Part shown: piece by piece, positions 1 to 34,534 of the stretch
Position numbering within the stretch: position 1 is the stretch's first letter
Layout: the number at the start of each line of letters is the position of its first letter
Source of the DNA: Cryobacterium sp.
Lineage (GTDB): Bacteria; Actinomycetota; Actinomycetes; Actinomycetales; Microbacteriaceae
Length of the DNA: 34,534 bases
Direction of reading: 5' to 3'
NCBI GenBank assembly: GCA_019639015.1
Contig: JAHBSS010000016.1
Location: 1 to 34,534, forward strand
Made by a program: the position numbers and the translations under genes
The notes under the pieces: generated by a model
What the model was told of the DNA's origin: nothing
Database searches by the model: none
What the model saw: only the letters and a program-made list of their open reading frames with translations

Positions 1-1131
1 ATCAAACCTTTGGGGGTATTCCCGCCCGGTTTTCATGAACGCGCGGATGGCAGTTGGCGCGGTGTAAAGAATCGACACCTTGTACTTTTCGATTAATTCC
101 CACCAGCGGCCGGGGTGAGGCGTGTCCGGGGTTCCTTCATACATCAATTGGGTGGCACCGTTTGCCAGCGGGCCGTACACGACGTAACTGTGTCCTGTGA
201 CCCAACCGACATCCGCTGTGCACCAGTACACGTCAGTTTCAGGGTGCAGGTCGAACACGTTCTTGTGAGTGAACGCGCACTGCGTCAAATAACCCCCGGA
301 AGTGTGCAGGATCCCTTTTGGCTTTCCTGTTGTGCCCGAAGTGTAGAGAATAAACAACGGATGCTCAGCCTCGAAAGCTTGAGCCTCGTGCTCCAAGTCA
401 GCGGCTTCGACGATTTCGTGCCACCAGTGGTCGCGTCCTTCCACCCAGTCAACGTCGTTTTCGCCACGCTTTACAACCAACACATTCTCGACACTCGTTT
501 TGCCGGAAAGGGCGGTGTCTACAGCGTTCTTGAGCGGAAATACCTTGCCTTTGCGCCAGCCGCCATCAGCGGTGATCACGAGTTTTGCATCGGCATCCTC
601 AATTCTTGAACGAAGCGACTCCGCGCTGAAGCCACCAAACACAACAGAGTGGATAGCGCCGATTCGGGCGACTGCCAACATTGCAACCGCGGCTTCAGGA
701 ATCATTGGAAGGTAAATCGCAACGCGATCACCTTTGCCAATTCCCAGGCTCGTCAAAGCGTTGGCTGCTTTCTTGACTTGAGTAGTCAGTTGCGCGTATG
801 TGATTGACTTCGAGTCGCCAGGCTCACCCTCCCAATGGATGGCAATCCGGTCGCCAATTCCGTTCAGGACGTGCCGGTCAAGGCAGTTGTACGTAACATT
901 TAGTCGACCGTCGGCGAACCATTTTGCGAATGGCGGATTGTTCCAATCGAGAGTTTCAGTGAACGGTGTGTGCCAGTGAAGCAGCGTTCTGGCTTGATCT
1001 GCCCAGAAATTTAGTCGATCTTTCTTTGCATCTTCATATATTTGCGGTTTAGCTATCGCCTGAGCGACGAACTCGGGGTCTGGGGCAAATCGCCGATCTT
1101 CGTGTAACAGACTGTCGATAGTTTCAGTCAT
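1..1131 (-). CDS. acs: Acetyl-CoA synthetase, N-terminal 377 residues (gene continues past left edge)
   Basis: AMP-forming acetate:CoA ligase, which activates acetate to acetyl-CoA in the cytoplasm. The reading frame stays open from an ATG at 1131 (preceded by GGGAG) to base 1, giving 377 residues of a protein usually near 650. Visible family marks are the N-terminal stretch with [17 protein letters not shown], the substrate-pocket segment [17 protein letters not shown], and the AMP-binding P-loop [11 protein letters not shown] at about residues 263-273. Further on, [20 protein letters not shown] and the [11 protein letters not shown] segment at the left edge are also typical of Acs rather than of other acyl-CoA ligases. 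The C-terminal lid with the acetylatable lysine lies outside the window. It diverges from the tad locus, the arrangement seen in many actinobacteria. Confidence 0.97.
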
Positions 1132-1445
1132 TATTCTCCCTGCGGGTATTGCGTTGCGTAGTATGCACGACTACGTAGCAATCGACACTACTCGCATAAG
1201 AAACAGACCTCCCAAATTGCGTCAGCCTGGAATAGAATGATCTGGTCAAGCCAGAGTTTGACCTGCAACGGGCAAGACGATTTCCCCCAATCAGCTCGTT
1301 GCCGTGGCGGCGCCCTTTCCCCCAAGCGGCGCCGCCCCTCTATTTAGATCCGACCTGCTCCTCCACCGGCCGATGGGTCGGTCGAGCTGAAGAGTTCTTG
1401 ATCGGTCGTCGCCACGCAATTAGCAGTTCACTTAGCTTCAGTCGA
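1132..1445. other. Divergent intergenic region between acs and tad genes
   Basis: About 314 bases separate the acs start from the likely tadA start. The region contains one clear inverted repeat (listed separately) and must carry both divergent promoters, but I see no pair of -35 and -10 boxes good enough to call. The tadA frame stays open back to a TTG at 1299. That extension (residues such as LYLDPTCSSTGRWVGR) does not look like a TadA N-terminus and has no ribosome binding site, so I treat it as non-coding. No tadZ/ssd-like gene is present here, although one usually precedes tadA in actinobacteria. Confidence 0.5.
1157..1175. promoter_or_regulatory. Inverted repeat between acs and tad genes
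   Basis: The arms CGTAGT (1157-1162) and ACTACG (1170-1175) flank a 7-base centre. Beyond the arms, symmetry is only partial (G1156 with T1176, T1155 with A1177). It lies 26 bases upstream of the acs ATG, in the 5' leader or core promoter of acs. It could be a regulator-binding site or a small RNA hairpin in the acs leader. Only the symmetry is seen; the role is inferred. Confidence 0.3.
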
Positions 1446-2435
1446 ATGACGATCATGCCTCGATTTGTGGCGGAACCCACAGTCGAGCCTTCGCGAGTAC
1501 GTCACTTGCCCGAGTTTTGTGAACTCGCTCCGCTCGTAGCCGAACCGGGAGTGACAGATGTGTTTGTTTCCGGAAGTGCCGGAGTTTGGGTTGATTGTGG
1601 CGACGGTGCCAAACACCGGCCAGAAGTTTCACTAACTGAGCAGCGAGCGAGACAGTTGGCGATCAGTCTCGTATCTTTGGGCGGCCGGCACATCGACGAA
1701 GCGACTCCTTGTGTTGATGTTCGGCTTAAAGACGGCATTCGAGTACACGCTGTGTTGCCCCCGGTCAGTTGCAACGGGACGACAATTTCGATTCGAGTGC
1801 CCCGACTTGAAAGGATGTTGCTTAGCGATTTGAACGAATGCGGATTCTTTCAAGCGGGGCAACTGGCTCAAGTTCAACGACTTGTGCGGGAACGAAAAAA
1901 TGTTCTCATTTCGGGCGCGACCGGAAGCGGAAAGACGACGCTACTTTCCGCGATGCTGTCGGCGGCAGCGATTGAGGATCGCATAATCGCGATCGAGGAT
2001 GTCGCCGAACTTCGAGTGCAGCATCCACACTTCCTGTCGCTTGAAGCCAGACAGTCAAATCTTGAGGGGGTTGGTGAGATCGGCCTCGCTCGATTGGTTC
2101 GCGAAGCGTTGAGGATGCGACCAAGTCGTTTGGTTCTTGGGGAATGCCGAGGGGTTGAAGTTCGGGAATTGTTTGCCGCACTAAACACTGGGCACAGCGG
2201 CGGGGCCGGCACGCTTCATGCGAATTCGATCCTTGACGTACCCGCGAGGCTAGAAGCCCTCGGGTCGCTTGCTGGGCTTAGTCCACAAGCCGTCGCACGA
2301 CAAGCAGCAAGCGCGATTGATTCAATCCTGCATCTCGGCTGGCTAGGGGGAAAGCGGGCGTTATTGGAAATTGGAGAGTTCGAATTGAATGCGACCGGTC
2401 TACTTCAAATTCGATCGAAGTTGGAAAAAAGTTGA
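1446..2435 (+). CDS. tadA: TadA/CpaF-type pilus assembly ATPase
   Basis: Hexameric secretion ATPase of the GspE/VirB11 superfamily that powers Flp/Tad pilus assembly at the inner face of the membrane. Taking the ATG at 1446 gives 329 residues. An N-terminal domain (LAPLVAEPGVTDVFVSG) is followed by Walker A GATGSGKTT at about 157-165, the AIEDVAEL acidic motif at about 182-189, the RMRPSRLVLGECRG Walker B region at about 223-236 and the GHSGGAGTLHAN histidine box at about 249-260. All catalytic motifs are intact. The protein is short for the family, mainly because the N-terminus is reduced. The start is uncertain: ATG 1455 or an upstream TTG are alternatives, and none has a good ribosome binding site. 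It overlaps the next gene by TTGA, so translation is probably coupled. Confidence 0.93.
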   Translation: MTIMPRFVAEPTVEPSRVRHLPEFCELAPLVAEPGVTDVFVSGSAGVWVDCGDGAKHRPEVSLTEQRARQLAISLVSLGGRHIDEATPCVDVRLKDGIRVHAVLPPVSCNGTTISIRVPRLERMLLSDLNECGFFQAGQLAQVQRLVRERKNVLISGATGSGKTTLLSAMLSAAAIEDRIIAIEDVAELRVQHPHFLSLEARQSNLEGVGEIGLARLVREALRMRPSRLVLGECRGVEVRELFAALNTGHSGGAGTLHANSILDVPARLEALGSLAGLSPQAVARQAASAIDSILHLGWLGGKRALLEIGEFELNATGLLQIRSKLEKS

Positions 2436-3418
2436 ATAGCTTTGACGAAACCGATGAGTTCGCGAGTCTCGTTAGACGTGCATCGATCTTGCTATCTGCC
2501 GGGATCAGTCCAAGTGCTGCATGGGGATTCTTGGCTGAAGGTTACGCCGAACAAAGCGATGGGGATGAAAATCGCGAGGTTCCCAAGTCGAAGGGGGCAC
2601 CCATCGGGAAGGTGGCCCAATACGTTGCTGTTCGTGCAACAACCCAACCCGTTTCGATTTCAATTCGCGATTCAATACCAATCAATTTCGACAAACCCGA
2701 CAACTCAGGCAAGTCGGAGGAACTTTGGAGGTTACTTGGACTCTGTTGGGAAGTCGCCGAAACCGTTGGTGCCCCATTGGCAGCGTCACTGGATGTGCTT
2801 GCTGATTCGATTCAAGAAATTTCGCAAACTCACCGAGAGATAGCTGCAGCGCTCGCCGGACCTAAGGCGACCTCAAGAATCGTGCTCATGTTGCCGTTGG
2901 TCGGGCTGTTGTTCGGGACCGCACTCGGCTTTGACTTGATCGGGATCTTGCTTAGCAACGGAATTGGAATCTTCTGCCTACTCGTCGGGGCTGCATTGGT
3001 CGTGACGTCAATTTTTTGGAGTCGCTCACAGCTTCGACGGGCGCTGACACTAGAGGCTAACCCCGGGCTGGAATTTGAACTACTAGAAATCGCACTTTGC
3101 GGCGGCATTTCAGTCAGCCAAGCGAAGCAAGTGATCGAACGTGCTTCGACTCGGTTTGGAATTACTACGAACATGTCCAAGACTGAATCGATCTTGATGC
3201 TTTCTCAAAGAGCAGGGGCGCCGATTCGTAACTTGCTGAACGCAGAAGCCCGATTCTTGCGGAGAAAGGTGCAAATCGAATCAAGATCGGCTATTTCGAA
3301 GCTCGCAGTTCGACAACTGTTACCACTAGGGATTTGCGTGCTTCCCGCATTCATGTTGCTCGGAGTTGCACCGATCATGATTTCGATCGTTTCTACGGTT
3401 CTTGGGGCATCAAACTGA
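2432..3418 (+). CDS. Type II secretion F-family membrane platform protein, TadB/TadC-like, apparently both in one
   Basis: Inner-membrane platform for the Tad pilus, partner of the TadA ATPase. The TTG start at 2432 overlaps the tadA stop (TTGA). In 328 residues there appear to be two T2SSF-type modules. The first has the motif WEVAETVGAPLAASLDVLAD at about 106-125, followed by two hydrophobic segments (about 148-172 and 175-196). The second begins with LEFELLEIALCGGISVSQA and ends in a hydrophobic C-terminal hairpin. Actinobacteria usually encode separate TadB and TadC proteins; here only one gene lies between tadA and flp. Whether it is a true TadB-TadC fusion or a TadB-like protein with an extended N-terminus needs structural comparison. 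The N-terminal 90 residues contain a variable, hydrophilic insertion. Confidence 0.8.
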   Translation: MNSFDETDEFASLVRRASILLSAGISPSAAWGFLAEGYAEQSDGDENREVPKSKGAPIGKVAQYVAVRATTQPVSISIRDSIPINFDKPDNSGKSEELWRLLGLCWEVAETVGAPLAASLDVLADSIQEISQTHREIAAALAGPKATSRIVLMLPLVGLLFGTALGFDLIGILLSNGIGIFCLLVGAALVVTSIFWSRSQLRRALTLEANPGLEFELLEIALCGGISVSQAKQVIERASTRFGITTNMSKTESILMLSQRAGAPIRNLLNAEARFLRRKVQIESRSAISKLAVRQLLPLGICVLPAFMLLGVAPIMISIVSTVLGASN

Positions 3419-3490
3419 ATTGCCCGCAACGCTCTAAGTTGTTAACACCTTTAAGTGTTCAAAGCACGAGGTCACACACGACACGTGAAC

Positions 3491-3495
3491 GGAGG
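3491..3495 (+). promoter_or_regulatory. Ribosome binding site that sets the ltrA start
   Basis: GGAGG lies nine bases upstream of the TTG at 3505. It is the only good Shine-Dalgarno sequence near the start of this frame. It supports starting the LtrA protein at 3505, not at upstream in-frame codons that would overlap the T2SSF gene by 85 bases. Confidence 0.7.
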
Positions 3496-3504
3496 ATCGA
3501 AAGT

Positions 3505-4692
3505 TTGACTGCGCCAGATTCTCCGGTTCAAGACGAAGCAACTCGGGACCACCTAACTAGGGCAGCGGATTGGTACGAGCTCTTATTCGACTTGGTGTTT
3601 GTAGTCGTGATCGCAATTGCGGTTAGCCTCATCGAACACGACACGTCGATTCAAACCGTGCTCGTTTTTGTGACCCTGTTCTTCCCGCTTTGGTGGGCTT
3701 GGGTAAACCTCACGGCGACAAACAACATTCTTGGAAGTCGCTTTGGGAGCCTAGAGCTCTTGATAATTCTTGCGATGCCGGGGCCAGCGGCGATGGCTAT
3801 TGCAATTTCAGCCGGAATGGCATCGTTTGATTGGTTGTATGCCTCGGGAGCAGCTTGGGTCCGCGTGGTGTTATTGCTCATGTGGCTAGCACCAAGAGTT
3901 CGGGGGCATCATGTTGTGGCGGTTTGGCGGCCCTTCGTCTACAACTTGGGGACGGCAGCGATTTGGATTGGGTCTCTAGCGCTACCAGTACCTTTTCGAT
4001 ACTGGTTATGGCTCGTTGCTGTCGCGATAGAAGTCGCACTTCTAGCTTGGCGCTCCAGCTTCGCCGATGAGGTGTACCGAAACGTATCGGTATCGCACGC
4101 GCTTGAGCGAATTGGGTTATTTGTTGTGATTGTGATTGGTGAAGCGATCTATTTGACGGTAACCGAACTTTCAGTAGACCCGACCTTGCTTGGTGGACTT
4201 ACCGCGTTCTTCGGACTGGTGATTTGCACGATCCTGGCACGTGGATACTTTCGTTGGGGCGCTCCGAGCGCTCATGCCGGTTTGGAACGAGCGAGAGCAA
4301 CTGGAGGCTATGGGGTGCTTAGGGACGTAGTCATGTACATCCCGTTCTTAGTGGTTGTCGGTCTTACGTTCGTTGCCGCGGCGATCGGAACGGCGGTTTC
4401 GCATCCGAATCAAGTGTTTGGGTTCCAAGTCAAACTGCTTCTAGTTACCGGAATCGCGTTGTTCTATTTGGCGAATGCACTAATTGGGTTGCGACTTCGC
4501 AGACCCTGGCGGCGGGTCTTGGTGTTCTTGTTGGTTGGGGCAGGCATTCCAGCAATCGCGTGCTTGATTCCAATTGCAAGCGAAGGTTGGGCAACGGTCG
4601 GCCTATTGGCGATTGCACTTTTGCTTGTCGAAGTATTTGGGCTGCTCATGCGAAGGCAAATTGCTAAGTCGGACGCTCCTCCACACGTTTAG
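3505..4692 (+). CDS. LtrA-family (low temperature requirement A) polytopic membrane protein
   Basis: Integral membrane protein of 395 residues, with perhaps ten or more hydrophobic helices. The start of the mature region, DWYELLFDLVFVVVIAIAVS, carries the ELxFDLVFV signature of the LtrA family. Other family-like parts are WWAWVNLTATNNIL after the second helix and the ALERIGLFVVIVIGEAIY segment, which matches the usual ERxGLFxIIxLGE pattern. The molecular function of LtrA proteins is not established; the name comes from a cold-sensitive Listeria mutant. The gene sits between the pilus platform gene and the pilin on the same strand, which is unusual for a tad locus. There is 86 bases between the T2SSF stop and this TTG start. 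Nothing in the sequence shows that it takes part in pilus assembly. Confidence 0.88.
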   Translation: MTAPDSPVQDEATRDHLTRAADWYELLFDLVFVVVIAIAVSLIEHDTSIQTVLVFVTLFFPLWWAWVNLTATNNILGSRFGSLELLIILAMPGPAAMAIAISAGMASFDWLYASGAAWVRVVLLLMWLAPRVRGHHVVAVWRPFVYNLGTAAIWIGSLALPVPFRYWLWLVAVAIEVALLAWRSSFADEVYRNVSVSHALERIGLFVVIVIGEAIYLTVTELSVDPTLLGGLTAFFGLVICTILARGYFRWGAPSAHAGLERARATGGYGVLRDVVMYIPFLVVVGLTFVAAAIGTAVSHPNQVFGFQVKLLLVTGIALFYLANALIGLRLRRPWRRVLVFLLVGAGIPAIACLIPIASEGWATVGLLAIALLLVEVFGLLMRRQIAKSDAPPHV

Positions 4693-4764
4693 GGATCGCT
4701 AGTCCCAAACGAACCACTGGTTTTGATTCGCACGATTCAGTTCAGCTATCGATGCTGATCCAGT

Positions 4765-4779
4765 CGGCAATTATTGCCG
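4765..4779 (+). promoter_or_regulatory. Perfect inverted repeat in the flp leader
   Basis: CGGCAATTATTGCCG is a perfect 15-base inverted repeat (7-base arms around one T). It lies 11 bases upstream of the GGAGG ribosome binding site of the pilin gene. It could be an operator, or an RNA stem with a TTA loop that affects pilin mRNA stability or translation. No T-run follows, so it is not a typical terminator. Confidence 0.4.
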
Positions 4780-4801
4780 GTTCGAGTCACGGAGGCAAAA
4801 C

Positions 4802-4981
4802 ATGTTCAAGAGGGCCAAATTGCGCATCAACTCACAGAAGGGTGCGTCGACTGCTGAATACGCGATAGTGACGATGGCCGCAGTTGCGTTCGCTGGATTG
4901 TTGGTGGCAATTCTTCGAAGCCCAGAAGTTCGAGGGATGCTATTCAATTTGATTCAAAGCGCATTGAGTTTTGGGGGATGA
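4802..4981 (+). CDS. flp: Flp/Tad-type pilin, small (59 residues)
   Basis: Short gene with a strong ribosome binding site (GGAGG at 4791-4795, six bases before the ATG). The product has a basic leader (MFKRAKLRINSQ), then KGASTAEYAIVTMAAVAFAG starting at residue 13. That is a class III pilin pattern: a Gly followed by a hydrophobic helix containing Glu and Tyr (AEYA). A C-terminal segment SPEVRGMLFNLIQSALSF follows. This fits the major pilin subunit, processed after the glycine by a prepilin peptidase that is not encoded in this window. It also resembles the DUF4244 proteins found at this position in actinobacterial tad loci. The stop overlaps the next start (ATGA), so pilin and pseudopilin translation are probably coupled. 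Confidence 0.88.
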   Translation: MFKRAKLRINSQKGASTAEYAIVTMAAVAFAGLLVAILRSPEVRGMLFNLIQSALSFGG

Positions 4982-5334
4982 ATCAATTGACCCGATTGAT
5001 TCGCGCGCTTGCTCAAACTCAACGGGGATCTGTGACTGCGGAATTCGCAATTGCGATCCCCGCAACCATGCTTGCGCTTTCGATTTGCATGTTCGGTCTA
5101 GGCAGCATTGTGCGCCAGATTCAGATTCAAGATCTCGCCACGTCCGTCGCCAGATCGACTGCGAGAGGCGATGTAGTCGCTACTCCAATTTCCTTGAGTC
5201 AAGCGGCAATTCGGATTAGTGAAAGCGGCGAACTCGTTTGCGCTGAGGTCTCAATGCCCGTGAATTTCGCAGTAACCTCCTTTCAGGTTTTTGAAGTCCG
5301 AGCATCCAGCTGTGCACTAAATAATGGGCGTTAA
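4978..5334 (+). CDS. tadE: TadE-like pseudopilin
   Basis: A 118-residue protein with an N-terminal TadE motif: QRGSVTAEFAIAIPATMLAL at about residues 15-34, with the conserved Gly-Ser-x-Thr-Ala-Glu-Phe before a single transmembrane helix. The remainder is an extracytoplasmic region with two cysteines (C85, C112 approximately) that could form a disulfide. TadE proteins are minor pseudopilins needed for Flp pilus assembly. It overlaps the pilin stop codon and is followed after two bases by another TadE-like gene, the same order as Rv3655c-Rv3654c in Mycobacterium tuberculosis. Confidence 0.87.
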   Translation: MNQLTRLIRALAQTQRGSVTAEFAIAIPATMLALSICMFGLGSIVRQIQIQDLATSVARSTARGDVVATPISLSQAAIRISESGELVCAEVSMPVNFAVTSFQVFEVRASSCALNNGR

Positions 5335-5336
5335 AA

Positions 5337-5684
5337 ATGGGCGCTAAATGTGAAAGCGATTTGGGTTCGGGGACGATCCTTGCGCTGGGACTTGCCGCGG
5401 CTATGTGTGCGTTGTTTCTCGCACTCTTGCCACTTGGGGCAATTGCCGTAGCACGTTCGGAAGCTCAAGGGGCAGCGGATGCGGCGGCACTTGCGGCAGC
5501 AGACACGATTAGAGGCTTGAATTCGGGTTATCCATGTGCGCGTGCGAGCACAATTGCAAAGGCAAATGGTGCTGCGTTAGTTGATTGTCAGGCGGATGGC
5601 GTTATTGTGACCGTTAGAGTGAATGTTCGGGTCGGCGAGTTCGTGGTGGTGGCAACCGCTACCGCTGGACCGCCCAACGAATAA
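5337..5684 (+). CDS. Rv3654c-family TadE/TadG-like secreted protein
   Basis: A 115-residue protein of the small TadE-like family found next to actinobacterial tad genes. The N-terminal DLGSGTILALGLAAAM (about 8-23) is a pseudopilin-like start that leads into a transmembrane helix. It is followed by the characteristic alanine-rich EAQGAADAAALAAADTIRG helix at about 42-60 and a cysteine pair (CARAS, DCQAD; residues C63 and C80 approximately). It is the last gene of the tad cluster. Its role in pilus biogenesis is inferred from family and position only. Confidence 0.85.
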   Translation: MGAKCESDLGSGTILALGLAAAMCALFLALLPLGAIAVARSEAQGAADAAALAAADTIRGLNSGYPCARASTIAKANGAALVDCQADGVIVTVRVNVRVGEFVVVATATAGPPNE

Positions 5685-5774
5685 ACACGATTCGCGCGAC
5701 GGCTATTCGCAAACGGCGATTCAATGTGTATTGTGACCCGGAGTGCGTATTCGCATCAATAAATAAGGAGAGTT

Positions 5775-8489
5775 GTGTCCGGCGAGAAGAAGCTGGTTAT
5801 CGTTGAGTCCCCAGCGAAGGCCAAAACAATCGCCCAGTACCTCGGCGAAGGGTTTGAGGTTCAAGCTTCGGTTGGGCACATCCGTGACCTCGTTGAACCC
5901 AAAAACCTGCCTCCGGAACTCAAGAAGGGTTCGCTTGGCAAATTCTCGGTGGACATTGAGAAAGACTTTGAACCCTATTATGTGGTTTCGGATCAGAAGA
6001 AGAAGACAGTTTCGGATTTGAAACGCGCCCTAAAAGAAGCCGACGAACTTTACCTCGCAACTGATGAAGACCGCGAGGGGGAAGCGATCGCCTGGCATCT
6101 TCTGCAAGTGCTTCAACCGAAGATCCCGGTCAAACGGATGGTGTTCCACGAGATCACAAAAGAAGCGATCGAACACGCGAAGCAAAACACTAGACAAATC
6201 GACACTGCGCTGGTTGATGCGCAAGAAACCAGAAGGATTCTTGACCGACTTTTTGGTTACGAAGTTTCCCCGGTGCTTTGGCGCAAGGTTGGACCAGGTC
6301 TCTCAGCCGGAAGGGTTCAATCAGCTGCGACGAGGCTTGTGGTAGATCGAGAGCGTGACCGACTTGCGTTTGTCAGCGCTAGCTACTGGGACCTAGTGGC
6401 ACAACTTCACCCTGAGTCGGCGGAGAAGTTTGAGGCGAAGCTTTCGAAAATAGCAGGCGAACGCATTGCTACAGGTCGAGACTTTGACGACCACGGCAAG
6501 TTGAAGGTGGGTGCTCGAGCTTTAGACGAATCCAAAGCGACCGCGCTCGCGTTGGAGCTTTCGGATAGGGCGATCTCGTTCAAGGTTGATTCAGTCGAGT
6601 CGAAACCTTATACCCGTCGACCAGCGGCTCCATTTACAACTTCGACACTGCAGCAAGAAGCGGCGCGAAAGCTCAAGTTCAGCGCCAGGCAAACAATGAG
6701 CATTGCGCAAAGTCTTTACGAAAACGGTTACATCACCTATATGCGTACCGATTCGCCCGCGCTTTCGCAGCAGGCAATTACTGCTGCACGTCGCCAGGCC
6801 ACGGCTCTCTACGGCGCAAATTCCGTACCGGAAAGCCCAAGAGTGTATTCAGGGCGAAGCAAGAACGCTCAAGAAGCCCACGAAGCAATCAGACCATCGG
6901 GGGAGACTTTTCGCACTCCTAGCGAGTTGGCATCCGTGTTGCGTGGAAATGATTGGAAGCTTTACAACCTCATTTGGAAAAGAACGCTCGCCTCTCAAAT
7001 GGCGGATGCCAAAGGGTCAACCGCGACGGTGACAATATCTGCACCCTCAAGCCTTGGGACTTGTGAATTCACGGCGAGCGGAACAGTAATAACGTTCAGA
7101 GGGTTTCTGGCCGCCTACGAAGAAGGCCACGACGAGGAACGAAACGAAACCGAAGAGCCAAGCGAAGCGAAACTGCCTCAAATGGTTCAAGGGCAAAGCC
7201 TGATCCAAGACACGGTCGAACCTAAAGGGCATGAAACTGTACCACCGCCCCGGTATACGGAGGCGAGTCTCATCAAGACGCTAGAAGAACTTGGAATCGG
7301 GCGGCCTTCTACTTATACGGCGATAATCTCAACCATCATCGATCGCGGCTACGTTACCCCACGGGGTTCGGCTCTGATTCCGAATTGGATCGCATTCTCG
7401 GTCGTGCGTCTGCTTGAAGACCACTTCACCGAACTTGTGCAATACGACTTCACGGCTGGCATGGAGGGTGACCTCGACAAGATTGCGGATGGCAAGGAGA
7501 GCCGCGTCGAATGGCTCAAGAGTTTCTATTTCGGCGGTCCGAACTACAAGGGACTTCGTCAAGTAATTGACAACTTGGGCGAGATCGATGCTCGTACGGT
7601 GAACTCGATAAAGCTCGACGAGCAAACCACCCTGAGGATTGGCAAATTCGGACCCTACCTAGAACTTGTCGATCCTGAATCGAGCGAACCAAGACGAGTC
7701 AACATTCCAGCCGGACTGGCACCAGACGAATTGACTTCGGCGAAAGTGAAAGAACTCATCGATGCACCGCCGAACTCGGATCGAGTAGTTGGAGTCAACG
7801 AAGCAAACGGCAAGACAGTTGTCGCGAAAGTCGGCCGATTTGGGCCTTATGTGACAGAAGTTGACGCTGAATCAGTCGCCGAGACCCCTGAGGTTGAGCC
7901 CGCGACCGAAACGCCAACCAAATCCAAGAACGGTTCCAAAAAGGAAGCGACCGCGAAAGCTAGAACGGCATCCTTGTTCAAGAACATGGATCCGGCAACG
8001 GTGGATCTGCAAACGGCATTGCGATTACTCGATTTACCTCGGGTCGTCGGCGCGGATCCTGAAACCGGAACCGAGATCACCGCACAAAATGGCAAATTTG
8101 GACCGTATTTGAAGCGAGGAACGGATTCGCGTTCCCTAGAAACTGAGCAACAGATCTTTGACATTGACCTTGAGGGTGCGCTGGCGATTTTTGCCCTGCC
8201 GAAGTACGGTGCACGTCGACCTTCAAGCGCACTGAAGGAGTTCGATGCCGACCCGGAGAGCGGAAAGCCGATCAAGGTGAAGGATGGCAGGTTCGGTCCG
8301 TATGTGACAGACGGCATTACAAACGCAACAATTCCGCGCGGTGAATCAATCGATGACATTGACTTTGAACGAGCCGTCCAACTACTTGCTGACAAGCGAG
8401 CGAAAGGCCCTGCAAAACCCCGTGCCAGAGCTACCACGAAACGGACAACTACACGCAAGAGCACTTCAAAATCAACGTCGAAGAAGTAA
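5775..8489 (+). CDS. topA: DNA topoisomerase I (type IA)
   Basis: Relaxes negatively supercoiled DNA by a transient 5'-phosphotyrosine break. The protein has 904 residues from a GTG start with AAGGAG four bases upstream. The TOPRIM domain has E11 in VIVESPAKAKTI and the acidic cluster D97-x-D99-x-E101 in ATDEDREGEA. The catalytic tyrosine is Y322 in YITYMRTDS. The C-terminal part carries four copies of the GxFGPY repeat (starting near residues 622, 687, 773 and 838). It ends in a Lys/Arg/Thr-rich tail (about 874-904) and has no zinc-finger cysteines. This repeat-plus-basic-tail C-terminus is the actinobacterial form of TopA, in which the tail contributes to processivity. It is followed after two bases by tmk. 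Confidence 0.98.
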   Translation: MSGEKKLVIVESPAKAKTIAQYLGEGFEVQASVGHIRDLVEPKNLPPELKKGSLGKFSVDIEKDFEPYYVVSDQKKKTVSDLKRALKEADELYLATDEDREGEAIAWHLLQVLQPKIPVKRMVFHEITKEAIEHAKQNTRQIDTALVDAQETRRILDRLFGYEVSPVLWRKVGPGLSAGRVQSAATRLVVDRERDRLAFVSASYWDLVAQLHPESAEKFEAKLSKIAGERIATGRDFDDHGKLKVGARALDESKATALALELSDRAISFKVDSVESKPYTRRPAAPFTTSTLQQEAARKLKFSARQTMSIAQSLYENGYITYMRTDSPALSQQAITAARRQATALYGANSVPESPRVYSGRSKNAQEAHEAIRPSGETFRTPSELASVLRGNDWKLYNLIWKRTLASQMADAKGSTATVTISAPSSLGTCEFTASGTVITFRGFLAAYEEGHDEERNETEEPSEAKLPQMVQGQSLIQDTVEPKGHETVPPPRYTEASLIKTLEELGIGRPSTYTAIISTIIDRGYVTPRGSALIPNWIAFSVVRLLEDHFTELVQYDFTAGMEGDLDKIADGKESRVEWLKSFYFGGPNYKGLRQVIDNLGEIDARTVNSIKLDEQTTLRIGKFGPYLELVDPESSEPRRVNIPAGLAPDELTSAKVKELIDAPPNSDRVVGVNEANGKTVVAKVGRFGPYVTEVDAESVAETPEVEPATETPTKSKNGSKKEATAKARTASLFKNMDPATVDLQTALRLLDLPRVVGADPETGTEITAQNGKFGPYLKRGTDSRSLETEQQIFDIDLEGALAIFALPKYGARRPSSALKEFDADPESGKPIKVKDGRFGPYVTDGITNATIPRGESIDDIDFERAVQLLADKRAKGPAKPRARATTKRTTTRKSTSKSTSKK

Positions 8490-8491
8490 GA

Positions 8492-9112
8492 ATGCGCGGA
8501 CTGTTCATAACGTTTGAAGGCGGCGACGGCTCCGGCAAGACAACCCAATCCGAATTGCTAGTCGAATGGCTCGAAAAGCAAGGGCGGACAGTGCTGACAA
8601 CGAGAGAGCCCGGTGGCACGGAGCTTGGTGAAGAACTACGCGAGATCGTGCTCCACAGTAGAGGTCACATCACACCGAAATCGGAAGCGCTAATTTATGC
8701 AGCCGATCGCGCGCACCACATCGCGACGAAGGTACGTCCAGCAATCGAGCGAGGCGAAGTTGTGGTCCAAGACCGTTACTTGGATTCTTCGGTCGCTTAT
8801 CAAGGTGCGGCTCGAGGACTTGGTACGCAAGAAGTGCGCCGAATTTCACTTTGGGCCGTTGATCAACTCTTGCCAGACCTAACTATCCTGTTAGATCTAG
8901 ATGAGAATTCAGGGCTCGCCAGGTTACCTGGTTCTAGAACCCGGTTTGATCGCCTTGAGGCCGAGCAATCCGAATTTCATCGAGTTGTCAGGTCAGCATA
9001 TTTGGAACTCGCCGCTACTGAACCTGAGCGCTTCCTTGTGCTTGATGCGACTAAGCCAATCGACCAGTTGTCTGAACAAATTAGGACGCGAGTCGCCAGC
9101 ATCCTCGGTTGA
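8492..9112 (+). CDS. tmk: Thymidylate kinase
   Basis: Phosphorylates dTMP to dTDP with ATP in dTTP synthesis. The protein has 206 residues, normal for the family. The P-loop EGGDGSGKTT is at residues 9-18. The TREPGGTELGE motif is at 37-47 and the DRYLDSSVAYQG substrate motif at 94-105 (D94, R95, Y96). The lid region follows at about 150. The ATG lies two bases after the topA stop; its ribosome binding site must lie within the last codons of topA (GAAGAAG). holB follows after four bases, so topA-tmk-holB is probably one transcription unit. Confidence 0.97.
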   Translation: MRGLFITFEGGDGSGKTTQSELLVEWLEKQGRTVLTTREPGGTELGEELREIVLHSRGHITPKSEALIYAADRAHHIATKVRPAIERGEVVVQDRYLDSSVAYQGAARGLGTQEVRRISLWAVDQLLPDLTILLDLDENSGLARLPGSRTRFDRLEAEQSEFHRVVRSAYLELAATEPERFLVLDATKPIDQLSEQIRTRVASILG

Positions 9113-9116
9113 ACAT

Positions 9117-10274
9117 ATGCTTTCGAGTGTGTGGGACGAGTTGATTGGTCAAGACGAAGCCGTCGCGATAATGCAAAACGCCGCGCAAGCGAACATTGAT
9201 TCTTCCGCACTCGCCCATTCATGGCTTATTACTGGGCCGCCGGGATCCGGTCGATCAAATCTAGCTTTCGCTTTTGCCGCGGCCCTGTTGAGCTCGGGGG
9301 ACGAAAGTTCGTTTCAGCGCACGATTGCTCAAGTTCAGGCCAGAACTCACCCGGATTTGTCCGTTCTAAGCACCGAGAAAGTGACCATCGGCATCGACGA
9401 AGTTCGAGCCCTTGTGGCAAGCTCACAGTTTTCTCCTTCGGTGAGCCGATACAGGGTCGTGATCATTGAAGACGCGGACAGGATGACTGAGCGCACTTCT
9501 AATGTGCTTTTGAAGGCTCTAGAGGAGCCACCACCGCAGACGATTTGGATTCTATGTGCACCTAGCGAAGCCGATTTGATCCCGACAATTCGATCAAGGG
9601 TTAGATCGGTCAGGTTGCGGATTCCTTCAGTTGCGGATGTCGCGAAACTCCTAACGGACCGCGACGGAATTGAACCAGGGTTGGCTGAGCGGTCCGCCAG
9701 GCACGCTCAAAGTCATATCGGTATGGCTCACCGCCTTGCTACGAATCAGGAAGCGCGAGAGCGTCGAAACCAGACTCTAGAGATCGCTCTGTCGTTGCGA
9801 ACGGTTGCTGATGCCGTGAACGGTGCGGCAAGCCTGATTGAATTGGCGACTGAAGATGCCAGGGCTGTAAATGACGAGCGGGAAGAAAAAGAACGCTCAG
9901 ATACTTTGCATGCGCTTGGCATTCAAGAAGGAGGCTCGATTCCCACGGCCTTGCGATCTCAAATACGGCAGATCGAGGAAGATCAAAAGCGCCGAGCAAC
10001 TCGAAGCCTTAGGGACGGAATTGATCGAGTCTTGGTTGACTTTCTTTCTGTCTATCGCGACATCCTCACGTTGCAACTGGGTGCGAAGGTTGATCTCGTC
10101 AATAGAGAGCTAGAAGAGCTGTTAGTAGAAGCTTCAAGGACGTCGACGCCGGTTGAAACAATTTTCACACTCGAAGCAATTCGAACAGCAAGGCTGCGGA
10201 TTGAGGGTAATGTTGCTCCAGCCCTGGCAATCGAAGCCATGTTGCTCAGCTCAATTGAAGGGAAAATGAATTGA
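9117..10274 (+). CDS. holB: DNA polymerase III clamp-loader subunit delta'
   Basis: AAA+ subunit of the replicative clamp loader. The protein has 385 residues starting at ATG 9117, four bases after the tmk stop. The frame is open further upstream inside tmk but that extension is not family-like. Walker A reads GPPGSGRS (40-47), with Arg replacing the catalytic Lys at 46. Walker B-like sequence is VVIIEDADRM, followed by LLKALEEPP, as in DnaX/HolB proteins. The sensor region reads TIRSRVR where active clamp-loader ATPases have SRC. The changes fit a structural delta' subunit that does not hydrolyse ATP. The C-terminal third is the collar domain. Overlap TTGA joins it to the next gene. Confidence 0.92.
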   Translation: MLSSVWDELIGQDEAVAIMQNAAQANIDSSALAHSWLITGPPGSGRSNLAFAFAAALLSSGDESSFQRTIAQVQARTHPDLSVLSTEKVTIGIDEVRALVASSQFSPSVSRYRVVIIEDADRMTERTSNVLLKALEEPPPQTIWILCAPSEADLIPTIRSRVRSVRLRIPSVADVAKLLTDRDGIEPGLAERSARHAQSHIGMAHRLATNQEARERRNQTLEIALSLRTVADAVNGAASLIELATEDARAVNDEREEKERSDTLHALGIQEGGSIPTALRSQIRQIEEDQKRRATRSLRDGIDRVLVDFLSVYRDILTLQLGAKVDLVNRELEELLVEASRTSTPVETIFTLEAIRTARLRIEGNVAPALAIEAMLLSSIEGKMN

Positions 10275-11812
10275 GTAAAGATTCTCGCGCACTGAGGTTG
10301 CCACTAGTTGCCGCCACTTTGGCGATGACACTTCTGATGAGCGGTTGTGTTTCGATTTTTATCCCGGATCTTCCAACCAAGACGTCTTCCCCGACGGATG
10401 AAAAGGTAGAACCGAGTCTGCAAGGTTTTTATTCTCAAGTTCTCAAGTGGACCAAGTGCAATGGTTCGTTTTATTGCGCCAAAGCTTCGGCTCCGATGGA
10501 TTGGAGCGATCCCTCAAAAGGAAAAATTGAAATCGCACTAGTCAAATCACCGGCAACCGGAAAGAAGCACGGTTCGTTGCTGGTTAACCCTGGCGGCCCT
10601 GGGGCTTCTGGAGTGGAATTCGTGGTTGATAGCCTCGATTACGCAGTTGATTCAAAGCTTCAAAGCAACTTTGACATCATCGGGTTTGATCCTCGCGGAG
10701 TTGGCAAGTCCACAGCAGTGTCTTGCTACAAGGACCCATCGGATCTAGACAAGTTCATTTACGAGATTGTGCCACTTGAAACAGATCCGGTGAAGACGAT
10801 CAAAGCAATCGAGGAATCCTATAAGGCGTTCGGTGCCGATTGTTTGAAATACACGGGCGACTTCCTAGGTTTCGTCGACACGATAAGTGCTGCAAAAGAC
10901 ATGGACATGCTTCGTGCGGTTCTAGGCGATAAAAAACTGAACTACCTTGGCTACTCATACGGGACATTTCTAGGAGCCACTTACGCGGAATTGTTCCCCA
11001 AAAACACCGGAAAGCTCGTACTAGATGGGGCGCTCGATCCAGCCACTAGCGACTTCGACGTCACGCTCACTCAGGCGAAAGGCTTTGAAAGCGCTGCACG
11101 GGCGTACTTGTCAGATTGTCTTTCTCAAAGTGGATGCCCGTTCAGCGGCACGGTAGACCAAGGGATGAAGACAATAAAGTCACTACTTGATCGACTCGAT
11201 GCGAGCCCGATCAAATCAAGTGACGGCAGGATGCTTGGAAGCGGCACGATGTTTACCGCGATCATTTTGCCTCTATACAGTTCAGATAATTGGCCGTATT
11301 TGAGCGATCTGTTCTCTGACGTGTTTCAAGGCAACGCGGATTACGCGTTCCAACTTGCGGATATCTACAACGGTCGAGACGCCGACGGCACTTATAAAGA
11401 CAATTCGACAGAAGCGTTTACTGCCATCAACTGTTTGGATTACCCACCAGAGGCCTCGCGGGAGGTTGTGATTCAAGAAGCCGAGAGGCTGGCCCAAGAG
11501 GCTCCAGTCTTTGGACCACAAATGTCATACGGCGGCACGTCTTGTGTTGATTGGCCATTCAAGTCAACTCGTGTTCGTGGGCCGATCAAGGCAGCCGGTT
11601 CCGCTCCGATTCTCGTTTTGGGTACCACGAATGATCCAGCTACCCCTTATCAATGGGCAGTGAACCTAGCTGGAGAATTAGAGAACGGACATCTAATCAC
11701 CTATAAAGGCGAGGGTCACACGGCGTATAACAAGTCGAATTCTTGTGTCGATGACACAGTTGATGATTTCTTCATTAGCGGTAAGGTCCCGGCAACTGAT
11801 CCAAAGTGTTAG
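10271..11812 (+). CDS. Secreted alpha/beta-hydrolase lipoprotein, tripeptidyl aminopeptidase-like (peptidase S33)
   Basis: A 513-residue exported hydrolase. The TTG start at 10271 overlaps the holB stop. The N-terminus is a lipoprotein signal: basic residues, a hydrophobic core, then lipobox LMSGC (lipidated Cys about residue 26). The hydrolase fold shows the oxyanion-hole segment LLVNPGGPGASG, the nucleophile elbow GYSYGT with S229, and near the C-terminus DPATPYQWA (probable catalytic Asp) and GEGHTAYN (probable catalytic His) within a TAP-like C-terminal domain. This matches Streptomyces SlpD/SlpE and tripeptidyl aminopeptidase-type exopeptidases anchored on the outer face of the membrane. 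Several cysteines suggest extracytoplasmic disulfides. The substrate cannot be read from sequence; peptide scavenging is the likely role. Confidence 0.9.
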   Translation: MSKDSRALRLPLVAATLAMTLLMSGCVSIFIPDLPTKTSSPTDEKVEPSLQGFYSQVLKWTKCNGSFYCAKASAPMDWSDPSKGKIEIALVKSPATGKKHGSLLVNPGGPGASGVEFVVDSLDYAVDSKLQSNFDIIGFDPRGVGKSTAVSCYKDPSDLDKFIYEIVPLETDPVKTIKAIEESYKAFGADCLKYTGDFLGFVDTISAAKDMDMLRAVLGDKKLNYLGYSYGTFLGATYAELFPKNTGKLVLDGALDPATSDFDVTLTQAKGFESAARAYLSDCLSQSGCPFSGTVDQGMKTIKSLLDRLDASPIKSSDGRMLGSGTMFTAIILPLYSSDNWPYLSDLFSDVFQGNADYAFQLADIYNGRDADGTYKDNSTEAFTAINCLDYPPEASREVVIQEAERLAQEAPVFGPQMSYGGTSCVDWPFKSTRVRGPIKAAGSAPILVLGTTNDPATPYQWAVNLAGELENGHLITYKGEGHTAYNKSNSCVDDTVDDFFISGKVPATDPKC

Positions 11813-11887
11813 CTAAGAAGATGCCGACGCGTCGGGATTATCGACTGTGACGATCAGTTAGGATTACTGTGCTTCCTTCAAGGTTGC

Positions 11888-11960
11888 GCCGCCTTAGCTC
11901 AGTTGGCAGAGCGATTCACTCGTAATGAATAGGTCGAGGGTTCGATTCCCTCAGGCGGCT
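11888..11960 (+). tRNA. tRNA-Thr (anticodon CGU)
   Basis: A 73-base cloverleaf can be folded by eye. The acceptor stem pairs GCCGCCT (11888-11894) with AGGCGGC (11953-11959), leaving discriminator T. The D stem is GCTC/GAGC. The anticodon stem ATTCA/TGAAT encloses the loop CTCGTAA with anticodon CGT, reading ACG (Thr). The T arm is GAGGG-TTCGATT-CCCTC. The 3' CCA is not encoded. It lies between two cell-envelope genes, with no other tRNA adjacent. Confidence 0.96.
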
Positions 11961-12020
11961 CTGTGTGCAAGGTGACCTTGCTGAAAGCCCAAGTGCAGTT
12001 TTGGCGGATATCATAAGCGG

Positions 12021-13553
12021 GTGAGTCAGGACGAGCCGCAGGGCAGGCGCGCCGCAAGGCAAGCTCAATCCAAGAGCTCTCGCCGAGCGAAAGATCCAAA
12101 GTCGAGCGCTCAAGCCGAGACCGAAGTGATTCGATCCTCGAGCCCATCGCGAAACGGTATTTCGGGCTTGCTATCGAAGCATCCGAAAGCGTGGCTGTTT
12201 TCATCACTTGCTGTGGCTTTCTTGCTGCTAGGAACAGGTGCAGTGTTTGCCGGAGCTGCAGTCGGCTCACAAAAAGCAAAACCTGTCGCAACAGGAACAC
12301 CTACTCCAACATTTACGCCTCGAACAATTCCCATCGATATTCCGACTCCCGCGGCTCTTCGCACTTGCTCCATTGATGCCTTGACAAAGGATCCCCGACT
12401 ACTGACATTCGCTGGTTCAGTCATCAATGTGACAACTGGCGAGTCGCTCTTTGACCGGTCTGCAGCTGCTCCCGCGACTCCTGCGAGTGTTCTCAAAGTG
12501 CTCACAGCCGCTGCGGCTTTGGCGATCCTCGGTCCGGACTACCAAATGTCGACGAAAGTGTTTGAGGGTAGCACCCCCGGAAGCATTGTCCTGGTCGGGG
12601 GCGGTGACCCAACTCTTAGCGCACTGCCTGCTGGAGTTGAAAGCGTTTACACGGGCGCGCCCAAGCTGGATGATCTTGCTGCGCAAACTAAGACCGCTTG
12701 GGAGGCTGCGCACCCTGGAGACCCGATCACGAATGTGATCCTGGATTCCACTTATTGGAATCCTTCAGATAAGTGGGATCCAACTTGGCAACGTAGCGAG
12801 CAGACCACGGGTTACCACTCAGAGGTAACAGCCCTCATGGTGGACGGCGATCGTGCAGATCCTCAAAAAATGACAAGCCCGCGTAGTACCGACCCGATCA
12901 CCAGAGCGGGGGATGCGTTCGTAGCTGCCTTGAATCTTGGGACCCCGGTCACCATGTCAACGGGTTCAGCGTTAGCAGGCAAGCCATTACTTGCTGAAGT
13001 GAAGTCCCAGCCGCTCAAAGTGCTTATAGGCCAAATGTTGTTGAACTCCGACAACACTCTTGCCGAGATGATCGCAAGGGTTGCATCCAAGGATTCAGGT
13101 GGTGGCGGAACTTCCGCATCTCTCGCGTCGGTTATCCCCGCAGCTTTGACAACTTATGGGCTTGACACAACCGGTGTAACAATTCGCGACGGCTCAGGTT
13201 TGAGTGATCAGAATCTTGTTTCGCCTTTGTTCGCGGCTCAACTGATGGCAAAAGTGTATTCGGGAGCTCAAGGTCTCGACGTGATCAAGGCGGGACTGCC
13301 AGTTGCCGGAAAGACCGGTAGTCTAGCCAGTCGCTTTGGAGGAGCCAACGCGGTCGCAAGAGGAAAAGTCGTTGCGAAAACCGGTTGGATCAATTCCGCT
13401 AGAACGTTAGCCGGTTGGGTGACGGCAGAGGATGGTTCAGTACTTGCGTTCGCGTTCTACGCTTTAGGTCCAGTGAAATCCAATGCGATGGAAGCGCTGG
13501 ACACTGTAACGACCGGTGTCTATACCTGCGGCAGTAATCTTTCAAACAACTAG
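12021..13553 (+). CDS. dacB: D-alanyl-D-alanine carboxypeptidase/endopeptidase, PBP4 type (peptidase S13)
   Basis: Low-molecular-weight penicillin-binding protein that trims or cleaves peptidoglycan peptides. The protein has 510 residues from a GTG start. A long basic, Ser-rich cytoplasmic N-terminus (1-55) precedes one transmembrane helix (about 57-80) and a Thr/Pro linker (TGTPTPTFTPRTIP). The active-site motifs are SVLK (S156, K159), SDN in LNSDNTLAEM, and KTG in VAGKTGSLAS. These are the three S13 signatures in the right order, with the large insertion between SxxK and SxN that is typical of PBP4. The membrane anchor replaces a cleaved signal peptide, as is common in actinobacterial DacB. 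pncA follows after seven bases. Confidence 0.94.
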   Translation: MSQDEPQGRRAARQAQSKSSRRAKDPKSSAQAETEVIRSSSPSRNGISGLLSKHPKAWLFSSLAVAFLLLGTGAVFAGAAVGSQKAKPVATGTPTPTFTPRTIPIDIPTPAALRTCSIDALTKDPRLLTFAGSVINVTTGESLFDRSAAAPATPASVLKVLTAAAALAILGPDYQMSTKVFEGSTPGSIVLVGGGDPTLSALPAGVESVYTGAPKLDDLAAQTKTAWEAAHPGDPITNVILDSTYWNPSDKWDPTWQRSEQTTGYHSEVTALMVDGDRADPQKMTSPRSTDPITRAGDAFVAALNLGTPVTMSTGSALAGKPLLAEVKSQPLKVLIGQMLLNSDNTLAEMIARVASKDSGGGGTSASLASVIPAALTTYGLDTTGVTIRDGSGLSDQNLVSPLFAAQLMAKVYSGAQGLDVIKAGLPVAGKTGSLASRFGGANAVARGKVVAKTGWINSARTLAGWVTAEDGSVLAFAFYALGPVKSNAMEALDTVTTGVYTCGSNLSNN

Positions 13554-13560
13554 GTAGATC

Positions 13561-14154
13561 ATGACAAAAGCACTATTTATCATTGATGTTCAAAACGATT
13601 TCACTGAAGGCGGGGCACTGGGAGTTGAGGGCGGTGCCGCCCTTGCGAGTAACGTCACAAAGTACTTGAACGCAAACAAGTCGGCATACGCGCACGTGTT
13701 CGCTTCACGGGATTGGCATGACGCAAACAGCGACAACGGTGGCCATTTCGCGCTCGAGGGCGAGCCGAACTATGTGACAACGTGGCCCGTCCACTGTGTT
13801 GCTGGGACTCCTGGTGCGGAATATCATCCCGCATTGAAATTGGATGCCGACACAATCCACATCAAGAAGGGCCAGGGTGTTCCCGCTTATTCAATATTCG
13901 AGGGAACAGCCGAGGATGGCAGTAGCGTCGCAGACAAACTGCAAGAGTTAGGGATCGACGAAGTTGACGTCGTCGGAATTGCAACGGACTACTGTGTTCG
14001 GGCTTCCGCGATGGATGCGATCGACCATGGTCAAGAAGTCAGGGTTCTAACCGACCTGGTTGCAGGCGTCGCGAAAGAATCTAGCGAACACGCGCTTGAA
14101 GAACTTGGTCATGCCGGCGCGGCGATTGTGGAGTCGAAATCACTGGACAAGTAA
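13561..14154 (+). CDS. pncA: Nicotinamidase
   Basis: Isochorismatase-fold amidohydrolase that converts nicotinamide to nicotinate for NAD salvage. The protein has 197 residues. The catalytic triad is visible as D9 in FIIDVQNDF, a lysine at 102/103 in HIKKGQG and the nucleophile C145 in ATDYCVRA. The metal site is D51, H53 and H62 in RDWHDANS...GGHF. WPVHCVAGTPGAEYHP is typical of nicotinamidase rather than of other isochorismatase-like hydrolases. It lies downstream of dacB and is probably co-transcribed with the MFS gene that follows. Confidence 0.95.
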   Translation: MTKALFIIDVQNDFTEGGALGVEGGAALASNVTKYLNANKSAYAHVFASRDWHDANSDNGGHFALEGEPNYVTTWPVHCVAGTPGAEYHPALKLDADTIHIKKGQGVPAYSIFEGTAEDGSSVADKLQELGIDEVDVVGIATDYCVRASAMDAIDHGQEVRVLTDLVAGVAKESSEHALEELGHAGAAIVESKSLDK

Positions 14155-14174
14155 ATCGCAAAGGCCTTGCCTTC

Positions 14175-15353
14175 ATGGCGGCGAGCCATGTTGTGGACGA
14201 TTTCTATCAAGGCGCTGTCCCGGCGCTGTTACCGTTTCTGGTTCTCGAACGTAACTACAGTTACGCAGCTGTAGCTGGCTTAACTCTCGCTGCGAACCTG
14301 CTTTCTTCTGTTGCTCAGCCAGCTTTCGGATGGTGGGGGGACCGTCATCCGAGAAGATGGATGATTCCGGTCGGCATGCTAACCGCAGCGGTTGGTGTAA
14401 GTCTTGTCGCATTCTCTGTTGAATATTGGACCACGTGGGTTCTCATTGCGATCGCGGGACTTGGAATTTCCGCCTTTCATCCGGAAGCTGCGCGCGCCGC
14501 GAGGCTAGCCTCGGGAAACAGTAATCGTGCGATGAGTATTTTTGCGCTTGGCGGCAACACCGGATTCGCGCTCGGTTCTCTAGTTACAACACCGTTGCTG
14601 CTAATTGCAGGCCTTCAAGGTGCGATCTTCCTTGTGATCCCAGCGGCCATAATGGCGCTGCTTCTGATCCTTCGGCTCAATCGAGTCTTGGACGGCCCGA
14701 TTGGAAAGTCCAAGCGAGCCGTGCCCCATTTTGGGCCAGACAACTGGCCAGCGTTTCTTAGACTCACAGCCGTCGTTGTTACCCGATCGATCATTTTCTT
14801 TGGGGCGGTGTCTTTCATCGCGCTCTATTTCATTCACGACTTTAAGACGAGTGAAGCACTCGGCGGCATCGCACTCAGTGTGTTCTTGTTCGCGGGAGCG
14901 GCGGGCACCTTGGTGGGTGGATGGCTCGCAGATCGGATCGGTCGTTTAAAGAGTATTCGACTGGGTTTTGCAATTACGTTTCCGACACTGCTGGGACTAT
15001 TTCTTGCACCCAACTGGCCGGTTGCCCTGATGTTCACAGCGCTATTTGGTGTCGCGGTGTTCATTCCGTTTGCAGTGTTTGTCGTGCTCGGTCAGGACTA
15101 TTTGCCAAACCGGATCGGCATAGCAAGCGGGGTCACGGTAGGACTCGCGGTCACTGTTGGCGGGTTGTTTACCCCACTACTCGGCTGGATTGCAGACCAA
15201 ACAGATTTGCGGATCGCGTTTGCGATCCTGCTTGGGCTCACCGTGGTTTGTCTTGGTTTAGCATTCTTGCTCACCGAACCTTCCTCGACACCTCGGCATC
15301 CGCGGCCCACAGGGGACGCAACAGCCGAGGCGGCTGAAGAGGGAGTTATCTGA
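14175..15353 (+). CDS. Major facilitator transporter, fosmidomycin-resistance (Fsr)-like
   Basis: A 392-residue membrane transporter with about twelve hydrophobic helices. It opens with SHVVDDFYQGAVPALLPFL, a first-helix signature close to that of Fsr-type MFS exporters (H-x2-x-D-x-YQGA). The MFS inter-helix motif appears as GWWGDRHPRRWM after helix 2 and again as GGWLADRIGRLKS after helix 8. No in-frame start exists upstream, so the short N-terminus is real unless a rare codon is used. The predicted role is a drug or small-metabolite exporter; the substrate is unknown. It ends one base before the stop of hpaD on the other strand, so it is adjacent to, but not part of, the hydroxyphenylacetate genes. 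Confidence 0.88.
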   Translation: MAASHVVDDFYQGAVPALLPFLVLERNYSYAAVAGLTLAANLLSSVAQPAFGWWGDRHPRRWMIPVGMLTAAVGVSLVAFSVEYWTTWVLIAIAGLGISAFHPEAARAARLASGNSNRAMSIFALGGNTGFALGSLVTTPLLLIAGLQGAIFLVIPAAIMALLLILRLNRVLDGPIGKSKRAVPHFGPDNWPAFLRLTAVVVTRSIIFFGAVSFIALYFIHDFKTSEALGGIALSVFLFAGAAGTLVGGWLADRIGRLKSIRLGFAITFPTLLGLFLAPNWPVALMFTALFGVAVFIPFAVFVVLGQDYLPNRIGIASGVTVGLAVTVGGLFTPLLGWIADQTDLRIAFAILLGLTVVCLGLAFLLTEPSSTPRHPRPTGDATAEAAEEGVI

Positions 15354-15354
15354 G

Positions 15355-16404
15355 CTAAACCTGATGCCCCAGTTTGTATTCCGGCATCGGATCACCTTCA
15401 CGAGTGTATGAGAAACCGTCCGCACCGATCGTGACAGTTGATTCAGCGGTCTCAGTGCGCGCGACGAGCGATTTTGGCTTCCCATCAAGATCGAGCACTT
15501 TGGATCCTTCGTTGTACCAACTCGGAACCACGGGATTCCCCCACCAGTCGCGACGTTGGTTATCGTGAACATCCCAACTGATGAGCGGATTGTCGGGGTC
15601 GCCCGTGTAGTAATCCTGTGTGTAAATCTCGATCCGGTGCCCATCTGGGTCGCGAAGGTAAAGGTAAAACGCATTTGAAACACCGTGGCGGCCTGGCCCA
15701 CGCTCAATCCGATCTGATTGCCTAAACGCTCCGAGCCGATCGCAAATGTAAAGGATGTGGTGTTGCTCGTGGGTATTGAACGCAATGTGGTGCATGCGCG
15801 GCCCGTCACCACCAGTCAACGCAATATCGTGAACAGTTGGTTTGCGAAACAGCCAACTGGCAAACACGGTTCCTTCTTTGTCGCGAATATCCTCTGAAAC
15901 TCTGAAGCCGAGCCCCTCGTAGTATTTCTGAGCGAGTGGAACATCCGGAGTCATGATGTTGAAGTGGTCCAGCCTTGTGATCGCACCGGCGCCGTGCAAG
16001 TCGTAACGTTGAGTGAATCGCTCAACATGATCAGCCTCGTAGAAAAACTCGATCGGGAAGCCGAGTGGATCTTCAACTCTTACAGCGTCGCCGATTCCAC
16101 GAGTGGCGCCGGACTTGCGGACTTCGATGCGGCATCCTAGGTTCTTGAAGTATTCGGTTGCAAGTTTGACTTCTTCGTTTGAGCGCACTCGATAAGCGAG
16201 AGCACCGAGAGCGGCTTCCGGGCCTTTCTTGAGCACGAGCGAGTGATAGAGATATTCTTCAAATCCGCGCAAGTGAATACTTGAGTCGTCTTCGTAGGTT
16301 ACGTAAAGCCCGAGCACTCCTTCGTAAAACGCCTTGCTTGCAGCAAGGTCGGTGACAAATAGTTCGGCGTAACCGACTCTTAGAACATCAAAAGGGGCAG
16401 TCAT
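15355..16404 (-). CDS. hpaD: Homoprotocatechuate (3,4-dihydroxyphenylacetate) 2,3-dioxygenase
   Basis: Extradiol ring-cleavage dioxygenase of the vicinal-oxygen-chelate fold. It opens 3,4-dihydroxyphenylacetate to 5-carboxymethyl-2-hydroxymuconate semialdehyde. The 349-residue protein matches the Brevibacterium fuscum/Arthrobacter enzyme type over its full length. Metal ligands are H147 (RLDHFN), H206 (RMHHIAF) and E259 (GHRIEIYTQDYYTGDP). The second-sphere acid-base H192 (TVHDIALTGG) and Y249 are also kept. The long C-terminal WDVHDNQRRDWWGNPVVPSW segment that closes the active site is complete. Start ATG 16404 is chosen because AAGGAG (16411-16416) lies six bases upstream; the frame is open further but lacks such a signal. 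Sequence alone does not tell Fe(II) from Mn(II). It is the last gene of the minus-strand hpa operon. Confidence 0.97.
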   Translation of the reverse strand: MTAPFDVLRVGYAELFVTDLAASKAFYEGVLGLYVTYEDDSSIHLRGFEEYLYHSLVLKKGPEAALGALAYRVRSNEEVKLATEYFKNLGCRIEVRKSGATRGIGDAVRVEDPLGFPIEFFYEADHVERFTQRYDLHGAGAITRLDHFNIMTPDVPLAQKYYEGLGFRVSEDIRDKEGTVFASWLFRKPTVHDIALTGGDGPRMHHIAFNTHEQHHILYICDRLGAFRQSDRIERGPGRHGVSNAFYLYLRDPDGHRIEIYTQDYYTGDPDNPLISWDVHDNQRRDWWGNPVVPSWYNEGSKVLDLDGKPKSLVARTETAESTVTIGADGFSYTREGDPMPEYKLGHQV

Positions 16405-16410
16405 CGTTGA

Positions 16411-16416
16411 CTCCTT
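16411..16416 (-). promoter_or_regulatory. Ribosome binding site for hpaD
   Basis: AAGGAG on the minus strand, six bases before the hpaD ATG at 16404. It overlaps the end of hpaE by a few bases or abuts it, and it decides the start of HpaD over an in-frame ATG at 16434 that lies inside hpaE. Confidence 0.75.
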
Positions 16417-16417
16417 A

Positions 16418-17917
16418 TCAATTTGCGCTTGCACCGAATTTCGGTGTGTGAACGGGGGACAGTGAAATGTGTACTGCTTGCTGCTCGGTGTAAAAATCCA
16501 GGGAACGATAGCCGCCTTCTTGGCCCAGTCCGCTAGCTTTCACTCCGCCAAACGGGGTCCGCAAATCACGCACGTTGTGGGAATTGAGCCAAACCATTCC
16601 GGCCTCAATTTCATGAGCGAAGTTGTGTGCGCGCTTCAAATCGTTGGTCCAAAGGTAGGCCGCGAGTCCGTACTTGACGTCGTTCGCGAGTTTCAATGCG
16701 TCCGCGTCGGTTTCGAACGGAGTGATTGCAACGACTGGACCGAAAATTTCCTCCTGGAAAATTCGGGCGGTTGGCTTGACGTCTGCGAACACTGTCGGTT
16801 GAACGTAGTTTCCGGTTGGCAGGTTGTCTGGTCTTCCACCGCCCGCGACGAGTCGGCCTTCACTCTTACCCAATTCGACATAGCTCATCACTTTCGCGTA
16901 ATGCTCCGGGTGCACAAGGGCGCCGACTTCGGTCTTCGGGTCGTGAGGATCTCCAACGACGATGTTTGAAGCACGCTTTGCGTATCGCTCCACAAATTCG
17001 TCGTAGATTCCGCGTTGAACGAGGATTCGGCTACCGGCGGTGCATCGCTCGCCGTTGAGTGAAAACACTCCAAACAAAGTTGAATCGATTGCGGCATCCA
17101 AATCTGCGTCATCGAACACGATCGCTGGAGACTTGCCGCCGAGTTCCATTGACAGTCCCTTGAGGTGTTTAGCCGAATTTCCAAAAATCAACTGGCCAGT
17201 AGTGGTTTCACCCGTGAAAGAAATGAGCGGAACGAGAGGATGCTTGACGAGCGCGTCGCCGGCCTCTTCACCGAGCCCATTGACGAGATTGAACACCCCT
17301 GTTGGCAAACCCGCCTCTTCAAAGATTCCCGCCCACAGGCTAGCCGATAGCGGAGTGAACTCCGCTGGCTTTAACACCACGGTGCAACCGGATGCGAGCG
17401 CAGGGGCAAGCTTCCAACTTTCGAGCATAAACGGTGTGTTCCAAGGTGTAATGAGTCCCGCCACACCCACAGGCTTTCGGTGCACGTAGTTCAACTGTGT
17501 TTCTGGGACTTGGTAGGTCTCATCCCTCTGGGCGACCACGAGGTCAGCGAAATACCTGAAGTTTTCGGCCGCGCGTTGAGCTTGACCTAAAGCCTGTGTA
17601 ATTGGAAGCCCGGTGTCAAAAGTTTCAAACTCGGCGAGTTCTTTGTCTCTTGATGCAACCTGGTCCGCGACTCGGTGCAGAATTTTTGCGCGTTCTCGGT
17701 TCTTCATTCGAGGCCAGGGTCCTTCGGTGAAGGCCTTGCGCGCGGCGAGAACGGCAAGTTCAATGTCGGCGGCCTTGCCGGAAGCTGCTTTCAAATAGTT
17801 CTGGTTCGTGACCGGGTCAAGCACGTCGAATGTTGAACCATCAACACTGTCAACGAACTTCCCGTCAATGTAATGCTGAATTCGGCTCGGCAGTCCTTGT
17901 GGTACGAAATGACTCAT
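16418..17917 (-). CDS. hpaE: 5-carboxymethyl-2-hydroxymuconate semialdehyde dehydrogenase
   Basis: NAD-dependent aldehyde dehydrogenase that oxidises the ring-cleavage product of HpaD to 5-carboxymethyl-2-hydroxymuconate. The protein has 499 residues. The ALDH catalytic residues are N160 (ITPWNTPF), E258 (SMELGGKSP) and C292 (NGERCTAGSR). The N-terminal IQHYIDGKFVDS and ENFRYFADLVVAQRDETYQV segments are typical of HpaE. Family alone would allow other semialdehyde substrates; the placement directly before hpaD makes the assignment firm. Its ATG overlaps the stop of the DapA-like gene (ATGA), and its stop lies 13 bases before the hpaD start. Confidence 0.95.
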   Translation of the reverse strand: MSHFVPQGLPSRIQHYIDGKFVDSVDGSTFDVLDPVTNQNYLKAASGKAADIELAVLAARKAFTEGPWPRMKNRERAKILHRVADQVASRDKELAEFETFDTGLPITQALGQAQRAAENFRYFADLVVAQRDETYQVPETQLNYVHRKPVGVAGLITPWNTPFMLESWKLAPALASGCTVVLKPAEFTPLSASLWAGIFEEAGLPTGVFNLVNGLGEEAGDALVKHPLVPLISFTGETTTGQLIFGNSAKHLKGLSMELGGKSPAIVFDDADLDAAIDSTLFGVFSLNGERCTAGSRILVQRGIYDEFVERYAKRASNIVVGDPHDPKTEVGALVHPEHYAKVMSYVELGKSEGRLVAGGGRPDNLPTGNYVQPTVFADVKPTARIFQEEIFGPVVAITPFETDADALKLANDVKYGLAAYLWTNDLKRAHNFAHEIEAGMVWLNSHNVRDLRTPFGGVKASGLGQEGGYRSLDFYTEQQAVHISLSPVHTPKFGASAN

Positions 17918-18861
17918 TTGGTGGCACCAATCTCGAAACCTTCAGCGGATGTCAGGTAATTTTTGCCCTCTTCAAGCAACGCCTTGATCTTGATCAAACC
18001 CGCCTCAGTGGGTTCGATGAGTGGTGCACGCACGTGACCGCTTCTAACCAGGCCGCGTTGTTCGAGCACCCATTTTCCCGGCGCCGGGTTCGTCTCAACG
18101 AATAGCAAATCAACAAGCGGATGAAGTCCGTAATGAATCTTGCGAGCTCTCTCAAAATCACCAGCTTCCCAAGCTTCATACATTTCGGCTACCGCTGCTG
18201 GGGCGATATTTGCGGTAGCGCTTACGAAGCCCGCCCCACCGAGCGACATGAGTGGAAGACAAAGCAGTTCGATACCGGACCAAACCAATAATTCTGGGCC
18301 ACACAAGTGGAGCACTCTAGAGAAGTGTTCAAAGTCCTTGGTTGTTTCTTTTACACCGACAAAATTCTCAACATCTTTGAAGAGTCTTGCGACAGTTTCC
18401 GGGGCAATATCAACCGCGGTTCGACTTGGAACGTTGTAGGCGACGATTGGCAGATCTGGGAATTCGTTTGCAACCGTTAGGTACCACTGGTAGAGAGCCT
18501 CTTGAGTTGGTCGCGCGTAATAAGGCGTGATGATGAGAGCCGCATCGATTCCCGCGTCGCGTGCTGCTGCAGTCAGTTCCAAAGTTTCGTCTAGCTTCGC
18601 CGAACCCGTGCCAGGCATGAATGGAACTCGGTCTGCAATCACATCGGCGACGATTTTGATTGCTTCGGCTCGCTCGGAAATCTTCTGGGAACTGGGCTCT
18701 CCCGTCGATCCGCCAATTGAAATTCCGTGACTTCCTGAAGCAAGTTGCCATTCAACTAGATTCTTCAGGCTTTCGGTGTCGAGCGCACCGTCTGAAGTGA
18801 ACGGGGTCATTAGTGGGGCGATTGACCCCTTGATGCTTTTCGGGTTGCTTCGGAATTTCAT
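17914..18861 (-). CDS. DapA-family class I aldolase of the hydroxyphenylacetate operon
   Basis: Schiff-base aldolase/lyase of the dihydrodipicolinate synthase/N-acetylneuraminate lyase family, 315 residues. K171 in GVKETTKD is the pyruvate-binding lysine. Y142 in YNVPSRT and the GSTGE loop (51-55) complete the active site. R147 of PSRT is kept. True lysine-pathway DapA has GTTGE; here the first Thr is Ser. The gene is embedded between gntR and hpaE with four-base overlaps on both sides, and no HpcH/HpaI-type aldolase is seen nearby. I infer that it performs the final aldol cleavage of 4-hydroxy-2-oxoheptanedioate to pyruvate and succinate semialdehyde (or another pyruvate-releasing step), and is not a lysine biosynthesis enzyme. 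That function is inference from context. Confidence 0.85.
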   Translation of the reverse strand: MKFRSNPKSIKGSIAPLMTPFTSDGALDTESLKNLVEWQLASGSHGISIGGSTGEPSSQKISERAEAIKIVADVIADRVPFMPGTGSAKLDETLELTAAARDAGIDAALIITPYYARPTQEALYQWYLTVANEFPDLPIVAYNVPSRTAVDIAPETVARLFKDVENFVGVKETTKDFEHFSRVLHLCGPELLVWSGIELLCLPLMSLGGAGFVSATANIAPAAVAEMYEAWEAGDFERARKIHYGLHPLVDLLFVETNPAPGKWVLEQRGLVRSGHVRAPLIEPTEAGLIKIKALLEEGKNYLTSAEGFEIGATK

Positions 18862-19580
18862 GCGGTTTCCTTGATTCTTGTGTGCTTGCTTCGTGCAGTC
18901 TCGTGTTCTAAGAACGCATCCAGGGTTGCGAGTCGGTGATTGCGTGCGGCCAATTCGATTTCAAGAGGGTCGGCATCCGTTTCGATGAGATGGAGGATTT
19001 TCTCGTGCTCCGCGACGGACTGTTTTGCGCGGCCAGGTACGAAGCTGAAAATTGATTCGCGAAGAACCCCGAGCCTTGCCCAGCCTCTGTCGACGAGTTC
19101 GCGAATGTGCGGATTCGGACATGGTTCGAACAGGATCGTATGAAACTCTCGATTTAGTGAAGTGAAGGCCAGCGGATCGAAATGGTCGAGCGTTTCAGAA
19201 AGCTCAAGGTTCACCTCTCGTGCCCGCGCAATGTCAGTCTTACTGAGCAAGGGGGCGGATGCACAAGTCGCCCAACCCTCCACGAGGCTAAGTGTTTGCA
19301 TTGTGATTTCGTACTCTCGCGGGTTCACCATTGTCACTCTTGCCCCGACGTTGCGTTCGAATTCGACGAGTCCTTCGGCTTCGAGGCGTCTGATAGCTTC
19401 GCGAACCGGAACGACGCTCACATCAAGATCGGCCGCTATGGTTGCGAGCACCAGTCGGTAACCGGGGCTGTAGCGACCACTGTTGATCTCTCCGCGAAGG
19501 TAGTCGTATGCGAGCTGTGACTTGCTCTTACTCGGTGACTCTGAGTCCTGAGTCTCTGCGCTTAGTGTTTCAGTAGCCAC
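18858..19580 (-). CDS. GntR-family regulator, FCD subfamily, of the hpa operon
   Basis: A 240-residue transcription factor. The winged helix-turn-helix spans about residues 20-88: SQLAYDYLRGEINSGRYSPGY, then AADLDVSVVPVREAIRRLEAEGLVEF, which is the GntR signature. The C-terminal FCD ligand-binding domain is all-helical and contains the metal-site-like residues NREFHTILF, SVAEHEKILHLIE and ARNHRLATLD. These histidines usually bind a metal that holds a carboxylate ligand. The GTG start at 19580 overlaps the end of the FAH-RraA gene by 19 bases and its stop overlaps the DapA-like gene (ATGA). It probably senses a dicarboxylate-type pathway intermediate and controls its own operon; the target site is not identified with confidence. 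Confidence 0.92.
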   Translation of the reverse strand: MATETLSAETQDSESPSKSKSQLAYDYLRGEINSGRYSPGYRLVLATIAADLDVSVVPVREAIRRLEAEGLVEFERNVGARVTMVNPREYEITMQTLSLVEGWATCASAPLLSKTDIARAREVNLELSETLDHFDPLAFTSLNREFHTILFEPCPNPHIRELVDRGWARLGVLRESIFSFVPGRAKQSVAEHEKILHLIETDADPLEIELAARNHRLATLDAFLEHETARSKHTRIKETA

Positions 19581-20992
19581 TCTTGGTACCTCCGCTTCCA
19601 GTCCTCATTCATTGGGTAAAGACCATCGACACTAGCGCCTTCAGCGACCTGCTCCGAGATGAATTGTTCTTGCCGCTCTTGTTCGATTGCGGCATCGACA
19701 ACTTCCTCGACGAGGTTCGGTGGGATAACGATCACACCGTCCGCATCGCCGACTATGACGTCGCCCGGTTGAACCGCTGTGCCGCCGCAGGCGATGGTTT
19801 CGTCTGTTGCCCAAGGCACATGGCGGCGCCCGAGTACCGCAGGGTGGGGCCCGGCGTGATAAGTGGGAATCCCGAGTTCAGTTACGGCATCCAAGTCACG
19901 GATGCCACCGTCAGTGACAATTCCGGCGGCGCCTTTGACCTGCGCACGCAATGCCAAAATGTCACCGACGGTCCCTGTTCCTTTTTCACCGCGGGCATCG
20001 ATCACTAGCACTTCACCTGGGCCTAACGAATCGAATGCGCGCTTTTGAGCGTTGAATCCGCCTCCGTGGCTTTCGAATAAGTCTTCTCTGCCGGGAATGA
20101 ATCGTAATGTTCGGGTAGTTCCAATCAACTTTGATTGCGGTTGAGTCGAGTGAACTCCGTCAATTGATACGGTGTTGAGTCCACGCTTGCGCAATTGCGA
20201 ACTCAAAGTGGCTGTGCCTACCGAACTGAGCTTTTCGATCAACTCGGGTTGCAGCGCGCTGCTCGGGGTTCGACCGTATGCTTCGTCGCGCTGGGTATCA
20301 TCCACTTTTGGTTTGGCTCCAAAGTCCGCGAATGGCACGTTTCCCTGAGTCACCGTTGTCAGCAACTTGCCGGTGCTTTCATTGCCGGAACTAACTTCGA
20401 CCTCCACGGTGTCGCCTGGTCTAACAACGGTTGAACCGGCAGGGGTTCCAGTCAAAATTAGGTCGCCGACTTCGAGGGTTATCAATTGCGAAAGGTCCGC
20501 AACTAGTTGAGCGAAATCGAACAACAGGGTCGCAGAACTGTCATCCTGAACTAACTCACCGTTGACCCAAGTTCGAACTTGTAGCTGCTTGGGGTCAAGC
20601 TTGGTTGCATCCAATACGGCTGGACCAACCGGAGTGAAACCGTCGCCACCTTTCGACCTGAGGTTCGATCCCTTGTCCGCGTAGCGAAGATCGTAAATGC
20701 CGAAGTCGTTGGCTGCGGTTACTCCCGAAACCGACGACCAGGCATTCTTTGGGTCCACTCGCCGAGTGGTTTTTCCGATCACTAATGCGATTTCGCCTTC
20801 GAAGGCGAGCAATTCACAACCGAGGGGTAGTTCGATAGTTGAGCCTGTCGTGGAAAGCGAGGACGCAGGCTTCAAGAAATAGCTTGGCAAACTAGGAGTT
20901 CGACCACGTTGTGCTGCCCGGCTGGGATAGTTGAGGTGAACCGCGATGACTTTGCCGGGGCGGGGTTCTTTAGGATTGTAATCAGTAGTCAA
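19562..20992 (-). CDS. FAH-domain isomerase/hydratase fused to an RraA-type aldolase/decarboxylase domain
   Basis: Two-domain protein of 476 residues. Residues about 10-215 form a fumarylacetoacetate hydrolase-type domain with metal ligands E65, E67 (FEGEIALVIG) and D96 (AANDFGIYD), then KGGDGFTPVGP and GDLILTGTPAG, like HpaG/HpcE. Residues about 245-476 form an RraA-like domain. It carries the D-X20-R-D motif of class II 4-hydroxy-4-methyl-2-oxoglutarate aldolases: D344, then exactly twenty residues, then R365-D366. E. coli HpaG instead consists of two FAH repeats. The fusion probably handles isomerisation of 5-carboxymethyl-2-hydroxymuconate plus a decarboxylation or pyruvate-aldol step. 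The TTG start at 20992 is chosen for AAAGGAG six bases upstream and a promoter just before it; an open extension to 21064 lacks these. Confidence 0.88.
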   Translation of the reverse strand: MTTDYNPKEPRPGKVIAVHLNYPSRAAQRGRTPSLPSYFLKPASSLSTTGSTIELPLGCELLAFEGEIALVIGKTTRRVDPKNAWSSVSGVTAANDFGIYDLRYADKGSNLRSKGGDGFTPVGPAVLDATKLDPKQLQVRTWVNGELVQDDSSATLLFDFAQLVADLSQLITLEVGDLILTGTPAGSTVVRPGDTVEVEVSSGNESTGKLLTTVTQGNVPFADFGAKPKVDDTQRDEAYGRTPSSALQPELIEKLSSVGTATLSSQLRKRGLNTVSIDGVHSTQPQSKLIGTTRTLRFIPGREDLFESHGGGFNAQKRAFDSLGPGEVLVIDARGEKGTGTVGDILALRAQVKGAAGIVTDGGIRDLDAVTELGIPTYHAGPHPAVLGRRHVPWATDETIACGGTAVQPGDVIVGDADGVIVIPPNLVEEVVDAAIEQERQEQFISEQVAEGASVDGLYPMNEDWKRRYQEWLLKH

Positions 20993-20998
20993 CGCACT

Positions 20999-21005
20999 CT
21001 CCTTT
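20999..21005 (-). promoter_or_regulatory. Ribosome binding site for the FAH-RraA gene
   Basis: AAAGGAG on the minus strand, six bases upstream of the TTG at 20992. It fixes this unusual TTG as the start. Confidence 0.75.
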
Positions 21006-21015
21006 GATGTACAAA

Positions 21016-21043
21016 ATAATATACGATTTTCAGAATTTGTCGA
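21016..21043 (-). promoter_or_regulatory. Probable promoter of the minus-strand hpa operon
   Basis: On the minus strand, TCGACA (21043-21038) is a five-of-six match to the -35 box and TATTAT (21021-21016) a good -10 box, with a 16-base spacer. The expected start of transcription lies near 21008, just before the ribosome binding site of the FAH-RraA gene, giving a very short leader. An imperfect AT-rich palindrome (GTACAAAATAATATAC, 21010-21025 on the plus strand) overlaps the -10 box and is a candidate regulator site. Confidence 0.55.
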
Positions 21044-21067
21044 TGCCTGACCTTCCACCGGCACGAT

Positions 21068-21763
21068 TCATTGCAGATCCTCGGTGATTTGCTTTGCGGC
21101 GAGATTTAGCCGCGAACCCAGCGTTTCAACCGGTTCCACTGTTGCGATGTAAACCACCGCGATTGTTGCCGGGGGTTGCCCCTTGAGTTTCAGTGGAGCA
21201 GCCACGCAAGTCAAACCTGGAATGACTTCGTCGTGACTAGTTGCGAAGCCACGAAGGGCGACTTCAAGCGCTTCCGGTCGAAATTGCTGGCCTAGGCTGC
21301 GAATTTGCGTTTGGCTCATGACTGATTGGATTGCTATTCCTGGCGCTCCAACCGAGAGTTCATGTCGAGTACCGGGTCGTTGCGCAATGCTCGCGTGGGC
21401 GTGATTCGGCTCGACACTTACGAGGGTTACCACTTGGCTTCGGTCGAGAACTGCCAAAAATGTTGTCATCCCGAGATCATTTGCAACTTGAGTGATAACC
21501 GGCAAAGTTGCAGTCTGCAGATCGCGGGAAACGTTTTGAGCGAGGGTAGCCATGCGTGGGGCAAGTTGCACTGCTCCGTCAGCGTTTCTTGTGACAAGCC
21601 CGTGATCCTCAAGTGTGCGCAAGATTCTATACGCGATTGACCGGTGTACTCCAAGGCTGCTGGCCAAAGAGTCGATTGTTGGCGGGATTGTTGCTTCGGC
21701 CAGGACCTCAAGCATTTGGATTCCCCGTGAGAGAGTCTGCGAATGAGTTGAGCCTGAATGCAT
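21068..21763 (-). CDS. IclR-family transcriptional regulator
   Basis: A 231-residue regulator. The N-terminal winged helix (SQTLSRGIQMLEVLAEA, then LASSLGVHRSIAYRILRTLEDHGLV) is the IclR DNA-binding domain. The C-terminal effector domain includes LVSVEPNHAHASIAQRPGTRHELSVGAPGIAI and VAAPLKLKGQPPATIAVVY, the usual pocket segments. It lies between two divergent halves of the hpa cluster and probably responds to 4-hydroxyphenylacetate or a catechol product. Start choice: ATG 21763 is favoured because the predicted promoter and operator at 21797-21851 leave a leader of about 50 bases. A TTG at 21802 would lie inside the operator with almost no leader. The stop is 75 bases from the FAH-RraA start on the same strand. 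Confidence 0.9.
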   Translation of the reverse strand: MHSGSTHSQTLSRGIQMLEVLAEATIPPTIDSLASSLGVHRSIAYRILRTLEDHGLVTRNADGAVQLAPRMATLAQNVSRDLQTATLPVITQVANDLGMTTFLAVLDRSQVVTLVSVEPNHAHASIAQRPGTRHELSVGAPGIAIQSVMSQTQIRSLGQQFRPEALEVALRGFATSHDEVIPGLTCVAAPLKLKGQPPATIAVVYIATVEPVETLGSRLNLAAKQITEDLQ

Positions 21764-21796
21764 TTCGCTTGTCTTTCGCTGGCGTTGAGGGCTATT

Positions 21797-21811
21797 GTTC
21801 AAAGAAAGAAC
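21797..21811. promoter_or_regulatory. Operator palindrome 1, GTTC-N7-GAAC
   Basis: The sequence GTTCAAAGAAAGAAC is a 15-base palindrome with four-base arms around a seven-base centre. It has the same arms and spacing as a second copy starting exactly 20 bases further on, about two helical turns, so both would face the same side of the DNA. It lies just downstream of the predicted iclR transcription start and upstream of hpaC. Confidence 0.7.
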
Positions 21812-21816
21812 ATTGT

Positions 21817-21831
21817 GTTCGATATTAGAAC
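21817..21831. promoter_or_regulatory. Operator palindrome 2, GTTC-N7-GAAC
   Basis: The sequence GTTCGATATTAGAAC repeats the arms and spacing of the palindrome at 21797-21811, but with an unrelated centre. It overlaps the predicted -10 box of iclR and lies 22 bases upstream of the hpaC ATG, where hpaC transcription must also begin. Paired palindromes between an IclR gene and its divergent target are a common arrangement for tetrameric IclR regulators. Confidence 0.7.
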
Positions 21832-21851
21832 ACGAGAGCGGAGAATATCAA
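21822..21851 (-). promoter_or_regulatory. Probable iclR promoter
   Basis: On the minus strand, TTGATA (21851-21846) is a five-of-six -35 match, followed by an 18-base spacer and TAATAT (21827-21822) as -10. The predicted transcription start near 21815 falls between the two palindromes, which suggests autoregulation by IclR. Confidence 0.5.
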
Positions 21852-21853
21852 CG

Positions 21854-22384
21854 ATGGCTTCGAGAATCCAAAAGGGTTTCGAACCTGGTTCGCGGTTGTA
21901 CCAGCCGCCACAATTGCACTTGCGAGGTAGCTTTAGTAGGTTCGCCACTGGCGTTGCTGTCTTGACGTTTGAAGCAAGCGATGGGCGTCACGGAATCACC
22001 ATAAACTCGTTCACTTCCGTCTCGATGGAGCCGCCACTCGTTCTCGTTAGCATCGCGAGATCAACCAAGACGCACGATGAACTTTCGGGCAAACCGTTCA
22101 CAGTCAACATATTGGGAGCTGAACAAGAAGATATTGCCAAACACTATTCCGGTCGGCCGAATCGGGAACCGACCTGGGTTCAAGGTGATATTGCTCCGCG
22201 CCTCAGCGGGCCACTCGCTTGGTTTTCCTGCACGCCGTGGGCCGAATATGACGGTGGCGATCACACCCTCTACCTCGGCGAAGTTCAGCAGTATGACTAT
22301 CGTCGTGGTGATGCCCTTGGGTTCGTTGGTGGCCGCTTCGTAACTATTCCTGAAAATCTCGGTGGCCATGAAGCCCTTATTTAG
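21854..22384 (+). CDS. hpaC: Flavin reductase component of 4-hydroxyphenylacetate 3-monooxygenase
   Basis: NAD(P)H:flavin oxidoreductase, 176 residues, that supplies reduced flavin to HpaB. It has the flavin-reductase-like fold: FSRFATGVAVLTFEASDGRHGITINSF region near the N-terminus (flavin-binding TxNSFxSVSxEPPLV pattern), LVSIARSTKTHDEL, then FTVNILGAEQEDIAKHYSG. GGDHTLYLGEV is the usual GDHxxxxGxV motif near the C-terminus. ATG 21854 is chosen as start, with GGAG at 21840-21843; the frame is open upstream through the operator region but that part is not family-like. It is the first gene of the plus-strand hpa unit and directly downstream of the paired operators. Confidence 0.93.
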   Translation: MASRIQKGFEPGSRLYQPPQLHLRGSFSRFATGVAVLTFEASDGRHGITINSFTSVSMEPPLVLVSIARSTKTHDELSGKPFTVNILGAEQEDIAKHYSGRPNREPTWVQGDIAPRLSGPLAWFSCTPWAEYDGGDHTLYLGEVQQYDYRRGDALGFVGGRFVTIPENLGGHEALI

Positions 22385-22423
22385 AAGTACCGCAATTGAA
22401 AACCAATAGCCGCGGGCAATCAA

Positions 22424-22443
22424 TCCCCTGAAACTAAAGGGGA
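22424..22443 (+). promoter_or_regulatory. Stem-loop between hpaC and hpaB
   Basis: TCCCCT (22424-22429) pairs with AGGGGA (22438-22443) around an eight-base loop. It lies 27 bases upstream of the hpaB ATG and is not followed by a T-run. It could stabilise or separate the hpaC and hpaB parts of the message. Function is speculative. Confidence 0.3.
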
Positions 22444-22470
22444 GAACATAGTGAGAGTCAGAGGAGTCAA

Positions 22471-23925
22471 ATGGGCGCCAGAACTGGTCAACAGTATTTA
22501 GACAAGATCAACTCGATGCGGCCGCACGTCAACATTGACGGTGTAGTTGTAAGCGAGAACATCGCTGAGCATCCGGCATTCAAGAATGTCGCGCGCACCT
22601 ACGCGAAATTATTCGATCTTCAACACGATCCTAAGTACAAAGACAAACTCACCTACAAGTCACCAACAACCGGCGATCCGGTAAATGTGTCGTTCTTGCA
22701 ACCGCGCACTCTTGAAGACCTCGAGCGCCGACGCGCTGGAATTCAAGTTTGGGCAGAATATTCAAACGGTTTCTTGGGTCGTACCGGCGACTACATGAAC
22801 TCGTCGCTGACAGCGCTTTCGTCGGCGAAGAAGTGGTTCGAGCAGGCGGACCCGGTGTTTGGGGAGCGGATAGAAGCGTATTACGAGCAAGCGAGGGAGA
22901 ACGACTGGCTTGCAACGCACACGTTGATTCCACCGCAAGTGAACCGGTCGGTTTCCGGTAGCGAACAACTCGGTGGTCAGTTAGCAGCTCGAATCGTTGA
23001 AGAACGACCGGACGGAATAGTGATTCACGGCGCCAGGATGCTAGCGACCGTCGCACCTATAGCCGACGAACTCCTGGTGTTCCCGTCAACGGTACTTCGC
23101 GGTACACCGGAAGACGCACCGTACTCATACGCGTTTGCGATCCAGAACGATGCTCCTGGACTCAAATACCTCTGCCGTAGTTCGCTTCACAACGGCGGCT
23201 CGCACTTTGATGAACCGCTCGCAAGTCGCTACGAAGAGATGGATGCGGTCGTGGCATTCGACCAAGTATTCGTACCGAACGAGCGCATCTTCATGCTCGG
23301 TCATCCGGAACTTTGCAACAACTTCTATACCGATACCGGCGCGACAGCGCTCATGACCCAACAAGTCGTAACGCGAACCATCGCCAAGAGCGAATTCTTT
23401 CTCGGGCTTGCAACCGAGATTTCCGAAGCAATCGGAATCGATGGGTTCCTTCACATTCAAGAAGCGCTCGCGGAACTAGTGGTTGACGTCGAGATCGGCA
23501 AAGCGCTCATGCGTTCGGCCGAGGTTGACGCAAAGCTAAATGAGTGGGGCATGATGACCCCGCACTGGCCAACCTTGAATGCGGCAAGAAACTGGTACCC
23601 GAAGATCTCGCAGCGGTTCCCGCAAATCATTCGAATGTTTTGTGCGAGTGGCTTAATGGCACTGCCAAGCGAAGCTGACCTTGCAAGTGACGCACTCGCC
23701 GATATCGAGTTGTACCTACAAGGAAAGTCGCTCACCGGACCGGAGCGCGTGAAGTTGTTCCGTCTTGCATACGATGCGTCAATCACTGGGTTCTCTTCAA
23801 GGCAAGCACTGTATGAGTATTTCTTCTTCGGTGACCCGGTGCGCATGGCCGGGGCACTTGTGAGTAGCTATGACAAGCAGCCGTTACAACAACGGATTCG
23901 CGATTTCCTAGAACGCCAGGACTGA
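22471..23925 (+). CDS. hpaB: 4-hydroxyphenylacetate 3-monooxygenase, oxygenase component
   Basis: FADH2-dependent hydroxylase that converts 4-hydroxyphenylacetate to 3,4-dihydroxyphenylacetate. The protein has 484 residues with an acyl-CoA-dehydrogenase-like fold. It opens with GARTGQQYLDKINSMRP and contains RRAGIQVWAEYSNGFLGRTG, the THTLIPPQVNRS segment, DGIVIHGARMLATVAPIADE and AVVAFDQVFVPNERIFMLG, all typical of the HpaB family. GAGGAG (22461-22466) precedes the ATG by four bases. The two-component partner hpaC lies immediately upstream. A chlorophenol or other phenol monooxygenase role is possible for the family, but hpaD and hpaE next door support 4-hydroxyphenylacetate. Confidence 0.95.
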   Translation: MGARTGQQYLDKINSMRPHVNIDGVVVSENIAEHPAFKNVARTYAKLFDLQHDPKYKDKLTYKSPTTGDPVNVSFLQPRTLEDLERRRAGIQVWAEYSNGFLGRTGDYMNSSLTALSSAKKWFEQADPVFGERIEAYYEQARENDWLATHTLIPPQVNRSVSGSEQLGGQLAARIVEERPDGIVIHGARMLATVAPIADELLVFPSTVLRGTPEDAPYSYAFAIQNDAPGLKYLCRSSLHNGGSHFDEPLASRYEEMDAVVAFDQVFVPNERIFMLGHPELCNNFYTDTGATALMTQQVVTRTIAKSEFFLGLATEISEAIGIDGFLHIQEALAELVVDVEIGKALMRSAEVDAKLNEWGMMTPHWPTLNAARNWYPKISQRFPQIIRMFCASGLMALPSEADLASDALADIELYLQGKSLTGPERVKLFRLAYDASITGFSSRQALYEYFFFGDPVRMAGALVSSYDKQPLQQRIRDFLERQD

Positions 23926-24037
23926 TTACGGCGAGATAGCGGCGGAGCCTTTTACGCGGCTATTGGTATTGCGAGAACGCTCAGCCGACAGTTGCTCTAA
24001 ATGGATACGCTTGAGTGAACCCAATGAGGAGTTATCA

Positions 24038-25504
24038 ATGAGCGCACAGCGCGAAGCCGAACTACTGGCTTCTGTTCCGAACAAGTTATTTATCGCCGGA
24101 AAGTGGGTGGATGGCTCCGGAGGCGGAACCCTGGACGTCAATGACCCATCCACGGGCAAAATCATCAAGACCATTGCCGACGCGACGCCGCAAGATGCCC
24201 AAGCAGCAATGGATGCTGCAGCCGAAGCGCAAGAATCCTGGGCGGCAACCCCACCTCGCGAGAGAAGCGAATTACTTCGTCGAGCATTCAATGCTCTTGC
24301 AGAGCGCTCGGAGGACTTTTCTCTGCTCATGACCCTTGAGATGGGCAAGCCTATTTCAGAATCACGCGCAGAGGTGAAGTACGGCAACGAATTCTTGAGG
24401 TGGTTCAGCGAAGAAGCTGTTCGCATCCACGGAAGGTACGGATCAAACCCAGAAGGTACGGGAATGATGATCGTGACACAGCGACCAGTCGGTCCTTGCT
24501 ATCTAGTGACACCGTGGAACTTCCCGCTAGCAATGGCGACTAGAAAACTCGGTCCCGCGCTCGCCGCTGGTTGCACCGCGGTCGTGAAGCCAGCGTCGTT
24601 GACTCCGCTCACAACACTCGCGTTCGCGAAATTGCTTGAAGATGTTGGACTGCCTGCAGGGGTCGTCAACGTGATCACGAGTTCGTCATCAAGTGCAGTT
24701 TCAAAGCCAATTTTTGCGGATCCGAGACTGCGAAAACTCAGCTTCACGGGCTCCACTTCTGTTGGAATCTCCCTATTGAAGCAAGCCGCAGATCGGGTGC
24801 TTCGAACATCCATGGAGTTGGGTGGAAACGCACCATTCGTGGTATTTGAGGATGCCGATCTCGACAAAGCAGTCGAGGGTGCAATGATCGCAAAGTTCCG
24901 CAACATCGGGCAGGCTTGCACGGCGGGGAACAGATTCATTGTGCAGGAATCTGTCGCGGCCGCATTTGTTGAGAAGATCACTGCAAAGGTCAACGCGTTC
25001 AAGGTAGGTCGGGGAACCGAAGAAGATGTGACAATCGGCCCACTTGTAGATCAAGACGCCGTCGACAAAGTTGGTGGTCTTGTCGACGACGCGGTAAAGA
25101 AAGGCGCGAAGCTTCACACGGGTGGTCACGCGATCGAGGGGCCGGGCACGTTCTATGAGCCAACAGTTTTGAGCGATGTTAAGCCGGGCAGCGAGATTCT
25201 GACCGAGGAGATTTTTGGGCCAGTGCTTGCAATAACGACCTTCAAGACCGAAGCAGAAGCGGTGAAACTCGCAAACGACACGGACTTTGGACTGATCGGT
25301 TACGTGTACACGAAAGACCTTGCTCGCGGTCAAAGGATGATCAACTCGATTGATACCGGAATGATGGGCCTAAACGTCGGTGTCGCTTCCAACGCGGCCG
25401 CCCCGTTTGGTGGTGTCAAGCTTTCGGGACTCGGCAAGGAGGGTGGATTTGAAGGCATCCACGAATACCTCTCCACGAAGTACACAATGACTCCGGCGCC
25501 ATGA
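24038..25504 (+). CDS. gabD: Succinate-semialdehyde dehydrogenase
   Basis: Aldehyde dehydrogenase of 488 residues. It oxidises succinate semialdehyde, the end product of the homoprotocatechuate pathway, to succinate. Catalytic residues are N161 (VTPWNFPLAM), E260 (SMELGGNAPFVVF) and C294 (NIGQACTAGNR). The EMGKPISESRAEVKYGNEFLRWFSEEAVRI segment and the TGMMGLNVGVASNAAAPFGG region match GabD-type enzymes. ATG 24038 is chosen because GAGGAG (24026-24031) is six bases upstream. Coenzyme preference cannot be read. It lies 112 bases after hpaB and overlaps the thiolase gene by ATGA, so it belongs to the same unit or begins its own. Confidence 0.92.
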   Translation: MSAQREAELLASVPNKLFIAGKWVDGSGGGTLDVNDPSTGKIIKTIADATPQDAQAAMDAAAEAQESWAATPPRERSELLRRAFNALAERSEDFSLLMTLEMGKPISESRAEVKYGNEFLRWFSEEAVRIHGRYGSNPEGTGMMIVTQRPVGPCYLVTPWNFPLAMATRKLGPALAAGCTAVVKPASLTPLTTLAFAKLLEDVGLPAGVVNVITSSSSSAVSKPIFADPRLRKLSFTGSTSVGISLLKQAADRVLRTSMELGGNAPFVVFEDADLDKAVEGAMIAKFRNIGQACTAGNRFIVQESVAAAFVEKITAKVNAFKVGRGTEEDVTIGPLVDQDAVDKVGGLVDDAVKKGAKLHTGGHAIEGPGTFYEPTVLSDVKPGSEILTEEIFGPVLAITTFKTEAEAVKLANDTDFGLIGYVYTKDLARGQRMINSIDTGMMGLNVGVASNAAAPFGGVKLSGLGKEGGFEGIHEYLSTKYTMTPAP

Positions 25505-26667
25505 ACGTTCAAGACGCCGTAATAGTCGACCTAGTTCGGACCCCGTCGGGTAAAGGGAAGCCCGGGGGAGCACTTTCGAGCATTCACCCGGTTGACCTTC
25601 TGGCTGAAGTGCTTGAGAGCATTGTCAGTCGCAACAATCTTGAACCGGGAATGGTTGACGACGTTATCGCTGGTTGTGTTTCGCAAATTGGCGAGCAGGC
25701 GTACAACATTGGTCGAAACGCACTGCTAGCTGCGGGTTTTCCGGATTCGGTTCCCGGTACAACCGTTGACAGGCAGTGCGGCTCAAGCCAGCAAGCAGCG
25801 ATGTTTGCAGCTCAAGCAGTCATGACGGGTCAGTATGACGTTGTCATAGCTTGCGGTGTTGAATCGATGAGCCGTATTCCACTCGGTACGTCCGGTGCGG
25901 GAATGGATCGTTTCGGTTCGAAGCTTCGTGCAAGGTACCCGGAAGGGCTTGTGAATCAGGGTGTGTCAGCGGAACTTATCGCAAACAAGTGGGGCTTGAG
26001 TCGCGAAGTTCTTGATGAATTCGCAGCTCGCTCGCACAGGCTTTCCGTCGAAGCAAGAGATCGATTCAGCACTGAAATTCTTCCAATCGCTGGAGTGAGT
26101 GTCGATGAGACAGTTCGCGACACGACAACCGTTGAGGGGCTCGCTTCTCTGGCGCCAGCATTCAGAACGGATGAGCTGGCTACGCGATTCCCGGAGCTTG
26201 ATTGGAAAATCACTCCGGGTAACTCGAGCCCGTTGACGGACGGTGCATCCGCGGCGTTGATTATGAGCGCCAAGCGTGCGACTCAACTTGGATTGAAACC
26301 ACGAGCAAGATTCCACGCGTTTGCTGTTACCGGAAGCGACCCGATTTTCATGCTGACCGGAATCATTCCCGCCACCAAAAAAGTGCTAGAGCGGGCTGGG
26401 CTTAGCTTGGAAGACATTGACTGGTTTGAAGTCAACGAAGCGTTTGCTTCGGTTCCGCTTGCATGGCAGAAGGAACTGGGAACTGACCCGCAGAAACTTA
26501 ACCCGCGAGGTGGAGCTATTGCTTTGGGTCACGCACTCGGCTCGTCCGGCACCCGATTACTAACGACGCTCGTGAATCAGCTTGAGGCGACAGGCAAACG
26601 GTGGGGGCTGCAAACCATGTGCGAAGGCGGCGGAATGGCCAACGCGACAATTATTGAGCGACTCTAA
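25501..26667 (+). CDS. Acetyl-CoA C-acyltransferase (thiolase)
   Basis: A 388-residue thiolase. The acyl-accepting C93 lies in [11 protein letters not shown]. The second active-site set is NEAFA (about 319-323), H344 in GHALGSSG and C374 in [10 protein letters not shown], all intact. The N-terminal [22 protein letters not shown] resembles thiolases of beta-oxidation and of steroid or aromatic side-chain degradation more than biosynthetic acetoacetyl-CoA thiolases. Chain-length specificity is unknown. Translation is coupled to the semialdehyde dehydrogenase gene (ATGA), and an SDR dehydrogenase follows after 14 bases. The pair suggests beta-oxidation of some acyl chain linked to this cluster. 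Confidence 0.92.
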
Positions 26668-26681
26668 GCAAGGGGAGAAAG

Positions 26682-27440
26682 ATGCAGATTTCAGGTTGTG
26701 CGGCTCTCGTGACGGGAGGGGCCTCGGGGTTAGGACTTGCAACTGCGAAAGCGCTTGCGGCGGCTGGCGCCGAAGTAGTGATCGCTGATCTTCCGAGTTC
26801 AAAAGGAGACCAGGTTGAAGGGGTTACTTTTGCGCCAACCGATGTAACCGATGAGGCACAGGTTCGTGCCGCAATTTCGATGGCGAAAGCACCACTTCGC
26901 ATTGTCGTGAACTGTGCCGGCATCGCCACAGCTGAGCGTGCGCTCGGCAAGGAAGGCCCGCTTGCACTTGAAAGGTTCGCACGGGTGATTCAGGTAAATC
27001 TCGTTGGGACGTTCAACGTCATCCGGCTGGCGGCGGAGGCCATTGCGGCAACCGAACCGATCGGAGGCACTGGCCGCGGCGAAGCAGAACGCGGAGTGAT
27101 CGTGAACACGGCATCCGTAGCGGCTTTTGACGGGCAAATAGGTCAAGCGGCTTACTCGGCATCAAAGGGTGCGGTTGCAGCAATGACGTTGCCTTTGGCG
27201 CGCGAGTTTGCTGCGAGGCTAATTCGCGTTATGACAATTGCTCCTGGAACGTTTGACACACCGATGATGGCCGGGCTGCCGGAAGCTGCACGTACTTCAC
27301 TCGCGGATCAAGTGCCGCATCCATCTCGGCTGGGAAGACCAGAAGAGTATGCGGCACTTGTAAAGCACATCGTAGAAAACCCGATGCTAAACGGCGAAGT
27401 AATCAGACTCGATGGCGCAATTCGGATGCAGCCAAAGTAG
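26682..27440 (+). CDS. SDR dehydrogenase, 3-hydroxyacyl-CoA dehydrogenase type II (HSD10)-like
   Basis: Short-chain dehydrogenase of 252 residues. The NAD-binding motif is TGGASGLG at 11-18, with D36 in VIADLPSS favouring NAD over [20 protein letters not shown] follows strand 4. The catalytic residues are S145, Y158 and K162 ([20 protein letters not shown]). [13 protein letters not shown] and the C-terminal [17 protein letters not shown] are typical of HSD10-type 3-hydroxyacyl-CoA dehydrogenases. A ribosome binding site AAGGGGAG precedes the ATG. With the upstream thiolase it would form the last two steps of a beta-oxidation cycle. No acyl-CoA ligase, dehydrogenase or enoyl hydratase is seen in this window. 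Confidence 0.9.
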
Positions 27441-27444
27441 TTGG

Positions 27445-28293
27445 TCAGCTTGTGGTTCCGACGCCACAACTTGTCGAGTTGAATACCTGTTGCCAAGTGG
27501 GCGAAGGTGCGCCACTGTTCGAACCCACCTGGGTTAGTACAACCTGGCAATTTGAGAACACAATACTCTTCGGGTCAGCGCCACCAAACGGTTGACCTTT
27601 GAGGGTCCCCGCGGCGACCGCGCCGTCGAAGCCATACCAAAGCCCCGACCAGGCCTGCATTGGAGCGTATCCACTTGTGCCTTTCACGTCATTGCTAATT
27701 GCAACAGTCAGTGAACCAGTGCCGGGTCCTGTCAAGAAGGCAGATTGCTGGCAGTGCGGGATGTAATCGCCAGGCGACGGCGCAGTACCAAGAACTTCAA
27801 GTTGCTTGATACCTCCGGTAGCCGCAAGGCTCACTGGCAATGTCTGACTTGAAGAAGGGAAGAGTGCAATCGGCAAATCGGATGGCCAGGCAACTGAGCC
27901 CTGCGCTGTAGCACTGAAATCGACTTGAAGTATCGAACTATTGGTTGCAGCAAGAACACTTGCGTCGGACTCACTGACACACCAAGAGCTAATTGCGTTA
28001 ACGCCATCAGCGGCAATAGGTTCGGTCGATGGTTGGACCGAATGCACAGTTAGCACAAGATTTAGCACCGCCCCGTTACTTGCAGTTGCAGTACCGATCA
28101 ATCCGAGCATCGCATCTGCGGGCATTGTTGGGAACGTGGGAGTCGGATCTGGAGTTGGTGTCGGTGCTTGAGAAACGGAACTTGCCGACGGTGTTGAACC
28201 CAAATTGCTAGGCAAAGTGAGCGGCTGACAAGCAGTCAACGCTGCAGTAGCAAACAGAGCGGTCGCACCGAATAGATACCGTCGATTTAACAT
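27445..28293 (-). CDS. Secreted lipoprotein of unknown function
   Basis: A 282-residue lipoprotein from ATG 28293, which has a GAGAGGA ribosome binding site just upstream. The signal peptide MLNRRYLFGATALFATAALTAC ends in lipobox LTAC with C22 as the lipidated residue. A low-complexity Ser/Pro/Thr linker follows, containing PTPTPDPTPTFPTMP. The folded part (about 55-282) has four cysteines that could pair (SWCVSE, PHCQQS, SNCQVV, STSCGV) and beta-strand-like, Gly/Ser/Thr-rich sequence. I recognise no enzyme motif. It is convergent with the SDR gene, with only four bases between stop codons, and divergent from the ABC exporter. Confidence 0.85.
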   Translation of the reverse strand: MLNRRYLFGATALFATAALTACQPLTLPSNLGSTPSASSVSQAPTPTPDPTPTFPTMPADAMLGLIGTATASNGAVLNLVLTVHSVQPSTEPIAADGVNAISSWCVSESDASVLAATNSSILQVDFSATAQGSVAWPSDLPIALFPSSSQTLPVSLAATGGIKQLEVLGTAPSPGDYIPHCQQSAFLTGPGTGSLTVAISNDVKGTSGYAPMQAWSGLWYGFDGAVAAGTLKGQPFGGADPKSIVFSNCQVVLTQVGSNSGAPSPTWQQVFNSTSCGVGTTS

Positions 28294-28415
28294 GACTTCC
28301 TCTCGGGTTGGGATCAAACTAAGAGCAAGAATACGGGTTTGTTGGCGGATTTTGTGCTTTGTGCCTGGTTCAGTTATGGAACAAATGTGCCCTGCTCTTG
28401 ATAGCGTTTATCTTT

Positions 28416-29351
28416 GTGCCGAGCCCTTCAATTCCTGTTGTCAAGGCGACTGAACTTGTCAAGAAATATAAGGAATTCTCGGCTGTCGACGGGATATCTT
28501 TTGAGATCGCTTCCGGTGAATCGTTCGGATTCCTAGGTCCAAACGGTGCCGGCAAATCCACAACCATGCGGATGATCGGGGCGGTATCCACGCGAACGTC
28601 CGGAGAACTGAGCGTGGTCGGTTTGGATCCGAACAACTATGGACCGGAAATTCGCTCCCAACTTGGAGTCGTGCCGCAATCCGACAACCTTGACACGGAA
28701 CTTCGAGTGCGAGAGAACCTGATTGTTTACGGTCGCTACTTTGGGCTCGGTCGCAGTTTCTTGTCATCCAAGGCAGATGAATTGCTCGAGTTTGCTCAAC
28801 TCAAAGACAAGGCAAAGGAGCGAATCGACGATCTTTCCGGTGGGATGAAGCGTCGGCTAACAATTGCCAGAGCACTCATAAACGACCCTCGGATTTTGCT
28901 TCTCGATGAGCCGACAACTGGTCTTGACCCTCAAGCTCGACACATTCTGTGGGATCGATTGTTTCGCCTAAAAGAGCAAGGAACGACCCTGATCTTGACA
29001 ACGCACTATATGGACGAAGCTGAGCAACTTTGCGACAGGCTCGTAGTCATCGACAAGGGCAAGATCATGGCCGAGGGCTCGCCCGCGTCGCTTATTCGCA
29101 AATATTCGAGTCGAGAAGTGCTCGAACTACGATTCGGTTCCGAGCACAACGCAAAGGTCGCCAAGAAGGTTGATGGCATTGGCGAACGTGTTGAGGTACT
29201 GCCAGATCGCATCCTGATTTACAGTGAGAACGGTGAAGCGACCCTCAAGCAAATAACAGATTTGGGGCTCAACCCACTCACCTCACTCGTGCGCAGATCA
29301 AGTCTTGAGGACGTGTTCTTGCGACTAACCGGGCGATCGCTAATCGAATGA
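28416..29351 (+). CDS. ABC exporter ATP-binding protein, DrrA/NodI-like
   Basis: ATPase subunit of 311 residues for an ABC-2 type exporter. It has Walker A GPNGAGKST at 41-49, the Q-loop VVPQSDN, the signature DLSGGMKRRL at about 140-149, Walker B LLLDEPTTGLDP at about 161-172 and the H-loop TLILTTHYMDEAE. The C-terminal extension (about 225-311) is of the DrrA/NodI type. The GTG at 28416 is chosen because the protein then starts with the usual short lead into VVKATELVKKYKEF. There is no clear ribosome binding site, and an in-frame ATG at 28359 would add an unlikely hydrophobic 19 residues, so the start is uncertain. It overlaps the next gene by ATGA. Confidence 0.93.
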   Translation: MPSPSIPVVKATELVKKYKEFSAVDGISFEIASGESFGFLGPNGAGKSTTMRMIGAVSTRTSGELSVVGLDPNNYGPEIRSQLGVVPQSDNLDTELRVRENLIVYGRYFGLGRSFLSSKADELLEFAQLKDKAKERIDDLSGGMKRRLTIARALINDPRILLLDEPTTGLDPQARHILWDRLFRLKEQGTTLILTTHYMDEAEQLCDRLVVIDKGKIMAEGSPASLIRKYSSREVLELRFGSEHNAKVAKKVDGIGERVEVLPDRILIYSENGEATLKQITDLGLNPLTSLVRRSSLEDVFLRLTGRSLIE

Positions 29352-30214
29352 CAAACACCGCAATTCCTGGTGCACCAGGGGAAACGCTCGAATCTCCGGC
29401 GACTGCAAAAGCAATGGCTGGAGGAATAAAGCTACGCCGATACGGCAGTTGGTACGTTGCCGAGCACAGGTTGCGCTCAATGCGTTCTTACTTGCAAACC
29501 ATGATTGCCACTGGGATCGGAACGCCAGTTCTGTACCTCTATGCAATGGGGGTTGGGCTTGCGACGTTAGTGGATGCCGATCAAGGTCAAGGTCTCGACA
29601 AAGTCAGCTACCTCATATTTGTAGCCCCGGCACTCATCTGCAGTGCGGCGCTAACAATCGCAACGGAAGAGTTCAGTTATCCCATCATGCTCGGATTCAA
29701 ATGGAATCCGACATTCTTCGGTATGAATGCGGCCGGCCTTCAGGGCGGGCAAATCATCAACGGAGTCACTTACTCGGTAATTATTCGATTGGTTGTTCAA
29801 AGCAGCGTGTACTACCTGTTCATGTTGCTGTTTCATGCGATCCCGAGCCCGCTTGGTTGGCTGTCGATCTTCGTGGCAGTGCTCACAGGAACAGCGATCG
29901 GCACCTTACTAATGGCCTATGCGACCCGACTTGAAGAAGATAAGGGACAGTTCAACTACATCATGCGATTTGGGATAATTCCGCTGACTTTGTTCTCTGG
30001 AACGTTCTTCCCACTCGCAGCGCTACCGACTTGGTTGCACTGGATCGGCTGGATTTCGCCACTTTGGCACGGAACGGAACTCGCACGAGTATTCGCATTC
30101 AACTACCCAGAGCCAATTTGGCTAACCGTGATTCACGTGCTCTATTTGATTGTTCTGACGTGGGTCGGTTGGTGGTTGGCGAGAAGGCTCGCGATTCGGA
30201 GGTTGAACAAGTGA
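29348..30214 (+). CDS. ABC-2 type permease, first subunit
   Basis: A 288-residue membrane protein with about six hydrophobic helices and a 50-residue cytoplasmic N-terminus. The TLFSGTFFPLAALPTWLHWI segment followed by SPLWHGTELAR is the conserved ABC-2/NodJ-type loop before the last helix. It forms the transmembrane channel with the following permease, so the exporter is probably an ATPase dimer with two different permeases. Overlaps on both sides (ATGA, GTGA) show translational coupling. The substrate is unknown; DrrB- and NodJ-like systems export drugs, lipids or oligosaccharides. Confidence 0.9.
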   Translation: MTNTAIPGAPGETLESPATAKAMAGGIKLRRYGSWYVAEHRLRSMRSYLQTMIATGIGTPVLYLYAMGVGLATLVDADQGQGLDKVSYLIFVAPALICSAALTIATEEFSYPIMLGFKWNPTFFGMNAAGLQGGQIINGVTYSVIIRLVVQSSVYYLFMLLFHAIPSPLGWLSIFVAVLTGTAIGTLLMAYATRLEEDKGQFNYIMRFGIIPLTLFSGTFFPLAALPTWLHWIGWISPLWHGTELARVFAFNYPEPIWLTVIHVLYLIVLTWVGWWLARRLAIRRLNK

Positions 30215-31041
30215 CAACTCTCGAATCAATCAGCACACCAAAGGTAACTCGTCAGTTCTTGCTTCCCTCGCTTTACGCTGGGAATGCCAGATCTGTTATG
30301 GAGCGCGGAGTGCTCGCTACAGCAAGCACAAACTGGCTTATCGTTGTCTCGGGTTTCTTCGAACCGGTTTTCTATTTGTTGGCAATGGGAATTGGTCTCG
30401 GAAGCTTCATCGGGAATGTCGAGCTTCCAGGAGGCCAGTCGGTGCCGTATGCCGCATACATCGCACCAGCGCTTCTGGCCGTTGCAGCAATGAACGGTGC
30501 AATTTTCGATTCAACTTGGAACGTGTTTTTCAAAATGAACTTCGGCAGAATCTACGACGGGATGCTTGCTACCCCACTTGGGCCGTTTGATGTCGCTCTC
30601 GGTGAGATCATGCTCGCTCTGGCTCGCGGCTTTGTTTACGCTTGCGGGTTCTTGACGGTAATGCAAGCGCTTGGACTGAACCTTTCGTGGAGTGCAATTC
30701 TCGCCTTGCCATCCGTCTTGCTCATCGCGTTTGCGTTCGCAAGCTTCGGAATGGGGATTACAAGCTACATGAAGACGTTTCAACAGATGGACTGGATTAA
30801 CTTCATTTTGCTTCCGATGTTCCTGCTTTCGGCAACGTTTTTTCCAATCTCGGTCTACCCGCAAGCATTGCAATGGATTATTCAAGCAATGCCACTTTGG
30901 CATGGGGTCGAACTTGTCAGAGGCTTCACCACCGGCATGATGGATTCCGCCACCATTTGGCACGTGCTCTATTTCGCCGTGATGATTGTGCTCGGGTTGA
31001 CGCTAACTACCAGGCGACTGAAGGCGTTGTTCTTGAAGTAA
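30211..31041 (+). CDS. ABC-2 type permease, second subunit
   Basis: A 276-residue permease homologous in plan to the preceding one: cytoplasmic N-terminus, six hydrophobic segments and the loop MFLLSATFFPISVYPQALQW followed by MPLWHGVELVRGF. GTG 30211 is the start because GGAGG (30198-30202) lies eight bases upstream and the codon overlaps the previous stop (GTGA). The frame is open further upstream inside the first permease, but that stretch is not membrane-like. The internal NMNGAIFDSTWNVFFKMNFGRIYDGMLATPLG pattern is common to DrrB/NodJ proteins. Confidence 0.9.
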   Translation: MTTLESISTPKVTRQFLLPSLYAGNARSVMERGVLATASTNWLIVVSGFFEPVFYLLAMGIGLGSFIGNVELPGGQSVPYAAYIAPALLAVAAMNGAIFDSTWNVFFKMNFGRIYDGMLATPLGPFDVALGEIMLALARGFVYACGFLTVMQALGLNLSWSAILALPSVLLIAFAFASFGMGITSYMKTFQQMDWINFILLPMFLLSATFFPISVYPQALQWIIQAMPLWHGVELVRGFTTGMMDSATIWHVLYFAVMIVLGLTLTTRRLKALFLK

Positions 31042-31063
31042 TGCTTCGTTGCTGTGAATCTGA

Positions 31064-31087
31064 TCTGGCAAACGAATTAGTGCCAGA
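31064..31087. terminator. Possible bidirectional hairpin between convergent genes
   Basis: TCTGGCA (31064-31070) pairs with TGCCAGA (31081-31087) around a ten-base loop. It sits between the stop of the second permease and the end of the oppositely oriented membrane protein gene, overlapping the latter's last codons. There is no strong T-run on either strand, so it is a weak terminator candidate. Confidence 0.3.
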
Positions 31088-31430
31088 GCACTGCGATCAC
31101 GATATTGGCAACTGTTAGAGCGCCAATAAGCCAAATCACCCACGATAGAACTTCAGTCTTCTTGCGGAACAAGAACACGAGCACAGTGATGATCAGTACA
31201 ATCGCAAGTTTCACGGAGTACTTGGTCATGTCCAGGTCCCAATGCATTCCTTCAGCAAGCCCGACCAACGCGATCCCTGTGACGAGTTGAGTTAGTGCTC
31301 CGTGGATCATCGCCGAAACGATCTTCGCTTTGCCCGCTATGGCGTCCTTGATCTGAACCAAGAAGCCGCCCAAAAGGGAAGCAAGTCCGATGAAGTGAAG
31401 GATGAGCAGGATGCTGAAGGTGATTTCCAT
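31077..31430 (-). CDS. Small four-helix membrane protein of unknown function
   Basis: A 117-residue protein that is almost entirely hydrophobic. Helices lie at about 5-24, 37-60, 70-90 and 94-115, joined by short charged loops (QIKDAIAGKAK; EGMHWDLDMTKYS; FRKKTEV). H12 in LLILHFIGLASLLGGF and H43 lie inside helices and resemble cofactor- or metal-binding positions seen in small quinone- or haem-related membrane proteins, but I cannot name a family with confidence. The ATG is preceded by AGGATAGG. It is the last gene of the mevalonate operon and five bases after a predicted micro-ORF; its link to isoprenoid synthesis is positional only. Confidence 0.8.
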   Translation of the reverse strand: MEITFSILLILHFIGLASLLGGFLVQIKDAIAGKAKIVSAMIHGALTQLVTGIALVGLAEGMHWDLDMTKYSVKLAIVLIITVLVFLFRKKTEVLSWVIWLIGALTVANIVIAVLWH

Positions 31431-31434
31431 GCAC

Positions 31435-31533
31435 CTATCCTTTCACGAAGACCGTGTATACCCATCCTGCGGCAAGCACTAGTGAGGCGATTGCGAAGAG
31501 CGAAAGGACGATGCGCGAAAGATTGAATCTCAC
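31435..31533 (-). CDS. Possible 32-residue single-helix membrane protein
   Basis: A GTG at 31533 overlaps the stop of the HMGR-mevalonate kinase gene (GTGA) and opens 32 codons ending at TAG 31437-31435. The product would have a basic N-terminus (MRFNLSR), a hydrophobic helix (IVLSLFAIASLVLAAGWVYTVF in outline) and a basic end (VKG). This fits a small inserted membrane protein. The next gene starts four bases after its stop, so it fills the gap between two coupled genes exactly. Without it the 99-base space would be the only sizeable gap in this operon. Coding status is inferred and needs conservation evidence. Confidence 0.5.
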   Translation of the reverse strand: MRFNLSRIVLSLFAIASLVLAAGWVYTVFVKG

Positions 31534-33821
31534 CCTGCCACCATACCGTTTGCTGAGGTACGAATCTCGGTTAAGTAGGTCTGGAAGCCCGCGGTGTCGA
31601 GTGTTGCTGCAACATCCTTAATCCGGTCAGGGTGAGCGATCGCTATCATCGCACCGCCGCCACCGCCACCGGTAAGTTTGGCTCCTAGAGCTCCGGATCT
31701 TCTGGCCAGGTCAACGAGCATCTCAAGTTCAGGACTCGAAACTTGCAAGGCATTCAGGAGTCCGTGATTTAGATTCATGGTTTCGCCCAGCACTGCCAGG
31801 TCACCTTTTCGAAACGCTTCAACACCCGTCATTACGAGTCCGTCAATCTCCTTGAAGATCGCCTCGTAATGTTGCGGGTTCTTTTTCCAACCCTCATGAA
31901 CCCGTCCAACAGTTTCAGCGGTTAGAGAGCGCACTCCCGTTAGACCAACGACAACTGGAATTGGTCTAGACGTGCTGAGATGGGTGATCTCGTTTCCGTT
32001 CGCGGTGCGTCGGAACAAAATGGTTTCGCCGAACGTTGCGACGGTGTTGTCGATACCCGAGGGTGATCCGTGAACGAGTCCTTCGCATTCGTAGGCCAAG
32101 TCAGACACTTGCTGATTTGTGAGCTCCAAATTGTAACTTTGCGCAAGTGCACGAATAACTGAAACCGCGAGTGCTGCCGACGCCCCAAGGCCGCTTGCTC
32201 TAGGCAGTTCGGGGAACACTTCCACTCTTGCCAACTCGTTGGCAAGCCCCAATCGGTCTGCGATGAGGGCAGCAACTTTTGTTGCTAGAGCCGCTCCGGC
32301 AGGATTGTGTGCAGCGGGATCCGAATCCCACCCTGAAATTACGAACTCGCGCTGTTTTGTAGGCCTGGAGACTTCTGCTCTGATTGAGAGGTTTAGGGGC
32401 GCGGCGATTGCGTGATATCCGTAAACCACCGAGTGCTCGCCTAGCAGAATGATCTTGCCGTAACCGAGATTAGCTGCGGTATTAGGTCTTGAGTTCGTGA
32501 TCGGCTTTAGATCAATAGTTCCAGTTGCGGTAGCACCACCCTTGAGGGACTCGATAATCTTTTTCGCCTTCCAAACTTTGATGTCACCGCTGGCAACTAA
32601 CAGTTCAACCACTTCTTCGAATTCTTCCTCATTGGCACCGGCTGCGACAGCCACACTCCGCGCATGTAGTCGCATGTGCCCTGGCTGGATGCCTTCCGTT
32701 GAAAGCGCCTTCAACGCTGCAAGATTCTGTGCGAGCCCGACTGCTGCCATAATTTCGGCGAGCTCTTTCGCTTTCGACGTGCCGATAATCGATTGTGAAA
32801 GCCGGATGGCCGGATTTGATTGGACTTGACCGCCGACCGTGCCAACCTTCAATGGAACTTCGATTTCGCCAACCAAGTTCCCGGCCGCATCCGAAGTCCA
32901 CTTTGTGAGCGGCTGATACGTTCCTGTTCTAGCCGCAAATGCATGCGCTGCAGATTCAATTGCTCGCCAATCGTTTCCCGTAGCAATCGCGACGGCATCA
33001 ATGCCATTCATGATTCCTTTGTTGTGAGTCGTCGCTCGGTACACGTCTAACTCGGCAAACTCGCCAGCAAGAATAATCCCATCGCGAACCGCTACGCCGT
33101 CGAAATGCTCAGTTGCCAATTGGTCGGTTGGAACAACTGCTCGCGCTTTCACAATGGCGCGGTCAGTCAAATTCGAGAGGATCCGCAAAAACACGCGACC
33201 GCCGCTGAGTTCGGCCAATAGGGGTCCGATTGCTTCACACATCGTGTTTACTAAGTTCGCGCCCATTGCGTCCCTAGTGTCGACCACCAAGTGCACAACT
33301 AACAATTCTCCGTTGTTTCGGGTCTTGCCACGAAGGTGCACTTCAACGTCGGTTGCTCCGCCGCCTCGCTTGACCATGTTCGGATGGGTACTGTTTGCGA
33401 GATCGAGAATCTGCTGTCGTGCATTCAAGATTAGTGTTCGAGCCTCGTTCGGATTTGGGATGTCCAAAATTTGAACTTGACCGATCAGAAGTGGCTCATC
33501 GGATGTGCTTGTAAAGCCCCCTGATTTTCGCACGATGAGTGCGGCGGAACTTACTGCTGCGATGATTGAAGGCTCTTCAACCACCATCGGTACGACGTGA
33601 TCCCGGCCGTTGATTGTGAAATTTAGTCCAAGGCCGAGCGGCATCGAGAATACGCCAATAACGTTTTCGGTAAGTCGATCAGCTTTAAGCGTGGTCAGGA
33701 TGTACGAACCGGTACTTAGTGCTTCGTAATCCTTTTCATCAATGATTCCGCGGCTACGGAGTTCCTTCAGTCGCTCTTCAGGGCTGAGTTGATAAAACCT
33801 GGGTATTCGGGAATCCGTCAT
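31530..33821 (-). CDS. Class II HMG-CoA reductase fused to mevalonate kinase
   Basis: A single 763-residue frame encodes two consecutive mevalonate-pathway enzymes. Residues 1-440 form a class II (Pseudomonas mevalonii-type) HMG-CoA reductase: catalytic E83 (VVEEPS), the DAMGANLVN nucleotide motif at 184-192, K268 (THNKGIMNG), D284 (ATGNDWRA) and the GHMRLHA histidine segment at 381-387. Residues about 448-763 form a GHMP-family mevalonate kinase: K455 in GYGKIILLGEHSVVYG, motif 2 GLGASAA (544-550), the catalytic D591 in GSPSGIDNT and the glycine motif KLTGGGGGG at 715-723. All catalytic residues are kept. The linker (about 427-447) is short. It would turn HMG-CoA into mevalonate 5-phosphate in one protein. 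Its ATG overlaps the phosphomevalonate kinase stop. Confidence 0.95.
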   Translation of the reverse strand: MTDSRIPRFYQLSPEERLKELRSRGIIDEKDYEALSTGSYILTTLKADRLTENVIGVFSMPLGLGLNFTINGRDHVVPMVVEEPSIIAAVSSAALIVRKSGGFTSTSDEPLLIGQVQILDIPNPNEARTLILNARQQILDLANSTHPNMVKRGGGATDVEVHLRGKTRNNGELLVVHLVVDTRDAMGANLVNTMCEAIGPLLAELSGGRVFLRILSNLTDRAIVKARAVVPTDQLATEHFDGVAVRDGIILAGEFAELDVYRATTHNKGIMNGIDAVAIATGNDWRAIESAAHAFAARTGTYQPLTKWTSDAAGNLVGEIEVPLKVGTVGGQVQSNPAIRLSQSIIGTSKAKELAEIMAAVGLAQNLAALKALSTEGIQPGHMRLHARSVAVAAGANEEEFEEVVELLVASGDIKVWKAKKIIESLKGGATATGTIDLKPITNSRPNTAANLGYGKIILLGEHSVVYGYHAIAAPLNLSIRAEVSRPTKQREFVISGWDSDPAAHNPAGAALATKVAALIADRLGLANELARVEVFPELPRASGLGASAALAVSVIRALAQSYNLELTNQQVSDLAYECEGLVHGSPSGIDNTVATFGETILFRRTANGNEITHLSTSRPIPVVVGLTGVRSLTAETVGRVHEGWKKNPQHYEAIFKEIDGLVMTGVEAFRKGDLAVLGETMNLNHGLLNALQVSSPELEMLVDLARRSGALGAKLTGGGGGGAMIAIAHPDRIKDVAATLDTAGFQTYLTEIRTSANGMVAG

Positions 33822-34534
33822 TTTGACTCGACTCTCGCCCCTTCTCTGCTTAGGGGAATTGGAATGAATTGAACTCCTGCGGATGTGAGCGCGGTTTTTA
33901 CGTTATCGGAATTTGAGCGTGTGGCAAACACGAGTCCGAGGTCGTCGCCACCTGCCCCACTGGTTTTGAATACCGCTCCAGCTTCAGCCGCGAGAGCGCG
34001 CAATCTTGAATGTTCGTAGGTCACTATCCCAACCTTCGAGTCGGCACCCAGTTTCTCAAGTGCGAGAAAATACCGGTCCGCCAAGTTCATGAAGCTGTCT
34101 GCTCTCGAAATGGACTCGGTGGTCAGGTGAGAAAGCTCAATCAACGTATCGATATCCGCCTGGAACGTTTCAGGTTGTGACTGTTCGAATCGTTCAATTT
34201 CGGCGATGAAGTTTGCGGTTTCACTTCCGTCCCCCGTTGCGACCGCGAGAATTTCTAGATCGCTTGGAAGTGTCGCGGTTTGTCGTCCGTCTTGTGAAAT
34301 GCTGATTGCTCCGCCGAAAGTGGATGCCGCAACATCTCCTCCGCTCCCACCACCTTGAGCTTTTCGGTGGGCGCTCTTGGCTAAGTTGAAACGCTCGTCC
34401 GCAGTTAAATTCAAATTAAGGATCTCGCTAATAGCCAAGGTGAGTACCGCAGAAAGCGCGGCGCTTGATCCGAGCCCGAGTTTGTTAGCACGCCGGTTGC
34501 TCGAACGCGACGCATAAAGTTGCGAACTGTCAAT
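33818..34534 (-). CDS. mvaK2: Phosphomevalonate kinase, C-terminal 238 residues (gene continues past right edge)
   Basis: GHMP kinase that makes mevalonate diphosphate from mevalonate 5-phosphate. The frame is open to the last base of the window. The first visible residues include the ATP-binding motif 2 KLGLGSSAALSAV (encoded around 34448-34483), which proves that the gene begins outside the window and not at the internal TTG 34438. Further marks are AHRKAQGGGSGGDVAASTFGG, a GSGxDVA motif with the catalytic Asp typical of phosphomevalonate kinase, and KTSGAGGDDLGLVFA, the C-terminal glycine motif. It overlaps the following HMGR-kinase gene by ATGA. Diphosphomevalonate decarboxylase and isomerase genes would be expected just beyond the right edge. 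Confidence 0.93.
   Translation of the reverse strand: MDSSQLYASRSSNRRANKLGLGSSAALSAVLTLAISEILNLNLTADERFNLAKSAHRKAQGGGSGGDVAASTFGGAISISQDGRQTATLPSDLEILAVATGDGSETANFIAEIERFEQSQPETFQADIDTLIELSHLTTESISRADSFMNLADRYFLALEKLGADSKVGIVTYEHSRLRALAAEAGAVFKTSGAGGDDLGLVFATRSNSDNVKTALTSAGVQFIPIPLSREGARVESK

Follow-up and report, generated by a model that had tools for sequence, protein, structure and literature searches.

The window, that is, the whole stretch of 34,534 nucleotides of Cryobacterium sp. DNA analysed here, carries on its minus strand at positions 31530 to 33821 a single open reading frame of 763 amino acids, beginning with ATG, in which an HMG-CoA reductase (HMGR) is fused to a mevalonate kinase. 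Judged from its sequence, the product is very probably a bifunctional biosynthetic HMGR–mevalonate kinase encoded in a mevalonate cassette that has moved horizontally. The N-terminal class II reductase is predicted to make mevalonate from HMG-CoA and the C-terminal kinase to phosphorylate that mevalonate, while a flexible linker following the reductase's C-terminal flap would hold the two together, and the fusion enzyme would feed isopentenyl diphosphate synthesis. No enzyme of isoprenoid synthesis is better known as a control point than HMG-CoA reductase, and in this protein the next enzyme of the pathway is welded onto it.

A sequence-only reading of the window had proposed such a one-frame fusion at these positions, and the proposal was borne out, as both parts scored above the cut-offs of their family models and five of seven congeners were found to carry the same arrangement. 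Its strand needed correction, since the frame runs on the minus strand and the plus strand is full of stops across 31530 to 33821. The reductase part comprises residues 1–427 (32541 to 33821, minus strand). Pfam HMG-CoA_red matches it over residues 15–387 (350.8 bits), the NCBIfam HMGR model TIGR00532 scores 402.4 bits against a cut-off of 259.95, and residues 2–428 align with 6dio, a solved class II HMGR. Compared to the single-domain class II HMGRs 1qax and 6dio, the fusion chain continues into a kinase. With TIGR00532 over its cut-off and the catalytic Glu, Lys, Asp and His present, this part can be assigned to the class II reductases; we take E83, K268 and D284 to be the catalytic Glu, Lys and Asp and H386 to be the catalytic histidine.

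A linker of about residues 428–452 (32466 to 32540, minus strand) leads to the mevalonate kinase part, residues 453–763 plus the stop (31530 to 32465, minus strand). This part is matched by GHMP_kinases_N at residues 512–596 and GHMP_kinases_C at 668–741 and by the NCBIfam mevalonate kinase model TIGR00549 at residues 455–727 (233.3 bits, cut-off 163.05). Residues 440–736 align with the solved mevalonate kinase 2hfs, and 6mde is another solved mevalonate kinase matched. The landmarks of a GHMP mevalonate kinase are present, namely K456, GLGASAA at 544–550, D591 and a glycine-rich stretch at 718–723, among which the glycine-rich loop, K456 and D591 presumably serve as the kinase loop and the catalytic Lys and Asp. 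The catalytic residues had already been named from the sequence, and E83, K268, D284 and D591 stand as named; the kinase lysine is K456 rather than K455, and H386 is an addition to the residues named there. E83, K268, D284, H386 and D591 are identical in all 56 full-length fused frames compared, and K456, G544, L545, G546 and D591 are invariant across 39 aligned fusions. From these sequences we infer that both activities of the fusion are live. None of the 41 matched solved sequences had a best stretch spanning both parts, and none of the 19 matching NCBIfam models spanned both. A chance open frame was considered as well and is untenable in view of the two full domain matches.

A sequencing or assembly error that merged two adjacent genes would yield a similar frame, and eight Bacillaceae loci and one Myxococcaceae MAG do keep both genes adjacent yet separate. 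However, the single frame recurs in five of the seven congeners (G002, G003, G005, G006 and G007, at 76–84% identity) and in 45 of the best 80 public loci, and the probability of an artefact is negligible; with the same frame found in independent genomes, an assembly artefact was ruled out. A false join at residues 427–447, the place singled out for a frame check by the sequence-only reading, is excluded because those five congeners cross it in an uninterrupted frame. Among the other two congener genomes, G001 gave no match, and in G004 two weak matches were confined to the kinase part.

At least 587 confirmed relatives were found in public genome contigs, and the best 80 were analysed. They comprise 45 full single-frame fusions, two fused frames ending at a contig edge (L072 and L078), nine loci with neighbouring separate reductase and kinase genes (the eight Bacillaceae and the Myxococcaceae MAG) and 24 with the reductase only; because these 80 are the top-scoring relatives, fusions are over-represented among them. 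By the record titles of these best 80 of at least 587 loci, the fusion occurs in at least five phyla; names under which fused loci are recorded are, among others, Cryobacterium, Salinisphaera, Dyella, Nevskia, Woeseiaceae, Nakamurella, Calditrichota, Acidobacteria and Planctomycetota. The idea that it is peculiar to actinobacteria was thus not upheld. In draws of genomes, the fusion was found in 7 of 199 in the window's family (G000, which is the window's genome, G003, G005, G007, G094, G167 and G099, where two matches share a single 825-aa frame; G002 and G006 lie outside this draw), 3 of 396 in the phylum (G000, G309 and G331) and 9 of 369 in the Gammaproteobacteria, the class of the Dyella genome G620, with G620 included and G840 giving a partial match. 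One candidate picked by frame length, G171, proved to be HMGR only.

The sequence-only reading had also raised the prospect that the fusion is already widespread and described. It is widespread and present in many public genomes, yet none of the open-access titles and abstract openings covered named an HMGR–mevalonate kinase fusion. The fusion of pathway steps is in itself a known kind. E. faecalis mvaE encodes thiolase and HmgR, according to the review PMC13001223. MvaE of enterococci resembles the present protein in that it joins a bacterial HMG-CoA reductase to a second enzyme of its pathway. The partner is different: in MvaE it is acetoacetyl-CoA thiolase, two steps upstream, whereas here it is mevalonate kinase, the next enzyme, attached at the reductase C-terminus. 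Pfam found no thiolase domain in the 763 residues, in agreement with the distinction from MvaE drawn from the sequence.

The fusion is also distinct from the unfused mevalonate clusters of the window's family or order. These clusters serve the same pathway, with six gene families in G008, G012 and G015 and, as far as visible, five in G049 and four in G039, but HMGR and mevalonate kinase are separate genes in them. By NCBIfam, the G012 cluster encodes mevalonate kinase, decarboxylase, phosphomevalonate kinase, type 2 isomerase, HMGR and HMG-CoA synthase; its HMGR matches TIGR00533 (NADPH type) at 294.4 bits, below the cut-off of 441.8, and not TIGR00532.

The surroundings of the fusion bear on its role. 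Upstream on the minus strand, at 33818 to 34534, lies a phosphomevalonate-kinase-like gene whose 5′ part is cut by the contig end and whose TGA stop overlaps the ATG of the fusion by four bases (ATGA). Its best NCBIfam match is TIGR01220 at 83 bits, under the cut-off of 165.7. The window's contig, 34534 long, ends inside the mevalonate operon; in the genome as a whole, the fusion lies on contig C8, the phosphomevalonate-kinase-like gene is divided between two contig ends, and contig C16 has at its end an HMG-CoA-synthase-like gene, a decarboxylase and the first part of a phosphomevalonate-kinase-like gene. On C16, the diphosphomevalonate decarboxylase (MVD) scores above its NCBIfam cut-off and the HMG-CoA-synthase-like protein below. 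As the phosphomevalonate-kinase-like and HMG-CoA-synthase-like proteins of the cassette score under the curated NCBIfam cut-offs, their two steps are assigned from homology and gene neighbourhood. In G007, the HMG-CoA-synthase-like gene is divergent from the decarboxylase, the phosphomevalonate-kinase-like gene and the fusion. Directly downstream of the fusion, the minus strand encodes at 31077 to 31430 a 117-aa protein, hydrophobic by eye, with no Pfam match at 0.001.

With these neighbours in view, a catabolic role can be weighed, in which mevalonate would support growth through its oxidation to HMG-CoA by the reductase, the kinase being a salvage side-activity. TIGR00532, the best reductase model in NCBIfam, has a title that says 'degradative'. 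Reductase-type matches occur in 37 plasmid records; many of the 15 among the matches listed are annotated 'degradative', and 4 of these 15 have a dctP transporter feature under the match. Furthermore, G002 has the fusion, and an HMG-CoA synthase was not found there at 1e-20. However, 46 of the 56 fused loci are preceded by over 2.5 kb of sequence, and 39 of these 46 show a decarboxylase gene and a phosphomevalonate-kinase-like gene at most 4 kb upstream on the same strand. In addition, an HMG-CoA-synthase-like gene is present in eight of nine fusion-bearing genomes tested, and Dxr, IspH and IspG were not found in five of the six fusion-bearing genomes of the genus. Against this body of evidence a catabolic function is very unlikely, and a biosynthetic one is preferred. 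The exceptions among the 46 are L035, with both genes further upstream, L047, with both downstream, L061, whose kinase gene is upstream but whose decarboxylase gene lies elsewhere, and L046, L051, L057 and L067, where neither was found in the stretch of sequence covered. Plasmid carriage of the fusion was considered separately and rejected, as the 37 plasmid records match at 1e-50 and none covers 80% of the query.

Trees of the two domains speak to the origin of the biosynthetic fusion. In the HMGR tree (57 fused and 40 solo rows), all 57 fused rows lie on one side of a branch with support 100/100; in the kinase tree (57 fused and 30 solo rows), they lie on one side of a branch with support 98/78, and a quick kinase tree with 36 solo rows gave the fused side a support of 87. 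Left out of both trees were the near-duplicate fused rows L004, L005, L130, L033, L053 and L055, the contig-edge loci L072 and L078, L134 (a duplicate of L038) and L138. Kinase solo rows had to exceed 75 bits and cover more than 240 query residues; L160, L162, L163 and L166 were unused as genes already in, L168, L170, L171 and L172 because they matched the kinase part weakly or not at all, and the careful kinase tree was built without the long or distant solo rows L173, L153, L144, L154, L169 and L167. Pairwise identities of HMGR and kinase over the 57 fusions correlate at r = 0.86, with none of 999 Mantel permutations as high. Because both domain trees group the fusions and the identities correlate, the simplest reading of these sequences, in trees with no inferred root and moderate kinase support, would be one fusion event followed by joint inheritance. 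Several independent fusions are required by neither tree, the moderate kinase support applying here as well.

In both trees a branch sets apart the ten fusions of the window's family, those of Cryobacterium among them (HMGR 100/98, kinase 100/99), and a further branch does so for these ten together with L032 (a Salinisphaera MAG), G830 and G938 (HMGR 100/97, kinase 100/100). Because Cryobacterium rows nest within the window's family, this family is taken to be Microbacteriaceae. A birth of the fusion within actinobacteria is not favoured, because the family's fusions have rows of other phyla around them and the kinases of the unfused clusters of the window's family or order (G008, G012, G015, G049 and G039) fall outside the fused rows. 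Two actinobacterial fusions, the Nakamurella MAG L039 and G309, are placed elsewhere in the tree, which suggests further transfers or mis-binning. Collectively, the fusion appears to be old and of single origin and to have moved across bacterial phyla. The cassette probably entered the window's family horizontally, either from Salinisphaera-type bacteria or from a donor shared with them.

Unfused pairs of the same two genes could illustrate a possible precursor of the fusion. The Bacillaceae tandems (L080–L086 and L088) and the Myxococcaceae MAG L073 share the order of reductase then kinase, but have two separate frames or genes, and neither tree places them among the fused rows. Among the Bacillaceae, an ATGA overlap was seen at all three reductase–kinase junctions read. 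In L073 (3467–5752), the reductase and kinase are in the same frame but separated by a stop codon, and a GTG comes three bases beyond it; this arrangement looks like a pre-fusion state.

The arrival of the cassette can be set against the MEP route, for which three of the seven genes, Dxr, IspH and IspG, were tested. MEP is usual in the window's family, in line with what had been said from the sequence, Dxr being found in 182 of the 199 genomes drawn at 1e-30; in this draw Dxr was absent in 5 of 7 fusion genomes vs 12 of 192 others. The sequence-only reading had also suggested looking for missing MEP genes in the window's genome, and Dxr, IspH and IspG were not found there (G000, 87.87% complete), nor in G003, G005, G006 and G007; all three are present in G001, G002 and G004. 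The genus thus has three states: the fusion without the three MEP genes (G000 and four congeners), MEP only (G001 and G004) and both (G002). Beyond the genus, 38 of the 45 genomes behind fused public loci show no Dxr at 1e-20 and 7 have it, in a set whose MAGs may be incomplete or mis-binned; the remaining one of the 46 genomes behind public loci, the tandem-gene genome L073, has no Dxr at 1e-20 either. All four tested Cryobacterium genomes behind public loci have Dxr. Since Dxr and the fusion occur together in G002, G167, G099 and those 7 of 45 public fusion genomes, the fusion is not always paired with loss of MEP.

G002 (89% complete) is the mixed case of the genus. The fusion, the phosphomevalonate-kinase-like gene and the decarboxylase are present, and the G007 HMG-CoA synthase matches nothing there at 1e-20; a synthase of a distant type could escape this threshold, because the two types match only at about 1e-19. 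At its locus (L116, 8525–14357), the next gene follows directly after the decarboxylase, where relatives carry the HMG-CoA synthase. G002 may be losing the cassette, which is possibly half-lost, or may feed it otherwise; leucine breakdown yields HMG-CoA. On the gene content of these genomes, the cassette, once acquired, would then have replaced MEP in part of the window's genus. Mixing of both isoprenoid routes within other genera has already been reported, according to the review PMC13001223.

How the two enzymes benefit from being joined was approached through the linker. Across 39 aligned fusions, mean conservation is 0.18 in the linker, compared to 0.72 at residues 15–387, 0.68 at 388–427 and 0.62 at 453–763; the low value for the linker against 0.62–0.72 for the domains fits selection on the domains rather than on the joint. 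An AlphaFold2 monomer prediction from 39 fused sequences gave a mean pLDDT of 84.6 and a pTM of 0.57, with both domains mostly confident and pLDDT below 50 at residues 428–435 and 441–448 in the linker, 499–506 in the kinase and 757–763 at the end. The spacing from H386 to the kinase glycine ranges from 21 to 131 residues over the fusions and is 68 in the window (G455). In two proteobacterial MAG fusions (L070, 5968–8127, and L071, 2292–4367), the reductase flap past the catalytic histidine is nearly absent, and 25 and 21 residues, respectively, lead to the kinase glycine vs 68 in the window. The variable length, low conservation and low pLDDT of the linker fit a flexible tether between the two enzymes, and the predicted model lends no support to a tunnel or a fixed docking.

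According to the sequence-only reading, free mevalonate would be handed straight on to the kinase by virtue of the fusion. In such a channelling machine, the kinase would sit near the reductase active site, perhaps across an oligomer, and take up mevalonate directly, thereby pulling the reversible reductase reaction forward. The reductase is active as an oligomer. The joint comes after the reductase's C-terminal flap, near H386, and the fusion has been retained over at least five phyla, with no solo reductase inside the fused side of the 97-row HMGR tree. However, the wide range of the H386-to-kinase spacing, the poorly conserved linker and, in the monomer model, the pTM of 0.57 and the linker stretches under pLDDT 50 make channelling unlikely, and the direct passage of mevalonate is left unsupported. 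The gain from the fusion is most likely equal dosage together with proximity, with less loss of mevalonate, rather than a tunnel. A broader reading combines these themes: an undescribed, single-origin fusion would be the core of a mobile cassette that crosses phyla, displaces MEP and has been caught mid-replacement in one genus, and the kinase, carried on the moving flap of the reductase, would couple mevalonate formation to phosphorylation. Taken as a whole, this combination is doubtful.

The fusion matters in three respects. First, it may provide a ready-made two-step enzyme for metabolic engineering. Second, it can serve as a one-gene marker to track the mevalonate cassette between phyla. 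Third, a genus with MEP-only, mixed and fusion-only species allows pathway replacement to be studied directly.

The window holds another domain fusion, on the minus strand at 19562 to 21064, where a FAA hydrolase domain is joined to an RraA-like domain. This protein matches NCBIfam PRK12764 over residues 25–496 above the cut-off, and this fusion is therefore an established family. An HpaB at 22471 to 23925 suggests a region for 4-hydroxyphenylacetate degradation.
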